Source: Myxococcota bacterium (GTDB lineage Bacteria > Myxococcota_A > UBA796). Taken from it: a stretch of 64,000 nucleotides of DNA. The translations under genes were made by a program, and so were the position numbers. Within the stretch, counting starts at the first letter, position 1; each line of letters opens with the position of its first letter. The DNA lies in NCBI GenBank assembly GCA_029251165.1, contig JAQXDW010000151.1, forward strand, positions 248,001 to 312,000. Reading direction: 5' to 3'. The notes under the pieces were generated by a model. The model was not told where the DNA came from, made no database searches, and was given only the letters and a program-made list of their open reading frames with translations. This document shows positions 1-64,000 of the stretch, in pieces.

Positions 1-729
1 CAGCTCGACGACCGGGGTGATGAGGCTGTGTCCCCGCCCGATGCCGCCCTCTTGAGAGAGCGCAGGGATGATGCGGCCCTTGAGATCGAGGGTCTCGTGT
101 GGGAACTGCTCGCCCATGCCGAAGATCATCTCGTCGGCGTCTGAGGCCGGACGCAGGGTGAGGTAGTCGGCGTCGGGCGACTCGATCTGCACCGACAGAC
201 GGCCCTCTCCGACCTGACAGAGCCGCGCGGTGAAGGTGAGATCGCAGTCGGAGAACCCGCCATCAATCCACAGCGACGCCTCTCCGTAGGCCACCTGCGT
301 GAGCGACAGCCCAGCGCAGCGAGAGGTGATGCCCTCGTCGATATCAAAAGAACCCTGGTGCTCCTCGGCCGTCATCTCTGCCGATCCGGCATGCAGCCAG
401 GCCCCATCAGCCGGCGGCTCGAAGAGCACGCGGGGGGTGTCGTCGTCGTGGGTAACGGAGAGCGCTCCGGCGGCAGACAGCGTCACCGTGAACCGGTCGA
501 TGGCGTACTGGCCGGCGAAGTCCTCCGTGTCATCCTGCGGACGCTCCGCATCACACCCCGACGGAGCGGGCTCGACCGTGCCGGTGTCGTCGGTGTCTGG
601 GGTATCTCCAGAGTCCGTCGGATCTGCACCTGGAGCGCTGGTGTCAGCGGGAATGGTCTCTGGGGTGCCAGTATCGACCGACTGCGCGGCCTTGTCCGCG
701 CAGCTGGTAAGCAGGAACAGGGTGAGCAT
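1..729 (-). CDS. Glycoside hydrolase family 31-like lipoprotein (N-terminal part, runs off left edge)
   Basis: The reading frame is open from an ATG at 729 to the window edge (243 codons, no stop). It begins with a very short lipoprotein signal (MLTLFLLTSC, lipobox Cys10), then an Asp/Thr/Pro-rich linker of about 45 residues, then a beta-rich domain. Near residues 210-235 it reads FGMGEQFPHETLDLKGR followed by a GGIGRG segment. This matches the conserved end of the GH31 N-terminal beta-sandwich (GxGEQF, LxGR, QxxGxGRG), which precedes the catalytic barrel. The catalytic Asp residues would lie outside the window, so the substrate (alpha-glucoside, alpha-xyloside or sulfoquinovoside) cannot be told. 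A GAGGA ribosome site lies 6 nt before the start. The gene is divergent from the methyltransferase and shares a 70-base promoter region with it. Confidence 0.72.
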   Translation of the reverse strand, partial: MLTLFLLTSCADKAAQSVDTGTPETIPADTSAPGADPTDSGDTPDTDDTGTVEPAPSGCDAERPQDDTEDFAGQYAIDRFTVTLSAAGALSVTHDDDTPRVLFEPPADGAWLHAGSAEMTAEEHQGSFDIDEGITSRCAGLSLTQVAYGEASLWIDGGFSDCDLTFTARLCQVGEGRLSVQIESPDADYLTLRPASDADEMIFGMGEQFPHETLDLKGRIIPALSQEGGIGRGHSLITPVVEL

Positions 730-799
730 TACACTTCCTCAATGGGTATCCGGGGGATAGCCCATCCTCCTCAACCTCCAAGACAACAGGCATGTGACA

Positions 800-1492
800 A
801 TGAGCAACCAGATGGAGATGGCAGCCGCAGCAGAATTTGATCAGTGGGCGACCAACGGGCGGGCGGAGTCCATGGCCGACGGTCACCGAGACGCAACCGA
901 GCAGATCCTCGACCGCTGGAAGCTCACCGATGAAGATCGGGTGCTCGACGTCGGCTGCGGCAACGGCTGGGCGGTTCGCTGGATGCTGGAGCGCGGTGCC
1001 GGCGGAGGGTCTGGCGTCGACATCTCGCCGGAGATGGTCGCCCGAGCACAGCAACTCACCGCTGCGGACATGCCGGCATCCTTTGCGGTATCTCCTGGAG
1101 AGCGCCTGCCGTTTGGGGATCAGCACTTCTCGGCCGTCCTCAGCGTCGAGAGCCTCTACTACTACCCTGACCCCGCAGCCGCGCTGGTGGAGTGGGCGCG
1201 GGTCAGCCGCCCCGGAGGACGGCTGGGCATCATGGTCGATCTGTTCGCCGAGAACCCAGCCGGTCCGGTCTGGAAGGATGCGCTCGACGTCGAGGTTCAC
1301 CTGCTCTCTGAGGCTGACTTCAAGGCGATGGCGACGGCGGCGGGGTGGAAGGACGTGCAGACCTTCCGGGTGATCGATCGTCGCCCGGTGAAGACGGAGG
1401 CGGAGTTTACGCCCAGCAAGTGGTACCCGACCTACGCGATCTATGTGGGCTACCGAGAGGCCGGCTCGCTGGGGATCACCGCGCGCCGGTAG
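800..1492 (+). CDS. Class I SAM-dependent methyltransferase
   Basis: A 230-residue soluble protein with the class I methyltransferase fold. Motif I is VLDVGCGNGWAVRW near residues 48-61, the acidic end of strand 2 is GVDIS, and later come a motif IV-like stretch (FSAVLSVESLYYYPDP) and the post-motif segment RVSRPGGRLGIMVDLF. The order matches ubiE-like or generic methyltransferase family 11 proteins. The acceptor substrate cannot be predicted. A GTG at 794 is an alternative start two codons upstream. No clear Shine-Dalgarno sequence is visible for either start. The gene is monocistronic as far as can be seen, divergent from the GH31-like lipoprotein, and followed by 380 non-coding bases. Confidence 0.88.
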   Translation: MSNQMEMAAAAEFDQWATNGRAESMADGHRDATEQILDRWKLTDEDRVLDVGCGNGWAVRWMLERGAGGGSGVDISPEMVARAQQLTAADMPASFAVSPGERLPFGDQHFSAVLSVESLYYYPDPAAALVEWARVSRPGGRLGIMVDLFAENPAGPVWKDALDVEVHLLSEADFKAMATAAGWKDVQTFRVIDRRPVKTEAEFTPSKWYPTYAIYVGYREAGSLGITARR

Positions 1493-1872
1493 GCGCTCGC
1501 TGCTGCCGAGAGGTGGGCGCCGGGTGGGGGGCTGGGCCGCTGGATGATGCCTCATGAGGCGTGGAGCCGCCGGCTGGTGAAGGCTGCACGCATCGGAGGC
1601 GCCAACAGGCGGCCTGCTGCACGCAGGGCTCCACGGTCTGTCGCGCGTATTTTGTGGTCGGAGAGCCACCGCCGGCAGAGGCCACGCACCCAAGGGCCCG
1701 TCGGGCGGGTGGTCTCCGCCACAAGATGCCTGAGCCGGTGCTGTCCGGGATGAACGGTCCGACCTGGAGCCGCGCCGCGCGCTGCCCAGAGCCCCTGCAC
1801 AGCGTCCGCACGGACGCTTCACCTCAGGTTCACACCCGCCGGCTATGCCTCAGGTGGATATACGCTCCATCG
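1493..1872. other. Intergenic region upstream of the TRAP operon
   Basis: There is no convincing gene in these 380 bases; the open frames are Arg/Pro-rich and lack start signals. A perfect 12-base palindrome (GCCTCATGAGGC) lies at 1549-1560. The right end carries the proposed leaderless promoter of the TatT gene. Confidence 0.5.
1859..1872 (+). promoter_or_regulatory. Predicted -10 element of the TatT gene, leaderless architecture
   Basis: TATACG at 1859-1864 is followed by only 8 bases before the ATG at 1873. A transcript starting about 7 nt after the -10 element would begin at or next to the start codon. This supports the internal ATG over the much longer open frame upstream. Confidence 0.5.
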
Positions 1873-2943
1873 ATGCCTTCCTACGCCTCCCCTGCTGTTC
1901 TCGCCTGCACCCTCCTGATGGGCTGCTCTGCTTCGCTCAACCGGTTCACCGTCAAGAAGGTGATCCCGGCCATGATGCAGGATGCTGACCTGGACATGGC
2001 CTGCCACTTCGGCAACACCATCACCTCCGGCGTCGGCGCTTCCCTCCCACGGAAGCCGGCTAAGAAGGCACTCATCCTCAGCAGCGGTGCCGCTGGAATC
2101 TGCGCAGAGATGGAGGCACGCGAGGCCAAGCTGGCGGGTCAGATCATCCTCGCCAACCACGCCAGCCTCGGCTCGGCAATGGCCGCTGAGGCCACCGACG
2201 CCCGGATCCGGGCCCAGCGCCTCTACGCGCGCGCTGCCAGCCGCTACTACAGGGCCTGGCTCAACGCCGTGGACGTCTACGGCACCGAGTGCCCGAGGAT
2301 GTCCGAGGACGAGCAAGCCCTGTTCCTGTTTGGCCTCGTCGCTGGAGATCTCGCGGTCATCACCGATGCCGCTGGCGGAACCGCCGTCGGTGTCCCGCAG
2401 AGCACCATCCTCGATGTCGCGCGCGCCGCCGAGTGCCTGGACTCCGATGCCTGGTGGGGGGTGCCCGATGCGCTCAAGGCCAGCGCCTGGGCCACCGTGC
2501 CCGGCTCCGGCCCCGAGGACGTCGATCCCTGGGCGCTGTTTGAGACCGCCACCGCGCGCGGAGACGCCGACGGCGTGCGCATCGCCCGCTCCCTCCAGGT
2601 GTTCACCGCCGCCAACGCCGGCCGCACAGACATCGTCGAGGCCGGGCTCGCCGCCCATGGTGCCGCACAGTCTGAAGGCGGCGACCCAGCCTGGCTGCTG
2701 CTGGACACCTACGCCTTCTCCGTCAGCCTGTTTGAGTCCGACCAGCTCTGGATTGCAACCAATGGTCACCGGACCATGACCTTCGGGACGACTCCGGGAG
2801 CCTCAAGTGTCGGAGGAGAGGACCCGTTCGGCGGCAGCGATCCGTTCGGCGGCAGCGACCCATTCGGCGGCGATGACCCCTTCGCAGAACCGAATTCCCC
2901 ACAAGACGAGGCGCCCGAGGGTGCCCCTGGAGACCATCAGTAA
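1873..2943 (+). CDS. TatT-like lipoprotein, T component of a TRAP transporter, with C-terminal DPFGG repeats
   Basis: A 356-residue lipoprotein; the signal peptide ends at LLMGC. The body is alpha-helical and Ala-rich, as in TatT proteins (trimeric TPR-like lipoproteins first described in Treponema pallidum as partners of a TRAP substrate-binding protein). Family features seen are the MMQDADLDMA segment just after the lipobox, the helical LYARAASRYYRAWL segment and the downstream TRAP genes. The last 45 residues are not typical: DPFGG occurs three times, then DPFAE, ending in an acidic Pro-rich tail. I chose ATG 1873 because it gives a proper lipobox and sits behind a -10 element. The stop overlaps the next start (TAATG), so the two genes are translationally coupled. 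Confidence 0.82.
   Translation: MPSYASPAVLACTLLMGCSASLNRFTVKKVIPAMMQDADLDMACHFGNTITSGVGASLPRKPAKKALILSSGAAGICAEMEAREAKLAGQIILANHASLGSAMAAEATDARIRAQRLYARAASRYYRAWLNAVDVYGTECPRMSEDEQALFLFGLVAGDLAVITDAAGGTAVGVPQSTILDVARAAECLDSDAWWGVPDALKASAWATVPGSGPEDVDPWALFETATARGDADGVRIARSLQVFTAANAGRTDIVEAGLAAHGAAQSEGGDPAWLLLDTYAFSVSLFESDQLWIATNGHRTMTFGTTPGASSVGGEDPFGGSDPFGGSDPFGGDDPFAEPNSPQDEAPEGAPGDHQ
2815..2886 (+). repeat. DPFGG-encoding tandem repeat in the TatT-like gene
   Basis: Four tandem copies of a unit encoding roughly (S/E/D)DPFGG. The codons differ slightly between copies, with alternating gat/gac and ccg/cca. The same peptide unit recurs in the permease gene of this operon at 4246-4452. Confidence 0.8.
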
Positions 2944-3929
2944 TGCCTGCATTCTTCACCGGACTTCTCCTCGCCGCAGCCTCCTCCACCGCGCAGGCGC
3001 AGACCCTCTGTGTCTACGATCCAGCAGGGAGGACGGGCTTTGTGTTCGACTGGATGGAGTCCTACAAGCTCAACGCAGCCGGCCAAGGCGTGACCCTGGA
3101 GCTGAAGCCCTACACGGACGAAGAGACCGCGGTGAACGACTTCACTGCGGGCAAGTGTGACGGCGTGGCGGCGACCGGTGTGCGGCTCCAGAAGTTCAAC
3201 CGCTCGGCCTACACGCTCGAGGCGCTCTCCGGGATCCCCAACTACACCATGCTCAAGAGCGTGCTGAACACCGTGCAGACCAACGCGCGGTATGCCTCGA
3301 TGTTCACCTCCGGCAGCTACGAGACCGCCGGGGTCTACCCACTCGGCGCGGTCTATGCCTTCGTGCGGGATCGGGAGATCAACGACATCACCGACTTCGC
3401 CGGCAAGCGCATCGCGGCGATGGAGTACGACGCCACCTCCCTGCTCGTCGTCGAGCGCATCGGCGGCGTGGCGGTCCCAGTCAACCTCTCCTCCGTCTCC
3501 GGCGCGTTCAACAACGGCGACGTCGCCGCGACCTTCGTCCCCGCCTCCGCCTACACGCCGTTCGAGCTGTGGCATGGCCTGGAGAGCGGCGGCGCGGTGG
3601 TGAAGTACCCGCTGCTCCAGGTGACGATGCAGATCGTCATCAACCCCACAGCCTTCCCTGCAGGCTTTGGCACCAGCTCTCGCACCTTCGTCGCCAGCCA
3701 GTTCGACGTCGCCATGCAGACCGTCAACAAGGCCGAGGGTGAGATCAAGTCGAGCTACTGGTCGACCATGGAGGCCAGCCAGATCGAAGAGTTCGAGCGC
3801 GCCATGCAGCGCCTCCGTCTTGAGCTTCGCGACAAGGGCAGCTACGACAGCGATGTCCTTCGCCTGCTCCGCCTCGCGCGCTGCAATGCCGACAGCTCTC
3901 GCTGGGAATGCGCCTCCCCGGTGGAGTAG
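2943..3929 (+). CDS. TRAP-type periplasmic solute-binding protein (TatP-like)
   Basis: A 328-residue secreted protein with a Sec signal peptide ending near AQAQ. It reads as a bilobed periplasmic binding protein: TLCVYDPAGRTGFVF at the mature N-terminus, GKCDGVAATGVRLQKFN, then the lobe-2 signature DFAGKRIAAMEYD. It lies between a TatT-like lipoprotein and a TRAP permease, as in tat(TP)-QM operons, so it should deliver an organic acid or hydrophobic ligand to the permease. It is divergent from classical DctP and resembles the putative solute-binding proteins annotated next to TatT. Its ATG overlaps the stop codon of the preceding gene by one base. The ligand cannot be predicted. Confidence 0.8.
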   Translation: MPAFFTGLLLAAASSTAQAQTLCVYDPAGRTGFVFDWMESYKLNAAGQGVTLELKPYTDEETAVNDFTAGKCDGVAATGVRLQKFNRSAYTLEALSGIPNYTMLKSVLNTVQTNARYASMFTSGSYETAGVYPLGAVYAFVRDREINDITDFAGKRIAAMEYDATSLLVVERIGGVAVPVNLSSVSGAFNNGDVAATFVPASAYTPFELWHGLESGGAVVKYPLLQVTMQIVINPTAFPAGFGTSSRTFVASQFDVAMQTVNKAEGEIKSSYWSTMEASQIEEFERAMQRLRLELRDKGSYDSDVLRLLRLARCNADSSRWECASPVE

Positions 3930-3981
3930 CGCATCCGGCCTCTGGTACGGTGTCCTGAATCCCCCCTGAGAGGCCGCCGCA

Positions 3982-6204
3982 GTGTCAGCCGAACACGCTC
4001 GCCCGTTCCTCAGCCGGCTGATCACGCCGGCTGTCCTGATAGTGCTCGGCGGTCTGCTGATGCTGGAGACCGCCGACAAGGTCGATGCCCGGCTGGTCAG
4101 CCTCGGTGATCGCGTGTGGCCGGGCTACGCCCTCGAGCTGCGCCGCGATCCCCAGCCGCCGCTGTGCGTGCTGGAAGAGGCCGAGCAGAAGAAGGCGACC
4201 TGTGTGGCGATCGCACCGCAGCCGGCAGCCCCTCCTGGTGACAGCGACGATCCATTTGGCGGCGGTGACAACCCGTTCGGAGAGGCTCCGAGCGAGGACC
4301 CATTTGGCGGCGGCGACAACCCCTTCGGCGACGCTCCCCCGGCAGGAGACGCCGATCCGTTCGGCGGCAGCGGAGACAACCCCTTCGGCGACGGCGGCGA
4401 GGATCCGTTCGGCGGCGAGGACGACAACCCCTTCGGCGACGGCGATCCGTTCGCTGCGCCCGCTGCCGCCCCCGATGCGATCAGCTGTGAGCAGGCCGAG
4501 GCGCTGCTGAGCCGCTGCAGCATGGAGCATGCGGAGTACACCGCCGATCTGGAGACGATCACCCCCAGCATCAAGGCCTACCGGGCCGTCGAATTGTTCT
4601 TCGCCAGCCTCGCCCGGTTCCCCTACCGAAAGCATCTGCTGTCGTTCGTGCTGCTGCTGGGCGGCCTCCAGGTCACTGTGCTGCGGGCGCACATCAAGCT
4701 GCGCCGTCCGATCACCCGGCTGGAGCACACCGTCAGCCAGGGCGCGCAGCTCCTCGCTCATCTCCTGCTTGCCTTCTCCGCGTTCGCCAACTGGCGGGTG
4801 CAGGCCGGCCTGACCATTGAGTCCGACAACGCCGCGCTGCCGGTGATCTGGGCGACCGGGTTCACGCTGCTGGCCCTCATCAACATCAGCAACATCCTCC
4901 GTCCGCCCGACGGCACCACGACCGGCGGAGGCATCGGACGGGCGCTCCTGTGCATCCCGCTGTACGCCTTCATGGCGATTGCATCGGGAGCCTACTTCCT
5001 GCTCGGCGAGGGCCACACCTCCGGCCAGGCGATCTACATCCACAAGTTCGCCCAGTTCCCCACGATCTACCTCGCGGTCGCGCTGTACGTCTGGTCGGGC
5101 ATGCTGCTGGAGCGGTCCGCCATCGCCATGCGGGTGTTCGACGTGCTGCGCCCCTGGGGCCTGCCGCCGATGATCCTCGGCTGGCTGGTGGTCGTGCTCG
5201 CTGCGATCCCCACCGCCTACTCCGGGGCCTCCGGCATCTTCGTCATCGCGGCTGGTGCGGTGATCTTCGAGGAGCTTCGCCGAGCCGGCAGCAGCAAGCA
5301 GGACGCGGTCATGTTCACCGCGATGTCCGGCAGCCTCGGGGTCGTGCTGCGGCCCTGTCTGGTGGTGGTGCTGATCGCAGCGCTGAACAACGAGGTCACC
5401 ACCGATCAGCTGTTCGAGAAGGGCTTCCTCGTCTTTGGGCTGACCGCGCTGATCTTCCTGGTCGCGGTGATCCTGCTGAACAAGGACCGCTACCAGGTCC
5501 GCGCGCTGTCCGAGGCCCTGCCCGAGTCTGGCGCGGCGATGCGGACGGTGGTCCCCTACCTGCTGATCGGTGGGGGCGTGCTGGTGGGCTACTGGCTGCT
5601 GCTGGACACCACCCTCAACGAGCGCACCGCGCCGGTCATCCTGCCGCTGATGCTCCTGGCGATGCTCGCCTATGAGTTCAAGACCGGTCGCTCTCGCTTC
5701 AAGGGCAAGATCGGGCCGAACATCATGCGGGCGACCAGCGAGTCTGCCGAGCACATGGGGGCGCTGATGTTCCTGATGTGCGCCAGCGTCTGCCTCGGCG
5801 GCGTCATCGAGCGCATGGAGGTCATGGAGCTGGTGCCCCACAGCTTCGGCTCGCCGACCATCACCATGGCGGTCCTGGTGGTGACGATGGTCATCGTCGG
5901 CATGACCATGGACGCCATGGGCGCTGTCATCCTCGTCTCCATCACCGTCGCGCAGGTCGCCTACCGCAACGGCATCGACCCGGTGCACTTCTGGATGATG
6001 GTCTTGGTCGCCTTTGAGCTTGGCTACCTCACACCGCCCGTCTCGCTCAACCACCTCCTCGCCCGTCAGGTCATCGGCGCGGACGCGGAGCTGGAGAACG
6101 AGAACATCGCCGGCTTCTGGGGTCGATACCGACACATCCTCGTCCCGATGCTTGTCATGGGCGTCGCGCTCCTGATTGTTGCCTTCGTTCCGTTGATGTT
6201 TTGA
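3982..6204 (+). CDS. TRAP transporter fused small/large permease (DctQM-like) with DPFGG-repeat periplasmic insertion
   Basis: A 740-residue membrane protein started by GTG at 3982, preceded by a GAGAGG-type ribosome site. The N-terminal part has one membrane helix (about residues 14-28), then a hydrophilic insertion (residues about 88-160) rich in DPFGG and DNPFG units with flanking Cys residues, then further helices of the DctQ-like portion. From about residue 350 it is a DctM-like large permease with many hydrophobic helices, including YSGASGIFVIAAG, MTMDAMGAVILVS and LGYLTPPVSLN (the last typical of DctM). It should import the ligand held by the binding protein, driven by an ion gradient. 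The repeated insertion is not a usual part of the family and matches the tail of the TatT-like protein. Confidence 0.87.
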   Translation: MSAEHARPFLSRLITPAVLIVLGGLLMLETADKVDARLVSLGDRVWPGYALELRRDPQPPLCVLEEAEQKKATCVAIAPQPAAPPGDSDDPFGGGDNPFGEAPSEDPFGGGDNPFGDAPPAGDADPFGGSGDNPFGDGGEDPFGGEDDNPFGDGDPFAAPAAAPDAISCEQAEALLSRCSMEHAEYTADLETITPSIKAYRAVELFFASLARFPYRKHLLSFVLLLGGLQVTVLRAHIKLRRPITRLEHTVSQGAQLLAHLLLAFSAFANWRVQAGLTIESDNAALPVIWATGFTLLALINISNILRPPDGTTTGGGIGRALLCIPLYAFMAIASGAYFLLGEGHTSGQAIYIHKFAQFPTIYLAVALYVWSGMLLERSAIAMRVFDVLRPWGLPPMILGWLVVVLAAIPTAYSGASGIFVIAAGAVIFEELRRAGSSKQDAVMFTAMSGSLGVVLRPCLVVVLIAALNNEVTTDQLFEKGFLVFGLTALIFLVAVILLNKDRYQVRALSEALPESGAAMRTVVPYLLIGGGVLVGYWLLLDTTLNERTAPVILPLMLLAMLAYEFKTGRSRFKGKIGPNIMRATSESAEHMGALMFLMCASVCLGGVIERMEVMELVPHSFGSPTITMAVLVVTMVIVGMTMDAMGAVILVSITVAQVAYRNGIDPVHFWMMVLVAFELGYLTPPVSLNHLLARQVIGADAELENENIAGFWGRYRHILVPMLVMGVALLIVAFVPLMF
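4246..4452 (+). repeat. DPFGG/DNPFG-encoding repeat array in the TRAP permease
   Basis: About eight alternating units, (D/E)DPFGG and DNPFG(E/D), separated by short Ala/Pro/Glu spacers. At DNA level the units (gatccgttcggcgg, gacaaccccttcggcga) recur with third-position changes. Confidence 0.8.
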
Positions 6205-6252
6205 GTCTCTGGTGGTCGACTGGTTGAGTCAGGGTCGGACGGACGCATGCGC

Positions 6253-6264
6253 TACGCTCTGAGC
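6253..6264 (+). promoter_or_regulatory. Predicted -10 element, leaderless architecture
   Basis: TACGCT at 6253-6258 ends 6 bases before the ATG at 6265. It fits the TANNNT-spacer-ATG pattern seen at several other genes here. Confidence 0.45.
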
Positions 6265-6804
6265 ATGCGAACCTCCTTTCTCCTGATGCTCTCCGCTGCC
6301 TGCGATGACAAAGACACCTCCGGTATTGACGCCGAGGCCGATGCGGACACCGATGCGGACACCGATGCCGACACCGATGCCGACACCGACACCGACACCG
6401 ACACCGATGCCGACACCGACACCGATGCCGACACCGACGCGGACATGTTCCTTGGCGGTGGCTGGGGCTGTGCGGGCGGCGAGGGTGACTTTGAGGCCTG
6501 GACCAGCGGCGAATCTGGCACCGTGACCCTGGAGATCGTCCGCGTCGAAGATGCGTACTACGAGCTGCATGACCGCATGCTGTCGATCGACTGGGACGGC
6601 ACCCAGCAGACCTGGAGCCTCCAGCTGGCGGTCGCCGCGTCAGAGTCCGATCAGATCCCCAACGTCAGCTCCATGTTCACCTGCGATGGTGCCTGGGCGA
6701 GCACCTGGGCCGCTCGGATGATGGTCTTCAGCGACACCACCGCCACCGACTGCATGCTGTTTGGAGCAGACACCAGCGTCCTGGCAGACCCGCTCTGCAA
6801 GTAG
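6265..6804 (+). CDS. Lipoprotein with (DADT)n linker, unknown function
   Basis: A 179-residue predicted lipoprotein. The signal peptide MRTSFLLMLSAAC ends in a lipobox-like SAAC, then comes a repeated Asp-Ala-Asp-Thr linker of about 36 residues, then a compact domain of about 110 residues with several Trp residues and Cys pairs. An in-frame ATG at 6247 would add six residues, but it lies upstream of the -10 element, so 6265 is preferred. No family was recognised in the C-terminal domain. The linker would hold that domain away from the membrane. It follows the TRAP operon by 60 bases but has its own promoter. Confidence 0.7.
   Translation: MRTSFLLMLSAACDDKDTSGIDAEADADTDADTDADTDADTDTDTDTDADTDTDADTDADMFLGGGWGCAGGEGDFEAWTSGESGTVTLEIVRVEDAYYELHDRMLSIDWDGTQQTWSLQLAVAASESDQIPNVSSMFTCDGAWASTWAARMMVFSDTTATDCMLFGADTSVLADPLCK
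6337..6444 (+). repeat. Asp/Thr codon repeat encoding a DADTD linker
   Basis: Tandem units of the type gcggacaccgat / gccgacaccgac (12 bases, four codons). Similar arrays are found at 9191-9267 and 59090-59194 in otherwise unrelated lipoprotein genes. Confidence 0.85.
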
Positions 6805-6824
6805 CTCACCCCGTAAAGAGCGAC

Positions 6825-7397
6825 TCAGTTCAGCGGCGCGCCGGTCCGACCATCGAGCAGGTAGTAGTCCGGACCGCTCATGCCCTCTGCAGCCAGAATG
6901 ACCGGGACGTCGTCGTCGAGTCCGGACAGCTCCTCTGAATAGCCCACCTGCCGACGATGACCGGCGGGGGTGAGCCAGAAGAAGTCGTGCTCTCCAAGCC
7001 CGAGGTCCGTCATCGCAGCATCGCTGTCGAAGCCCCAGCCCGAGATGGTGTCTGCGGCGGTGTAGTCCCAGCCCGGATCGTACTCCTCTGACGGGCTGAT
7101 CTCTCCGCTGGGATCCGCGTCCAGGGAGATGTAGGCGCTCCAATTGCAGATGCTGTCCGGGTCCGTCTCCGAGAAGGTCACCACCGACCAGGAGGTGTCC
7201 GGGAGCCGAAAGACGCTGACGACATGGGCGTCCGACTGCCACGCATCCTGGCACCAGCTCAGCGCCGCAGCGGCCGCCTGAGAGGCGGAGTCCTCTGCGC
7301 CGGGGTTGTCCCACAGCTCATCGGAGGCGCTCTCCTCGCCTCCACAGCCAGCCAGCACCATCCAGATCATCACGCCTCCGAGCGGTCCCTGTATCAC
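6825..7397 (-). CDS. Hypothetical lipoprotein
   Basis: A 190-residue predicted lipoprotein with lipobox VLAGC (Cys18) and an acidic mature part. The GTG start at 7397 overlaps the TGA of the upstream beta-helix gene (GTGA), which makes it the better start although an ATG at 7370 is also in frame. The mature protein contains two scattered Cys (SWCQDAW, ICNWS) and many Asp/Ser/Trp residues. No domain was recognised. Coupling to the MopE/beta-helix gene suggests that the two are made together and act at the cell surface. Confidence 0.75.
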   Translation of the reverse strand: MIQGPLGGVMIWMVLAGCGGEESASDELWDNPGAEDSASQAAAAALSWCQDAWQSDAHVVSVFRLPDTSWSVVTFSETDPDSICNWSAYISLDADPSGEISPSEEYDPGWDYTAADTISGWGFDSDAAMTDLGLGEHDFFWLTPAGHRRQVGYSEELSGLDDDVPVILAAEGMSGPDYYLLDGRTGAPLN

Positions 7398-8929
7398 TCT
7401 GCCCAGGACTCCGGGCCACCGTAGATCCCCTGGTCGGAGCGGGTGCCGTCGAGATCGGTGGCCGAGGCGGAGCCCGCGTCGATGCTCGGGGAGCCATCGG
7501 AGAGGTGCCAGTCGCCGGGCAGGACCGGGGAGACGAACATCGGATCGAGGGCAATGGAGGTGCCATCAGTGGGCTCTGACAGGCCGATGTAGTCGGCGCC
7601 GATGTTGTCGTAGAGGTTGTTGTAGGTGCCGCTGAAGCTGGAGGAGCCGAGTCCGGCCAGGCCGCCGCCGCCGCTGAGCTGGTAGGCGATGCTGCTGGTC
7701 AGCGACAGGGTGCTGGCGGGTCCGACCCAGGCTCCGCCCCCCTCGAGGGCACTGCACTGCGACATCACCAGCCAGTTGCCGGTGATGTTTCCGCCTTCAT
7801 CCGTCGCGATGCAGCCACCAGAGTCGCTGGCGATGTTGCCGATGAAGCCGGTGTTGGTCGCGAAGAGGCTGCCGCCGAGCACCATCACGCCGGCGCCGTC
7901 GGTGGCGGTGTTGCTGCTCAGCCAGGCCCGCGTGAGGCTCACCGCAGAGCTGAGATCGACGAACACCCCCCCGCCCTGATCGGCGTGGTTTCCAGAGATG
8001 GTGACGTCGGTAATTCCGGCGGTGCCGTTCTCCACACAGATCCCGCCGCCGTAGGAGTCGGTGTACCAGGAGTCGATGCCGTCAGAGCTTGAGGCGGCAT
8101 CCGGCAAGATGTTGTCTGTGATCACCAGGTCCCGGAGGGTCGGATCCGCTCCGGAGATGAACACACCGCCGCCGCAGTAGATGTCGAAGTACTCGGTGCA
8201 GTCATACATCGAGGTGCAGGCCCAGGAGGTGGTCTCCTGGGAGAACCGACCGGTGCCGCCGGTGAGGGTGAAGCCCTCGAGGATGGCCTCCTCGGACTCC
8301 GCGATGGTGAACCGGACCACCGAGCTGCCCTGGCCGGTGGCGTCGATGATGGTCTGCTCAGCCCCCTCGACCCCGAAGACGTAGAGGTCTTTGCCGTCGA
8401 AGGTGACCGACTCGGTGTAGGTGCCTGGATAGACCGCGACGCAAGACGTGGCGGTGGTGATCCCGCCTTGGATGGTCTCGAGGGGGGCATCGATGGAGCC
8501 GAGCCCGGTGGGTGAGCCGGTGAGCTGATCGACGACGACCGGCTCAGTGGGATCGTCGTCGTCGCAGTCCAGGGTGTTCTGGGTGTAGCCCAAGATCGGG
8601 TAGCAGAGGGTCCGGGGGCTGCTGGCATCGCCGTAGCCGTCGCCGTCTGCATCGGCATAGAACACGGTGCCAGCGGTGAGGTCGTCGTCCTCTTCGTCGA
8701 TGAGTTCGTCGCAGTCGTTGTCCGCGCCGTCACAGATCTCCACACCGCCGGGGTAGCTCTCTGCGTCGGTGTCGTCGCAGTCGCCGTCCTCTATCGAGAA
8801 GCCGTCGCCGTCGCCGTCGGTGGTGGTGTCGGTCGTGTCCTCGCCCTCATCGCCATCTGTGCCCGCGATGAGGGTGGTATCCAAGCCAACGGTGCAGCCC
8901 ACAGTCAGGAGGGGAAGAAGTCGATACAT
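7394..8929 (-). CDS. MopE-type metal-binding / parallel beta-helix surface lipoprotein
   Basis: A 511-residue lipoprotein (MYRLLPLLTVGC). After a Thr/Asp linker come two putative metal-binding segments of the MopE type: DGDGFSIEDGDCDD, with the following EICDGADNDCDELIDE, and then YADADGDGYGD with LDCDDDD. From about residue 130 there is a right-handed beta-helix: repeated rungs such as ILEGFTLTGGTG, LRDLVITDN and ITDVTISGNHADQGGGVF, as in pectate-lyase-like and Pmp-type adhesins. The family is typical of Myxococcota cell surfaces. The ORF can be extended to 8989, but the -10 element TATAAT lies inside that extension, 7 bases before ATG 8929. The gene is followed by an overlapping lipoprotein gene. 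Confidence 0.87.
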   Translation of the reverse strand: MYRLLPLLTVGCTVGLDTTLIAGTDGDEGEDTTDTTTDGDGDGFSIEDGDCDDTDAESYPGGVEICDGADNDCDELIDEEDDDLTAGTVFYADADGDGYGDASSPRTLCYPILGYTQNTLDCDDDDPTEPVVVDQLTGSPTGLGSIDAPLETIQGGITTATSCVAVYPGTYTESVTFDGKDLYVFGVEGAEQTIIDATGQGSSVVRFTIAESEEAILEGFTLTGGTGRFSQETTSWACTSMYDCTEYFDIYCGGGVFISGADPTLRDLVITDNILPDAASSSDGIDSWYTDSYGGGICVENGTAGITDVTISGNHADQGGGVFVDLSSAVSLTRAWLSSNTATDGAGVMVLGGSLFATNTGFIGNIASDSGGCIATDEGGNITGNWLVMSQCSALEGGGAWVGPASTLSLTSSIAYQLSGGGGLAGLGSSSFSGTYNNLYDNIGADYIGLSEPTDGTSIALDPMFVSPVLPGDWHLSDGSPSIDAGSASATDLDGTRSDQGIYGGPESWAE

Positions 8930-8942
8930 GGCTGGGATTATA
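8930..8942 (-). promoter_or_regulatory. Consensus TATAAT -10 element with leaderless spacing
   Basis: On the minus strand TATAAT (8942-8937) is followed by 7 bases and the ATG at 8929. This is the best consensus -10 hexamer in the window and leaves no room for a Shine-Dalgarno sequence. Confidence 0.6.
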
Positions 8943-9097
8943 GCCACTTGAGCAGGAGACGGCGCGGACGACGTGTCCACAGGACTCAAGCCGACCGCCG
9001 CCGCATCTGCGGTTGCCGACCGGATGCCCCATGGCCGGCTCGAAGCATCCCAGCGCTCGGGGCGCGATTCGCTGGGCTCGGCTCGGCATAAGCGCGC

Positions 9098-9109
9098 TAT
9101 AGTCCAGCG
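9098..9109 (+). promoter_or_regulatory. TATAGT -10 element with leaderless spacing
   Basis: TATAGT at 9098-9103 is followed by 6 bases and the ATG at 9110. It is divergent from the TATAAT promoter of the beta-helix gene in the same intergenic region. Confidence 0.58.
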
Positions 9110-9682
9110 ATGCGCACCACTATCCTCCTGCTGCTCGCCGTCGGCTGCGGCGACAACGATGCCCCTGACTCTGCCACCCCACCCGCCGAGGCCGACGCCG
9201 ACACCGACGCCGACACCGACGCCGACTCGGATGCCGACACCGACGCCGACACCGACGCCGATGCCGACATGCCCGACGATCCGCGGCCGTTCACCATCAC
9301 CGTCTCCGGGGAGTACACCGGCACGCTGAGCTTCGACGAGGTCTCGTGTAGCAACCCGCTGGGCTCGTCAAACTTCAGCATCTTCTGGCGAGACTCCTCC
9401 GACAGTCACTTCTTCGTGCTCGTCGGCCAGATGCTCGGCACGCTCGACGGCACTGGCACCTACGACGCCTCGGCGGTCACCGTGAAGCTCCAGGAAGAGG
9501 CCGGCGGCAACGGAAACTACTTTGCCTCCAGCGCCAGCGACACCGTCAGCTTCACCATCGATCACATCGACGAGCAGAACGAAGACGTGCGCACAGCCTG
9601 GGGGAGCTACACCGTCAGCGGACTCAGCGGCGCGGTGTCGTTCTCCGAGGCGGTCCCGATCTGGTGCCCGAGCATCAACTGA
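9110..9682 (+). CDS. Lipoprotein with (DADT)n linker, unknown function
   Basis: A 190-residue lipoprotein; the signal peptide is MRTTILLLLAVGC (Cys13). An acidic DADTD repeat linker (about residues 28-53) leads into a domain of about 135 residues that looks beta-rich (FTITVSGEYTGTLSFDEVSC, YDASAVTVKLQEEAG, VSFTIDHID). Its signal and linker resemble those of the gene at 6265, but the C-terminal domains differ clearly. The function is unknown. It converges with the acyltransferase gene, with a strong hairpin between them. Confidence 0.78.
   Translation: MRTTILLLLAVGCGDNDAPDSATPPAEADADTDADTDADSDADTDADTDADADMPDDPRPFTITVSGEYTGTLSFDEVSCSNPLGSSNFSIFWRDSSDSHFFVLVGQMLGTLDGTGTYDASAVTVKLQEEAGGNGNYFASSASDTVSFTIDHIDEQNEDVRTAWGSYTVSGLSGAVSFSEAVPIWCPSIN
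9191..9267 (+). repeat. Asp/Thr codon repeat encoding a DADTD linker
   Basis: Tandem gccgacaccgac-type units of 12 bases, the second of three such arrays in the window. Confidence 0.85.
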
Positions 9683-9698
9683 GCCCAGCCGCCGCCGG

Positions 9699-9725
9699 CT
9701 GACCGCACCCGTTCCGTGCGGTCAG
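9699..9725. terminator. Hairpin between convergent genes (possible bidirectional terminator)
   Basis: CTGACCGCAC at 9699-9708 pairs perfectly with GTGCGGTCAG at 9716-9725 across a 7-base loop. It lies between the stop of the lipoprotein gene and the end of the acyltransferase gene, and the right arm includes the acyltransferase stop codon. There is no T tract, so intrinsic termination is uncertain. Confidence 0.5.
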
Positions 9726-10918
9726 GCCTGCTTGCGCCAGTGGTTGACGAAGTGGACCCACTTCACGACCGACTCCTCGGCCATGGACAGCTCGATGGCC
9801 TGCGACTTCGTCCGAAACTGAAGCCGACGCCGCATGTCGACGGTCGCGACCGTGATGTCGGACAGCGGCACCGACCAGGCAGCCTCGCCGCTGGGCGCAA
9901 CCATCGACATCGTCTCATCGGTCAGCCGCAGACGCCCGTCAGCGATGGTATGCATCTCGTCGCCGCTGACGTCGAACAGGGTCGCCGGGTCGCTGAGCAG
10001 GACCGTTCCGTCTCGGCGGTGCTGGCTCGCATCGGCGATCCAGGTCTCCGAGAGGCGCGCAGACTGCTGCTGTAGGGCTTCTCCGAGCGGGAGCGAGCCG
10101 CTGCTGCCGTGCAGGACGTGGTCGGAGTCGAGCCGCCAGGATGAGGCACAGTGCTGGCAGGTCGTGGTGTTGCCCTGAGATCGGAGGCCCTCGACGACGC
10201 CACAAGCTGGACAGGCATACAAGACGTTCTCCACCCCCTCCGCCAGCCGACGCCCCCGCACCGACCAGCCCTGCAGCGGGTCAACCCGAGTGCGCTCGAT
10301 GACGTACTGGCGGAGCTCCTTGAGGTTGGGGCGACGGCCAAAGTCCCGAGGCGGATCGAATTCGACGTGGACCCGACCATGGCGCATCGCCGCCCCCCAG
10401 CGGGGGGCCTGACGGTAGGCGTTGATGAGTCGGGCGGTGACCACCGGAACGCCCATCAGGCGGATCAGCTTCTCGATGCCTGGGAGCACATCGCTGTTGT
10501 GGCCATCCCAGGTCCGCAGCCCCTCCGGGAACAGGCCGATCGCGGCGCCCTCTTCGGCCCATGCCTTGAGGCGTCGGATGGACTTCATGTCCGAGGCGAG
10601 CTTCTTTCGGGGCACCACCGCTGCAATCTGGAGCACCCGCGAGATCACCGGCTCCTGCATCAGCGAGCGGGTGGCGAGGAAGTGGACCTGCCGCTTCGCC
10701 GCGATGATGAGGGTGATCGGATCGAGCATCCCGACGTGGTTGGAGAGCACCAGCACCGGGCCGGACCGGGGGACATTCTCCCAGCCCTCTGATGTCACCC
10801 GATGCCAGGGCCAGAGCGAACCACGAAACACCGGGATCAGCCGATGGACACGCTTCTCGACCTTGAGCTTGTTCTCTGGCGAGGCCTCAAGGACCATTCG
10901 ACTGTGCTTCAGGGGCAC
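9722..10918 (-). CDS. PlsC-type 1-acylglycerol-phosphate acyltransferase with C-terminal zinc ribbon
   Basis: A 398-residue protein. Residues about 40-220 form a PlsC/LPLAT domain: NHVGMLD (HX4D, H61-D66) is the catalytic motif and FPEGLRTWDG (130-139) is the substrate-binding motif. It should acylate a lysophospholipid or related glycerol lipid at the inner membrane. The remaining part is unusual. It has a CPACG ... CQHC pair near residues 235-262 that looks like a zinc ribbon, then a beta-rich tail with a possible PH-like pattern. The start is GTG 10918, 12 bases after the Nudix gene; ATG at codon 8 is an alternative. The two genes are likely co-transcribed. Confidence 0.85.
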   Translation of the reverse strand: MPLKHSRMVLEASPENKLKVEKRVHRLIPVFRGSLWPWHRVTSEGWENVPRSGPVLVLSNHVGMLDPITLIIAAKRQVHFLATRSLMQEPVISRVLQIAAVVPRKKLASDMKSIRRLKAWAEEGAAIGLFPEGLRTWDGHNSDVLPGIEKLIRLMGVPVVTARLINAYRQAPRWGAAMRHGRVHVEFDPPRDFGRRPNLKELRQYVIERTRVDPLQGWSVRGRRLAEGVENVLYACPACGVVEGLRSQGNTTTCQHCASSWRLDSDHVLHGSSGSLPLGEALQQQSARLSETWIADASQHRRDGTVLLSDPATLFDVSGDEMHTIADGRLRLTDETMSMVAPSGEAAWSVPLSDITVATVDMRRRLQFRTKSQAIELSMAEESVVKWVHFVNHWRKQA

Positions 10919-10930
10919 AACGAGCCTGTC

Positions 10931-11665
10931 CTACACTTCATCGCGGAGCAGCGCGATGCAGTACTCCTGGACACGGGCAAACAGCCCCTCGTCCTCGATG
11001 TCGCTGTAGGTCGCGCCCCCGGCATCCTCTTCGTAGGCGAACAGGGCGATCTCCAGCGGCTCGTCGTCGTCATCAGACGTCATGGACGCATGTGGAGAGA
11101 GCATCGCAAAGTTCTGTCCATCAATCTCCACGACCGCCAGCAGCGCAAAGACACGGCAGGAGCCGTCCTCGTCTTCCAGCTCGACCAGTTCTTCTTCGCG
11201 GAACTCTGAGGACTCATCCAGCCCCGCAGGCTCGGTTGCATCTGGCATCGAAACCTCCCGGCGCGGTGTATCACGAACCGCCGAAAAGAGAGCACGATTG
11301 TAGTCACCAAAGCTCCCAGCCAGCAGCGCATCTTGCGGTGACCAGGAGACCACGCCCTCCTCGTTGACTCCGAGCGTCGGAGTCCCTGGGTCAACGTCAC
11401 AGACGAACGTCACCGCGATTCGAGTGCGGGCTCTCGCGATGAACACGGCGCGAAGGTGCTCGGCGGACAGCGAGAGCCCCGCTTCCTCTTTAGCCTCTCG
11501 GATGATCGCGTTCTTGAGGGTGGTCTCCTCATCTGCACCCAAATCCTCCGGCTCCACTCCGCCGCCGATCAGCCCCACGTCGGTGCGCTCGTGGGGGCGA
11601 GAGATGGTGAGAATGCGACCGGCATCATCGCGGACCAGCAGGCAGACGGCGTGGGTTGTGTGCAT
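10931..11665 (-). CDS. Nudix hydrolase fused to a DUF1292-like domain
   Basis: A 244-residue protein. The N-terminal half is a Nudix domain: GGGVEPED opens the box and REAKEEAGL supplies the metal-binding Glu residues (an insertion in the loop makes the box slightly long). Such enzymes hydrolyse nucleoside diphosphates linked to other groups. The C-terminal 90 residues (from ELEDEDGSCRVFALL to IEDEGLFARVQEYC) resemble the small DUF1292 family: an acidic beta-rich module with a FAYEED segment and a terminal helix. I do not know this fusion from a characterised protein. The ATG at 11665 follows a leaderless-type -10 element. It lies upstream of the acyltransferase and is probably in one transcript with it. 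Confidence 0.8.
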   Translation of the reverse strand: MHTTHAVCLLVRDDAGRILTISRPHERTDVGLIGGGVEPEDLGADEETTLKNAIIREAKEEAGLSLSAEHLRAVFIARARTRIAVTFVCDVDPGTPTLGVNEEGVVSWSPQDALLAGSFGDYNRALFSAVRDTPRREVSMPDATEPAGLDESSEFREEELVELEDEDGSCRVFALLAVVEIDGQNFAMLSPHASMTSDDDDEPLEIALFAYEEDAGGATYSDIEDEGLFARVQEYCIALLRDEV

Positions 11666-11677
11666 GGTGGGAGCTTA
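11666..11677 (-). promoter_or_regulatory. Predicted -10 element of the Nudix gene, leaderless architecture
   Basis: TAAGCT (11677-11672, minus strand), then 6 bases, then the ATG at 11665. Confidence 0.45.
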
Positions 11678-11710
11678 TCCGGTTGATACCGTGCCTCGAC
11701 AGGAGCCCGC

Positions 11711-11907
11711 ATGCGATGGAGATCGCTCATGGCGGCAGCCGTGGTCATGCTCGGGTCAACCTCGTGCTGCCCCGGGGCCCCCGAGACCTCACCCAGGTCC
11801 TGCTGAAGGCCGACGCCTTCACGGAGACCATCGCAGCGGTGATGGGCGGCAGCCTGGTGACGTTCCTGGAGGCCAACCTCTCCGAGGCTACTGCGGCGGC
11901 GGAGTGA
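11711..11907 (+). pseudogene. Small lipoprotein-like gene, probably frameshifted
   Basis: ATG 11711 has a good ribosome site (AGGAG, 5-base spacing) and begins a signal-peptide-like sequence, MRWRSLMAAAVVMLGSTSC, but the frame stops after 30 codons. Moving to the neighbouring frame in the run of C and G around 11765-11785 gives a continuous product of about 65 residues ending FLEANLSEATAAAE. One missing base in that homopolymer run would explain it. It may be an assembly error or a real lesion. No function can be given. Confidence 0.35.
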
Positions 11908-12389
11908 AGCGGTCCTCAAGCGGCATCGCGGCGTCCTGGAGATCCCTCAGCAGTCCCTCGACCAGCGCAGCGACACACTCTGGTCGGTCACGGCTGGCCT
12001 GGACCATCACCTGAGCCATGGGACCAGCGTACCCCTCCAGCACAGCACCATCCGCCAGCCCCTGCGGTGTCTCTGTGCAGAGGTTGGAGGCGACCATCAC
12101 CCTCATCGGCCCCTGATCCTTGCTGCGCGTCACCACGAAGGGGGTTCCCGGATCGAGGTGCGGCAGGTCCGCTGTGTGGATCGACCGCTCCGCAGCGCCC
12201 CCATCAGGGCCCTCCTGGAAAGCCCACGGCGGAGACCTCACCGAGGTCAATTCCGTTGAGCTGAACGGGCTGACCGACCGCCAGGCCGTCAGCGCTGGAG
12301 AGGTTCACCGTGATGCTGGGTTGCGCCTGACCGGCACAGACCATCGCAAACAGTGAGCCGGCGAGCGTGACCAACAGAAGCGTCTTCAT
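11888..12389 (-). pseudogene. Secreted MlaD/MCE-like protein, frameshifted
   Basis: ATG 12389 starts a clear signal peptide (MKTLLLVTLAGSLFAMVC) followed by VNLSSADGLAVGQPVQLNGIDLGEV. This matches the core of the MlaD/MCE domain (D-G-L-x-x-G-x-x-V, N-G-x-x-x-G-x-V). The frame then stops at 12204. The adjacent minus frame continues without a stop from this point to 11888 (LPHLDPGTPFVVTRSKD, CVAALVEGLL). The two pieces overlap near 12205-12220 and together would give about 167 residues. An extra base there, real or an error, breaks the gene. An MCE-like protein would handle lipids in the periplasm. Confidence 0.5.
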
Positions 12390-12646
12390 CTCTCTCCTCC
12401 CCGCAGCAGGGTGCCGGCGCTCGCTGTGATCGATTGCCTGAATTCAGCGCCGCGCACCGTTCCCCATGGCACGAGACTGCTGACGGTGGAGACCCACACT
12501 GTGCGGCAGCCCCAGAGACCCCGCCCCGCCAGGGGGCAGGGCACTGCATGATGCCATCTGATGCGTGGGACACTGACAGAGAGACCGCCCCCGCAAACGG
12601 CCGCACCGGCCTGCGCGGTCCAGCACTTCTGTGCAATCATCTCGCG

Positions 12647-13237
12647 ATGCTGCTCCTGCTCGCCTGCACCAGTCCGACTCTGGAGGCCACCATGCTCATC
12701 CCCTCCGATCCCCTGGGAACGGCCCTCGAATTCTCAGCCACAGTCCGCATCGACCCCCGCTCAAGCAGCAAGCGCCTCCAGGGCGTATGGCTGGAGCGCG
12801 CTGACGGCACACGGTGGCTGATCGACTACCGCGCGCGAGACTGCTGGCGTCCGCTGGAGGACATCGCCGTGACCGCCATCGGAGAGCGGTATGAGCCGCA
12901 GGGACAGGCCATCTCCGCGCCACACTTTCGGGTCAGCATGCTGCAGGTGCTCACGGTGACTCCCGAGGCTACCGTCGTCGCAGTCGGACCAGAGCAGGTG
13001 ATGACCGGAACCCTGCAGACTTCAGCCGGCGCACCTGGGACCAAGAGCGAGGGGAGCACTTGGATGGTGTTCCAGAATGCCGACGGACCGAGCGGGCCGC
13101 TGTACAACCCCTCCGCCCTCGGCAGCCTGACCGGAGCGGTCACCCTGACGGTTCGCGAGGTCGAGCTGTCCCCGTTCTCTACCCACATCGGCGGCCCTCA
13201 GTTCTGCATCCTCAACGCCCGGAGCGTGACCCCATGA
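12647..13237 (+). CDS. Hypothetical lipoprotein upstream of the FAD oxidase
   Basis: A 196-residue predicted lipoprotein. The start at 12647 gives an extremely short signal, MLLLLAC (Cys7), followed by a beta-rich mature protein with three Cys residues. An open frame continues upstream to 12434 but reads as non-coding. No family was recognised. Its TGA overlaps the ATG of the next gene (ATGA at 13234), so it is translationally coupled to the flavoprotein and may be its partner or simply share its promoter. Confidence 0.68.
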   Translation: MLLLLACTSPTLEATMLIPSDPLGTALEFSATVRIDPRSSSKRLQGVWLERADGTRWLIDYRARDCWRPLEDIAVTAIGERYEPQGQAISAPHFRVSMLQVLTVTPEATVVAVGPEQVMTGTLQTSAGAPGTKSEGSTWMVFQNADGPSGPLYNPSALGSLTGAVTLTVREVELSPFSTHIGGPQFCILNARSVTP

Positions 13238-14622
13238 GCCTGCTCGACGACCTCCGCGATGCACTCGACGACCGCCTGTGCCTGGATCCCGATGTCCTCG
13301 ACGCACACCGTCACGATGCCTGGGCGCTGTCCCAGATCCGCGATCAGCGTGGGGATCCGCCGCCGCGTCCCCTCGCCGTCGTCGCCGCAGCCTCGACCGC
13401 AGATGTCCAGACCACCCTGCGGCTGTGCCGTCGTGCCGGCGCGAGCGTGGTGCCGTTTGGCGCCGGCTCTGGCGTGGTCGGCGGGGTGTCGACCGCTGCC
13501 GATCAGGTCGTGCTGTCGACGGCGAAGATGTCGGGCCTCGTCTCACTGAGCACTGAGGACCTCACCGCGACCTTCCTCGCGGGCACACGCGGCGACGTCG
13601 CCGAGGCCATCTGCCAGGAAGCTGGCCTGACCATCGGACACTGGCCACAGTCCATTGCCCTGTCCAGCGTCGGCGGCTGGGTCGCGACTCGGGCCTCCGG
13701 ACAGCTCTCCACTGGCTACGGCAACATCGAGGACATCGTGCTCGATCTGGAGGTTGTGCTTCCCGACGGCCAGGTCCTGACCACGAAGCGTATTCCCCGC
13801 GCCGCCGCAGGCCCCGATCTGCGACATCTTTTCCTCGGAAGTGAAGGAACCACTGGGGTCATCACCACAGTCACCTTCTCGCTGCGTCCGCTGCCGGCAG
13901 CCTCTCGGGGCGCAGCGATCCACTTCGCCACCCTCACCGATGGCCTCGATGCGATCCGTCGCATCCTCCGAGAGGGCTGGCGTCCGACGGTGGTTCGGCT
14001 GTACGACGCAGCCGAGACCCGTCGCCAGTTTGATGCCTGGTGCCCCGACGGTCGCTGCATCCTCCTGATGCTGCACGAGGGTCCCGCCGGACTCGTAGAG
14101 GCCCAGGAGGCCGGATGTGCTGTGCTCTGTCAGACCACCGGCACCGCGACCGACGTCGCCGCTGTCGACAGCTGGCTGGCGGTCCGAAACCACGTCCCGA
14201 CCCTCGGACAGCTCTCCGCCATCGGTCTGGTGGTCGACACCATCGAGGTCTCCGCAGCCTGGAGTCGCATCGGTGCCGTCTACGATGCCGTGACCGCCTC
14301 GCTGTCCGAGGTACCCGAACTCGTCGCAGTCTCCGCTCACGCAAGCCACGCCTACCGCTCCGGGGTCAACCTCTACTTCACCTTCGTCGCCCAGCCCGCA
14401 GCACGCGCGGAGATGGAGCGGGTGTACACCGAGTGCTGGCGGAGGACCATGGAGTCCACCGCTGCAGCCGGCGGCGGCATCTCTCACCACCACGGCATCG
14501 GGCGGGTCCGACGAGACTTCATGCCTCAGGAGCTCGGGGCGGTCGGGGTTGACGTCCTGCGGCGCCTGAAGACCGCGCTGGATCCAGACGGCATCCTCAA
14601 CCCCGGCGTGATGATCCCGTGA
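13234..14622 (+). CDS. FAD-binding oxidase, alkyldihydroxyacetonephosphate synthase-like
   Basis: A 462-residue flavoprotein of the VAO/PCMH family. The FAD-binding part has VVPFGAGSGVVGGV (about residues 77-90) and SSVGGWVATRASGQ with STGYGNIED. The C-terminal cap has the ISHHHGIGRVRRDFM motif and ends ALDPDGILNPGVM. The His-rich HHHGIG segment followed by a basic stretch is typical of alkyl-DHAP synthase (AGPS), which swaps an acyl for an alkyl chain in ether lipid synthesis, rather than of GlcD/D-lactate dehydrogenase, though those remain possible. Ether lipids are known in myxobacteria. The start codon overlaps the preceding stop, and the end overlaps the GIY-YIG gene, giving a three-gene operon. 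Confidence 0.85.
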   Translation: MSLLDDLRDALDDRLCLDPDVLDAHRHDAWALSQIRDQRGDPPPRPLAVVAAASTADVQTTLRLCRRAGASVVPFGAGSGVVGGVSTAADQVVLSTAKMSGLVSLSTEDLTATFLAGTRGDVAEAICQEAGLTIGHWPQSIALSSVGGWVATRASGQLSTGYGNIEDIVLDLEVVLPDGQVLTTKRIPRAAAGPDLRHLFLGSEGTTGVITTVTFSLRPLPAASRGAAIHFATLTDGLDAIRRILREGWRPTVVRLYDAAETRRQFDAWCPDGRCILLMLHEGPAGLVEAQEAGCAVLCQTTGTATDVAAVDSWLAVRNHVPTLGQLSAIGLVVDTIEVSAAWSRIGAVYDAVTASLSEVPELVAVSAHASHAYRSGVNLYFTFVAQPAARAEMERVYTECWRRTMESTAAAGGGISHHHGIGRVRRDFMPQELGAVGVDVLRRLKTALDPDGILNPGVMIP

Positions 14623-14870
14623 GCTGGCAGGTCTACGTGCTGCACTCGGAGCGCCTGAGCCGAACGTATGTGGGCATCACCACCGATCTCGACCGCCGGC
14701 TAGCCCAACACAACGGCGAGAAAAGCGGCGGCGCACGCTCCACGCGGTCCGGTCGACCGTGGGTGGTCGCCACGGCGTATGGTCCCTACGAGACCCGCAG
14801 CGAGGCGAGCCGGGTGGAGTATCGGGTCAAGAGGATGCGGGGGCTGAAGCGCCTGGAGTACTGCGGGTAG
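14619..14870 (+). CDS. GIY-YIG nuclease-domain protein
   Basis: An 83-residue protein consisting of one GIY-YIG domain: the strands carry VYVLHS and TYVGIT, followed by DLDRRLAQHN, with a conserved Arg in the helix and a Glu near the end (EYRVKRM). It resembles the single-domain YhbQ/YazA type. These proteins are predicted nucleases with an unclear role. The GTG start overlaps the TGA of the FAD oxidase (GTGA). Confidence 0.85.
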   Translation: MSWQVYVLHSERLSRTYVGITTDLDRRLAQHNGEKSGGARSTRSGRPWVVATAYGPYETRSEASRVEYRVKRMRGLKRLEYCG

Positions 14871-14880
14871 CGGAGTGCTG

Positions 14881-15633
14881 CTACTCTTCTGCGACCCGAC
14901 CGGTCTGATACCGCTTCGCGGTCTCCTTGAGCTTGACGAGGAACCGCCGCTCCAGCGCCACGAGGTGCTCAGACTCCTTCCAGACCTCCGTCGAGAATGC
15001 CTCCAGCGCAGTCCCGAGGTCTCCAGGATCAGACTCGACCTGCTCCAGCGCAGCCCCGACAGCCGCCTCGGGCACCGGATCCTTCCGAGCCGTGCGCCCG
15101 ATCGTCCAGAGCCCCCGTGCAGCAATCCGCAGCGAGGCCCGGCTCCCAGAGAACGCGCGGCGAAGGAGCTCCGTAAGACGCTTCGTGTCCGTCTCTGCGC
15201 AGGTCTCCTCGATCGCGAGGGCGACCGGCCACAGCCGGTGCTCATCGGACAGCTCACGGGCCGTCAGCAGGTTTCCTTGGGCTGCAAACTGGACAAGGTA
15301 TCCCCGGTGGAACCACCTGCTGGACTCATCCAAGAAGTCCTTAAAAGCGAGGAAGAAGAATATCTTCTTAAGAATTTTCTTGATTGGATACAGGACGAGA
15401 GCGTACAGACAGCCCAGCGGACAGCCGGTGCGCTCACGGGTCAGGCGGTCCAGCGCGATGCTGTCTGCCTCGCAGTCGTGGTGAGCGAGGATCTGGTTGA
15501 GCATCCGGCGAACGACGAAGCCCTGGATGATGTCGTCGATGAACGGCAAGGGGATGAGCTTGCACAGCCCGGCGAGGGTGCTGTACAGAACCAGCGTCGA
15601 ACGCCAGGGGATGTCTTCAGTGGCCTCAGACAT
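14881..15633 (-). CDS. Hypothetical membrane-associated protein
   Basis: A 250-residue protein. The N-terminal half has two hydrophobic segments: around residues 12-35 (LVLYSTLAGLCKLIPLPFIDDI) and 75-95 (YALVLYPIKKILKKIFFFLAF). The second contains a Lys-rich turn. The C-terminal half is helical and charged. No family was recognised. ATG 15633 was preferred over the longer frame to 15726, because a TAGTCT -10-like element lies 7 bases before it and the extra residues look non-coding. It lies 22 bases after the next lipoprotein gene, on the same strand. Confidence 0.7.
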   Translation of the reverse strand: MSEATEDIPWRSTLVLYSTLAGLCKLIPLPFIDDIIQGFVVRRMLNQILAHHDCEADSIALDRLTRERTGCPLGCLYALVLYPIKKILKKIFFFLAFKDFLDESSRWFHRGYLVQFAAQGNLLTARELSDEHRLWPVALAIEETCAETDTKRLTELLRRAFSGSRASLRIAARGLWTIGRTARKDPVPEAAVGAALEQVESDPGDLGTALEAFSTEVWKESEHLVALERRFLVKLKETAKRYQTGRVAEE

Positions 15634-15646
15634 GCCCTGGAGACTA
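15634..15646 (-). promoter_or_regulatory. Predicted -10 element, leaderless architecture
   Basis: TAGTCT (15646-15641, minus strand) is followed by 7 bases and the ATG at 15633. Confidence 0.4.
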
Positions 15647-15655
15647 CCAGATCTG

Positions 15656-16126
15656 CTACTCGCAGAGGTCCGTGCGGGGGACGTCGAAGCTTCCACGGAT
15701 GTGGTAGTCCGGATCGATGAGCTCACCCTCTACGGAGGTGAGGCTTCCCCAGATGTCGACCAGTCCAGCGACCCGACCGCCAGGTATCTCGAAGAGGTCC
15801 AGGAGCAGCTTTCCCTCAGCAGCCTCCAGCCAGTCGCCAGGGTTGATCGGATCGGCGACATAGCTGAAGTCAAAGCCAGAGTCCGCAAACCAGGTCTGCG
15901 CGGTGAGGGCATCGGGCTCCAGCGGAGGCATGGAGACGATCATCTCTTCGTTGGCTGCGGTCCGCAGCACGATCTCAACAAGCCCGGTCGCCGGACAGCG
16001 GCTGGCGTAGCTGTAGGGATCGACGACCTGAGTGCTGATCACACCGCCGATGATGAACTCTCCTTTTGCGGAGTCATCCACAGCGACGGAGTCTGCACAA
16101 CCAATGAGGAGTAGGGGGAGAATCAT
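15656..16126 (-). CDS. Hypothetical lipoprotein
   Basis: A 156-residue lipoprotein with signal MILPLLLIGC (Cys10, no basic residue). The mature part is beta-rich (GEFIIGGVISTQVVD, GLVEIVLRTAANEE, HIRGSFDVPRTDLCE) with a Cys near each end. No family was recognised. A TATATC element and a GGGAG stretch precede the start closely. It is upstream of the 250-residue membrane-associated protein on the same strand. Confidence 0.75.
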   Translation of the reverse strand: MILPLLLIGCADSVAVDDSAKGEFIIGGVISTQVVDPYSYASRCPATGLVEIVLRTAANEEMIVSMPPLEPDALTAQTWFADSGFDFSYVADPINPGDWLEAAEGKLLLDLFEIPGGRVAGLVDIWGSLTSVEGELIDPDYHIRGSFDVPRTDLCE

Positions 16127-16164
16127 GACTCCCGATATATACCCGGATTTTTTCGGCTGTCGTG

Positions 16165-17460
16165 TCAGGGCTTCGACAGCGCTTCAGATCGGCCGCGGAT
16201 CGCCAGAAGCCCAGCAACAACAACGAATGCGATGACCCCAAGCAGGGGCTCAAGCAGCCCATCGCTCTGAAGCACCAGCAGCACAACCGCGGCAAGACTG
16301 GAAGTCAAGTAGACCAGCGCCGGCAGCGGCCAGAGCGGTGCCGAGAAGCTCCCGCGCTCGCCTCGGGCATGGAGAATGAGCGCAGAGATGACGGTCAGAG
16401 AGCCGATGAGCATCATCGCCAGGGTGGTGATGCTGAGGATGGTAGAGAAGCCACCGGTCAGCAGCAGCAGGCAGGCGATTCCGGCCTGCACCCACAGCGC
16501 ACGAGTGGGCACACCGCCGGTCCGTGCAGCCAGCGCTGCCGGCAGGACTCCCTGCTGTGCCATCGCCAGCGCCACCCGTGCTCCACCCAGCGCAGTGCCG
16601 TTGATCGAGGCCAGCAGGGCCAGCGCCACCAGCCCGCTCATGATCACCGCGCCGTTCGGGAGCAGGACCGCAGCCATCGCAGAGCCGGACTCTCCAGCAC
16701 CCGCCAGGCCGGGCATTCCGAGGACATGGACCATCGCCATGCACAGCAGGAGATAGAGCGCGGTGATGAGGGCCGTGCCGCCGATGAGCCCCACGGGCAG
16801 GCTGCGATCGGGATCTCGCACCTCTCCGGCGACATAGATCACCGCCGGCCAGCCAGCGTAGGTGAAGTAGATCGCCATCCAGGCCTTGAGCAGTCCGGTC
16901 GGAGCCTCGACCATGCCGCCGCCAGCGCCCTCCCCCACCAGCCCCCACACCGACAGACCAATCAGCAGCACCATCGGAACCGCTGTGAGCGCGGTCTGCG
17001 CCCAGGATGTCAGCCGCACGCTGAGGACATTGAGGCCCGTGAGCGCGAGGACCACGACCATTCCGGCGAGCTGATAGCGGGGAATGCCGAGGAGCGGAAG
17101 AGAGAGGTCGAGGCCGGTGACGGTGGCGAGCTGGTACTGACAGACCGCAGCGGCCATCGCCGCGAGAGAGCCCGCGAATGCCAGCGAAAACATCACCGCT
17201 CCGCTGGCTCCAGCGACCGCTGGTCCGAGGGCAGCGCGCTGGAAGATGACATCCCCGCCGGCCTCCGGTCGCATCGCGCCGAGCTGGGCGTAGACGAGCG
17301 CACCGGACAGCGCCACCAGCCCACCCGCCAGCCAGAGCCCATAGAACCACGCCGCCGAGGGGGCCGCAGCAGCAACAAGCGGCGGCGTGAGGAAGATGCC
17401 GATGCCGAGCATGGAGCCTGCGACCACCGCGACCGCGCCGACCGGGCCGATGACCCTCAC
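16165..17460 (-). CDS. APC-superfamily amino acid permease
   Basis: A 431-residue integral membrane protein with about 12 hydrophobic helices. The first helix carries the APC glycine motif (VVAGSMLGIGIF), the sixth region reads IYFTYAGWPAVIYVAGEVRDPDRSLP, and the eighth carries SINGTALGGARVALAMAQQG, all diagnostic for APC transporters of the LAT/YhdG type. It should move amino acids across the inner membrane. The GTG start overlaps the TGA of the upstream QEGLA-motif gene (GTGA), so the two are coupled. The pairing suggests use of amino acids released by a peptidase, but this is inference. Confidence 0.9.
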   Translation of the reverse strand: MRVIGPVGAVAVVAGSMLGIGIFLTPPLVAAAAPSAAWFYGLWLAGGLVALSGALVYAQLGAMRPEAGGDVIFQRAALGPAVAGASGAVMFSLAFAGSLAAMAAAVCQYQLATVTGLDLSLPLLGIPRYQLAGMVVVLALTGLNVLSVRLTSWAQTALTAVPMVLLIGLSVWGLVGEGAGGGMVEAPTGLLKAWMAIYFTYAGWPAVIYVAGEVRDPDRSLPVGLIGGTALITALYLLLCMAMVHVLGMPGLAGAGESGSAMAAVLLPNGAVIMSGLVALALLASINGTALGGARVALAMAQQGVLPAALAARTGGVPTRALWVQAGIACLLLLTGGFSTILSITTLAMMLIGSLTVISALILHARGERGSFSAPLWPLPALVYLTSSLAAVVLLVLQSDGLLEPLLGVIAFVVVAGLLAIRGRSEALSKP

Positions 17461-18689
17461 GACAGCTCCTCGCGAGTGAAGTCGGACAGGGACAGGTTCC
17501 CCAGCGGGATGCGGCTGGAGAAGCCCGCCCAGGCCAGGTAGGCAGCGAGGGTCGGCAGGCTGACGATCCAGTCGGGCACCACCGCTGGCGCGGCCAGGGT
17601 TCCGTCCTTGAACGCAGGCTCCAGCAGCACCGCATCTCCAAGGGTCATGCGACCGGCGAACAGGCGAGCGGGCATGTCGAGGTGCCCCTCCAGGATCGCC
17701 TGGAGGAGGAAGGTGTGGGTGGTGGTCATGCCCTTGAGGTAGACGACATCCTTGGTGAACACGATCCCGCCCCGGACATCTCCACCCCGGAAGATGCGGG
17801 CAGCCGATCGGTAGGCTTCGGTGTCCGGCTGACCGCCGGCTCGGAAGATGTCGTAGACCTGGAGGAAGTCCGCCCCGGAAAGCCCAGCATCGAGGGCTTC
17901 AATGCGCAGCGCGATCCGCCGCAACCGGGTGAGGTCCATGGTGTCGGTGATCATCTCCGCGAGGGTGGCGAGCCCCTCCTGGGTGGCGGTGGTCCGGGGA
18001 GCAGACAAGCCGAGGCTGGTGAGCAGCGGCTGGGCCCGTCCGTTGCGCTTGGTCGCGCTGTGAACCAGGGCCTCGTGCTCCAGGAGCTGCCGGAGGGTCT
18101 GCTCGGTGTACGCAGCCCCCCCCCGCAGGCGAACCCGCAGTGCCCCGGCGGTCGCGAGGGCCGCGAGGTGCGGATCGAGCACGACCGGCAGGGACTTGTC
18201 GGTGAAGTAGCCGTCGATCTTCTCCTGCAGCCAGATCGCGGCCGCCTCTGCGGGCATGGTCGGTCGGGGCTCACCGAGCGGAGCGGTGTTGGTGGTGGTG
18301 ATGAAGTGCTCAGCGGCGTCGAGGTGGGTCGGACCGCCGGGCACGATGGGCTGGCTGGGCGCGCCATACAGCGACACCGACCGCGCAGTGAAGGTCGGTG
18401 TATGGGCAGCCTGGATCATCTCCGCAGCCTCTCGATAGCTGTCGGTGGTCCGAATCAAGAACGCTCCGACCGGATCTTCACCGTCGATCTGACGCCGCAG
18501 CTCCAACAGCGCAGTGATCGTCTCGCGGTGATCGATCTCGACCGGCGGCGGCTTCGGCAGCACACGCCCCCGGGCGGCGAAGAAGCCGGCCTCGACAGTG
18601 TCCGGCCAGGACAGCGGGCCGAGGATCCGAATGGATCGGGCCAGCTTGACCAGGCGCTCGTCCCACGCTCGAATCCGATCGGTTCGCAT
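17457..18689 (-). CDS. QEGLA-motif protein (DUF1704 / MATCAP-like metallopeptidase fold)
   Basis: A 410-residue protein of the family annotated flavohemoglobin-expression-modulating QEGLA motif protein. Visible are HEALVH at 205-210, an HExxxH zinc motif, and TQEGLATLAEM at 236-246, whose Glu is the presumed third ligand. Eukaryotic relatives (MATCAP) use the same HExxxH plus Glu set as tyrosine carboxypeptidases, so a bacterial metallocarboxypeptidase role is plausible but unproven. Further family landmarks are FRGGDVRGGIVFTKDVVYLKG and the FLLQAILEGHLDMPARLFAG segment. It is the first gene of a pair with the amino acid permease. A TAGCAT element lies 5 bases before the ATG. Confidence 0.85.
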   Translation of the reverse strand: MRTDRIRAWDERLVKLARSIRILGPLSWPDTVEAGFFAARGRVLPKPPPVEIDHRETITALLELRRQIDGEDPVGAFLIRTTDSYREAAEMIQAAHTPTFTARSVSLYGAPSQPIVPGGPTHLDAAEHFITTTNTAPLGEPRPTMPAEAAAIWLQEKIDGYFTDKSLPVVLDPHLAALATAGALRVRLRGGAAYTEQTLRQLLEHEALVHSATKRNGRAQPLLTSLGLSAPRTTATQEGLATLAEMITDTMDLTRLRRIALRIEALDAGLSGADFLQVYDIFRAGGQPDTEAYRSAARIFRGGDVRGGIVFTKDVVYLKGMTTTHTFLLQAILEGHLDMPARLFAGRMTLGDAVLLEPAFKDGTLAAPAVVPDWIVSLPTLAAYLAWAGFSSRIPLGNLSLSDFTREELS

Positions 18690-18700
18690 GGGGCATGCTA
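18690..18700 (-). promoter_or_regulatory. Predicted -10 element, leaderless architecture
   Basis: TAGCAT (18700-18695, minus strand) is followed by 5 bases and the ATG at 18689. Confidence 0.4.
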
Positions 18701-18782
18701 TCGCGTCCCCGTGCTCGGGTCATTCAGCTCTCCGCAGCTACACGATGATGCAACGCCACGCATCGAGCGCCTCATCCAGCCC

Positions 18783-19313
18783 CTACAGCGCGAGCGCGGC
18801 TCGTCGTCCAGAGGTCACCGTCAGGACCGCGTCGTCCACCAGGTACTCACCAACGGGCAGCATTCCAGCAAACCGCCCATCCTCAGCGAGGCGTCGGGTG
18901 GCGGTGTCGATGGCCTTGCGCTTCACGGCGTCGAGAGGCGGCTCGCTGATCGCGAACTGCGCGCCGAGCTGCGCCGTGAGCTCGACCTGACCGTACTGGG
19001 TGTCGATCGCCCAGAGCCAGTCGATGACCTCTCGGGTTGGGGTCGACCGGGCCGCCGCGCGGAGCCGGTCGTAGCAGTCCTGGATCTCCCCAAGGTCCTG
19101 GGCTGCGTAGGCCCCCTCGAGGTGCTGCTTGCCGGTCAGCTCAGCGTCGCGCGCGACGAGAGCCCGATACATTCGGTCCACCCCGAGCCAGATGTTTCGG
19201 CGCGCCAGGGCTCGCATCTCCTCGGTCAGGCGAACCTCCTCAGCCTCCGCCGCAGTAACGGCGGCGGCCGAGGTGCTGAGCATCAGGAGGATGAGGAAGA
19301 GACCGCGCCGCAT
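18783..19313 (-). CDS. Secreted hypothetical protein
   Basis: A 176-residue protein with a Sec signal peptide (MRRGLFLILLMLSTSAAA, probable cleavage near VTAAEA). The mature part is mostly helical and charged, with ARRNIWLGVDRMYRALVARD and a terminal beta segment DDAVLTVTSGRR. No domain was recognised. It lies 93 bases upstream of the QEGLA-motif gene on the same strand. Confidence 0.72.
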   Translation of the reverse strand: MRRGLFLILLMLSTSAAAVTAAEAEEVRLTEEMRALARRNIWLGVDRMYRALVARDAELTGKQHLEGAYAAQDLGEIQDCYDRLRAAARSTPTREVIDWLWAIDTQYGQVELTAQLGAQFAISEPPLDAVKRKAIDTATRRLAEDGRFAGMLPVGEYLVDDAVLTVTSGRRAALAL

Positions 19314-19558
19314 GAGCTTGTTGATACACGAAGAGAGACGACAGCGCTGGCTGTTTTTGTCTTCCTACCCGATCTTCGCGTGGGTGGGGTTCAGTCGGAA
19401 CACGCCGGCTGCCGCTCACACACTGCAGCGACAGGCTGCCGCTGAGAGCAGACTGGCCGCAGCCCATGGGCGGTGGTGAGTCGGGCTGACGTGGGGGCTG
19501 TCCGCACAAAAAGGGTAGCCTGACAGATCTGCCGAGACATCCAGAGAGAGAGAACACC

Positions 19559-20386
19559 ATGGTCATTCTGATCACCGGCTGCCGCTCGGGCTTTGGGCTG
19601 CGGACTGCGGTCACCGCTGCGCTGCGCGGACACACGGTCTACGCCGGCCTGCGCGATCTCACGACCGCAGGCCGACTGCGCGAGGCTGCTGAGGGCCTGC
19701 CGGTCCACCCCGTCCAGCTCGACGTCACCGATGCCACGCAGCGTGAGGCCGTCGTCTCAGCGATCCTGGACACGCACGGGCGCCTCGACGCCCTCATCAA
19801 CAACGCCGGCATCATCCTGGGGGGCAGCCTCGAGATGCTCTCTGAGGACGAGGTTCGGCGGGTGTTCGAGGTCAACGTGTTTGCCGTGTGGGCGCTGATC
19901 CAGGCGGTCCTGCCCGCGATGCGTGGCGTCGGAAGCGGGGCGATCATCAACATCTCCTCGGCCTCCGGTCGCATCGCGCTGCCGGGCCTGGGAGCCTACG
20001 CCAGCTCGAAGTTCGCGCTGGAGGGAATGACCGAGTCGCTGCGACACGAGGTCGCCCCGTTCGGGATCCGGGTCGCGCTCATCGAGCCCGGTCCCTACAA
20101 GACCGACATGATGGTGCGAAACCGCGCGATCAGTCGCAATGCCGACCGACCGGACAACCCCTACGCGCCCTACACCGCGCGCGCCGAGGACGTCTTTCAG
20201 CGATCCCGCTCCAGCCACGGAGATCCGCAGGACGTCGCGGATCGCATCGTCAGCCTGCTCGATCGAGCCGCCTTTCCCCTGCGCCACCCGATGGGCCTCA
20301 GCGCCAAGGCCCGACTGGCCTTCGTCCGCATGGCCCCGTTCGCACTCTGGGAGGCGCTGCTGCGGTACGTGCTGACCCCGCGCTGA
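19559..20386 (+). CDS. Short-chain dehydrogenase/reductase
   Basis: A 275-residue classical SDR. The cofactor motif is TGCRSGFG near the N-terminus (TGxxxGxG), followed by INNAGI, the catalytic Ser (INISSASGR), YASSK with the catalytic Tyr and Lys, and the PG segment IEPGPYKTDM. The Arg residues after the second strand (LRDLTTAGR) suggest NADP(H). The order fits retinol-dehydrogenase-like or 17-beta-HSD-like SDRs; the substrate is unknown. A purine-rich ribosome site (GAGAGAGAGA) precedes the ATG. It converges with the lipoprotein gene only 7 bases downstream. Confidence 0.9.
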   Translation: MVILITGCRSGFGLRTAVTAALRGHTVYAGLRDLTTAGRLREAAEGLPVHPVQLDVTDATQREAVVSAILDTHGRLDALINNAGIILGGSLEMLSEDEVRRVFEVNVFAVWALIQAVLPAMRGVGSGAIINISSASGRIALPGLGAYASSKFALEGMTESLRHEVAPFGIRVALIEPGPYKTDMMVRNRAISRNADRPDNPYAPYTARAEDVFQRSRSSHGDPQDVADRIVSLLDRAAFPLRHPMGLSAKARLAFVRMAPFALWEALLRYVLTPR

Positions 20387-20393
20387 TGTCGGC

Positions 20394-21299
20394 TCACCGC
20401 TGGAAGATGTGGACGGCCTGATCGGCGTGCCGCGCATCGGTCGGCGGACGGGCGAGCGGACCGCAGGGCGGATGGTCGTCTTCGGAATCGGTGACCACCG
20501 CGAGACGGTCCTCAGCCAGGAAGACCACCCCCTCTGCGGTGGTGTAGATCGTCTTGCCCGCTGCATCTCGGGGCAGCGGCAGGGTCTCCCCGGCGCCGAC
20601 CGTCCAGGCCCCGTCGGCGTGTGATAGCGCCCCGATCCACAGGGCCGCTGACTTCTGGGAGAGCACCGCGAGGGTGTAGTCGCTCGGGCAGGCCTCCGCG
20701 CTGTACAGGGCGAGTCCAGCGTAGTCCTTGAAGTCCACCGGAAGCGAGATGCTGGTGGCAGACCAGGCGGCCCCCTCCAAGCGGAGCGCAACCAGCGGGC
20801 CGCCGCCATCACAGCCACCCTCGCACAGGGCCAGGAGCGTCTCCTGGCATGCCGCCCACGCCAGCCCCTCGATCCCCTTGCCCTTCTTCGTCTTTACCGC
20901 AACCGGCGCACGTGCCGTGACCGCCTCGTCCTGCCAGGTCACGATCGCTCCGTCCTCTTCAGCGATGAAGAGGTGTGACCCCGCCGAGGTAATCGCCTCG
21001 AAGTCGTCAGCATCAACGGGCGGAGCGAGGGTGGCCGAGGTGAGGTCCGGGGCGAGGGAGAGGATGCGGCCGCTGTTGTCGAAGGCGACGAAGAGACGGC
21101 CGTCGTGGAGGGTCAGGCCGCTGGCCTCATAGGCTCCGTCGTCTCCGGTGAGGCGGTCGACGCCGAGATCACAGACGCGGCGTCCGTCGATCCAGGTGAG
21201 CGCCGGCTCCGACTCGACCTCGGCCGCCTTACGCTCAGAGGGCCGGACAGCCGGCGGTGGCGGAGGGGGCTCCGTGCAGGCGAGGAAGAGGAGGAGCAT
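20394..21299 (-). CDS. Lipoprotein with beta-propeller-like (SdiA-regulated-type) repeats
   Basis: A 301-residue lipoprotein with a minimal signal, MLLLFLAC (Cys8), then a poly-Pro stretch. The mature protein has repeated strands of the sort LTLHDGRLFVAFDNSGRILSL, AITSAGSHLFIAEEDG and IEGLAWAACQETLLALCEG. This resembles SdiA-regulated or esterase-like-activity-of-phytase propellers that bind a surface ligand. Four Cys residues cluster in the middle. The function is unknown; the propeller call is by pattern only. Confidence 0.72.
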   Translation of the reverse strand: MLLLFLACTEPPPPPPAVRPSERKAAEVESEPALTWIDGRRVCDLGVDRLTGDDGAYEASGLTLHDGRLFVAFDNSGRILSLAPDLTSATLAPPVDADDFEAITSAGSHLFIAEEDGAIVTWQDEAVTARAPVAVKTKKGKGIEGLAWAACQETLLALCEGGCDGGGPLVALRLEGAAWSATSISLPVDFKDYAGLALYSAEACPSDYTLAVLSQKSAALWIGALSHADGAWTVGAGETLPLPRDAAGKTIYTTAEGVVFLAEDRLAVVTDSEDDHPPCGPLARPPTDARHADQAVHIFQR

Positions 21300-21373
21300 G
21301 GATCAGCCCTGTGGCGATGGTGTGTGGGTGTCGAGAGCAGGACGTGTTCTCAAGCGGCCGGGCATGCGCACGG

Positions 21374-22264
21374 TCACTCGGTCATCACCACCAGCGCCCC
21401 GTCGATGATCTCCAGAACCTCTGGCGACCCGCCGTAGTATGCCGCCATTCCAACATCCACGCGCCACACCTGCTCGCCACACGCGGCGTTGATCCCGTCA
21501 TCCTGGACGGTGTGGGCGACGACCATCCGGTCTGCCCCGGTCATCGTGAGCACCTCATCGAGCAGGGCACAGTCGTCGTCGTCGGGGTCGTCAGAGTAGT
21601 GGCGGCTCCAGATCGGAGACCCGTCGGCGACCATCGGATCGGAGCGGGAGCCCGCGCCACGCATCCAGGTGCTGGTCTCTTCGTTGATCGCATCGATGCC
21701 GAAGTCAACGTGCTCTGGAAGCACGCCGCCGTGAACGAAGATTGTCCCCTCAAGCTGGAGAATGACCCGATGATCGGAGAGCTTCATCGCGTACTCTCCG
21801 CCGGGTCGAAACGCCGCAACTCGACCGCGCTGCTCCTCCGGGTAGGCCTGGAGCGCGGCGTCGTCCAGGTCGTAGTCGACGTCAGCAAAGTCGGCGAAGC
21901 CACCATCCGTGACATAGCGGAGGTCCAGCTCCACGTTCATGATCTCGTGGTTGCCCAGCAGCGGATAGAGCGCACCACCAGCCTCCAAAGCCTGAATCTG
22001 GAGGTCCTCGAACAGGTCGAGGATCTCCCGCTCGTTGTCGCCACGGTCGAGCTGATCGCCGACCTGCACGACCTGGGTGGTGCCGCCGATCCAGGCATCG
22101 CTGTCGTCGAGGACACCAGCAAGCTTCAGGGCACCACGGGCGGCGTCGGCGTCTCCGTGGACATCTCCAAAGGTCACCACCCGGACCGGGCTGACCGGCG
22201 CTGCGCTGTCCACAGGGCCAGCAGCATCGTTGTCCGCGCTACAAGCCAGCAGGATCACAATCAC
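21374..22264 (-). CDS. Metallophosphoesterase lipoprotein (Shewanella-like phosphatase type)
   Basis: A 296-residue lipoprotein. The metal-binding motifs are in order: GDVHGD, GDQLDRG, LLGNHEIMN, then a His in the FVHGG segment and another in VVAHTVQ. The GNHEIMN and GDxxDRG pair is typical of PPP-type Shewanella-like protein phosphatases (Shelphs), which act on phospho-Ser/Thr or phospho-Tyr; here the enzyme would be anchored in the envelope. The open frame reaches 22402, but the ribosome site GGAGG with 6-base spacing points to GTG 22264, giving the signal MIVILLAC (Cys8). It converges with nothing close and has its own promoter region. Confidence 0.85.
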   Translation of the reverse strand: MIVILLACSADNDAAGPVDSAAPVSPVRVVTFGDVHGDADAARGALKLAGVLDDSDAWIGGTTQVVQVGDQLDRGDNEREILDLFEDLQIQALEAGGALYPLLGNHEIMNVELDLRYVTDGGFADFADVDYDLDDAALQAYPEEQRGRVAAFRPGGEYAMKLSDHRVILQLEGTIFVHGGVLPEHVDFGIDAINEETSTWMRGAGSRSDPMVADGSPIWSRHYSDDPDDDDCALLDEVLTMTGADRMVVAHTVQDDGINAACGEQVWRVDVGMAAYYGGSPEVLEIIDGALVVMTE

Positions 22265-22496
22265 CAAGCACCTCCGAGGGGGAGTGCTGGATGCTGCACG
22301 CCCACGGCAGACTACACCCTGCCCCCTGGTCATGACCGGATTGTTTCTCCTCCACCCCGCACACCAGGCCGAGCCCGCTACGCCATCGACAGGCCACCAC
22401 ATGGGCTGAGGCCGACCCGGAATCGATGCGGCAACTCACGGCGAAACCGGAGCCACACCGTCGAATCGTCTGTATCAATGAAGTAGCATTATCGTC

Positions 22497-24194
22497 ATGC
22501 TCTTCCTCTTCCTCACTGGCCTGCTTGCTGCGGCCGCGTTCGGGATTCTGGTCACCCGGATCTTCTACCCCCACCACCGGCGCATCGCCCTGGCGCTGTA
22601 CCTCGCGGGCTGGGTGCCGTTCCTCATCTCCATCAAGCAGCACCGGGACATGCTCAACCGCGCCGCCGAGCCGCTCCAGGGCATGCTCACAGGCTATGAG
22701 CTGCACGTTGTTCTGCTGATCGCGCTGTTCGTGGCCGGGTACCTCATCCGGACCCTCCTGCCCAGCACGGCCTCTCCCGCCGAGGAGCTCTCAGACGACG
22801 CGCTGTCCAACCTCTTGGATCAGGACCTCAGGCTGCTGCGCTATCTGCTGAGTCGGCTCGACGGAGCCCTCGATGCCCTGATCGGCAGCGGACTGCTGAA
22901 GCCGTCCACCGAGCCTCCCACCGCCGAGGACAACCGCGAGCTGAGGGATCTCTGGGCAGCCTATGTCGAGGCCAGCTTTGAGCTGGACGTGCTCAAGTAC
23001 CGCCACCGCAGCTTCCACCAGCTGGCCTGGAAGAGCCCCGCCCAGGCCGAGGCGTTCCTCATCTCCTATGGTGCCTTCGCGGTTCAGTACGGTGCAGAGC
23101 TGACCCTGACCCAGGCTGTGAGCACCAACGATCGGGTCAAGACCGTCCTCAACGAAGCGGACCCGACCTTTGACCTTCCCGCCGACTGCTATGCAGCCAT
23201 CCAGTTGCGGCTGCTGCACCCGGACACCGTCGTGCGCCTCAACGCCGGCCGCGCCTGGATCAAGGTCATCCGAACCGATCTCACCCGCCACGCGGCACTG
23301 CTCGACCGGGTGGAAGACGCCCTGCGCTCGGTCGATGTGGCGGTGAGTCGTGATCCGCTCAACGTGCTGCGCAACCCGATGCACTACCTGGAGAAGCGGG
23401 CATTCGATACCTGGTTTCCGGTCCAGAAAGAAGCCGCCGTTCAGGTCAGCTACGTCCGCGCAACCTCCCGGCGCTACTTCATCTCCCGGCAGACCGCTGC
23501 CGGCATCACCGAGCGCCTTCAGCCCGGCGACATCCTCTTCCAGCGCAGAGAGTGGCACCTCACCAACCTCGGAATCCCCGGCTACTGGACCCATGCCGCG
23601 CTGTACCTCGGCAGTCCAGCCGACCTGGAGGCGCACTTTGCCGGGCTGGCGGAGCTTCAGGGTGGCAGCGTGGCGGACTACCTCGCCGCCCGTCGCCCCG
23701 AGGCCTGGGCGGCGCTGCAGGAGGCCGACAGCGCGGGAGAGCCGCGCTCCGTCATCGAGGCGCTGCGGCCTGGTGTGGTGCTGCATTCGGTGGCCGAGAG
23801 CTGCAGCTGCGACTCCCTCGGCGTGCTGCGCCCCCGCATCTCCCGCGCCGACACGCTCGCTGCGGTGGTCGAGGCGCTGGCCCACCTCGGCAAACCCTAC
23901 GACTACAACTTCGACTTCACCTCCGACAACGCCCTGGTCTGCTCCGAGCTGATCTACAAGGCCTTCCACGCCTCACAGGACATCGTGCTGGAGCCGGAGG
24001 AGACCAACGGTCGGCTGCTGCTGTCCCCCAATCAAATGGCGATCAAGTTCGACAACGAGCTGGGCGGCGACACCGCGCAGCTCGACTTCGTGCTGTTCCT
24101 CGATGGCCGCGACATCGACGTGGTTGAGGAGAGAGACGCCACCGCGTTCCGCAGCGCATGGCAGCGGCCGAAGTGGCACATTCTGTTCACCTGA
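22497..24194 (+). CDS. YiiX/YebB-like permuted NlpC/P60 cysteine hydrolase with N-terminal membrane helices
   Basis: A 565-residue protein. Two or three N-terminal hydrophobic helices (about residues 1-22, 33-45 and 70-85) are followed by a helical domain of about 200 residues and a C-terminal hydrolase domain. In that domain, GDILFQRREWHLTNLG opens the fold, WTHAALYLG supplies the catalytic His, and ALVCSELIYKAF the catalytic Cys; the His-before-Cys order is that of the circularly permuted NlpC/P60 class. Members act on amide or ester bonds, including lipids or peptidoglycan peptides. The end overlaps the convergent protease gene by 8 bases. Confidence 0.82.
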   Translation: MLFLFLTGLLAAAAFGILVTRIFYPHHRRIALALYLAGWVPFLISIKQHRDMLNRAAEPLQGMLTGYELHVVLLIALFVAGYLIRTLLPSTASPAEELSDDALSNLLDQDLRLLRYLLSRLDGALDALIGSGLLKPSTEPPTAEDNRELRDLWAAYVEASFELDVLKYRHRSFHQLAWKSPAQAEAFLISYGAFAVQYGAELTLTQAVSTNDRVKTVLNEADPTFDLPADCYAAIQLRLLHPDTVVRLNAGRAWIKVIRTDLTRHAALLDRVEDALRSVDVAVSRDPLNVLRNPMHYLEKRAFDTWFPVQKEAAVQVSYVRATSRRYFISRQTAAGITERLQPGDILFQRREWHLTNLGIPGYWTHAALYLGSPADLEAHFAGLAELQGGSVADYLAARRPEAWAALQEADSAGEPRSVIEALRPGVVLHSVAESCSCDSLGVLRPRISRADTLAAVVEALAHLGKPYDYNFDFTSDNALVCSELIYKAFHASQDIVLEPEETNGRLLLSPNQMAIKFDNELGGDTAQLDFVLFLDGRDIDVVEERDATAFRSAWQRPKWHILFT

Positions 24195-27048
24195 CCCGAC
24201 GCCGGCGCCGCACAAGCAGCACGAGCAGCAGCAGCGGGCTGAACCCAGCGCGTGTGCTGCTGCTGCACCCACAGCCCTCCGGCTCTGCGACCGGGAGCGT
24301 GCCGGTGTCCGTGCCGGTGTCTTCCGGCTCCGCAGTGTCCACATCCGGCGAGATGCTGCCGATGTCGGCATTCTCGCCCTCGACCACGCCGTCGTACCAG
24401 TCCTCGTCGTCGGCACCGGCAGAGAACAGGACGTAGTAGAAGGACTCGCCCGGCTCAGCATCCGGATCAACGACCGCGCGGGCCTCGCCGGGTGTCGGAG
24501 TAAGATCGACATCGATGATCACGCCGTCGGTCGGCCCGGTCGGCCAGGCGCCGGCGCTGCGCACCAGCACGGTCGCGCTCAGCGGAGTGACCCACGGCTG
24601 GGTCCAGGTGACCGCGATCGGCCCCTCACCGTCGGTGGCATCGAGGTCCGACGTCCGGTAGTGGCCAGCGGCATCTGCCAGCTGCACCAGACAGACCTCA
24701 TCGAGCGCCCACCCGCCGTACTGGAGCCCGCCGTCGGCCTCCAGGGTCCAGGTGAGCTGGAGATCGCCGCTGGTGCCGTCGAGCGAGACGTCGTGGCGGG
24801 TCCAGTCGGTGTCGAGGAGGTGGGCATCGGTGCCGGATGTGGAGGCGGGGTTCTCCCACAGCACGTCCTCGCCTAGCCAGATGGTGGCGTGATCGTAGAA
24901 GCCGTCCTCCACCGTCAGAAACCGCCGGTAGGACAGCAGAAACATCGGCCCCGGTGCGCCGACCGTCCAGACCGGAGACTGGAGGTGAGAGGTGTTGTTG
25001 GCGGTGTACTCCCCGGCGAGATTGGTGCCCGCGATGGTGGTCCCTTCCCAGGCATCAGACGGGTTGTCGGGGGCACCAGACGGACTGCCAAAGACCCAGT
25101 CGTCGATCAGCGGATCCGTGCTCTTGGTCCACGGATCTCCCGGACCATGACTCCAACCCTTCGCGCCATCCTCGAAGCCCTCGCAGTACAGCGCCTCGCG
25201 ATCACCGACCCGGAAGCTGTACAGCGCGTCCTGCCGTCCGCCGTGGGTGGTGACCACCTCGCTGCCGTCGGTCGAGCTGGCCGAGAGGAAGTAGCGGACC
25301 TCTGCACCGGCCGGCTGGCGGGGGATCTCGCCGCTCCAGGTGAGCCCGTCGGTGGACAGCGCAGCAGCCTGCCAGTCGCCGTCCGTCAGGGTCGCCTCGG
25401 GATCCGTGGTGTACCAGAGGCCCACCGAGTCCGCATCGAACGCCGCGCAGGTGCTCGGCCAGGTGCTGACGTCGAATTCGACGGGGTACGACGCGGTCGC
25501 GGAGCCCTGGGCATCGAGGGGCTCATGGTCGAAGGTGAGCACTCCGATGCTTCCCGGTCCGATGCCGTGCTGGTTGAGCAGATCGATCAGCTCGCAGTCG
25601 TGGGGGGTGCCGTTGGTGGGGTCGCCGTCGTCGTCGTCTGCAAGCAGGACCGCCTCGGCGAGATCGGTCAGCGTCGGGCCCAGCTCCAGCGCACCGAGCA
25701 GGATGAGGTCCGCCATCTCCGCGCCGTCCGCTTCGCCGTAGGTGCCCTGCCACTGCTCGCGCAGGTTCCACAGGAAGCTCGCCCAGATGAGCCCGTCGCT
25801 GTGGACCTCTCCGACGATGTCGTCGGGGTAGACCTTGTCGGTCTCGATCTCGCGGATGAAGCCGCCGTCGAGCCGGGCGTTGGGGGCGAGGATCGGATCA
25901 TCGAGGATGGTCGCAGAGATGTAGTCCGCCGAGCCCTCGGAGACGTCCCCGGCGAAGGTCCCAGCGACCCGGATGTAGTCGTGAATGCCGTGGCCGACCT
26001 CGTGGTAGACCACATCGGCGATCTGACCGAAGTTGTTGCAGTTCTGAGGATTCCCCGGAAGGAACGTGATGGTCCCGCCGGTATAGTATGCGTTGCACGT
26101 ACCGTTCCGAGCCTCAACCGTGGCCGGAACCTGCTCGCTGAGCCATGGATGGTCCGGCCAGCGCAGCTTCAGCCAGTCCCAGACCACATGGAAGTGGTGC
26201 TGAACGGTGCCGGCAGACAGCGGCATGTCAACGCCCCCTTCGAGCAGGAGATCGCCGCTCCCCGCCTTGGTGACCGACTCGCCGCTGCCGGTCATCACGG
26301 AGAGCTCGGGTCCGCTGAGGACCACGGTGAGATCGCCGGTGAGGCTGTGCTGGCCGTCGGCGTCTGTGAGCGCAGTGACGCCGTCAGCATCCTCGACCGT
26401 GACGCTGCGCGCCGGACTCTCCACGACTTCATCCCCCACGGTGCGCTCTTCGTGGGAGACAAAGACCTCCGAGAACCGCCGGGTGTCGTAGCGGTAGACC
26501 TCACCGCCGTCTCGATCTCGGTAGACCACGTCGGGGCCATCGGTCTGCCGACGGGCCAGCCAGGGACGGCCCTCCTCATCGACAAACACGACCTCATCCG
26601 CGCGCGGCGCCTGAGACAACCGCACAGGGGTCAGCTGGACCCTCACACCAGCGATGCGGTCGCTCTGGACGATGACCAGGACCTCGTCTCCCTCAACAAC
26701 CACGCCGCGCCAGGTGCGGGTGTAGACCAAGAACTGCCGGTCGCCACGGGTGACCGCGTGGGAGAGGCTCAGCGCCTCATGGGGCACCCGGGCGAGCTCA
26801 GCGATGTCTCGGAGAACGGCCGGAAGCTGCGCGATCGGCGTGCCGGGGGCCAGCAGGAAGCGCGGGGTGTCGTTGCGGGGATTCCAGCGAACCACCCACG
26901 CACCCCAGGTCTCCTGAAACCGCCGCCAGTCCGTCTTCGCAGAGCGACGGGCCTGCGGGCCGGGACGCCGGTCGAGGTGGGGAGAAGGGGGGCCGAAGGG
27001 CACCGCATCTTCAGAGGGAGCGAACGCCATCAGGGCGAGGAAGAGCAT
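24187..27048 (-). CDS. Secreted zinc metalloprotease with MYXO-CTERM-like sorting tag
   Basis: A 953-residue exported protein. It has a short signal (MLFLALMAFA), a propeptide-like N-terminal region (to about residue 290), and a zincin domain with YHEVGHGIHDYI (HExxH) and, downstream, EGSADYISA, whose Glu is the likely third ligand; this is the gluzin arrangement seen in fungalysin-like enzymes. The CNAYYTGGTITFLPG segment is also typical. C-terminal to it are beta-sandwich modules (FEDGAKGWSHGPGDPW; the jelly-roll-like part near 700-790). The end reads GCGCSSSTRAG, then a hydrophobic stretch, then RRRRRVR, the MYXO-CTERM plan for anchoring or release of proteins in Myxococcota. A TGAGG ribosome site precedes the ATG. 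Confidence 0.9.
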   Translation of the reverse strand: MLFLALMAFAPSEDAVPFGPPSPHLDRRPGPQARRSAKTDWRRFQETWGAWVVRWNPRNDTPRFLLAPGTPIAQLPAVLRDIAELARVPHEALSLSHAVTRGDRQFLVYTRTWRGVVVEGDEVLVIVQSDRIAGVRVQLTPVRLSQAPRADEVVFVDEEGRPWLARRQTDGPDVVYRDRDGGEVYRYDTRRFSEVFVSHEERTVGDEVVESPARSVTVEDADGVTALTDADGQHSLTGDLTVVLSGPELSVMTGSGESVTKAGSGDLLLEGGVDMPLSAGTVQHHFHVVWDWLKLRWPDHPWLSEQVPATVEARNGTCNAYYTGGTITFLPGNPQNCNNFGQIADVVYHEVGHGIHDYIRVAGTFAGDVSEGSADYISATILDDPILAPNARLDGGFIREIETDKVYPDDIVGEVHSDGLIWASFLWNLREQWQGTYGEADGAEMADLILLGALELGPTLTDLAEAVLLADDDDGDPTNGTPHDCELIDLLNQHGIGPGSIGVLTFDHEPLDAQGSATASYPVEFDVSTWPSTCAAFDADSVGLWYTTDPEATLTDGDWQAAALSTDGLTWSGEIPRQPAGAEVRYFLSASSTDGSEVVTTHGGRQDALYSFRVGDREALYCEGFEDGAKGWSHGPGDPWTKSTDPLIDDWVFGSPSGAPDNPSDAWEGTTIAGTNLAGEYTANNTSHLQSPVWTVGAPGPMFLLSYRRFLTVEDGFYDHATIWLGEDVLWENPASTSGTDAHLLDTDWTRHDVSLDGTSGDLQLTWTLEADGGLQYGGWALDEVCLVQLADAAGHYRTSDLDATDGEGPIAVTWTQPWVTPLSATVLVRSAGAWPTGPTDGVIIDVDLTPTPGEARAVVDPDAEPGESFYYVLFSAGADDEDWYDGVVEGENADIGSISPDVDTAEPEDTGTDTGTLPVAEPEGCGCSSSTRAGFSPLLLLVLLVRRRRRVR

Positions 27049-27466
27049 AGGGAAGCCTCAACAATCAGGACGCAGCGGTCAGCACAAGACAACAGGCTGG
27101 CCGGTGATAATACCCTGCTCAAGCCCCATGGCGATCACGATCGACCAATTGAACGCAGCTTCGCAGGATGAATTCCGACGCCACGCAGAGGGCCCGCCAG
27201 GTGCGCCCGCGAGCCATGCCGCTGGCGGCGCGTGAAGGCCTGGGTGTTGTCGCGGATGTCGCACCAGAGGCGGTCAATGTTCGGGTCTGCTCAGGAAGAC
27301 GGCTCTCCTCAACGGTCCGCGCGACGATCCCATCAGCGCTGATGCTCTTGTGGAGGAACACGGCGAGGCGGTGCTGATGGGGAGTGGGGACACACACCGG
27401 CTCTTCACATCGCCCCGAGCCCGGCCCGCAGCCCTACTCCAGCCCCGCAGGCGTTAGGCTGCCAGC
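27049..27466. other. Intergenic region between the divergent protease and thioesterase genes
   Basis: I see no convincing gene in these 418 bases. Two opposing open frames (27168-27377 plus, 27119-27397 minus) have no ribosome site and a composition like shadow frames. The promoters of both flanking genes should lie here. Confidence 0.4.
27455..27466 (+). promoter_or_regulatory. Predicted -10 element, leaderless architecture
   Basis: TAGGCT at 27455-27460 is followed by 6 bases and an ATG at 27467. It would serve the small ORF and the two thioesterase genes. Confidence 0.4.
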
Positions 27467-27601
27467 ATGCTGCTCCTCTCTGACTCCGCCGCCTCCCCCA
27501 CCACAGCGCCGGCGCTTCCCGGCCCGCAGCACGTCGCTCCGGCCGGTGATGCAGGGTTCGCCCTCGCTGGGGCCTGCCGCGCGCAGAGGGTGCGCGTCTG
27601 A
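27467..27601 (+). CDS. Possible small ORF leading the thioesterase operon
   Basis: A 44-residue frame beginning MLLLSDSAASPTTAP behind a leaderless-type -10 element. Its TGA (27599-27601) overlaps the ATG of the first thioesterase (TGATG). It may be a leader peptide for translational coupling or a short protein of unknown function. The evidence is positional only; the sequence resembles no family. Confidence 0.3.
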   Translation: MLLLSDSAASPTTAPALPGPQHVAPAGDAGFALAGACRAQRVRV

Positions 27602-28071
27602 TGGGCACCGACGACTCTCGGCTCGACCGGCTGGCCGCACTCAACCGCGCCTTCGCCGCACACATCCCGTTCAACAATGCCCTCGGCATCGCGCTGGTCG
27701 CCCTCGGGGATGCGCACGCCACCCAGCGCCTCCCCCCGGACCCGCGCTGGATCGGTGACATCGACGCCGGCACCATCCACGGCGGCGTGATCACGACCCT
27801 GCTGGACTCCTGCTGCGGCGCGGCGGTGTTCATGGCCCTGGAGAGCCCGGTGTTCATGGCGACCCTCGATCTGCGTGTCGACTTCCTCCAGCCCGCCGAT
27901 GCACAGAAGGCGCTCCAGGGGCGGGCAGACTGCTATCGGCTCAACCGTCAGGTCGGCTTTGTCCGCTGCAGCGCCTGGCAGGACGACCCCGATGCCCCGG
28001 TCGCGGTCGGCTCCGCCACCTTCGCCATCGGCACCCCCCACGGCCTCCCCGGCGCGCGGAAGCTGGCATGA
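27601..28071 (+). CDS. PaaI-type hotdog thioesterase
   Basis: A 156-residue protein with the hotdog fold of the PaaI/4HBT family. The segment TIHGGVITTLLDSCCGAAVF carries the H-G-G motif and the Asp on the central helix, followed by ATLDLRVDFLQPA, the usual second strand. It should hydrolyse acyl-CoA thioesters. It is followed by a second thioesterase gene whose ATG overlaps its TGA (ATGA at 28068). Such tandem pairs occur in aromatic or fatty acid catabolism, but no pathway genes flank it here. Confidence 0.85.
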   Translation: MGTDDSRLDRLAALNRAFAAHIPFNNALGIALVALGDAHATQRLPPDPRWIGDIDAGTIHGGVITTLLDSCCGAAVFMALESPVFMATLDLRVDFLQPADAQKALQGRADCYRLNRQVGFVRCSAWQDDPDAPVAVGSATFAIGTPHGLPGARKLA

Positions 28072-28505
28072 GCCGCACCGCTGAGATCGTCACCCGTGCC
28101 CGCGCAGCACAGCGCCCCGAGCTTCTCTGCGAGGCCATCCCGTTCGCCACATTCCTGGGCCTCAAGCCGTCCCTGGCTGACACCGACGGGCTCACCTTCC
28201 GCCTGCCTTACTCCGAGCACCTCATCGGCAATCCTGGTGTCCCTGCCCTCCACGGCGGAACGCTCAGCTCCCTGCTGGAGACGGTCGCGGTGATGATGAC
28301 GCTGTGGACGGTCGAGCCCATTCCGCAGGCCAGGGTGATCACGGTGACGACAGACTACCTCCGCCCAGCCCTCCTGGAGGATGTGTTCGCCGCAGGGGAA
28401 TTTCTGCGGATCGGGCGACGGTTCGCTGCGGTGGAGGTTCGGATCTGGCAGGGAGAGAAGCGGCTGGTCGCGCGCGGGCGGGTGCACGTGATGATCCGCC
28501 GCTGA
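28068..28505 (+). CDS. PaaI-type hotdog thioesterase (second of a pair)
   Basis: A 145-residue hotdog-fold protein: ALHGGTLSSLLETVAVMM carries the H-G-G motif with Glu in place of the usual catalytic-helix Asp, and ITVTTDYLRPALLED is the next strand. It differs clearly from its neighbour, so it is not a recent duplicate, and the two may form a heteromer. The start overlaps the upstream stop. It converges with the large phosphoesterase gene. A 12-base palindrome (CGCTCCGGAGCG, 28507-28518) follows the stop. Confidence 0.85.
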   Translation: MSRTAEIVTRARAAQRPELLCEAIPFATFLGLKPSLADTDGLTFRLPYSEHLIGNPGVPALHGGTLSSLLETVAVMMTLWTVEPIPQARVITVTTDYLRPALLEDVFAAGEFLRIGRRFAAVEVRIWQGEKRLVARGRVHVMIRR

Positions 28506-28520
28506 GCGCTCCGGAGCGGC

Positions 28521-31136
28521 TCACTCCTCCCACTCCTCCGGCGAAACCCGCTCGGCCTTCGTCAGCAGGATCCGGATCACATCCCGGGTCTCGGAGCTGA
28601 AGAACACGTCCTCTTTCAGCGGCTCACCGCGCATGTTGAACTTGAACCGACGGCCGGCCCAGGTTCCGGTGTCGAGCTTCTGGATCTTCGGCGGCGTCGT
28701 CATCAACGCATCGCAGAACGACTGCATCGCGACCTGGATCGGCGGGGTGTCATCGGGCAGCTCGAAGAGGTGGGTGTGGCCGTTTCCGACCGTGTATGTC
28801 GCGCGCTTCAGGCGATAGGCCTGGTGGAGCGGGCTGTGGCTGCGGAGGTAGTCGAGCGCCTCCATCATCAGCATGTTGCGGTCGAAGAACCGCTCGAAGG
28901 TTCGCACCGCCTTGGGCCACCACCAGATCTGCAGCCGCTGGTCGAGGCGCTCGGAGAAGTAGTACTCCAGCCGCTCCGCCGCAGAGCGACCGCCGAGCTT
29001 CCAGACCAGGGTGTACATCGTGCTGTGGGCGATGCGACCGACCACTCCGACGTTGTGCTGGTCGTTGAAGTGGCCGTGCTGGAGCGCGAGGCCCCGATCG
29101 ACGTCGAGGATCAGCTCGCGGATGGTCGCACCAGTCAGGGTGGTGAGGGTCTGGCGGAGGGACTCGGCGTTGAGCCGAGCGGCGATCCGGGCGGCGCGCT
29201 GGCGGGCAGCGGAGAGCATCCAGCGGCCGGTGCGCTGGGCCTCCGCAGCGGAGAGCTGGTAGTCGTGGTTTCCCGGAATCATCGTGACCTGCGGGATCGC
29301 GCACAGTTCTTTGAGCAGGGGCTCTCGAATCTTCGCAATGGCCTGCAGAGAGCTGCCCTGGAGGCCGTCGAGGCCATCTCCGAGGATGAGCAGGCTGCTG
29401 CGGCGGGCGGCAATGTGCTGGAACAGCGACGCCATCGACGCCGCCTTTCGCTCGTCAAAGATGTCGGTCTCCGAGCCATCCCCGATGTGCAGATCCGAGA
29501 TGAGGTAGACGCTCAGGGCATCCCGGACGATCGCCTCAAAGTGTTCCCTGTCCGATGCCTTTGGCGTCCCGCTGTAGTGAAAGAGAAGGTCCGGATCCGC
29601 GATCTCGATCACCACATCACCCAGCATCATCAGCAGCGGTGCATGCCACCGGGTCAGCGTACGGAGCAGCTGATCGCCTCGGACCGCGCCGGTGACCAGG
29701 ACCCCAGAGTGTGTCTCCGGGACGCTGGCGTAGTAGCAGAGCCGCGGACGGACGTAGTGGCTGAAGAATGGATGATCGTGGCAGCGGGTGTGGGTGTTTC
29801 TCCAGTCCTGCTGGCGACGGTGGATGCGACGGCGAAGCTCGACGATGTCGTCCCGAGGCGGGTAGAGACCGCGGATTCCCCGGCCGATGTCGGGGTACTC
29901 CTCGCCCAGCTCGTCATAGACCCTCGGATCGGTGGGGTTGGTGAGGTCGACGAACACGCTGTGGGCGTCCAGGAGCTGCTCGATGCTGGCCTGGGGAAGG
30001 ATCGAGCGGACCAGGATCTCCTGAAACCAGACCCGCTCGATGTCGAGTCCAGGGCGACCGAGCACGCAGAGGAAGGTCTCCTGCCCCGGACGGGAGCGCT
30101 TCTGAGAGATGAAGACGTTGGTCTCGCGAGGGGTCAGGGTACGCCGGAGGAGGATGAGGGCCTCGCTGGTGTCCTCCATCTCTGCGGCCAGCGCCCGGAG
30201 CACCTCGACGCCTGGCAGGTCGTGCCGGACCCCCTCCAGTCGCCGGCGAATCGATGCCAGGCGCTCCGCTGGTGAGAGAAATGACATCCCTGGCTCGTCC
30301 GACTTCGCCCAGCCGTAGCGCTGCCAGATGCGATTGGCCCAGCGATCGATGCGCAGAAACGGCAGCTCGCGGACCAGGAAGAAGAACACGCTCTGGGCAA
30401 TGTGGGTCGTCAGCCGAATGGCATCCGCCAGCGGCCACGGGACCAGCTCAGCCTCGATGTCGTTGTACAGCTCCAGCAGCTCGTCCAGCTCTTGATCGAT
30501 CGTGTCGAGGACCGGAAGGGTCAGCTCCAGGTAGTTGCTCAGCGCGGCATCGACCTCATCGGCCGCCGACAGCAGGGCATCAGGCAGCGGGAGCGACTCG
30601 TCGAGGAGCTTGCCGGCGATGCTCGACCGGAGTCCGCGGGCCGTCTCGATGATGTCCTCCAGCTCCTCCAGGATCTCCTCGGGCTCCTCTCGGCTCGCGC
30701 GGCGGAGGTAGGCGCGGATCTCCTCCATCGGAGAGCTGGCGAGCGGCGAGCGGTCCCGGTTCTCGATGAACCGCACGATGCGACGGAGCCGCTCCCGGAC
30801 CGGCAGGTGAACGCCCTGAAGGACGAGGGTGAACAGCTCCTCCTCCACCATCCAGGCCCGCCGCGCGATCTTGAGCAGGCGGGTCTTCCGGAGCACCTGC
30901 CGCTCCGTCCGCCGGACGCTTCGGAAGAACGCCAGCCCGCCCTCGGTCCGCAGAAGGTATCGACGGGCACCGAGGGGCGTAAACCGACGGAGGGGGACCG
31001 CCAGCTCGGGTGCCTTGTCTCGATCCACGTCCGGATCAAAGCCAACAAATGGCGTCCGGAAGAGCTTTGTGACATGGGAGACCGAGCGCCAGACGATGAA
31101 CGGCGAGGCCCGATCAGTGGTCGGAGACGTACCCAT
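28521..31136 (-). CDS. Large calcineurin-like phosphoesterase with N-terminal helical domains
   Basis: An 871-residue protein. About 540 N-terminal residues are mainly helical and charged, with two hydrophobic or amphipathic stretches. The C-terminal part is a metallophosphoesterase: YLISDLHIGDG, LLILGDGLDGL, MIPGNHDYQ, LALQHGHFND and NGHTHLFEL supply all five metal-binding blocks. It resembles LpxH/CpdA-type or archaeal-type phosphoesterases only in this domain. Substrate unknown. A GTG at 31154 in the same frame would add six residues. ATG 31136 lies 10 bases after GATACT. The N-terminal region has no family I recognise. Confidence 0.82.
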   Translation of the reverse strand: MGTSPTTDRASPFIVWRSVSHVTKLFRTPFVGFDPDVDRDKAPELAVPLRRFTPLGARRYLLRTEGGLAFFRSVRRTERQVLRKTRLLKIARRAWMVEEELFTLVLQGVHLPVRERLRRIVRFIENRDRSPLASSPMEEIRAYLRRASREEPEEILEELEDIIETARGLRSSIAGKLLDESLPLPDALLSAADEVDAALSNYLELTLPVLDTIDQELDELLELYNDIEAELVPWPLADAIRLTTHIAQSVFFFLVRELPFLRIDRWANRIWQRYGWAKSDEPGMSFLSPAERLASIRRRLEGVRHDLPGVEVLRALAAEMEDTSEALILLRRTLTPRETNVFISQKRSRPGQETFLCVLGRPGLDIERVWFQEILVRSILPQASIEQLLDAHSVFVDLTNPTDPRVYDELGEEYPDIGRGIRGLYPPRDDIVELRRRIHRRQQDWRNTHTRCHDHPFFSHYVRPRLCYYASVPETHSGVLVTGAVRGDQLLRTLTRWHAPLLMMLGDVVIEIADPDLLFHYSGTPKASDREHFEAIVRDALSVYLISDLHIGDGSETDIFDERKAASMASLFQHIAARRSSLLILGDGLDGLQGSSLQAIAKIREPLLKELCAIPQVTMIPGNHDYQLSAAEAQRTGRWMLSAARQRAARIAARLNAESLRQTLTTLTGATIRELILDVDRGLALQHGHFNDQHNVGVVGRIAHSTMYTLVWKLGGRSAAERLEYYFSERLDQRLQIWWWPKAVRTFERFFDRNMLMMEALDYLRSHSPLHQAYRLKRATYTVGNGHTHLFELPDDTPPIQVAMQSFCDALMTTPPKIQKLDTGTWAGRRFKFNMRGEPLKEDVFFSSETRDVIRILLTKAERVSPEEWEE

Positions 31137-31356
31137 AGACGCTCTCAGTATCACAGCGCCACGGTGCTGTTCACATCGCGCACCATTGAAGGGTGCACCT
31201 GAGGCGTGTGCTGTGACGTGGACTGGTGTATGCGCCCCCGCCAGCCTCGAGGGATTCGCTTGGTCGATGGGACAGCGAAGGAAGCACCACGGTAGAAAAC
31301 GAAGCCGGATGACGGTGTGCGCGCAACGCCTGTCCGAACTGGGCTACAGAGAGGGC

Positions 31357-31956
31357 ATGAAGAAGCTCCACCGCAGCGATCTGTTCTCCTGGGCCGACTT
31401 TGATGAGGCCCGCGATGTCGACTTCAACAGCGTGCTCTGGGTTCGAGAGGGCGGCAATGTCGTCTTCGATCCCATGCCACAGCGGACCCACGATCGCACA
31501 CACCTCACCAGCCTCGGTCCCCTCGCCTGGATCGTGATCACCAATTCCGACCACATCCGAGATGCCGAGGCGCTCGCCGCGGCCACCGGGGCAAAGATCG
31601 CGGCACCGGCTGCTGAGCGAGGGGCCGAGGGGCTGACTGCGGATGCATGGCTCGCAGACGGTGATGTGCTGGTCGAGGGACTCACCACGGTGGCACTCGA
31701 TGGGTCAAAGACTCCGGGTGAGCTTGCGTTCATCCTCGAGGGCTCCACGCTCATCACCGGCGACCTCGTGCGCGCACACCGAGCGGGATCGCTGATGATC
31801 CTCCCCGACGCCAAGCTCACCGATCGGTCGGCGGCGGTGGCATCGGTCCGACGACTGGCTGCGCTGCCGGACATCGAGGCCGTCCTGGTCGGCGACGGCT
31901 GGCCCATCTTTCGCGGCGGGGGCGAGGCCCTATCGGCACTCGCAGCCGGTCTGTAG
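31357..31956 (+). CDS. MBL-fold-like protein with degenerate metal motif
   Basis: A 199-residue protein with the metallo-beta-lactamase fold order: NVVFDPMPQRT, then WIVITNSDHIRDAEALAAATGAKIAAP, then a GDVLVEGL strand and LITGDLVRAH. The canonical HxHxDH is reduced to NSDH, as in a known subgroup annotated as MBL-fold hydrolases with TN-x-DH. Metal binding is therefore in doubt. The long open frame starts at 30829, but the segment before 31357 overlaps the divergent gene and reads as non-coding. A TACAGA element and a GAGAGG stretch precede the ATG. Confidence 0.72.
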   Translation: MKKLHRSDLFSWADFDEARDVDFNSVLWVREGGNVVFDPMPQRTHDRTHLTSLGPLAWIVITNSDHIRDAEALAAATGAKIAAPAAERGAEGLTADAWLADGDVLVEGLTTVALDGSKTPGELAFILEGSTLITGDLVRAHRAGSLMILPDAKLTDRSAAVASVRRLAALPDIEAVLVGDGWPIFRGGGEALSALAAGL

Positions 31957-32060
31957 CAGCCGGCAGGCCTTCGTACACAGCGGCAGGCTCAAGCAGTCCC
32001 TCGCTCTGAGTGCCTTGACGGCTGAACCAGATGAAGTGAACCTCGGCCCGAGGGGTCACC

Positions 32061-33455
32061 ATGTTTGACGCACGGGTTTTCTCAACCCTGTGGGCCATTG
32101 CCGTCCTGTTTCACTACATCAAAGTCGGTGGTCAGTGGAGCAGCACTCCAGCCACCAGCCTGCTCATCGTTCTCTGCGCTGCGGCCTTGCTGTGCAGACC
32201 GGCGTCGCTTCGGCTGCTGATCAGCCTCTCGCTGCTTCAGATCGTCAACGCAGCCTGGAAGTTCCTGGTTCTGGAGCAGCTCCAGGTGAGCTGGTTCTTC
32301 ACCCTGCTGATCAGCACGGTGCTGCTCCGGGCCATCTACACGGGCCGAGAGGTATGGGCAGAGCACGCGGGTCCCTCGCTGCGTGCCGCGCTCTTGGTGC
32401 TGTACTTCTACGCCGTCCTCCACAAGCTCAACGCCGGCTACTTCAGCGCTGACAACCGCTGGCCCCATCAGATCATGGAGGCCGCCCCGATCATCGGGCC
32501 CCTGTACCAAGGACTCGGCCTGGAGGCCTACGGGGCGGCGCTGTCGGTGGGGGTCGAGGCGATGATCTTTCTCGCGCTGCTGCTTCCGGCGCTGCGTCCG
32601 GCGGGAGCCATCCTCTCCTTCCTTCTGCACAGCACGCTGGGATACGCTGGATTTACCCAGTTCTACCTTACCTTCCCCCTCCTCCTCTCCTTTCTTCCGC
32701 CCGCAGCCACCCGGCTGCCGACCGCCGCAGACCTCCCCGCCCCAGCCCGCACGGTCCTGCTGGTGCTCGCCCTCTTGGTCATGCCCGTCCTGGCGGGCCT
32801 CAATTCTGAGATCCCTGGCTTCACCCTCCTCAGCAAGGGCCTCTGGCTGGTCACCATTCTGCCAGTGGTCGTCATCCTGCTGCGGAGCCTGCGAACACCC
32901 GGAGCAGTCCCCCGCCGCCCCCGCCTCGCGGAGCTTGTGCTGCCCGGCGCGCTCGCGGTGTGGTGCTTCTTCCCATACCTCGGACTCGTCATGCATCCCT
33001 GCGGGGCGATGTACTCCAACCTCAGCGTCCACTCCGGTCAGAGCAACCACTTCCTTCTCCCAGCCAGCCTCCAGCTCGACATCCTGCACGGTGAGCTGGT
33101 GGAGATCACAGCCTCGAACTGGCGACGCTACCCGCTCCATGCTCGGGTATCTGAGCGCGGGCTGCGGCACTCACTGGTGACCGAGCGGCAGGGCGGTCGG
33201 ACCGTAGACCTCCGCTATCGCCGGGGAGATGAGATCATCACCATCACCGACAGCGTCCTGGAGGAGGAGTCGGTGTGGGACCACCTGCCGGTCATCACCT
33301 ACAATTTCCCCACCAGCAGCAGTGACTTTATCGTCGTCGCGCAGCATCCAGGCGCGCCGCCCGGGCTTGACCGGCGAGCTGAAGCAGTGGCGCATCCCGC
33401 ACCCACCGCAGCTGAGTCGCCTCCGGCATCGTCGAGAAGTCCAGAGACGCAATGA
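32061..33455 (+). CDS. Multi-pass membrane protein, HTTM-like
   Basis: A 464-residue membrane protein with about nine hydrophobic helices in the first 320 residues, then a soluble C-terminal region of about 140. The helix segment VLYFYAVLHKLNAGYFSADN resembles HTTM (gamma-carboxylase-like) membrane proteins, in which a conserved Lys and nearby aromatics lie in the third or fourth helix. The function is unknown. A GAGGGG ribosome site lies 5 bases before the ATG. The last 42 residues (from PGAPPG) are Pro/Ala/Arg-rich and are encoded opposite the end of the next gene, so the natural stop may have moved downstream. Confidence 0.75.
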   Translation: MFDARVFSTLWAIAVLFHYIKVGGQWSSTPATSLLIVLCAAALLCRPASLRLLISLSLLQIVNAAWKFLVLEQLQVSWFFTLLISTVLLRAIYTGREVWAEHAGPSLRAALLVLYFYAVLHKLNAGYFSADNRWPHQIMEAAPIIGPLYQGLGLEAYGAALSVGVEAMIFLALLLPALRPAGAILSFLLHSTLGYAGFTQFYLTFPLLLSFLPPAATRLPTAADLPAPARTVLLVLALLVMPVLAGLNSEIPGFTLLSKGLWLVTILPVVVILLRSLRTPGAVPRRPRLAELVLPGALAVWCFFPYLGLVMHPCGAMYSNLSVHSGQSNHFLLPASLQLDILHGELVEITASNWRRYPLHARVSERGLRHSLVTERQGGRTVDLRYRRGDEIITITDSVLEEESVWDHLPVITYNFPTSSSDFIVVAQHPGAPPGLDRRAEAVAHPAPTAAESPPASSRSPETQ

Positions 33456-34203
33456 GCCCGGAGATGCTGGCGAGGATGCCGCCGAGGGCCCGGTGCGTGC
33501 GCCGGCTGCGCGGGTCCAGCGTGGAGAGGGTGACCAGACCGCAGAGCTGCGCGACCAGGGCCTCGATGGTCTCCGCCGACCACCCGCTCTGCCGACCGAT
33601 CCCGATGAGGTGCGCGACAACGGCGACATGGATGAAGGTGTCCTCGATGGTCCGAAACGGCTTGAGGTGATCGGTATAGCCATCGCCAGGCAGCACTCGG
33701 ACCGGCACGACCCCGCTGAGGCTCAGGGTGGCATGGGGAACCTCTGGAATGAACGGCAGCACGGGCTGTGGCAGCACCGTCACGCCGGCGGATGTCGCAT
33801 CCACCAGGGCGACCTTCAGCCGTGGGCGTCCGGCCTCCTCACCGACCCGGGCCACCACCAGGAGGCCACGCGCAAGGGTCCCCATCGAGACAAAGCGCTT
33901 GTCTCCAGTCAGCCGCCCCTCCGACAGCACCGCTTGAATCGACCGAGGGTGACCGCCGCCGGACTCCGTAGCGCACAGCGCGAGCAGCCAGCCTGGAGGC
34001 GCGTCTGGTACCAGATGACGGCAGGCGGCCTGATAGCCCGAGGCGAACACCAGGCCGAGGCGATCGGCTGCGAAGCCACCGCGGACAGCCATCTCCAAGG
34101 GCGGATCGCTGCGCAGCCGGTGGCGGGCGAGCCATCCGTCGATGTGCGGCGTGGTCTCAGGCTGGGGATCTGCGGTGAGCAGCAGCTCAAGCAGCGCCTC
34201 CAC
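33328..34203 (-). CDS. Acyl-CoA-dehydrogenase-like protein
   Basis: A 291-residue protein related to the middle and C-terminal parts of acyl-CoA dehydrogenases: LLALCATESGGGHPRSIQAV, then GDKRFVSMGTLARGLLVVARVG, matching the E-P-x-x-G ... G-x-K-x-x-x-x pattern of the flavin-binding beta domain. The C-terminal helical bundle is shorter than usual and no catalytic Glu can be assigned. It is shorter than the roughly 380-residue family norm, so it is divergent or truncated. GTG 34203 begins 2 bases after the stop of the PhoX-like gene. The 3' end overlaps the convergent membrane protein gene by 128 bases. Confidence 0.7.
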   Translation of the reverse strand: MEALLELLLTADPQPETTPHIDGWLARHRLRSDPPLEMAVRGGFAADRLGLVFASGYQAACRHLVPDAPPGWLLALCATESGGGHPRSIQAVLSEGRLTGDKRFVSMGTLARGLLVVARVGEEAGRPRLKVALVDATSAGVTVLPQPVLPFIPEVPHATLSLSGVVPVRVLPGDGYTDHLKPFRTIEDTFIHVAVVAHLIGIGRQSGWSAETIEALVAQLCGLVTLSTLDPRSRRTHRALGGILASISGLIASLDFSTMPEATQLRWVRDAPLLQLAGQARAARLDAARRR

Positions 34204-34205
34204 GC

Positions 34206-36107
34206 CTACTCCACGCTCAGCGCAGGAAATGGGCCGAAGTAGCCGTCGTAGGCCGCGCGATCGGCATCGTCATCGGGACCAGGCAGGCGCGGATCTCCGA
34301 ACGGGTGCTGGATGACGTTCTTGATGTAGGCCCACCCGTTGATGTTGGTGTAGCCATAGATCGAGGTGTTCTCACCGCCGTAGGGGGTGGTGAGGATTCG
34401 ATCGAGGGTGCCAGCGCGCAAGTCATAGGCCCACACCATGTCGATCGGGCGCTCGGAGGTGTCCTCGGCAATCATCAGCACCTGCACCCCAGGGATGTAG
34501 TGAATGTTGTCGGGGTTGGCGATGGCTGAGATGCTGCAGTCGTTGCCGCTGTAGGCGCTGTCCGGAGGGTAGCTGGCGGGCTCTCCGACCAGGAAGGCGC
34601 TGGCACGCTGAGCCACGTGGTCACTGCCGATGGCCGCGTCGGGCACGAGGTCGAGGGCATAGACCACCCCGCAGGTGTTCTCTTCGAGCCGGATGTGATC
34701 GCCGCTGCCACGGTCATACTGCGCGCTGCCGGCCTCCATGCCGTTGTCGATCTCCGAGATCGCGATGTAGATCCGACCGTGCTCTGGGTCGTGGGTGACC
34801 CCCTCCAGCTTCCGAAGCTCGCTGGTCGCGCCGAGCATCGCGGCGTAGCGATCGGTCTCCAGCCGCGCGGCCGCCACCGCCATGCCGTCGACCAGCGCCA
34901 GGCACTCCAGGCCGAGGTTGTCGACGTTAATTGCGGTGTAGCCCTCGGGGCACTCGTCGGTGATGAGCGGCTGTCCAGAGTCTCCCTGCTCGACGACTGC
35001 GTTGGCGGTGTCGAAGATGTCCGAGAAGACCACCCCGCCCTCAATGAGCGCCTCGACCTCCGCGTCTGTGGCGTGCCCCATCGGGATCCACTCCAGATCC
35101 GCCGCCCCCGCACCGGAACCATCAGACTGATGCCACCGCATCGCGTAGAGGTGACCCGCCGAGAGATCTCCAGCATTATCAGAATAGAAAAGGTAGAAGC
35201 TACCATTCCCTGAGTCGTTTGTGATGTAGACGGTGCGCTCGTCGGGCATCACCAGGGCCAGCTCAACGCTGGTCCGGCCGAGGCTGTGGTGGCGGGTGAC
35301 GGTGGGCACTCCGCTGGAGTCGAGGGCGACCTCGAACGGAAAGCCGTAGCGATACGGGAGGTAGTCCGCTCGGACTGCATCGAGGTCGATGTTGTCGGGG
35401 ATGCGATCCTTGTTCTCGTCCGTCTCGACGTCGTGGCCCCAGTAGCGGAAGAAGCCACGGGCGTTGAAGTCGATGTCCCGCCACACCGCCGCGCTCTCCC
35501 AATTGCGCGCATCCACCGGGTATTCCTCACCGCCGAGGTGGCTGCCCCACGGGGTGATGCTCGCCGCGCAGGGGACATGGATTCCGTGCAGCGCGGACAG
35601 GTCGATTGGCTGCGTCTCGGTCGCGGAGAGCAGACCGGTGGCTTCGTCCTGCGCGATGTGGGTGAGGTAGAGCGCGCCGGGGGTGGTCTCGATGTGGGTG
35701 ATGCTGAAGATCCCCGCATCAGTGGAGATGAGAGAAGAGAAGTCCAGCGCGCTGGAGACAACCTGATTGCCGCTGCTGTCGGTCAGGGGCTTCCCGTCGG
35801 CACCGTACAGGAGGCCGAGGGTGCCGCCGCCGACCACCTCACCGCTGCGCATCAGGACGTGGTAGTCGATGGTGGTCTCGACCGTGTCGATCCAGGCGGT
35901 TCCGGTCGCCTGGATGAGCTTCATGTCCGCCTCGGTCTGGGGGTAGCCGATGTCGGCGAACCGGAGGGAGGTCGCAGCGACCGCAGGCTCCGGTGCGGTG
36001 TCGTCGGGAACGCTCAGACCGTCCTCGCCGTCTGCGCCATCGGCACCCGCCGCTCCATCGGCACCCGCAGGCCCCTGACACGCCAGCAGCATCAACATCA
36101 TGATCAT
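34206..36107 (-). CDS. PhoX-like (DUF839) phosphatase lipoprotein with collagen-like stub
   Basis: A 633-residue lipoprotein. After a short signal (MIMMLMLLAC, Cys10) come collagen-like Gly-x-x triplets (GPAGADGAAGADGADG), then a large beta-propeller domain. PhoX family marks are LRKLEGVTHDPEHGRIYIAISE, the acidic ENTCGVVYALDL region, and IANPDNIHYIPGVQVLMIAEDTSE. PhoX enzymes are Ca- and Fe-dependent alkaline phosphatases that release phosphate from organic phosphates outside the cell. Its ATG overlaps the stop of the acidic protein gene (ATGA), and the acyl-CoA-dehydrogenase-like gene follows by 2 bases. Confidence 0.82.
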   Translation of the reverse strand: MIMMLMLLACQGPAGADGAAGADGADGEDGLSVPDDTAPEPAVAATSLRFADIGYPQTEADMKLIQATGTAWIDTVETTIDYHVLMRSGEVVGGGTLGLLYGADGKPLTDSSGNQVVSSALDFSSLISTDAGIFSITHIETTPGALYLTHIAQDEATGLLSATETQPIDLSALHGIHVPCAASITPWGSHLGGEEYPVDARNWESAAVWRDIDFNARGFFRYWGHDVETDENKDRIPDNIDLDAVRADYLPYRYGFPFEVALDSSGVPTVTRHHSLGRTSVELALVMPDERTVYITNDSGNGSFYLFYSDNAGDLSAGHLYAMRWHQSDGSGAGAADLEWIPMGHATDAEVEALIEGGVVFSDIFDTANAVVEQGDSGQPLITDECPEGYTAINVDNLGLECLALVDGMAVAAARLETDRYAAMLGATSELRKLEGVTHDPEHGRIYIAISEIDNGMEAGSAQYDRGSGDHIRLEENTCGVVYALDLVPDAAIGSDHVAQRASAFLVGEPASYPPDSAYSGNDCSISAIANPDNIHYIPGVQVLMIAEDTSERPIDMVWAYDLRAGTLDRILTTPYGGENTSIYGYTNINGWAYIKNVIQHPFGDPRLPGPDDDADRAAYDGYFGPFPALSVE

Positions 36108-38002
36108 TCGTTCGTCTCCGGAGGCACTTCGCCGTCGTCATCGTCGCCTTCTTCGGCATCGTCATCTTCGTCTTCATCGACCGCGTCGTCCAGCAGGCCG
36201 CTGCTGCTCGCGCTGACTCCGATCTCGTCGTCGCCGCGCTGGAGGGCTGCGGGCGGGACGATGGTCCGACCACCGTGAACGACCGCGTGGACCATTGGAG
36301 TCGGGTTGTCTCGGATGGCCCCCTCCAGGGCCTTGCCCTGCGTGCCGTAGCGGCCGACAAGATCCTGAATGAGACCATGAAAGCGTGGGTTTAGACCACT
36401 CACTGCGCTGATTCCCGCGAGGATAACCTCGTGATAGTCCACCAGCTCTGGCAGGACCGCCATCGCAGAGAGGCGGTTGATGTCCATGGTCAAGAGGGCA
36501 TCGCGGATCTGATCGAGCATCGGATCCTCCTCCTCTTCCCCTTCCGGAGAGACGAGGGCGTCGATAAGTTCGAGGAACCGATGAATCGAGCCGTCGGAGA
36601 ACAGCTCCTCGACCAGGCGGCTGGTGAACGCCTCGCGGTGGTTGACGTCCTGAAACAGCGACTCCGCCTCGTCGGGGTTGTCCATCGCCCACTCGACCAG
36701 CTCTCCGGCGGGGATGGCATCGAGGATGTCGGTGAGCTCCTGGTCGTCGTCCATCTCTCTGCGCAGCTCTGCCTGGACCTCGAGCCGCTGATCCATCTCC
36801 CGCATGACCCGCAGCGCCTCGGACTTCCACTGGCGGTAGAAGTACATGTCGTGGTCCATGTCGAAGTAGTTCTCCAGCTCGCTCATGTCGGCGATGATGG
36901 AGGGAAGCAGGACGCTTCGCGCCCAGTCCAGCGGGGTCTTGCCTTCCTTGAGGTCCAGCCGTGGCTCCTCGCCCTTCGTCCAGGTGTCCAGCATGCGGAT
37001 CTGACCGAGGAGGTAGGTCTTTGCCATGTCAGGCGTGGACTGCATGACCTCGTGGTAGGTCTGCAGCACGGTGAGGGTGGAGAGGAGGTCGGACTGGTTG
37101 TGGGTCTCGGCCATGTTGGCGGCGACGGTCTTGCGATCGGGAATGCCGGGGGTGAACCGGCGTCGGGTGCGCACGCCGATGTCGTTGTCCTCGTCGAGCG
37201 TGGAGACGTCCTGCTTGATGTGGTGGTTCAGGGCACGATCCAGCGGGCGGGTGTCCATCGCGATGCGGCCAAGCGGCACCTTGATGAGGTTGGGCACCCA
37301 GGACATCTGCGTGACCTGCATTCGGGTGTCGGCATCGTCCATGGGACGGCGCTGGGACTGCTGCTCGTTGGAGATCATGTCCTCAGGGGTGACGAAGGCG
37401 TTGGCGAAGCCGTTGGTGTTGGCATCGACTGCTGCCGTTAGCTCCTCATCGATGAGCGCCTCAACGACCGAGCTGTCAGCATTGAGGGCATCGGAGGTGG
37501 CCAGCTCATTCATCAGGGAGCCCAGCTCGTCGATCTCGATGAGCTCGACGATCTCCTCCACCTCCAGGTCATCCTCAGCGACCTCTTCGAGGTTCAGCTC
37601 GTCGTCGTTCAGCGAGGAGACCGCCAGGAGCTTATCGAGGACGTCCTCGTGCTCATCCACCTCCTCAGGCGCGATGTCCAGCTCCACAGCAATCACGATG
37701 TCTTCGATCTCATCCTCGTCGAGCTTCGTCGGCGTCTCGTCGATGTCCAGCTCCACCATCGCGTCTCGCAGCTCGCTGAACTCCTCGCGCTCGGTGCGGA
37801 TCTGCTGACTGCTCTTGTGGTCCGCTCCAGCCTCCGCGATGTCGTCGGAGATGGTGTCGGGCCGCATCACGCTGGCGGCCATGGGATCGCTCGCCTGACT
37901 CCGGAGCGGATCCGCGATGGTGTCGGGCGGGAGCTGCGGCAGAGTCCTGCCCTCGTCCTCACGGCGCTTCTTCTTCCGCCTCCTCGCTACACCCTTGAGC
38001 AT
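36104..38002 (-). CDS. Acidic hypothetical protein with basic N-terminus
   Basis: A 632-residue protein of unknown function. The first 16 residues are strongly basic (MLKGVARRRKKKRR); most of the rest is acidic, with dense Asp/Glu in the N-terminal 200 residues and an acidic tail (DEDEDDDAEEGDDDDG). The middle is helical (LLSTLTVLQTYHEVMQ, MYFYRQWKSEALRVMREMDQ). No signal peptide or membrane segment is visible. A GAGGG site lies 6 bases before the ATG. It is the first gene of an operon with the PhoX-like lipoprotein and the acyl-CoA-dehydrogenase-like protein. Confidence 0.78.
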   Translation of the reverse strand: MLKGVARRRKKKRREDEGRTLPQLPPDTIADPLRSQASDPMAASVMRPDTISDDIAEAGADHKSSQQIRTEREEFSELRDAMVELDIDETPTKLDEDEIEDIVIAVELDIAPEEVDEHEDVLDKLLAVSSLNDDELNLEEVAEDDLEVEEIVELIEIDELGSLMNELATSDALNADSSVVEALIDEELTAAVDANTNGFANAFVTPEDMISNEQQSQRRPMDDADTRMQVTQMSWVPNLIKVPLGRIAMDTRPLDRALNHHIKQDVSTLDEDNDIGVRTRRRFTPGIPDRKTVAANMAETHNQSDLLSTLTVLQTYHEVMQSTPDMAKTYLLGQIRMLDTWTKGEEPRLDLKEGKTPLDWARSVLLPSIIADMSELENYFDMDHDMYFYRQWKSEALRVMREMDQRLEVQAELRREMDDDQELTDILDAIPAGELVEWAMDNPDEAESLFQDVNHREAFTSRLVEELFSDGSIHRFLELIDALVSPEGEEEEDPMLDQIRDALLTMDINRLSAMAVLPELVDYHEVILAGISAVSGLNPRFHGLIQDLVGRYGTQGKALEGAIRDNPTPMVHAVVHGGRTIVPPAALQRGDDEIGVSASSSGLLDDAVDEDEDDDAEEGDDDDGEVPPETNE

Positions 38003-38078
38003 CCGACACCCTCTGAACTCAGTGAGACGATTGTCACTTCCAGCACCCCGTACCGCAAGCCGCGCCCACGTGATCCGC

Positions 38079-38101
38079 TATCATCGCACCTCCTCCGGGA
38101 G
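38079..38101 (+). promoter_or_regulatory. -10 element and ribosome site of the antiporter gene
   Basis: TATCAT at 38079-38084 and the GGGAG ribosome site at 38097-38101, which lies 6 bases before the TTG start. No consensus -35 was seen at 17 bases upstream. Confidence 0.4.
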
Positions 38102-38107
38102 CACACC

Positions 38108-39745
38108 TTGATCCACCACATTGAAATTCAGGTCCTTGTCCTCCTGCTCATTGCCTCGGTCGTGGGCATGTTTGCGCGACGCCTGAAGCTACCGTACACC
38201 CTCGCACTGGTCGTGGCGGGCTTGGCGCTGGGCTTCGTACAGCTCGACACACTGCACGGCGTAGAGCTCAACGCCGACCTGCTGATGCTGTTGTTCTTGC
38301 CGCCGCTGCTGTTTGAGGCCACCCTCCACATCAACCTCCGCGAATTCCGATCGGACTTTCCGGCAGTCATCACCTTAGCGGGGCCCGGAGTGCTCCTGGC
38401 GGTCGGCCTGACTGCCACAATGGTGTACGGCGCGCTGTCGCTGACGGGTCTGGCGCCGGACTTCGGCTGGTCCCACGCTCTGCTGTTCGCTGCGGTCATC
38501 GCAGCCACCGATCCGGTCAGTGTCCTGGCGCTGTTCAAGGAGCTGGGGGTCGGCAAGCGGCTGTACATGCTCGTCGAGGGGGAGTCGCTGCTCAACGACG
38601 GTGTGGCGGTGGTGATCTTCCTGATCATCGGCGCGGTGTTTGGGCTGACCGGTGCAGACCCGCTGACCGGCGCACCCGAGATCGCAGCGTATGGCCTGAA
38701 GACCTTCGTGTGGATGGCGGGTGCCGGCGTGGGAATTGGCCTGATGGTCGGCACTGCAGCCTCCGTGGTCTCTCGACAGATCGATGATCACCTCATCGAG
38801 GTCACCCTCACCACCCTGGTCGCCTACGGCTCATTTCTGCTCGCTGAGGAGCTGCATGCCTCCGGTGTGCTCTCCACAGTCGCCGCCGGCATGACCGTCG
38901 GCAGCGTCGGACGCTCATACGGAATGTCCGCCTCCACCCGGGTCGCGGTAGAGGACTTCTGGGAGTACATGGCCTTCCTGGCGAACTCCTTCATCTTCCT
39001 GCTCGTTGGTCTTCAATTGGAGCCTGGGCTGCTGCTCAAGAGCGCCCCGGCCATCGCAGTGGCGTTTGTCTGCATCATCCTGGCGCGGGCAGCAGTGGTC
39101 TACAGCATCGTGCCGCTGACCGGACGCTTTGTGCAGCACATCCCGCTGTCCTGGAGACACGTCATGGTCTGGGGCGGGCTGCGGGGCTCGCTGTCGATGG
39201 TGCTCATTCTCACGCTGCCAGCCACCTTCCCCGGGCGGTCAACGCTGGTCGTAGTGGTCTTTGGGGTGGTCGCCTGCTCGCTGTTCATCCAGGGACTGAC
39301 GGTCGGAAAGCTGGTCGGGAAGCTCGGCCTGCTGTCGGGCAACCCAGCCGAGCGCGATGCCTTTGAGCTGGCCCGGGGTGAGGGCCTCGCCGCTCGCCAC
39401 GCACTGCACGAGCTGCACGCGCTGAAGAGAGAGGGCATCATCAGCGGCCAGGCTGGGGAGCGGCTGGAGATGTGGTACCGCACGCGACAGGAGCATGCGG
39501 ATGAGGCCGTTCGAGAGAGCAGCGGAGAGCACATGCTGGACGAGCAGATGGTCGAGGGGATGCTGCGGCTGATGGACGCCGAGCGAGAGGGACTGCGAGA
39601 GGCCATCCGGACCGGCGCAATCTCAGGAAAGTCAGCATCAACCTTGACACATGACCTAAACCATCGGGCCGCAGAGGTCACCGACCTGGCGCACCACGAT
39701 GAGTCGACGCGTCGGGCGCACCTCAAGAAGATGCTGGGAGAGTGA
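38108..39745 (+). CDS. CPA1-family Na+/H+ antiporter
   Basis: A 545-residue protein: about 12 transmembrane helices (residues 1-410) and a cytoplasmic C-terminal helical region. Helix 5 carries AVIAATDPVSVLALF, the conserved ion-binding Asp motif of CPA1 antiporters, and EGESLLNDGVAVVIF follows. It exchanges Na+ or K+ for protons and supports pH and salt homeostasis. The start is TTG 38108, preceded by GGGAG with 6-base spacing; a TATCAT -10 element lies at 38079-38084. The long upstream open frame overlaps the divergent gene and is not coding. Confidence 0.88.
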   Translation: MIHHIEIQVLVLLLIASVVGMFARRLKLPYTLALVVAGLALGFVQLDTLHGVELNADLLMLLFLPPLLFEATLHINLREFRSDFPAVITLAGPGVLLAVGLTATMVYGALSLTGLAPDFGWSHALLFAAVIAATDPVSVLALFKELGVGKRLYMLVEGESLLNDGVAVVIFLIIGAVFGLTGADPLTGAPEIAAYGLKTFVWMAGAGVGIGLMVGTAASVVSRQIDDHLIEVTLTTLVAYGSFLLAEELHASGVLSTVAAGMTVGSVGRSYGMSASTRVAVEDFWEYMAFLANSFIFLLVGLQLEPGLLLKSAPAIAVAFVCIILARAAVVYSIVPLTGRFVQHIPLSWRHVMVWGGLRGSLSMVLILTLPATFPGRSTLVVVVFGVVACSLFIQGLTVGKLVGKLGLLSGNPAERDAFELARGEGLAARHALHELHALKREGIISGQAGERLEMWYRTRQEHADEAVRESSGEHMLDEQMVEGMLRLMDAEREGLREAIRTGAISGKSASTLTHDLNHRAAEVTDLAHHDESTRRAHLKKMLGE

Positions 39746-39760
39746 GGCCAGCGGGCAACC

Positions 39761-40999
39761 TCAGCGCGCCAGCTCCCAGGAGAGGGGGACATCCTGAGGA
39801 TCCACCGCACCAGTGGTGAGCCTGGTGCCGGTCAGCGACATCGGCCTGCCGGTGAACGGATCGACAGGAACCGCTGGAAGGTAGTCGGGAACGAGCGCCT
39901 CAAGTGTCGTCGGCAGGATGCCGTGGTCGGCGGCGTACAGGCGCGCCGCGAGCAGCACAACCAGGCCGCTTCGATGGACGCTGGTGGTGCGCTCCTGATC
40001 GGCAAACCGGGTGAAGTCAGGGGCGACAAGGTTGAGCATGATGCTGCCGACGTCGTTGTAGAAGCCTGAGGATTGGATCGGCGGTGCGTAGGTTTCCTCC
40101 TGCTCATACGGCATTGACGCCATCCGACTGACCGCAGCGCGGCAGACCCGGCGGTGCTGCGCGATGGTGGCGTCGGCGTCATAGCGGAAGGCGATAATGC
40201 GAGACTGGATGGGGTACGGGGTGACCTGACCATCCATCGACATCTCGCTGAGCAAAAGCTCCGGCCGCTCTCCCAGCTCTCGGTAGGTCGCCTCAAACAT
40301 CATGCAGTCCCGGGTCACTCCCCGTGCTGTGGCGCTGTTCGACAGGGGGCGGTTGGCCTGAAGCCCGGCCAGGGCACGGGCAAAGACCTCGCGCTCCTCC
40401 GAGCCAATCAGCGCCTCCAGCTCCTCCAGCTCTTCCATCGCGATCTCGGTCAGCGCGATGCCGATCATCACGATGATCAGATCCTCCGATCCGTCGATCA
40501 GTCGGGAGCCAAAGGTGTCGGCGAGCAGCATGTCGTCGACCGCCTCCAGGAGCAGACCAGCCTCCGCGCTCTCCCAGCCTCGGAGCACCTGGTTGCGGCC
40601 GATCTGAATCAGCGGGAAGACATCGGGGACGGCATCCTCGAAGCGCTCTCGGTAAGGCGTGCGCAGCCCGGGCCGGGTCATCGCCTGCTTGATGCGGGCC
40701 AGCGAGACCTGCTGGTGGGCCCAGACCGACGCATTCGGCGGCATGCCGATGGCCGAGAGCTGCTCCTGAGCGCTGTCGTGGTCAGCATCGTACCGCTCGA
40801 TCGACTCCAAGATGAGCTTCCAGGCGAGTGGGTCCTCCGGCAGCAGCGACGCCTTCGACGCCAGCGGCGGCTCCTCGTCCAGGGTCGGCCACTTCTTCGC
40901 AGCCTCTCCCCGCTGCCACCAGACGAGCCCTGCCCCGCCAGCCAGCGGAAGCAGCAGCAACAGAGAGAACACCGTCGCGATGGTGAACGGACGCTTCAT
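39761..40999 (-). CDS. Hypothetical membrane-anchored protein with GspG-like C-terminal segment
   Basis: A 412-residue protein with one N-terminal membrane anchor (residues about 5-28, after MKRPF) and a long soluble region. Near the end, LAARLYAADHGILPTTLEALVPDYLPAVPVDPFTG resembles the C-terminal segment of type II secretion pseudopilins, a pattern also common in uncharacterised anchored proteins. No enzyme motif was found. ATG 40999 was preferred over the frame start at 41056, because it begins exactly at the anchor. It converges with the antiporter gene. Confidence 0.75.
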   Translation of the reverse strand: MKRPFTIATVFSLLLLLPLAGGAGLVWWQRGEAAKKWPTLDEEPPLASKASLLPEDPLAWKLILESIERYDADHDSAQEQLSAIGMPPNASVWAHQQVSLARIKQAMTRPGLRTPYRERFEDAVPDVFPLIQIGRNQVLRGWESAEAGLLLEAVDDMLLADTFGSRLIDGSEDLIIVMIGIALTEIAMEELEELEALIGSEEREVFARALAGLQANRPLSNSATARGVTRDCMMFEATYRELGERPELLLSEMSMDGQVTPYPIQSRIIAFRYDADATIAQHRRVCRAAVSRMASMPYEQEETYAPPIQSSGFYNDVGSIMLNLVAPDFTRFADQERTTSVHRSGLVVLLAARLYAADHGILPTTLEALVPDYLPAVPVDPFTGRPMSLTGTRLTTGAVDPQDVPLSWELAR

Positions 41000-41168
41000 G
41001 AGATGCGCCTGCGCTCTTTGGGACCAGTCATGACACTCCTCTCCCTGGGATAGCATGCTCGGGGAGACGGGTTCGCGGAGTCAGTGGATCGCCGCTGCGC
41101 ACCCGCCCACCTGTGCTTCGTCAGGGCGGTGCAGTGCGCCTGGGTGGCGGCCCTCTGGCTCGAGTCGC

Positions 41169-43484
41169 TCACCGACCCCGTAGCAGATCTCCAAGCGAGC
41201 CGAAGCCCTCGCTCTTCGCGGGCTCAGCCTTCGGGCGCTCGCTGCGACGCGGGCGGCGATCTGGGCGCTCCTGCTGTGGGCGACGATCCGAACGACTGCG
41301 CTCCGTGTGTCCGCGATCACCCCGCCCCCGGCCAGCATCGGATCGCATGCTCAGTCCGATGCGCTTGCGGGCGACATCGACCGTCATCACCCGCACCTTG
41401 ACGACCTGTCCGGTCTTGACCACCTCGCGGGGATCCCGAACAAATCGGTCGGCGAGCTGAGAGACGTGCACGAGACCGTCCTGGTGAACTCCGACGTCCA
41501 CGAACGCGCCGAACGCCGTGACGTTGGTCACCACGCCCTCCAGGGTCATGCCCTCCTTGAGATCCGTCAGCGTCTCGACGCCGTCGGCAAACGTGGCGGT
41601 CTGGAAGCTGGGTCGGGGATCGCGGCCGGGCTTGTTGAGCTCAGAGAGGATGTCGGTGACGGTCGGGAGGCCGAACCGCTCGTCGGTGAACTGCTCTGGA
41701 CGGAGGCGGGAGAGCAGCGCAGCGTCCCCGATGAGCGACTTGACGGGTCGTCGGGTGCGGGCAGCGATGCGCTCGACGACCGGGTAGGCCTCGGGGTGAA
41801 CGGAGGAGGCATCCAGCGGATCCACACCGTCTCGAATTCGAAGGAAGCCCGCGCACTGCTCGAAGGTCTTCGCCCCGAGCCGAGGCACCTTGAGGAGCTG
41901 TCGGCGACTGGAGAACGCGCCGTTGTCGTCGCGCCAGGAGACGATGCTGCGGGCCTGAGAGGCCGAGAGCCCGGAGACGTGGGTGAGCAGCGCCGAGCTG
42001 GCGGTGTTGAGGTCTACCCCGACGGCATTCACGCAGTCCTCGACCACTCCCCCGAGGCTCTTGGACAGCTCGTGGGTGCTGACGTCATGCTGGTACTGGC
42101 CGACTCCGATGGAGCGGGGATCGATCTTGACCAGCTCGGCGAGGGGATCCTGGAGGCGACGGGCAATGGAGGCCGCGCCACGGAGAGAGACATCCACGTC
42201 CGGCAGCTCCTCGCTGGCGAGCTCGGAGGCCGAATAGACCGACGCCCCAGCCTCGCTGACGACGATCTTGGTCAGCGTGCGGCCCGCACAGCGCTTGATG
42301 AGGGTCGCAGACAGCCGATCGGTCTCCCGGCTGGCGGTGCCGTTGCCGATGGCGATCAGCTCGATGCGGTGCTTCTCGACGAGCTTCGTCAGGGTCCGCA
42401 GGCTGCCCTCGACGTCGTTGCGGGGCTGGAACGGGTAGATGGTGGCGGTGTCGACGAGCTTGCCGGTGGCATCAACCACAGCAACCTTCACACCGGTCCG
42501 AATGCCCGGGTCCAGCCCCAGCGTGATCCGAGGCCCCGCTGGGGCGGCGAGCAAGAGGTCACGGAGGTTGCTGGCAAACACACCGATGGCCTCTTCTTCC
42601 GCCCGCTGACGGATCTCAGACATCAGGGCCAGCTCGCACCGGAGCTTGACCTTGACCCGCCACGCCATCTTCGCCGCCCGCAGCAGCCAGCGATCCGCAG
42701 TCCGCTTCTTGTCGGACACCCCCAGCCGGGAGGCGACCAGGCGCTCCAGGTAGGGCGCCTCGGCATCGTGGTCGGTGTCGCGGAGCTCGACGGAGAGGGC
42801 ACCAGCCTGCTGACCGCGCAGCACCGCGAGGACCCGGTGGCCAGGCATCGTCTCAAACGGCTCGGAGAAGTCGAAGTAGTCCCGGAATTTCGCTCCGGCA
42901 GCCTCCTGTCCCTCCAGCACAGCGGCGGTCATCCGACCCTGCCTGCGCAGTCGATCCCGGACCATCTCCAGGAGGTCTGCATCCAAGGCCGCACGCTCCA
43001 TGAGGATCTGCTTCGCGCCGTCCAGGGCGGCCTTCGTGTCCACGATCTCCGCGCAGACATAGCCCGCAGCGACCGACTCCGGATCCTGCCTGGGGTCCGA
43101 GAGCAGCGCATCCAGCAGGGGCTCCAGGCCCGCCTCTCGGGCCTTCTGTGCCTTCGTCTTTCGCTTGGACTTGTAGGGCAGGTAGAGATCATCGAGCCGA
43201 GCGCGGGTCTCAGCAGCGTTGATCTTCTCGGCCAGCGCATCGGTCAGCTTGCCCTGCTCAGCGATGACCGCGAGCACCCGCTTCTTCTCGGCGCTGAGGT
43301 TGCGCAGGGTGATCAGCCGTGCGGCGAGGTGGCGCAGCTGGATGTCGTCGAGGCCGCCGGTCGCCTCCTTGCGGTAGCGGGCGATGAACGGAACGGTCGC
43401 GCCGCCGTCGATGAGGGCCACTGCGGAGTGCACCTGCCGCTCTGGAACGGACAGCTCGGCGGCAATGGTTGCCGTGACAGACAT
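41169..43484 (-). CDS. tex: Tex, S1-domain transcription accessory protein
   Basis: A 771-residue protein, the usual Tex length. In order it has an N-terminal helical domain (VPFIARYRKEATGGLDD, LYLPYKSKRKTKAQKAREAGLEPL), a YqgF-like RNase H fold (TLGLDPGIRTGVKVAVVD, AIGNGTASRETD), helix-hairpin-helix segments (SIGVGQYQHDV, GVDLNTASSALLTHVSGLS) and an S1 RNA-binding domain (LEGVVTNVTAFGAFVDVGVHQDGLVH). The C-terminus adds an Arg/Gly/Asp-rich tail of about 50 residues. Tex binds nucleic acids and affects transcription. A GGAG ribosome site lies 5 bases before the ATG. Confidence 0.96.
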   Translation of the reverse strand: MSVTATIAAELSVPERQVHSAVALIDGGATVPFIARYRKEATGGLDDIQLRHLAARLITLRNLSAEKKRVLAVIAEQGKLTDALAEKINAAETRARLDDLYLPYKSKRKTKAQKAREAGLEPLLDALLSDPRQDPESVAAGYVCAEIVDTKAALDGAKQILMERAALDADLLEMVRDRLRRQGRMTAAVLEGQEAAGAKFRDYFDFSEPFETMPGHRVLAVLRGQQAGALSVELRDTDHDAEAPYLERLVASRLGVSDKKRTADRWLLRAAKMAWRVKVKLRCELALMSEIRQRAEEEAIGVFASNLRDLLLAAPAGPRITLGLDPGIRTGVKVAVVDATGKLVDTATIYPFQPRNDVEGSLRTLTKLVEKHRIELIAIGNGTASRETDRLSATLIKRCAGRTLTKIVVSEAGASVYSASELASEELPDVDVSLRGAASIARRLQDPLAELVKIDPRSIGVGQYQHDVSTHELSKSLGGVVEDCVNAVGVDLNTASSALLTHVSGLSASQARSIVSWRDDNGAFSSRRQLLKVPRLGAKTFEQCAGFLRIRDGVDPLDASSVHPEAYPVVERIAARTRRPVKSLIGDAALLSRLRPEQFTDERFGLPTVTDILSELNKPGRDPRPSFQTATFADGVETLTDLKEGMTLEGVVTNVTAFGAFVDVGVHQDGLVHVSQLADRFVRDPREVVKTGQVVKVRVMTVDVARKRIGLSMRSDAGRGRGDRGHTERSRSDRRPQQERPDRRPRRSERPKAEPAKSEGFGSLGDLLRGR

Positions 43485-43689
43485 GGAGACTCCAGGCGGA
43501 GGTTGGCCCAGGCAGACAGGCCCGGCCGAGGGGAGCCACAGACTAACAGTGCGACCGCAGGGAGGCTCCCGAGGCCGGTCGGGGAGCGGCCGCTGGGGAC
43601 CAACAGCCGTCGGTGGCTCAAGACGCTGGGTGCACGGACTGCCGGCAGCACCTCACCCCGTCTCGCTCCTCAGCACCGCCGTCTGCGCG

Positions 43690-44676
43690 CTATGGCTCGA
43701 GCGCCATCAGCTCTGTCGTGCTCATCGCCAGCAGCTCGCGCGGCGGCAGCGGCTTTTGACCAGAGAGCTGACGGAAGAACTCGCGGTGGAAGTAGTACGG
43801 TCGAAGCACCGCCGGAACCGCCGCCTTGACCCGCTCATGGTAGGTCGGCAGGAGGTACCAAGGCACGCTGAAGTTGGCGTGGTGCTCGAAGTGGTAGTTG
43901 ATGAAGAACGGGCTGGTCAGCCAGTGCAGCGGGTAGAGATAGGTCCGGCTCTGGATGATCGGCCAGGGCTCACTGGCAAGACCGCCGCCGTGCTCCTGGG
44001 CCTTCTTCGTCAGGTTCAGCGCTGCCACGACGTGCATTCCGACGAACAGCGTGACCACCGCCGGCAGCCCCCCGAGCAGGTAAGCCGCCCCGATGAACGA
44101 CGCCCAGAAGGCCCCACCAGCCACGGCCTTCTTGACGGAGAAGCCATACTGATTGCTGGGATTGTAGGCGATGAACATTCCAGGAATCAGCAGCTTGAGG
44201 TAGCTCTTGAGCAGGGCGCGTCCGGTGAAGGTGCAGATCGCCTGACAGTCCTCAGGGGTGTTGGGGCGGAGGTGGTGGACCCGGTGCCCCTTCTCCCAGT
44301 GGACGAGGTAGTCGGTGAAGAACATGCGCCCGGCGATGCGGCCGATCGTGCGGTTGATTCGCTTCTGCTGTGCGCGATTCTGCGAGACGAACAGCATGTC
44401 ATGGCTGCACTCATGGATGATCAGGACAAAGTGTCCAAAGAAGCAGCAGCCAAGCAGGAAGCCGAACAGGGGGATGTACACCGGCGCCGGGATGACACTT
44501 CCCAGAACGAGGATCCCAGCAATTGCGCCCCACAGCATGCTCATGGCGAGGAGATTGATGGTGTTGTGGCGAAGGGGTGACTGCTTGACCGCGTTGAGGT
44601 CCCGCCCCAGGCCCGGAAGCTTGCGGGCCCACTCCGGAGCGCGGGTCAGTTCCTGTGCATCTTCCTCATTCATCAT
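43690..44676 (-). CDS. Membrane fatty acid desaturase
   Basis: A 328-residue integral membrane protein with the three His boxes of di-iron desaturases: HECSH, then HRVHH and the C-terminal FEHHANF (HxxHH). It introduces double bonds into acyl chains of membrane lipids, possibly in response to cold. The frame is open to 44805, but promoter and ribosome site lie inside. GGAG 6 bases before ATG 44676 is the best site; ATG 44688, four codons upstream, is possible. A good promoter lies at 44706-44734. Confidence 0.87.
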   Translation of the reverse strand: MMNEEDAQELTRAPEWARKLPGLGRDLNAVKQSPLRHNTINLLAMSMLWGAIAGILVLGSVIPAPVYIPLFGFLLGCCFFGHFVLIIHECSHDMLFVSQNRAQQKRINRTIGRIAGRMFFTDYLVHWEKGHRVHHLRPNTPEDCQAICTFTGRALLKSYLKLLIPGMFIAYNPSNQYGFSVKKAVAGGAFWASFIGAAYLLGGLPAVVTLFVGMHVVAALNLTKKAQEHGGGLASEPWPIIQSRTYLYPLHWLTSPFFINYHFEHHANFSVPWYLLPTYHERVKAAVPAVLRPYYFHREFFRQLSGQKPLPPRELLAMSTTELMALEP

Positions 44677-44705
44677 CGGGAGCTCCATATCCTTCCCAGG
44701 GTGTA

Positions 44706-44734
44706 CGTATAATCCCTCTACAAGGATCACCCAA
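44706..44734 (-). promoter_or_regulatory. Sigma70-type promoter of the desaturase gene
   Basis: On the minus strand TTGGGT (44734-44729) and TATACG (44711-44706) are separated by exactly 17 bases. Unlike the leaderless genes, this leaves a short leader before the start. Confidence 0.5.
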
Positions 44735-44805
44735 CCCCTCCAAGAGCACACCGCATTGAACCTGCGCCTGGCTGAGGTGGCCTCAAGCTGCCGCTGAGAG
44801 TGCAC

Positions 44806-45193
44806 AGCGATAGAATCTTATAGCCATTATTCGCTGCTCTAACTACCCTCTGCGGGTCTATGAACGTGGCAAGCCTCACCAGCGGTGGAATGACTGACAT
44901 TCCCTGTGGTTCCTACGTATTCCGCGACCCTCGCGAACACCAGCGTGGAGTAACGACGGCCGGCACCAGGAACGACACGTGCCGGATCAGCCTGCGAGAC
45001 CACAGGAGCTGCCCCCTCATTACAGCACAGTGGTCTGCACCCGGGCGTGACGCTTCGCAGCGTGTCGTGCCGTCCGCCTCCTGAAGCCGCACCTCCGCCG
45101 TCATCCGTCTCTCGTCTCGGCGCAAGCTTGTTCCATTTCTCCACTACAATCTTGCCATCTCCCCGACTCTGAACGGCCCCTGCTGTTCCTGAC
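44806..45193. other. Intergenic region between desaturase and ASST-like lipoprotein
   Basis: I see no convincing gene in these roughly 390 bases. Opposing frames of 74 and 101 codons exist but lack ribosome sites and family resemblance. The left end is AT-rich (tagaatcttatagcc). Confidence 0.4.
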
Positions 45194-45205
45194 TACACTC
45201 CAGGA
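45194..45205 (+). promoter_or_regulatory. Predicted -10 element, leaderless architecture
   Basis: TACACT at 45194-45199 is followed by 6 bases and the ATG at 45206. Confidence 0.45.
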
Positions 45206-46591
45206 ATGAAGCTGCTCCCCATCCTCCTCCTGCCTGCCTGTGAGCCTGCTGCTGTCGGCAACAGTGACACCGCACCGCTCGACTCTGGCGACGAGACCAT
45301 CGAGACCGAAGAGCACAGCGATGGCATCACCGTGGCCCCCCATGACGACGTGGAGACCGTCCTGGTGGTGCGCTGGATACAGCCCGCCGACGCCGACCAG
45401 AGCTGGATCGAGTACAGCTTCGACGGCTCCGAGATGTCTACTCCGCCGGTCGTCCGGGGAGCCGGAGAGCAGGAGCAGGTCCTCCTCGGCATCCCCGCTG
45501 CAACCGAGGTCACGCTCACCATTCACACCCAGCTTGGGGCGCACACGACCGTCTCCGAAGCCATCACCGGTGAGACCGGCGACCTCCCCAGCGGACTGCC
45601 CGAGCCCACCCTCGTCACGTATGACCCCGAGCGTGCTGCTCCCGAGGGCTGGGCGCTCATCAGCGTGGATCAGTCCGAGCCCGGAGAGTGGTACAGCGGC
45701 ACGTTCTTCGTCATCATCCTCGACCGACAGTCCCGCGTGGTCTGGTACCACGAGGTTCCTGACCGCCGCGTCTCGATGTTCCCGCAGCTCTCCCTGGACG
45801 GAACCCACCTGGTCTTCGACGAAGGCACCGCCTACTTCGCCACCTCCAGCGGTCCCCAGATCCGACGGCTCTCCCTCGACTTCTCCCTCAACGAGCTGAT
45901 CGATGTCGACGGCCTGACCTACGGCTTCACCGAGGTCGAGGGCGGCGGCTTCATCCGAGATCAGGGCGGCTGGGGCGACTACAACCTCATCGAGCAAGAT
46001 GCCGACGGAAGCGAGCGCCTCATCTGGGACTGCGACCCCTGGCTGTCCGCCAACTACAGCGGAGACGGCCTCTGCTACACCAACGCCGTCAACTACAGCC
46101 CCGTGACCAACTCCATCCTCTGGAGCCTGCCGTACCACGACACCGTCGTCGAGATCGATCGAGACAGCGGCGATGTTCTCCGGGTGCTTGGCGAGATTGC
46201 TCCCACCCACGACACGGTGCCCTTCTCTTCCCTGTTCGACTTTCAGCACTACCCCAACTACACCCCAGACGGCACCCTGATGGTCTCCATGCACATCGAG
46301 GGCACCAACAATCAGCAGCGGGCCAGAGAGTATGAGGTCGACGATGCCACCGGCACGCTGAATGAGATCTGGTCATACGGCGAGGGCATCGACGACGAGT
46401 ACGCCTACTACTCCGGCGAGGCCTATCGACTGGACAACGGCAACACCCTGATGAACTACGGCACCGGCGGCGCGGCCCGAGAGGTCACCCAGGACAAGTC
46501 CGTGGTCTGGGACATCGCCTTCCCCGACCGTCACCTCACCGGACACCTCTCCCTCATCGACGACCTCTACGCTCTGCTCGGCCCCGAGTAG
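45206..46591 (+). CDS. Arylsulfotransferase-like (ASST family) lipoprotein
   Basis: A 461-residue lipoprotein with signal MKLLPILLLPAC (Cys12), an acidic linker, an N-terminal beta domain, then a beta-propeller typical of ASST proteins: SRVVWYHEVPD, GLTYGFTEVEGGGFIRDQG, SILWSLPYHDTVVEIDRDSGDV, DFQHYPNYTPDGTLMVSMH and GNTLMNYG. In ASST the catalytic His transfers sulfate between aryl groups; the His in FQHYPNY is in the corresponding place. Related proteins of unknown activity are frequent in Myxococcota. A 7-base-stem hairpin (46587-46610) lies across the stop codons of this gene and the convergent gene. Confidence 0.75.
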   Translation: MKLLPILLLPACEPAAVGNSDTAPLDSGDETIETEEHSDGITVAPHDDVETVLVVRWIQPADADQSWIEYSFDGSEMSTPPVVRGAGEQEQVLLGIPAATEVTLTIHTQLGAHTTVSEAITGETGDLPSGLPEPTLVTYDPERAAPEGWALISVDQSEPGEWYSGTFFVIILDRQSRVVWYHEVPDRRVSMFPQLSLDGTHLVFDEGTAYFATSSGPQIRRLSLDFSLNELIDVDGLTYGFTEVEGGGFIRDQGGWGDYNLIEQDADGSERLIWDCDPWLSANYSGDGLCYTNAVNYSPVTNSILWSLPYHDTVVEIDRDSGDVLRVLGEIAPTHDTVPFSSLFDFQHYPNYTPDGTLMVSMHIEGTNNQQRAREYEVDDATGTLNEIWSYGEGIDDEYAYYSGEAYRLDNGNTLMNYGTGGAAREVTQDKSVVWDIAFPDRHLTGHLSLIDDLYALLGPE

Positions 46592-46610
46592 CGGGCAGGA
46601 CTGCGCTACT
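46587..46610. terminator. Small hairpin across convergent stop codons
   Basis: AGTAGCG (46587-46593) pairs with CGCTACT (46604-46610) over a 10-base loop. Both gene stop codons lie in the stem. It could weakly terminate both transcripts; there is no T tract. Confidence 0.3.
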
Positions 46611-48162
46611 TGCACTCACCGGAGAGGTGGTAGTCGATGGTGACCTCCGAGCCGGAGCCCGGAAAGGCTTCCTCGGCAAAGAGGACGGCGTTGGTGACCT
46701 CAGAGTACGACCACCCCTCGTCCAGGGTCACCCCGTCGATCTTGACCGTGATCGAGTAGGGTGCGGGGTTGTCGGAGAGCACGAAGGCGTTGAAGTCACC
46801 GCGCACGGCCTCCGCAATCTTGACCATGTGCTCTTCCCAGGAGGTGTCGCAGTAGTCGAGGAAGTAGCCGCCGGTCATGACGGTGGCATTGTAGGGCTCG
46901 GTGTACCGCTCGCAGACTCCGCCGCCGGCACCACCCGGATCGCCGCCGATGGCGTGGAAGATGATGTCCTCCGTGTTCTCCTTGTAGCTGTAGTAGTTGC
47001 TCAGGTGAGACGTTGCGGTGCCGCCAGACTGCTCGGTGTCGTGGTTGATCGCGATGAGCGAGAGGCGGGAGTCATCCCAGTTGCCGTTCTCCTCAAACAG
47101 CCAGTCCGCCTGCGCATTCAGGCCGAGGGCGAGGGTGCTGAACTGTCCGTCGTTGTCGCCCATCCCACCGGTCATCATCTCGCCGACCAGGCTGACCGCC
47201 TCGGAGGCGGTGTAGGAGTCGTCGATGTAAGGCACGCTCCCTGAGACCTGACCGGTCGCCGGCAGCAAGAACGCCACACGAAACGGCACCCCCGCCTCCA
47301 GCAGGGTGTCAAAGAAGACCTCAATGGAGTCCCAGAAGACATCGCCGTGCCAGCCGCCGACGGTGTTGGAGTCGTTCATCGCGAACAGCGCAGTGGCGTT
47401 GGTCTGCTCATCAACATCGAAGAAGTCGGTCCGCTCACCGGCGATGGTGCCCTCTCCCCAGATCTGCACCTGGGTGCGGGGGCTGGTGGCGTCGTCGGAG
47501 TACAGCTCGACGAGCGCGGCGGTGTCGTGGTCCAGCGACGGAGCAAATTCGAGGGTGAACTCCTGGCTGTAGCCGGGCTTGAGGATCCAGGGGAAGATCT
47601 CCATGGTGTACTCATCGGCGTCGAGCCTGAACTCGCCGTCGGAGTTGGTCTGAGAGACCTCCGAGATGTTGAGGTCGGTGGTGCCGTTGTTGGTGACCGT
47701 CATGGCAACCTCGCTGGCACAGCCCACGCCGACCTGCCCGAAGTTGTGCTCGTCAATGGAGATCGCCAGCATCGGCCCGTTGGCCTCACCGGTCAGCGCG
47801 ATCTCAGTGGTCGGGCTGTCTGGATCGTCGGTGAGGATGGTGAGGGTGGCGTCGAGGTCTCCAGGAGTGGTGGGCTCCCAGGTGAGCAGGAGCTGAGAGA
47901 GCCCGCCGGTGGTCAGCAGCGTGGCGTCCGGAGCCGTCATGGTGAGCCCGTCGGTGCTGGACAGCTCCGCAGAGAGGATCTCCAGCTCTCCCTCGCCAGC
48001 ATTCTGAACGAGGAGGGCCTGGACCAGGCTGTCGCCGACGGTGAGCTCACCGAAGCTGACCTCGCCAGCCACCAGGATGTCGCCTGAGAGCACTGGTGCA
48101 GTGTCAAGGGGCGAGATGTCATCTTCAGAGCCACAGGAAAGCAAGAGCGCAAGCAACATCAT
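46606..48162 (-). CDS. Choice-of-anchor-D domain lipoprotein
   Basis: A 518-residue lipoprotein with signal MMLLALLLSC (Cys10). Two ASH/choice-of-anchor-D-type beta-sandwich repeats follow (GDSLVQALLVQNAGEGELEIL; VAMTVTNNGTTDLNISEV). The C-terminal half looks like a vWA-like or hydrolase-like domain: FDVDEQTNATALFAMNDSN, FDTLLEAGVPFRVAFLLPA, LSLIAINHDTEQSGG and a Cys-rich segment. No active site is obvious. The starting ATG pair follows GAGGG. Its promoter region is shared with the divergent beta-helix lipoprotein. Confidence 0.75.
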   Translation of the reverse strand: MMLLALLLSCGSEDDISPLDTAPVLSGDILVAGEVSFGELTVGDSLVQALLVQNAGEGELEILSAELSSTDGLTMTAPDATLLTTGGLSQLLLTWEPTTPGDLDATLTILTDDPDSPTTEIALTGEANGPMLAISIDEHNFGQVGVGCASEVAMTVTNNGTTDLNISEVSQTNSDGEFRLDADEYTMEIFPWILKPGYSQEFTLEFAPSLDHDTAALVELYSDDATSPRTQVQIWGEGTIAGERTDFFDVDEQTNATALFAMNDSNTVGGWHGDVFWDSIEVFFDTLLEAGVPFRVAFLLPATGQVSGSVPYIDDSYTASEAVSLVGEMMTGGMGDNDGQFSTLALGLNAQADWLFEENGNWDDSRLSLIAINHDTEQSGGTATSHLSNYYSYKENTEDIIFHAIGGDPGGAGGGVCERYTEPYNATVMTGGYFLDYCDTSWEEHMVKIAEAVRGDFNAFVLSDNPAPYSITVKIDGVTLDEGWSYSEVTNAVLFAEEAFPGSGSEVTIDYHLSGECK

Positions 48163-48296
48163 CTGTCCCTCAAAAATCAGCAGCGGACCAAGTCCACTTG
48201 AGAAGCTGGAGTGTAGGCTTTTTTATTACCATTTACGGCGGCTGGCTGAGGGAAATTATACAGTGGGCCTTAGATATCAACTCAAAGGAGTGAGCA

Positions 48297-49367
48297 ATGA
48301 GTCTGCTTTTCGGTCTTCTGCTGGGCTGCGGAGACAACGATCCAGCCGACTCCGACACCCCTGAGACAGACTCCGGCCTTCCCGATGATACTGGCGATCC
48401 TGGCGACACCGCTGCCTGTGCAACGCCGAAGGCTACCTTCACTAACGAAGATGGCGAGGTCAGTGATCTCACAGAGGTGCTCACCACTGGGGAGTACACC
48501 ACCCTCGACGAGCCCGGCACGCTGTCGGTCTGCCCAGGAACCTGGTATGCCCGGCTGCTGATCCGCGCGGACATCTCCGTGGTCGGTCTGGGAGCTGACC
48601 GCGCCGAGACCATTCTCTCCGGCGGCGAGAGCGGCACCATCCTCGACATCGGCGGCCCGCGGCTCGTCTCCGTCCGCAACCTCACCCTCGATCGGGGGGC
48701 CGGACTCGATGTCGATCACAACTCCGGCGGCGGCGGGCTGTACTGCGAGGAGTACGCCACGGTCTCGGTCGAGGATGTCGTGTTCTCTCGCGGCTTCGCC
48801 AACGACGGCGCCGGACTGTATGCCGTGCGCTGCACCGTCGAGATCACCGACACGGTGTTCCTCGACAACGTCTCCGAGGACGACGGCGGTGCGCTGACCC
48901 TCTGGGAGTCCACCGCCACCCTCAGCGGAGTGCTCTTTGAGAACAACGTCGCACTCGATGGCGGCGCCATCGCCCTGTTCGACAGCGAGGCGATCATCGA
49001 GGACACGGTGATCACCAACAACACCGCCGACTACTTCGCCGGCGGCATCTGGCAGTACGACTCCGTCTTGACCCTGCGGGATGTCGAGCTGTCGAGCAAC
49101 GTCAACACCACCGGATCCGGGGGCGGGCTGCTGGCGAGCGGCAGCACGACGCTGGAGCGGGTGTCGTTTACCGACAACGCTGCGGGAGGTGGTGGTGGGA
49201 TCTATGTCTACTTTGATGCCGATGTCTCCGCGACGGACTGCCGCTTTGACGGCAACACACCCGAGGATCTGTGGGTGGATGACTACAGTGAGGCGGGCGG
49301 CGTCAGCATGAACCTCGGGAAGGACGCATCCTTCGACTGCGCGAAGAATCTCTGCTGGGAGAAGTGA
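48297..49367 (+). CDS. Beta-helix surface lipoprotein
   Basis: A 356-residue lipoprotein with signal MSLLFGLLLGC (Cys11) and an Asp/Thr linker. The rest is a right-handed parallel beta-helix with rungs such as VSVEDVVFSRGFANDGAGLY, VEITDTVFLDN, ATLSGVLFENNVALDGGAI and AIIEDTVITNNTADYFAGGI; it ends with a Cys pair (FDCAKNLCWEK). This is the same plan as the 7394-8929 protein without the MopE part. An AAAGGAG ribosome site lies 6 bases before the ATG. The upstream region is AT-rich with a TTATAC stretch. Confidence 0.83.
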   Translation: MSLLFGLLLGCGDNDPADSDTPETDSGLPDDTGDPGDTAACATPKATFTNEDGEVSDLTEVLTTGEYTTLDEPGTLSVCPGTWYARLLIRADISVVGLGADRAETILSGGESGTILDIGGPRLVSVRNLTLDRGAGLDVDHNSGGGGLYCEEYATVSVEDVVFSRGFANDGAGLYAVRCTVEITDTVFLDNVSEDDGGALTLWESTATLSGVLFENNVALDGGAIALFDSEAIIEDTVITNNTADYFAGGIWQYDSVLTLRDVELSSNVNTTGSGGGLLASGSTTLERVSFTDNAAGGGGGIYVYFDADVSATDCRFDGNTPEDLWVDDYSEAGGVSMNLGKDASFDCAKNLCWEK

Positions 49368-49413
49368 GCCGCGCGCTGCTGTGGCATGTGCGCACCACCC
49401 CCACGGGGTCCGC

Positions 49414-50697
49414 TCACTTGCTGTAGACGTCCAGCGGACCGTCGACGTTGTTGGACTCGTCAGACTCTGCCACCCAGTCCAGGCTGTCCACCACCGCCCA
49501 GCTCCAGCACCAGTGGCACCAGGCCTCGAGGAGAAATTCTGCTGCGGTGCTCTCGCCGGGGGAGAGGCTGTCGAGGAGGGTGTAGTCGTCGCCGTCGGTG
49601 CCGATCTCGGGGGCCTCGTACGCATCGATGAACACATCCACGTAGAAGCTGTCGGCAGACTCGTCGCCCTGGTTCTCGACCTCAATGTAGTAGTAGATCA
49701 TCTCCTCGTCGGCGATGTAGTCGAAGTACGGGATCACCAGATCCGGTCCGCTGCTGCCGCCCCCGCCGCCTGAGCTGACGGCCGCAGAGGCGGCGTTGTT
49801 GGACTCATCAGACTCCTCCACGTCGTCGTTGGTGTCGACCAGGACATAGACCGACGACTCGGCATAGAGGTCGAAGTGGAGGCTCTCGGACTGCCCTGGA
49901 CCGAGGTAGGCGATCAGGATGTAGTCATCGCCGATGTCGCCGATTGAGGGCGTGCTGGAGGGGTCTCCCCAGACGTCGACCCACAGCTCCCCGGCAGCCG
50001 CGCTGCCGGTGTTGGTGATCTGGACGGTGAGGTCGACGATGCCGCCGGCAGAGACCGCTGTCAGTGCAGAGACGGTGAGGTCGGGCTCTCCAGAGCTTGC
50101 GCCGCTGACGGTGACGGCGACGGACTCGGAAGACACGCCGTCCCACTCGGCGGTGACCGCCGTGCTGCCCGCTCCAGCGGCCGTCAGCAGGCCGTCTCCT
50201 GTGAGCTGCGCGACCCCACCATCGTCGGTGATCCAGCGAACCTGACCGGTGACATCACCAGAAGAGCCATCGGAGAAGCCCGCCTCAGCAGCGAGCTGGA
50301 TGGTGTCTCCGGTGGCGGCCACGATGTCGTCGGGGGTGACCGTGAGGCGGAGCAGCTCAGCATCGGTGACCGTGACGACGACGGAGGGCGACTTGACTCC
50401 CTCATAGGCGGCAAATGCACCCGCGCTTCCGGCGACGTGCCCGGTGAGGACCCCCTCGCTGTCGAGGCCATTGCCGACGCTGGCGATCCCCTCGTCGGGG
50501 CTCTTCCAGGTGACGAGGTGGGTCATGTCGATGCTCTGGCGATCCTCCAGCAGCCCGGTGGCAAACAGCTGGGTGCTTCCCCCCACCGGCACGATCACCG
50601 GGTCTGGGGTCACCAGGATGCCGACGAGGCCCTCGATCTGCTGCTCGCCGCCCGTGCAGCCGGTGAGCAGCAGGAGACTAGCGGCGCTCCACGCCAT
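49414..50697 (-). CDS. Lipoprotein with Ig-like (BIG_2) and two CARDB domains
   Basis: A 427-residue lipoprotein: lipobox LLTGC, two BIG_2-type Ig repeats (LVGILVTPDPVIVPVGGSTQL; LRLTVTPDDIVAATGDTIQL), then two CARDB modules (PDLTVSALTAVSAGGIVDLTV; PDLVIPYFDYIADEEMIYYYI), each ending in DESNN. Between them is a poly-Gly/Ser linker. CARDB domains are cell-surface adhesion modules. The open frame extends to 50817 inside the upstream gene; the start at 50697 (M-A-W-S) gives a short signal, and 50721 is the alternative. It overlaps the upstream transglutaminase-like gene by 20 bases, so the two are coupled. Confidence 0.8.
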   Translation of the reverse strand: MAWSAASLLLLTGCTGGEQQIEGLVGILVTPDPVIVPVGGSTQLFATGLLEDRQSIDMTHLVTWKSPDEGIASVGNGLDSEGVLTGHVAGSAGAFAAYEGVKSPSVVVTVTDAELLRLTVTPDDIVAATGDTIQLAAEAGFSDGSSGDVTGQVRWITDDGGVAQLTGDGLLTAAGAGSTAVTAEWDGVSSESVAVTVSGASSGEPDLTVSALTAVSAGGIVDLTVQITNTGSAAAGELWVDVWGDPSSTPSIGDIGDDYILIAYLGPGQSESLHFDLYAESSVYVLVDTNDDVEESDESNNAASAAVSSGGGGGSSGPDLVIPYFDYIADEEMIYYYIEVENQGDESADSFYVDVFIDAYEAPEIGTDGDDYTLLDSLSPGESTAAEFLLEAWCHWCWSWAVVDSLDWVAESDESNNVDGPLDVYSK

Positions 50698-52900
50698 CGC
50701 CGAGGATCTCCAGGAGGGCATCGTAGGGGAGGTAGGGGTTCTCCGAGCTTCCGGAGCCTGCGGAGTTGGGGTTGGCATAGGGCACCCAGGCGAAGTCGGG
50801 ATGTTCGTAGTCATCATCCCACACCCCCTCCAGGATCTGGCCGTCCTCGTCGGTGTACAGCGTGTAGCCCCACATCTCGGTGAAGCTCTCCGGGGTGGCG
50901 CCGTCGATGTGGGTGGCGTCCACGCTGTCGGTGGTGAAGGTCACCTCCGCGAGCACCGCGAAGCTGCGGCGGCGGACGTCTACAGTGACCTGCCCGCGCA
51001 GCGCGCTGGCGTCGTCGTCGCTGATGCCGTTCACCTCGGAGAGCTCAGCGATGGTCTGGAACGGCCCGTACTGCTCGCGGCGCTCGATGATCGCTGCGGC
51101 GGTGGCCTCGTCGAGCATCGGCAGGGCAGACAGCACCTCAGCAGCAGCGGTGTTGACGTTCACGGGAGCCTCACCGTCCGCCTCCGTCAGCTCCTCGATG
51201 ATCACCTCCGCCGCCCACGCCGGGAAGTTCCACACCGCGTCATCGGCCGTGGTGTCGAAGACGAGGGGCACCCCCTGCTCGCGGATGTAGAAGTTGATGA
51301 GCCGCTGGAACGCCGCCGGGCTGAGGTCCGAGAGGTCGTCGCCCTCCTTGTAGTAGCGGGCGCCGTAGAAGTTGCTCCAGGTGGAGTAGTGGGACTCGGT
51401 CAGCAGCCCCTTGATGTCGCCGGTGGTGAAGGTCAGCGCGGTGCCGTCGGCGGTGAAGTCGACCGGGGAGCGGGGCTCGTTGGTCAAGATCGCTGCGGCA
51501 GCCCAGCCGTTGCAGTGGCCCCACCAGCTCCCGCCGCCGGGGTTGTAGGAGTTGAGAATCTCCCAGGCCGGCATGTAGAACGGGTTCGGAGACGTCTCGC
51601 CGTCGAGGTAGAGGGCCAGCGCCATCTTGTCCATCGGCGAGAGGGTCTCCAGGTCGTAGGACCAGCCGTCGGTGTGGGTGAGGCTGCCACCGCCGACGGT
51701 GAGCTGTCCGCCATCGAGGTCTTCGAGGATGCCGCCGTAGAACGCCACCAGGGCATCGACCAGCGCGCGCTGCTTGTCGCTGTACTCGCTGCGCTTGGCG
51801 TCCTTCTCGTCGCCGTCGTCCAGGCCACGGATCGTCTCGGAGAGGGCATCCATGTCCTTCTTGATCGGATCGATCTCGCTGCGGATGCGGTCGGAGATGG
51901 TGTCGCGGTTGTCGTAGCCAAAGACCAGCTCGCCGGACTTCAGCGGCCACCAGGAGCCCGCCCACGGTCGGTACTCCTCATAGACCTCCGTGGCGTACCC
52001 CTCACCGGCGATGTCGTCGGCGGACAGGGCGGTGGCATCGTCGATGTCGATGGCTGTGGACAAGGCTGCGCGGTAGTCGTAGTCGGCCTCTGCAGAGCGG
52101 GCCGCGAAGGCGCGACGGGAGCGGCGGTCATCGACCGCAGCGGCATCGAGCAGGACCACCTCCAGGCTGTCAGACATCGTCCAGGTCGGCCAGGGCTGCC
52201 CCTCCTGGTAGCGGCTCACCACCAGCTCGCCGCTCATGGTGTCGTCGTAGAAGACATCGACGATGGCATCCCGGCCATCAGACTTCGCCTCGACCGTGGT
52301 CATCAGCGAGCCATCCTCCAGGGTCCGCTCCTCTGCAAGCCAGCGGGCGGAGAACGGCGCGAGATAGGTCGGCGCGAGGGAGAGTCGGGTCTGGCTGAGC
52401 GGAGAGCGAGACCGGCCGCTCTTGAGGGTGGCGTAGCTGCGCTGCTCGACGCGCTCGCCGTCCGCTGTCCAGAACGACACGGTGCCGACGAGGCGGTCCC
52501 GGTCCTCGTGAAAGACGAGGTAGACGACCGGATCGGCAGCGATCAGGGCCTCGTCGTCGTTGAGATCCGCCTCAACGGTGGCCCGAATGACCGACAGCTC
52601 GGCGATCTCTCCGCTGCTGCGCACGGCCAGCGGGTACAGCTCGTCGCTCTTGCCGGGGGTGAGCTTCGTCTCGATGACCTGGTAGGTCCAGACCACCGCG
52701 TCGCCCCAGTACGCCCCGAAGTCCGGCACATCCACCGCATCAAGCGTGACGGCACCGACCTCAGTGTGATCGGCGACCTTCAGCTCTCGGGTGGAGAGGT
52801 AGAAGGCGTCTCCCTCCTTCCACTCCAGGCGGATGTGATCCTCGGTGCCGGGGTAGTCGCGGCTGCAGCCAGAGAGCGCGCTGAGGAAGAGCAAGGTCAT
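50678..52900 (-). CDS. Transglutaminase-elicitor-like lipoprotein with inserted helix-hairpin-helix
   Basis: A 740-residue lipoprotein (MTLLFLSALSGC). From about residue 325 it resembles the TGase-elicitor family (Phytophthora GP42 transglutaminase): AGSWWPLKSGELVFG, LSPMDKMALALYLDG, then SWWGHCNGWAAAAIL with the likely catalytic Cys463, GDIKGLLTES, and YEHPDFAWVPY with the likely catalytic His700. Between these lies a ComEA-type helix-hairpin-helix repeat (VNVNTAAAEVLSALPMLD, AAAIIERREQYGPFQTIAEL), an element that usually binds DNA. Cross-linking or amide hydrolysis at the cell surface is inferred. It is in one strand-run with the genes at 49414, 53008 and 53565. Confidence 0.72.
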   Translation of the reverse strand: MTLLFLSALSGCSRDYPGTEDHIRLEWKEGDAFYLSTRELKVADHTEVGAVTLDAVDVPDFGAYWGDAVVWTYQVIETKLTPGKSDELYPLAVRSSGEIAELSVIRATVEADLNDDEALIAADPVVYLVFHEDRDRLVGTVSFWTADGERVEQRSYATLKSGRSRSPLSQTRLSLAPTYLAPFSARWLAEERTLEDGSLMTTVEAKSDGRDAIVDVFYDDTMSGELVVSRYQEGQPWPTWTMSDSLEVVLLDAAAVDDRRSRRAFAARSAEADYDYRAALSTAIDIDDATALSADDIAGEGYATEVYEEYRPWAGSWWPLKSGELVFGYDNRDTISDRIRSEIDPIKKDMDALSETIRGLDDGDEKDAKRSEYSDKQRALVDALVAFYGGILEDLDGGQLTVGGGSLTHTDGWSYDLETLSPMDKMALALYLDGETSPNPFYMPAWEILNSYNPGGGSWWGHCNGWAAAAILTNEPRSPVDFTADGTALTFTTGDIKGLLTESHYSTWSNFYGARYYKEGDDLSDLSPAAFQRLINFYIREQGVPLVFDTTADDAVWNFPAWAAEVIIEELTEADGEAPVNVNTAAAEVLSALPMLDEATAAAIIERREQYGPFQTIAELSEVNGISDDDASALRGQVTVDVRRRSFAVLAEVTFTTDSVDATHIDGATPESFTEMWGYTLYTDEDGQILEGVWDDDYEHPDFAWVPYANPNSAGSGSSENPYLPYDALLEILGDGVERR

Positions 52901-53007
52901 GGGGGACTCGGGTCAGGGGGGTAACGAGGAGGCGATCTATTGGACTGCCGCCGTCCTGGCACCCTCCGTCACCGACTTGCTACGCCCACAGCGGAGAGTC
53001 GCCGTCC

Positions 53008-53562
53008 TCAGTCCTCGAGGCTGGGCTCTTCAGGTGCCGGTCCGACGACGAACGGCTCGGCGTGAGCCTCGCGCGGGGTGCCGATGCGCCAGGGGAAGCG
53101 CTCCTCCCCGAGCGCGCGCAGATCCGCCAGCAGCTCACCCCAGACCATGCGCTTGCGGCCCGAGAGCTTGCCGGCGAACGTCTCCAGGTTGACCCCATAG
53201 AGGATCTCCAGGGGCTCGCCGTCCTCAAAGCCCGGACGGGGGATGAGCAGCGGCGGGTAGGGCGGGTTGACGGTGCGCTCGTAGACCTCCGACAGCAGGG
53301 TCAGCGCCTCGTCGAAGGTGTAGATGCCGCTCTGCTCCAGGCCGTAGGCCGAGTCGAGGGCGGCATACAGCGCCGCTGGAGCGATGCCTTCGATGGCCAG
53401 CTCCCGGCTGCGGTGGCGGGCCATCCCCACCATTCCCGCGATCAGAGAGAGCCGACGCAGCTGCGCGGCGCGGTTGTTGTCGGTGACCATGTACGACGGC
53501 AGGAGCGTGCCGGTGCTGGACATGGCCGCGTAGAGAGACTGTGTGACTTCAGAGAGCTGCAT
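53008..53562 (-). CDS. Hypothetical protein coupled to the giant gene
   Basis: A 184-residue protein of unknown function. It is helical in the first 100 residues, then has a Pro-rich segment (RTVNPPYPPLLIPRPG). No signal peptide is visible. The start ATG 53562 follows GGAGG with 9-base spacing inside the end of the giant gene, and the giant gene's stop is at 53565-53567, so the two are adjacent or coupled. An in-frame GTG at 53571 would lengthen it by three codons. It might be a chaperone or immunity partner for the large protein, but nothing in the sequence proves it. Confidence 0.72.
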   Translation of the reverse strand: MQLSEVTQSLYAAMSSTGTLLPSYMVTDNNRAAQLRRLSLIAGMVGMARHRSRELAIEGIAPAALYAALDSAYGLEQSGIYTFDEALTLLSEVYERTVNPPYPPLLIPRPGFEDGEPLEILYGVNLETFAGKLSGRKRMVWGELLADLRALGEERFPWRIGTPREAHAEPFVVGPAPEEPSLED

Positions 53563-53564
53563 GG

Positions 53565-56500
53565 CTACCACCTCCGCTTGGCGGACTCAGAGAGCATGGT
53601 TGAGAAGCTGGAGAGCATCACAAACTGATCGCGGGGATCATCCGAGTAATTGTATCGCTTTGCGGAACATTTCTTGCTCTTCGGATCGTCGGGATCGTCC
53701 GTGACCTCGCCGTCCCAGCCGCTGGCCAGGGCATTGACCGGGACGAAATACGAGGCATCGGTGGCGTTGGCAGAGCCTCGCTTCTGGCTGCCGATGGCGC
53801 CGCCGCCGACGCTGTCGACGTCATCCTCGGTGTCGGTCACCCGGTTGTCCCGCTCGGTGTTGCTGGGCATGATGAGCACGTTCTCTTCGTTCAGGTCGCC
53901 CTCACCATGCTTGATGGACATGCCGGACTTCATGAAGTCGCTGGTGTCCGCGCTGGCCCGCCGGATCTTGTCGAGGGCGGCTTGATAGTCGGGGTGATCG
54001 CTGAGCTTGCCCCAGTTGTTGATCGCGATGCGGGTCTCGTTGGGCAGCTCCTTCCAGGCGGACTCAGCGGATCGCTCCTCGAAGTCCTTCTCAGCCGCCT
54101 TGAGCGCCGTGTCGATCTCATCCGGGGTCTTGCCCTCCCCCTTGAGCGTGTCGGTCAGCGCCGTCTTCAGCTCCTCGGTAATCTCCTCGATGCGCGCCCA
54201 GTAAGTGGCCAGCCCTGCTGAGCGAAGCTGCGCGAGCTTCTCGCCGGTCATCTCCGCGCCGCCCAGCTCGCGGGCGATCTCATCGAACGCCTCGGTCGCC
54301 TCACCGGCGGTCTGCTTGAGCGCGAGCAGCGCCTTGAGCTTCGGGTCGTCTGCGCCCTTTCCGGCAGCCGTCAGCTTCTCGATGATGCCGTCGAGTCCAC
54401 GCTCCATGGCGGCAGTGTTGATCGGAAATTCCTGGACCCGATCGTTGTTCCAGGCTGAGGATGACGCCGCGTTCTCGACGAGGTTCATCCGACAGCGGGC
54501 GACGTCATCACAGGAGATCTCCACCCCATCGATGCTCGGGGTCCCCCAGGCCTGCACGTAGTTGACGTGTCCGTTGTCCGAGCTGAAGCCCATGCTGACG
54601 GAGCAGGCGCCGCCGTCATCCTGACAGCGCTTGAGCTTGTCGAGCACCGCCTTGCGGCGCTGGGCGAAGGCCTTCTTGTAGGCCGCGGTCTCGATCTTCT
54701 GGCCGTCCGCATCGGTCTTGATCTTGCCGTCGACGTCCTTGTACTTGTCGGGCATCGCGCTGGAGAAGGAGCCATACTCGGAGGTCTTCTGCTCGCTGTA
54801 GACCATGGTGGCGACGACGTCAGCGCTGGGACCGTAGAGGAGCCCGGAGTCCTTGCCCATGGTCTTCAGCCCCTTGTCGAGGCCGACCGCGATGAGGCCG
54901 GGCCCGAGGGACTTCATGAGCTGGATGTTGTTCATCGAGGAGGGATCCTTGAAGAAGTCCATCATGTGCTTCTTGCCGCCCCGGTACTTGTCCTCTCGGT
55001 TGGTCTGCTCCAGGTACTCCTGGATGTCCGCCGGGCGAACCTTGACGTCCATGACCCAGCCCTTGTCCGGATCATCCCGGCAGCCCAGGTCCGCGAGGAT
55101 CTCGCGCTCGGACTTCCCGGTCTGCTTGGCGAGCCCAGAGACCTTCTTCACCAGCCAGCCGCCGCTGTAGTTGCCCTTCGAGCCGTCGAAGGCGGACTTC
55201 GGGATCGGGAAGGTCATGTCGAGGAACGGCCCGGACTCATCGCTGTGGACCACCATGCGATCGACAATGGACTCCTTGAGGGTCAGCACCCGCTTCAGTC
55301 CCGTCTTGCGGTCGTCCAGCTTGTCCTCGACGGCACCGAGCGCCTCGCCGTAGGCCGCATCCTGCTTCAGCTTGTACGCTCGTCGCAGCGTGATCTGGCC
55401 CTTCTCGATGGTCTTGAGCTGCGCGTTGAGGTCGACGAGGGACATCCCAGACGATTCGGCGTTCTCCAGCTCCTTGACGGTGGCCTCGGTGGACCTGAGC
55501 TCTTCTGTGAGGATCGTCAGGCTGGCCTCATACTCGGCGATCTGCGTCTTGAGCGTCGCGTGATCCGCGTCCGGATCCGCGTGCTCCTCGCGGAGCCGGG
55601 CCAGCTCGGTGGAGATGTTGGTGTGCTGGGAGCGGACGACCACCAGCTTCTCGGTGGCCGCGCTCAGCTTGGGGCGGCCCGTGATCATCTCCCGACGCTT
55701 CTCAAGGAGGCTCTGCTGCTCTGCCCAGGCCGCGTTGCTGGCGGTGTAGAATTCCGCCTCGGTCTCCATCCACTCCGGGCTGGTGAACAGCTTCTCCTTC
55801 GCCTCGTCTCGCTGGGCCTCTGCGTCCTTGACGAGCCGCTCGACCTCCGCGATCTGCTCTGCGATGGCCGCGCGACGCTCCTCGGTCATCGCGCCGGTGG
55901 TGAACATCTGCTCCAGCTTCTGGCTGGCCTTGCGCAGCTCCGGTCCGCCGTCGTGAAGCAGGTCGAAGCCGTCCCGAGCAGCCTGAGAGACCCCGCAGAG
56001 GGCAGCGCAGAAGTAGGACGTCGGGGCGCACTTGCCGAACGCGCCGGTGTCGTTGCCCTCGGTGATGACCTCGGTCTGACCGATGTCCAGGATCTCGCAC
56101 TCGGCGATGCTCTTCAGGGCAGACTTGAGCTGGTCGATGACGGACTTCTGCAGCCCGAGCTTCCGGGCAATCTGCTTGACCTGCTTGCAGGCGTTGGTGA
56201 TCGACCGCTTCTCGACGCCGGGCTGGGTGAGGAGCTTGCGGAGCTGCTCAGCGGTGTCAGACAGCTGCGGGAGCTTGCTGATGGTGTCGAGGGCGCCTCG
56301 GATGTTGCCGTTGCCGATGCGAACGGAGTTGACGGTGCCGTTGCTCTGGCGAAGGAAGACCTTCTGGGTGTCGGGGATCGGCTTGAGCAGATCTCCGAGG
56401 GGCTCGGTGGCGTTCTCGGTCCAGGCGTTCATCGCGGTGGTCATCACCACGGTCTCCATCGAGCCGATCGCTTGCTCACGCGCGAGCCGGAGTCCCTCCT

Positions 56501-58520
56501 CCGTGGAGAGGTCCAGCGCCTCACCGTCCGCTCCCAGGGGAAGCGCGCCGTCTTCATCAGCCAGCAGGGTGCGCAGGGCGCCCTCGGGGATGTCGTTGAC
56601 CAGCGGAACCAGCTCGTCCTTGCCGGGCATGGTGTTGATCAGCGCGGGCCGGAAGCCGTCTTGATACGCCCAGGTCAGGCTGCCGGCGTTGTCCCAGTAG
56701 CCGAGCTTGATGTTGATGGGGTGCGCCTTGTATGCCGCGATCAGGCCAGCCTTGTCTCCCGGTGCGACCCCGAGTCCGGAGCGAGACCACTCCTCATCGG
56801 CCAGGCCGCTGTAGAGCCAGTCGGTCACAGCAGCCGTGCTCCCGGCATCGAGCAGTGCCTGCATCTTCGTGGTGTCGCAGGGGATGTCGAGCTTTCGCTC
56901 GATCGGCTTGCTGCACCCCTTCCAGGACAGCTCGACGTAGTAGTTGTTCTGCGTTCGCTCTGGGAGATCGTTGACCTTCAGCGCGAGGAAGGCCCACTCC
57001 TCGACGCCAAGTGCGCCGGTGTTGTCGTGCCAGCGCAGGCCCGCCTCATCGACCCCGCCGATCTCCAGGTCCACGAACTGCATCTTGTACTGCAAGAAGG
57101 TCATGTCACTGGTGATGAGGCCGCTGACCTGATCGAGCCGCCAGGCGTCCTTGAGGGTGTCGTTGAGGGCGGCAAATTCCGCGCCCTCGACGTGGTTCAT
57201 GGCCTGAACGACCTGAAGAAAGGTCTGCGGCGGCGTCGAGCCTGGGACGATGTCCTCGCGGCGGTCGAACATGAGGCTGTCGCCCGAGGCCACCTGCCGA
57301 CGGTCGATGAGCTGGGAGAAGGTTCCATCCTCCCGGGCGGACAGCGCCAGCTTCGCGCCCCGCTCTCCGGCAGCGGGGTTGGCCATGTGGAGGTCGAAGC
57401 CTTTCTTCGCGGCGTTGACCATCAGCTTCGCGATCCGTGCACGGAGCTTCGGGCTGATGACCCCGTTCTCCAGCAGGGACGCCTTGAGGTGGAGCGCGCC
57501 GTCCGTGAAGACAAACGCCTTGTGCAGCCCGCTCTCCGCCAAGAGCGCCTCGGTCATCTCCAGCGCAGCCCCGTCACTGGCCCTGGACAGAGAGAAGTCG
57601 TCTGCGGACAGCACTGGCATGAGCTGGGTGTCGGAGCGGCGAAACATCTCCTGCTGCTGGAGGAGGAAGTAGCTGACGCCACGGACCGCCTGCTCCGGGG
57701 TCGCGCTGAGGGCATCGCTGAGGTTGGCCTCGCGCAGCTCTTCGGCAATTGCTGCAGACAGCGTCGTGTCGTCTTCATCGCTGGCTCCCCCCTCCGTCCA
57801 CGCACGCCAGCCCTCCAGCTCGTCACGCCACAGCGCGATGGTCTTGCTGAGGATGGTGGTCTCGAGGACCGTCATCTCGGCCGCCTCTGATGCCGCCTCG
57901 TCTTCGCCGCCGGAGAATCGGGCCGCCTCCAGGGACTTGTCCAGCGCCTGGAGACAGCGCTCGACCAAGGCCTCCTCTGCGAGGCTGTGCTTCGTCAGCG
58001 CCTCGTCGTCTGTGATCGCTGCGCCGGTCTCTCGCGAGAGGCTGTAGGCCCCCAGCAGCTCGGTGAGCTGGCCGATGTAGTGCTCAGCAGACTGGAGCGT
58101 CGATGCGGCCGCCTCTGCATCCAGAGCCTTGCCGTCTTTCAGCACGCTGGCGGGACCGATGAGCCGCTTGAACTTCTTGAGCGAGCGGGCGAGCTGGCCT
58201 GCACCGATGCCCTTCTTGATCTGGACGGAGAACGTGAGGACGCTGTCGGCGCTACGGCTGACCGTGCCGGAGCACATCCGCGCCTTCTTGGTCAGCTGAT
58301 AGCTCTCGTCACCAAACGGCTCCAGGGTGCGGTTGAGCTTCTTGACGTTGTTGAACTTCGCCGACGTCTTGATCTTCCGATCGATGTGGAGGATCTCCTG
58401 GTTGTCGGTGTCCAGTGACTTGTCGAGGGCGAAGTAGAACGCACGCGCATCCTGAGCATCCCCTGTGTGCACGACACGGTTTGCATTTTTCTTCAGAAGG
58501 ATGTTGTGCTTTGGATGCAT
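53565..58520 (-). CDS. Giant protein (1651 aa) with possible cysteine-protease core and coiled-coil insertion
   Basis: No family was recognised with confidence. The N-terminal 800 residues are helical and mixed. At residues 829-845, GKCAPTSYFCAALCG looks like the nucleophile helix of a papain-like or C39-like cysteine protease (Cys831). At 1316-1326, NGHVNYVQAWGT looks like the matching His strand (His1318). Between them a long charged helical region (about 880-1090, LEQMFTTGAMTEERR through AEYEASLTILTEELRS) is predicted to be coiled coil. The C-terminus has Asp-rich and basic parts and ends SESAKRRW. No Sec signal or membrane segment is visible. GAGGG lies 6 bases before the ATG. Lysine use is higher than in neighbouring genes. 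Confidence 0.8.
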   Translation of the reverse strand: MHPKHNILLKKNANRVVHTGDAQDARAFYFALDKSLDTDNQEILHIDRKIKTSAKFNNVKKLNRTLEPFGDESYQLTKKARMCSGTVSRSADSVLTFSVQIKKGIGAGQLARSLKKFKRLIGPASVLKDGKALDAEAAASTLQSAEHYIGQLTELLGAYSLSRETGAAITDDEALTKHSLAEEALVERCLQALDKSLEAARFSGGEDEAASEAAEMTVLETTILSKTIALWRDELEGWRAWTEGGASDEDDTTLSAAIAEELREANLSDALSATPEQAVRGVSYFLLQQQEMFRRSDTQLMPVLSADDFSLSRASDGAALEMTEALLAESGLHKAFVFTDGALHLKASLLENGVISPKLRARIAKLMVNAAKKGFDLHMANPAAGERGAKLALSAREDGTFSQLIDRRQVASGDSLMFDRREDIVPGSTPPQTFLQVVQAMNHVEGAEFAALNDTLKDAWRLDQVSGLITSDMTFLQYKMQFVDLEIGGVDEAGLRWHDNTGALGVEEWAFLALKVNDLPERTQNNYYVELSWKGCSKPIERKLDIPCDTTKMQALLDAGSTAAVTDWLYSGLADEEWSRSGLGVAPGDKAGLIAAYKAHPINIKLGYWDNAGSLTWAYQDGFRPALINTMPGKDELVPLVNDIPEGALRTLLADEDGALPLGADGEALDLSTEEGLRLAREQAIGSMETVVMTTAMNAWTENATEPLGDLLKPIPDTQKVFLRQSNGTVNSVRIGNGNIRGALDTISKLPQLSDTAEQLRKLLTQPGVEKRSITNACKQVKQIARKLGLQKSVIDQLKSALKSIAECEILDIGQTEVITEGNDTGAFGKCAPTSYFCAALCGVSQAARDGFDLLHDGGPELRKASQKLEQMFTTGAMTEERRAAIAEQIAEVERLVKDAEAQRDEAKEKLFTSPEWMETEAEFYTASNAAWAEQQSLLEKRREMITGRPKLSAATEKLVVVRSQHTNISTELARLREEHADPDADHATLKTQIAEYEASLTILTEELRSTEATVKELENAESSGMSLVDLNAQLKTIEKGQITLRRAYKLKQDAAYGEALGAVEDKLDDRKTGLKRVLTLKESIVDRMVVHSDESGPFLDMTFPIPKSAFDGSKGNYSGGWLVKKVSGLAKQTGKSEREILADLGCRDDPDKGWVMDVKVRPADIQEYLEQTNREDKYRGGKKHMMDFFKDPSSMNNIQLMKSLGPGLIAVGLDKGLKTMGKDSGLLYGPSADVVATMVYSEQKTSEYGSFSSAMPDKYKDVDGKIKTDADGQKIETAAYKKAFAQRRKAVLDKLKRCQDDGGACSVSMGFSSDNGHVNYVQAWGTPSIDGVEISCDDVARCRMNLVENAASSSAWNNDRVQEFPINTAAMERGLDGIIEKLTAAGKGADDPKLKALLALKQTAGEATEAFDEIARELGGAEMTGEKLAQLRSAGLATYWARIEEITEELKTALTDTLKGEGKTPDEIDTALKAAEKDFEERSAESAWKELPNETRIAINNWGKLSDHPDYQAALDKIRRASADTSDFMKSGMSIKHGEGDLNEENVLIMPSNTERDNRVTDTEDDVDSVGGGAIGSQKRGSANATDASYFVPVNALASGWDGEVTDDPDDPKSKKCSAKRYNYSDDPRDQFVMLSSFSTMLSESAKRRW

Positions 58521-59002
58521 GAGACGCCCTCGCCAGATGGAGAGGATACCGTCTTTAGAGGCTCATGCTTGGTTCATCAGACGCGACGACTGTGGCATCG
58601 GAGCACCCGCTCTGCCGAAGACCCCATGCATCGGCAGATTAGTGTGAGCTTTCGACAGTAAATATAGAACGCTGTGCTCCTGTTCAGGGGGCGTACAGGA
58701 CAGCAGGCCGGCTGCTCTGAGGCGGTGTTCTTTCACATCGACACCGCTCGACACACTCATGCTGCTTGAGCATCCAGCGACGGACCTCCCGCGCGCGGTC
58801 TGGACCGTGACCGTCGCTCCGCCAGCGGGAAAGAAGCACAACAAGCCACGGCACACACCCAGGCTCCTCAGGCGACCAACGCTCTGACAATCTTTCACGA
58901 ATTCACAGCCTGACAAGACTAATTCCACCGCATAAACCACTCGACATGGTCATACCGTATAGTGGTGTGTGCGCCGTAGATGGCGAACATGGAGGACCCA
59001 AA
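58521..59002. other. Intergenic region between the giant gene and the cytochrome c gene
   Basis: No convincing gene is seen in these 480 bases. The minus-strand frame at 58563-58940 has no ribosome site. A TATAGT element lies at 58958-58963 on the plus strand and GGAGG at 58991-58995, both serving the cytochrome gene. A locally AT-rich patch (cagtaaatatagaac) is near 58650-58670. Confidence 0.45.
58958..58995 (+). promoter_or_regulatory. -10 element and ribosome site of the cytochrome c lipoprotein
   Basis: TATAGT at 58958-58963 and GGAGG at 58991-58995, which is 7 bases before ATG 59003. The upstream ATG at 58946 lies before the promoter, so 59003 is the start. Here the -10 is followed by a leader with a Shine-Dalgarno, in contrast to the leaderless genes. 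Confidence 0.5.
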
Positions 59003-59410
59003 ATGCTGAAGAACCTGATCGTGCTGCTGACATTCTCTGCAGCCCTGACGGCCTGTGATGGAAAAGACGACACTGGCTCTGCTGAAGAAGCGGACACCGA
59101 CACCGACGCAGACACCGACGCAGACACCGATGCGGACACCGATGCGGACACCGATGCGGACACCGATGCGGACACCGACGCAGACACCGACGCAGAAGGT
59201 GGCAAGATCTTCCAGGCGACCTGCGCGAACTGCCACGGTCCCAACGGAAACGACGGAAACGCGGCAGACCTGACCGCAGCGATTCCAGCCCTCACCGACG
59301 CGGTGCTGATCGATCTGATCGTGGAGGGCTCTGGCTACATGCCCCCTCAGGCCATCTCTAAGGATGAGATGCCCAGCCTCATCGGCTACCTGCGCGCCAC
59401 CTTTCCCTGA
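59003..59410 (+). CDS. Class I cytochrome c lipoprotein with (DADT)n linker
   Basis: A 135-residue lipoprotein (lipobox LTAC, Cys16). A linker of about 35 residues of repeated Asp-Ala-Asp-Thr separates the anchor from a mono-heme cytochrome c domain: heme motif CANCH with ATCANCHGPNG, and a likely axial Met in GSGYMPP. It should carry electrons at the envelope, its linker giving reach from the membrane. The domain is about 70 residues, the normal minimal size. The same kind of linker occurs in two unrelated lipoproteins in this window. Confidence 0.88.
   Translation: MLKNLIVLLTFSAALTACDGKDDTGSAEEADTDTDADTDADTDADTDADTDADTDADTDADTDAEGGKIFQATCANCHGPNGNDGNAADLTAAIPALTDAVLIDLIVEGSGYMPPQAISKDEMPSLIGYLRATFP
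59090..59194 (+). repeat. Asp/Thr codon repeat encoding a DADTD linker
   Basis: Tandem units of the type gcagacaccgac and gcggacaccgat (12 bases, four codons), the third of three such arrays. Confidence 0.85.
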
Positions 59411-59472
59411 GGGCGCTGGCCCCTGAAGGCGCTGGTCCCTGGGGGCGCTGGTCCCTGAGGGCGCTGGTCCCC
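59409..59472. repeat. Four tandem 16-base repeats at the 3' end of the cytochrome gene
   Basis: Units at 59409-59424, 59425-59440, 59441-59456 and 59457-59472 follow G(A/G)(G/A)GGCGCTGG(C/T)CCC(T/C) with 1-3 differences. The first unit begins inside the TGA stop codon. The repeat length of 16 is not a multiple of three, so it is not a coding repeat. Confidence 0.8.
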
Positions 59473-59636
59473 GGGGCGACCGCAGCGTGCTGCTGCGATG
59501 CGGGCCGTCTCTGCGGTGCGCTCGGTGGCCGCGCCTCTCTGGCGCTGACGCCAGGCGGTGTCGTGCGTGACTGCGGTCGGGGTGGCGCCGTCTGTGTACC
59601 GGTAAATGGACCATAGGCGACCCACACGCCACACGA

Positions 59637-59649
59637 TACCCTGCTGATC
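59637..59649 (+). promoter_or_regulatory. Predicted -10 element, leaderless architecture
   Basis: TACCCT at 59637-59642 is followed by 7 bases and ATG 59650. Confidence 0.4.
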
Positions 59650-62292
59650 ATGCTCACCGTTGCCCCGATCCTGACCGCGCTCCTCCTCCCTGGCTGCAAG
59701 GACGACCCCGCACCGGTCATCGCAGCGACCGGAGAGGGGGTGTTTCAAGAGGGCTGTCCGTCTGAAGGCGGCACCCTCGCCCGACAGATCGGGGTGGAGG
59801 CCAGCCTGCCCGGCAAGGTCGCGGTCGGCACTGCCGGCGACTACCTCCTGGCAAACGAGCACGCCGCGTTCGTCATCACCGAGCCGGACAAGGGCTCGAC
59901 CTACTACTACTACGGCGGCATCGTCGCAGACGCTGTGGGCATGGATGGCTGCGAGGTGCTCGGCGACGACCGGCTCGATGAGGTCGCTCTGATCGTGGGC
60001 CGGCTGGAGCTGACCAGCATCTATACCTCCATCCTCCGTGGCTTCCGGGGCACCTCCGCAGCGGTCATCGCCGACGGCAGCGACGGCGGACCGGCCACTG
60101 TGCGGGTCACCGGGATCGACGACACCTTCTGGCTCGTCGAGTACGAGATGATGGCCGCCGCCCTGAGCGACGGCGGCCGGGAGCTGAGCGGTCCGCTGGG
60201 GATCGAGCTGGTGGTCGACTACACCCTCTACCCCGACTCGCCGGTCCTCTGGATCGAGATGACCGCGACGAACACCGGCACCGACTCCGTCTCCCTGCTG
60301 ACCGCGTCCCTGCTCAGCTTCGGCGAGACGATGGACACCTGGCACTATGCCAGCGGCGAGCTCTCTCTCGGTGGCCTCAACCTCGGACACTCGATCCCGT
60401 GGCTGCTGGCGACCGATGGCGAGGCCTCCCTGGCCTATGCCGTCGAGCAGGGCAACCTCGCCTACACTGCGATCTCCGGGGTTCAGGTCGCCGTTGACCT
60501 CATCCGCGCCACCACCGACCCGCTCAACCTCGCGCCTGGTCAGTCCGAGACAGCCACCACCCTGCTGTCTGTCGGCGACTCTGACGGCCCCAGCGCCACC
60601 CTCCCCCTCGCGGAGGCCAACCCTGAGCCGCTCCTCGATGCCCCCTACACCGTAGAGATGGTCGAGGGTGTGGTGGCAGATCCCAGCGGTGCACCGGTTC
60701 CTGGTGCAGCGGTCTACATCGAGGCCCGCAGCGCTGCGGCGGACTGGGGCGTCCTCGACGTCGCGGTTGCGGCGGACGACGGCACCTTCTCTGCGCCCGT
60801 GATGGTGTTCGAGGACGGCTGGGACTGGCGGCTGACCGCTGCTGCCGACGGCCACGATGACAGCGCCCCTGCTGAGGTCAGCCCCGGCCAGACCGGCGTC
60901 GCGCTCACCCTCTCTGCTGCTGGCGCGCTCTCGTACACCCTCATCGATGGTGCCGGGGATCCCGCGCCGGCCCGGGTGGTCCTTGAGCGCGACGACGGGG
61001 CCCGCTTCGACCGCTGGCTGACCGACACCGGCACCGAGCCGATCCCGCCGGGTCAGTACACCTTCACCGCCACCCGAGGCTACGAGTACTCTCCGGTCGT
61101 CGGTGACGTCACCATCCCTGAGTACGGCGAGGGCGTGCTGGTCGCCGAGCTGGAGCAGCGGGTCGACACCACCGGCTTTCTCTCCGTCGACACCCACGTC
61201 CACACCTCCCACAGCCCGGACTCCCGGATGGGTCAGGGCGAGCAGCTCCGGCATGCCGCGGCGCATGGCCTGGAGGTGGTCATCAACACCGAGCACGAGA
61301 ACATCGTCGATCAGTCCCATGAGCCGGCAGCGGCCGGGCTGTCGGCGTGGGTCAACAACGTCACCGGAGAGGAGGTCACCGCCACGGTCCCCGAGCACAT
61401 GACCATGTTCCCTGCGGTTCCGGACGGCTCGGTCCGTGGCGGAATCGTCGAGTGGTACGGCATGGACATCGCCGACCTGTTCGAGGCGATGCGAGACCGC
61501 TCCGGAGGCGGGGTCAACCTGCTCAACCACCCCAGCTACATGGACCTCGTGAGCTGGGATCGCGACCTCGCGGCCCCCACGCTCGATGACCCCACCCTCC
61601 TCGGTCTGCTCCCAGACGCCGCGCTGTGGTCATGGAACTTCGACGGGGTGGAGGTCTTCAACGGACACGGCGACATCAGCGACAGCGGAAATGGTCGGCT
61701 TGGCAACTGGTTCAGCATGCTCAACGCCGGCCATCCCGTCGCCGCCATCGGCTGCTCAGACGACCACAACGGCGACCAGGTCGGCTTCCCGCGGACCTAC
61801 TTCGCCTCCTCCACCGACGACCCCTCTCTGCTCAGCGAGGCCGAGCTTGTCGACGCCTTCCATCGCGGCGAGCTGATCGCCAGTGCTGGTGCGTTTGCGC
61901 GCGCCAACATCGACGGCGAGGGCCCCGGCGCGCTGATCACCGACGCCGACGGGGTGGTGGAGCTCTCCATCCACGTCGAGGCGATCCCAGAGATCGACGT
62001 CACCCACGCGATCGTCCTGGTCAACTGCTCTGAGGCCCTCTCTCTGCCCACCGACAATCCAGACGGCGTGATCAAGCACTCCGAGACGGTCTCCCTGGAG
62101 ATTACCGAGGATGCCTGGGTCGTGGTGATGGCGATGGGTGAGGCGTATCTGCCGACCGGGCTGCCCCAGTATGCCGGCTCCCGGACCCCACGGGTGACCA
62201 CCAATCCGATCTATGTCGATGCCGACGGCGACGGAAAGTGGACCGCGCCAGGACCCCAGGACTGTTCGTACGACCTGACCTATCCAGAGTGA
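59650..62292 (+). CDS. CehA/McbA-like PHP-domain metallohydrolase lipoprotein
   Basis: An 880-residue lipoprotein (signal MLTVAPILTALLLPGC). The first 500 residues are beta domains, including a carboxypeptidase-regulatory-like unit (VEGVVADPSGAPVPGAAVYIEA). The C-terminal part is a PHP-type metallohydrolase: FLSVDTHVHTSHSPDS, VVINTEHENIVD, NLLNHPSYMDL and AIGCSDDHNGD supply the His/Asp metal ligands. CehA and McbA are carbaryl and N-acyl-type amide hydrolases, so an exported phosphoester or amide hydrolase is inferred; the substrate is unknown. It follows the repeat-bearing cytochrome gene. Confidence 0.82.
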   Translation: MLTVAPILTALLLPGCKDDPAPVIAATGEGVFQEGCPSEGGTLARQIGVEASLPGKVAVGTAGDYLLANEHAAFVITEPDKGSTYYYYGGIVADAVGMDGCEVLGDDRLDEVALIVGRLELTSIYTSILRGFRGTSAAVIADGSDGGPATVRVTGIDDTFWLVEYEMMAAALSDGGRELSGPLGIELVVDYTLYPDSPVLWIEMTATNTGTDSVSLLTASLLSFGETMDTWHYASGELSLGGLNLGHSIPWLLATDGEASLAYAVEQGNLAYTAISGVQVAVDLIRATTDPLNLAPGQSETATTLLSVGDSDGPSATLPLAEANPEPLLDAPYTVEMVEGVVADPSGAPVPGAAVYIEARSAAADWGVLDVAVAADDGTFSAPVMVFEDGWDWRLTAAADGHDDSAPAEVSPGQTGVALTLSAAGALSYTLIDGAGDPAPARVVLERDDGARFDRWLTDTGTEPIPPGQYTFTATRGYEYSPVVGDVTIPEYGEGVLVAELEQRVDTTGFLSVDTHVHTSHSPDSRMGQGEQLRHAAAHGLEVVINTEHENIVDQSHEPAAAGLSAWVNNVTGEEVTATVPEHMTMFPAVPDGSVRGGIVEWYGMDIADLFEAMRDRSGGGVNLLNHPSYMDLVSWDRDLAAPTLDDPTLLGLLPDAALWSWNFDGVEVFNGHGDISDSGNGRLGNWFSMLNAGHPVAAIGCSDDHNGDQVGFPRTYFASSTDDPSLLSEAELVDAFHRGELIASAGAFARANIDGEGPGALITDADGVVELSIHVEAIPEIDVTHAIVLVNCSEALSLPTDNPDGVIKHSETVSLEITEDAWVVVMAMGEAYLPTGLPQYAGSRTPRVTTNPIYVDADGDGKWTAPGPQDCSYDLTYPE

Positions 62293-62338
62293 TCCGACAC
62301 CAGTCGACGCGTCGTCGCAGCGAGCGGGGATGGGTCCG

Positions 62339-62734
62339 CTACTCGTCGGGGTGAAAGGTCAGGCTCGCGGAGTTGATGCAGTAGCGGGTGCCCAGCGGCG
62401 GCGGGCCATCGTTGAACACGTGCCCGAGGTGGCCATCACATGCCGTACAGACGACCTCGACACGCCGCATCCCGAAGGTGCGGTCCGTGTTGTAGGCGGT
62501 CGCGCCGTCCACGATGGACTGGGTGAAGCTCGGCCAGCCGCAGCCGGACGCGTACTTCGCCTCGCCGGAGAACAGGAGCGCGCCACAGCCGGCACAGTGG
62601 TACTTCCCTGAGCTCTTCTCGTTCCACAGCGCGCCGGTGAACGCACGCTCGGTCCCCTTCTCCCTCAGCACATGAAACTGCATCGGGGTGAGGATGGTGC
62701 GCCACTCGGCGGGCGTCTTGGGGATGTCTGACAT
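62339..62734 (-). CDS. msrB: Peptide methionine-(R)-S-oxide reductase MsrB
   Basis: A 131-residue enzyme matching MsrB along its whole length: two CxxC zinc pairs (CAGC, CTAC), the GCGWPSF motif, GHLGHVFNDGP, and the catalytic Cys in RYCINSASL. It reduces methionine-R-sulfoxide in proteins, using thioredoxin. A GGAGG ribosome site lies 5 bases before the ATG. It is divergent from the edge methyltransferase. Confidence 0.96.
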   Translation of the reverse strand: MSDIPKTPAEWRTILTPMQFHVLREKGTERAFTGALWNEKSSGKYHCAGCGALLFSGEAKYASGCGWPSFTQSIVDGATAYNTDRTFGMRRVEVVCTACDGHLGHVFNDGPPPLGTRYCINSASLTFHPDE

Positions 62735-62971
62735 GTCGACCTCCAGGGAGAGAGCCTATGAGATGGGCACCATATGCCGCTGGTCAACCTCTACCCGGCC
62801 AACGCGGCCAGCGGTCTTGCGAGAGGGCAGATTGTCATCGTGGATCGTGCCCTGAACCGGCGCAGTGACCTCAATGGGTGCCGTCGCACGGACGCGCGAT
62901 GACGCACGCCGGGCAGAGAATAAAGCGGGCGAGCGGCAGAGGAGAGGGATGGCAGTGGTTACAAACCAGGG

Positions 62972-64000
62972 GTGATCTGGATCGGCTACACCACCCGCTA
63001 CCGCGACGGCGGCGACAAGATGCGGCGCGTCGCACAGACCATGGCCGCCGAAGCCTGCGGCCCGGTCCGCTGCGAGGCCGTCGAGTCCAAGGCCGACTTC
63101 ATCGCTGCGCTGCAGCGGCTGGAGTCTCCGCTCTCCGCCCTGCACCTCGTCGCCCACAGCGGCATGTACGGCCCGATGTTCGGCACCACCGACTGGCCCG
63201 AGCAGCTCAGCCCCCACGAGTGGCGCGCCCTCGCAGAGACCGGGGGCATCCGGTTCGATCACGACGGCGCCGCGTGGTTTCACTCCTGCCGTTCCGCCCG
63301 CTGGTTCGCGCCGTTCTTCGCACGGACCTTCGGGGTCCCGGCCTACGGCTACCACTGGTACACCAGCTTCTCTCGGCGTCCGGACCGGTTCGCCTGGGAG
63401 GGGCCGATTGCGCGGCCCGAGGCACCGCTGTACGTCATGGGGGCGCCGGGCCGCAAGTCCCACGGCATCCCCGGCAGCCTCTCGAAGTACCTGCTCGGTC
63501 GGTCAGAGTCCCCCCGACGCTTTGAGCCACGAAAGGCCGACGGGGCCAGCTACGACGAGGTTGCCGCGCTGTATGCCGACGTCTTCGAGGACATCCGAAT
63601 CCGCCGAGACGAGTGGCGCTGGCTGAGCCCTCGGATCCCGCAGGGGGTGCGGCTGCTCGACCTCGGCTGCGGCAACGGCGCCCTGCTCGACCTGCTCGCC
63701 CCCCGCATCTCCGCAGGTGTGGGCGTAGACGCCTCTGCCGGACAGCTCGCTCAGGCCGCCGCCCGGGGCGTCCGACACCGACACCTCACATTCCACCACA
63801 CCAGCCAGCCGAAGCTTCCCCTCCCCGACCACAGCATCGACATCGCCGTCAGCCTGCTGAGCTGGCGCTATCTGGACTGGGACCCGCTGCTGGCTGAGCT
63901 GAGGCGGGTGCTGACCCCCCAGGGACGGCTGCTCATTGTCGACATGGCCGCAAGCCCGGCACGCGCCCGAGAGGTTCCCCGGATGCTGGCGGATCGACTC
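62972..64000 (+). CDS. Methyltransferase with unusual N-terminal domain (right edge, partial)
   Basis: The frame runs from GTG 62972 to the window end with no stop (343 codons seen). The first 200 residues form a domain I do not recognise (TRYRDGGDKMRRVAQTMAAE, ALHLVAHSGMYGPMFG, WFHSCRSARWFAPFFA). Its LVAHSG and SCRSA segments suggest a Cys/His-containing hydrolase-like fold. From about residue 228 it is a class I SAM methyltransferase: RLLDLGCGNGALLDLL (motif I), GVGVDASAGQLAQAA and the post-motif segment LRRVLTPQGRLLIVDM. TACAAA at 62960-62965 lies 6 bases before the GTG, the leaderless pattern again; no other start is available in frame. Confidence 0.78.
   Translation, partial: MIWIGYTTRYRDGGDKMRRVAQTMAAEACGPVRCEAVESKADFIAALQRLESPLSALHLVAHSGMYGPMFGTTDWPEQLSPHEWRALAETGGIRFDHDGAAWFHSCRSARWFAPFFARTFGVPAYGYHWYTSFSRRPDRFAWEGPIARPEAPLYVMGAPGRKSHGIPGSLSKYLLGRSESPRRFEPRKADGASYDEVAALYADVFEDIRIRRDEWRWLSPRIPQGVRLLDLGCGNGALLDLLAPRISAGVGVDASAGQLAQAAARGVRHRHLTFHHTSQPKLPLPDHSIDIAVSLLSWRYLDWDPLLAELRRVLTPQGRLLIVDMAASPARAREVPRMLADRL

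Follow-up and report, generated by a model that had tools for sequence, protein, structure and literature searches.

The analysed window, a 64 kb stretch of DNA from a Myxococcota bacterium, contains an operon of three adjoining genes on the + strand that encode a lipoprotein (T), a solute-binding protein (P) and a fused permease (QM). The features of the locus are as follows, in window coordinates.

1873..2943, + strand: T component, a lipoprotein (open reading frame whose lipobox is LMGC, with the codon of the mature Cys at 1924)
2806..2940, + strand: tail of T, containing four DPF units that start at 2821, 2839, 2857 and 2875 (translation, pattern scan)
2943..3929, + strand: P, a solute-binding protein of the AdeT1_2/TRAP type (PF19582, E=5.7e-63)
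3982..6204, + strand: fused QM permease, 740 aa (PF06808 DctM, E=8.6e-24)
4165..4167, + strand: Cys62 of QM, a residue conserved almost without exception in the family, at one base of the loop
4243..4470, + strand: QM loop between TM1 and TM2 of Q, with nine [DN]PF units (translation, pattern scan)
4516..4518, + strand: Cys179 of QM, also nearly invariant, at the opposite base of the loop

The match of P to PF19582 reached 213.5 bits (cut-off 27) and that of QM to PF06808 DctM 84.5 bits (cut-off 23.8), while the TIGR00786 score of QM was under its cut-off. Pfam DctQ was unmatched in QM, and hydrophobic helices lie upstream of the DctM region. No Pfam or NCBIfam family matched T, and PDB profile searches with the T and P alignments returned zero matches. 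Upstream of the operon, at 794-1492, lies an open reading frame that contains VLDVGCGNGW, a motif resembling that of class I methyltransferases.

T comprises a helical body followed by a disordered acidic C-terminal tail, VGGEDPFGGSDPFGGSDPFGGDDPFAEP, whose translation bears out the three DPFGG units plus one DPFAE (2821-2886) that the original prediction had described at the end of the lipoprotein. The array that it had reported in a loop of the permease was also present, with nine units rather than about eight: four DPFGG, four DNPFG and one DPFAA (4249-4455), starting at 4249, 4270, 4297, 4318, 4354, 4378, 4402, 4426 and 4444. Based on the positive-inside rule and the topology of HiSiaQM, this TM1-TM2 loop is predicted to face the periplasm, and Cys62 and Cys179 may form a disulfide at its base. 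The motif-bearing T and QM genes flank the third gene, P (2943-3929), in which repeats are absent.

The repeats were strongly concentrated in these two genes. At the DNA level, the pattern RAYCCNTTYGS had 14 matches in the 64 kb, 13 of them within the T and QM genes, compared to an expectation of 1.34 from shuffled sequence and a maximum of four among 100 shuffles. Across the 8.0 Mb assembly, the DPFGG pattern was found at 13 sites, seven in T or QM and the other six isolated, several of these in frames of non-coding look. Arrays of at least four DPF units were seen only in T and QM in this genome. DPFA-type sites were dispersed, with one other notable cluster in a 1155-aa protein (L256, G000:C125:231500-236500), in which three DPF[AR] units occupy a disordered acidic linker; with no evident signal peptide, this protein is apparently cytoplasmic rather than exported. 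A genome-wide low-complexity habit was rejected because DPFGG arrays are confined to T and QM, the 1155-aa protein being a partial exception. Synonymous codons differ between the units of T and QM, which argues that the motif is kept at the protein level.

Tandem repeats of the (GACACCGATGCC)-type also occur in the window (6338-6445, 9184-9268 and 59099-59196). At 6247 they code, in a small protein, for a DADTD linker that follows what may be a lipobox Cys. Unlike the DPFGG arms, the GACACCGATGCC-type repeats look like a linker typical of this genome's lipoproteins. A further tandem array at 59404-59471 consists of 4.2 copies of the 16-base unit TCCCTGAGGGCGCTGG.

With its additional lipoprotein, this TRAP transporter resembles TPAT in its organisation. 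The Treponema TPAT (TatT-TatP(T)-TatQM) has the same three-gene set of helical lipoprotein, TRAP binding protein and fused QM; T is here also a lipoprotein, judging by its lipobox, and is encoded with P and QM in most loci, and the modelled P homologue resembles TatP(T) of TPAT (3u65). However, the original description of T as TatT-like lacked sequence support. None of 51 T members (0/51) matched PF16811, the family of the TPAT T component, gammaproteobacterial T members were unmatched too, and comparison of T with the PF16811 TAtT profile gave an hhalign probability of 1.2%. TatT membership being negative by Pfam, NCBIfam and hhalign, T falls outside PF16811 by every sequence test used, and the name TatT should therefore not be transferred. 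With HiSiaPQM-like TRAP transporters the system has in common the DctM domain, a TRAP-type binding protein and a fused QM, and it differs from them in the extra lipoprotein and the motif-bearing Q1-Q2 loop. The excerpts of the TPAT literature consulted (PMC5812351, PMC10942540) make no mention of shared motif arms, and a search for literature on motifs common to a T lipoprotein and a TRAP permease found no paper.

We assessed how the motifs of the two arms associate across the phylum. T relatives were found in 59 of the 379 phylum genomes searched (4 of the 59 marginal), and P and QM accompany T in most loci; in G012, T and P are on one contig and QM is on another. In one locus (L078, G036:C127:78000-89000), T and P share a single 717-codon frame without a stop, which is either a natural fusion or an assembly error. 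The matching set comprised the 49 phylum operons in which both the T tail and the QM loop were readable. In these, tail and loop were of the same motif class, a genuine DPF/LL mismatch was absent, and one case was doubtful (G188, in which the loop repeats EEEWDELQPES and a clear tail motif is absent). One clade carries DPF[GA] on T and QM, and the other operons carry acidic LL-type motifs (DDLLDGL, DLIGDLLG) on both. Individual pairs include tail GLFDGLDD with loop DDDLLAGLDD (G101), tail DEDLFGD with loop DDLFGD (G169), and tail DELLDGLFDEEE with loop DELLDDLFGEEE (G154); neither arm was present in G064. Regular expressions divided the operons into 19 DPF/DPF, 22 LL/LL, five LL/none, one none/none and two apparent mismatches. 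The apparent mismatches (G012, G210) were artefacts of allowing DAF, and the five 'none' loops (G026, G101, G125, G234, G280) contain LL-type motifs with a residue that the expression disallowed, both reclassifications having been made by eye and post hoc.

Similarity between a tail and its own loop (best ungapped 7-residue match) exceeded that of permuted pairings for all 49 operons (p<=5e-5), and did so within the 20 DPF operons (p=0.007) and the 29 non-DPF operons (p=2.5e-4); unit counts in tail and loop were correlated (rho 0.71, n=17, p=0.0015), the permutation and copy-number statistics alike leaving relatedness in. Motif presence, type and number go together between T and QM across relatives, the original prediction having proposed to test the co-variation of presence and number, and repeats were neither confined to one of the two subunits nor scattered at random among exported proteins. 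In the P tree, DPF operons form one clade (support 100/100), so the switch to DPF was a single event and type matching rests on few switches. The tree also supports the grouping of G012, G036b, G045b and G245, whose loops are of the DLIGDLLG type, as a subclade. Two genomes (G036 and G045) each hold one DPF/DPF operon and one LL/LL operon, both internally matched, which argues for a reader encoded in the operon. Residues flanking PF were constrained, with D or N before it in 171/174 units and G or A after it in 168/174, and spacers varied. Both arms were strongly acidic, the mean net charge being -9 for the T tail and -20 for the QM loop.

A wider scan of genome contigs with the permease alignment yielded Myxococcota and deltaproteobacterial MAGs and many Gammaproteobacteria, including Marinobacter, Oleispira, Oleiphilus, Thalassolituus, Alcanivorax and Agitococcus. 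In Gammaproteobacteria there is usually one motif copy per arm: T ends in ETMDLDDLL in Marinobacter, LDIDDLLED in Oleispira and VDLDDLF in Oleiphilus, and the loops hold a single motif (DDPMAALLG, DEWDLFDED, LGLDLFEAE). The resemblance between tail and loop is looser than in the phylum, and the loop is again flanked by cysteines. The matched arms are restricted to this T-P-QM system. The motif loop was absent from the paralogous TRAP permeases examined, which are not accompanied by the T lipoprotein, several of them near PF16811 TatT genes, including permeases of separate PF16811 systems in the same genomes, and a search with the loop recovered its own family and other weak matches (E 0.01-0.1). 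Apparent repeat matches in G035 were discarded as spurious GSDPGGG frames.

Two natural same-frame stretches covering T, P and the N-terminal part of QM (G033 and Oleispira L186) were modelled with AlphaFold, with stops read as Ser. In both models, T was all-helical at high confidence and P was a TRAP binding protein; in Foldseek searches with the fused models, the 50 matches listed were all binding proteins, with TM-scores of up to 0.76 by target length, and so left no place for matches to T. Within the arms of G033, several residues with a pLDDT of at least 50 coincide with DPF units, and other units fell below 50; the ordered residues were 300-302 of the tail and, in the loop, those around 776-787, 794-795, 812-817 and 821-822. 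In L186, the block with EWDLF (776-780) averaged a pLDDT of 65 and the tail-motif block about 50. The models predict only weak order at some motifs, which neither establishes docking nor rules it out.

Since distant relatives bear a motif that differs but again matches between lipoprotein and permease, it probably serves both subunits as a common handle for docking. Our tentative preference is for a reading in which the T tail and the QM loop share one docking motif for a common receptor, most likely P. The tail and the TM1-TM2 loop would then be flexible arms showing the same short linear motif to a single receptor, with P docking first on lipid-anchored T, where it would be loaded, and next on the QM loop, where it would be unloaded. 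Multiple motif copies would raise the local concentration and ease the hand-over, and a single groove that reads both arms would oblige the arms to change together. Comparison of DPF and LL operons bears on the identity of the reader. Type-specific columns in T were the motif's own only (PF versus LL), with none in the T body, compared to three type-switching positions in P (76 G/A, 85 Q/R, 209 F/L) and six type-specific positions in QM, which points to P or QM as the reader rather than the T body. These P and QM positions may also have arisen by chance on a single deep branch, and the near-cleft sites of P may reflect substrate. We favour P, with modest confidence, because it touches both T and QM in related systems: the T component in TatT-TatP(T) crystals, according to the review PMC5812351, and QM in the HiSiaP-QM model (PMC9352664), a study that also provides a precedent for a single-chain P-QM fusion. 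Counting against P as receptor is its slightly acidic mean charge in the DPF clade (-4.8). The wider proposal, which we consider possible but doubtful, is a TRAP class in Myxococcota and Gammaproteobacteria whose matched motifs on T and QM serve as successive docking points for a shuttling P, with motif and reader replaced together by lineages.

The preferred reading bears on how loaded binding proteins find the permease and on how T components pass cargo across the periplasm. If true, it would be an unusual case in which a linear docking motif organises a bacterial periplasmic transport route. A mere analogy, with no homology claimed, is offered by the DPF/NPF motifs of eukaryotic endocytosis (AP2 appendage, EH domains), which are short repeats in disordered stretches and provide multivalent docking in a different compartment and with a different receptor. 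A matched motif on both partners can be tested by short peptides and point mutations, with Marinobacter as a culturable host of the system, and the existence of two motif classes, in some cases within a single genome, amounts to natural swap experiments.

A direct zipper between the T tail and the QM loop across the periplasm, as originally proposed, would account for the same motif in both arms and for their correlated copy numbers. The sharing of the motif is real, but a third receptor fits better: the strong acidity of both arms and their frequent reduction to one copy make a zipper less likely, the T body has no position that switches with motif type, and the identical units have no obvious complementary face, leaving this explanation quite improbable. 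Binding of both arms to a further factor encoded elsewhere in the genome, for instance a chaperone or scaffold of the periplasm, would explain the shared motifs without T-QM contact and would suit G012, with its T+P and QM on separate contigs. However, one factor would need two specificities in G036 and G045, with their two matched classes, and we give this alternative a small chance.

It is unlikely, although the idea keeps some weight, that there is no shared reader, with acidic disordered linkers drifting alike and type matching reflecting common descent. Such drift is in keeping with the monophyly of DPF and with the three DPF[AR] units in the acidic linker of the 1155-aa, apparently cytoplasmic protein, but it is at odds with constrained PF flanks beside variable spacers, own-pair similarity within classes, the confinement of arrays of at least four units in the window genome to T and QM, and the retention of the motif in single-copy gammaproteobacterial arms. 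Homogenisation of the arrays by gene conversion, without selection, might be suggested by the 20 bases that form the longest DNA stretch common to the two window arms. Yet spacers and unit lengths differ between T and QM, and DNA shared within own pairs was barely longer than that shared between genomes (12.5 versus 11.1 bases for DPF, 9.6 versus 9.0 for LL), by which gene conversion is largely refuted and can be considered very improbable.

Classical TatT proteins were also observed in the course of the analysis. A second TRAP system of the genome that contains the window (L141; G000:C81:21088-21777 and 23844-25031) combines a genuine PF16811 TatT, with the C-terminus KDDLFAD, with a permease in which the motif loop is missing. 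Many PF16811 TatT C-termini (L236-L254) are acidic-aromatic (DDLF/DDYF/EELIFE), like the LL-type tail motif, and on the basis of these sequences classical TPATs possibly share the docking idea via their TatT C-termini.
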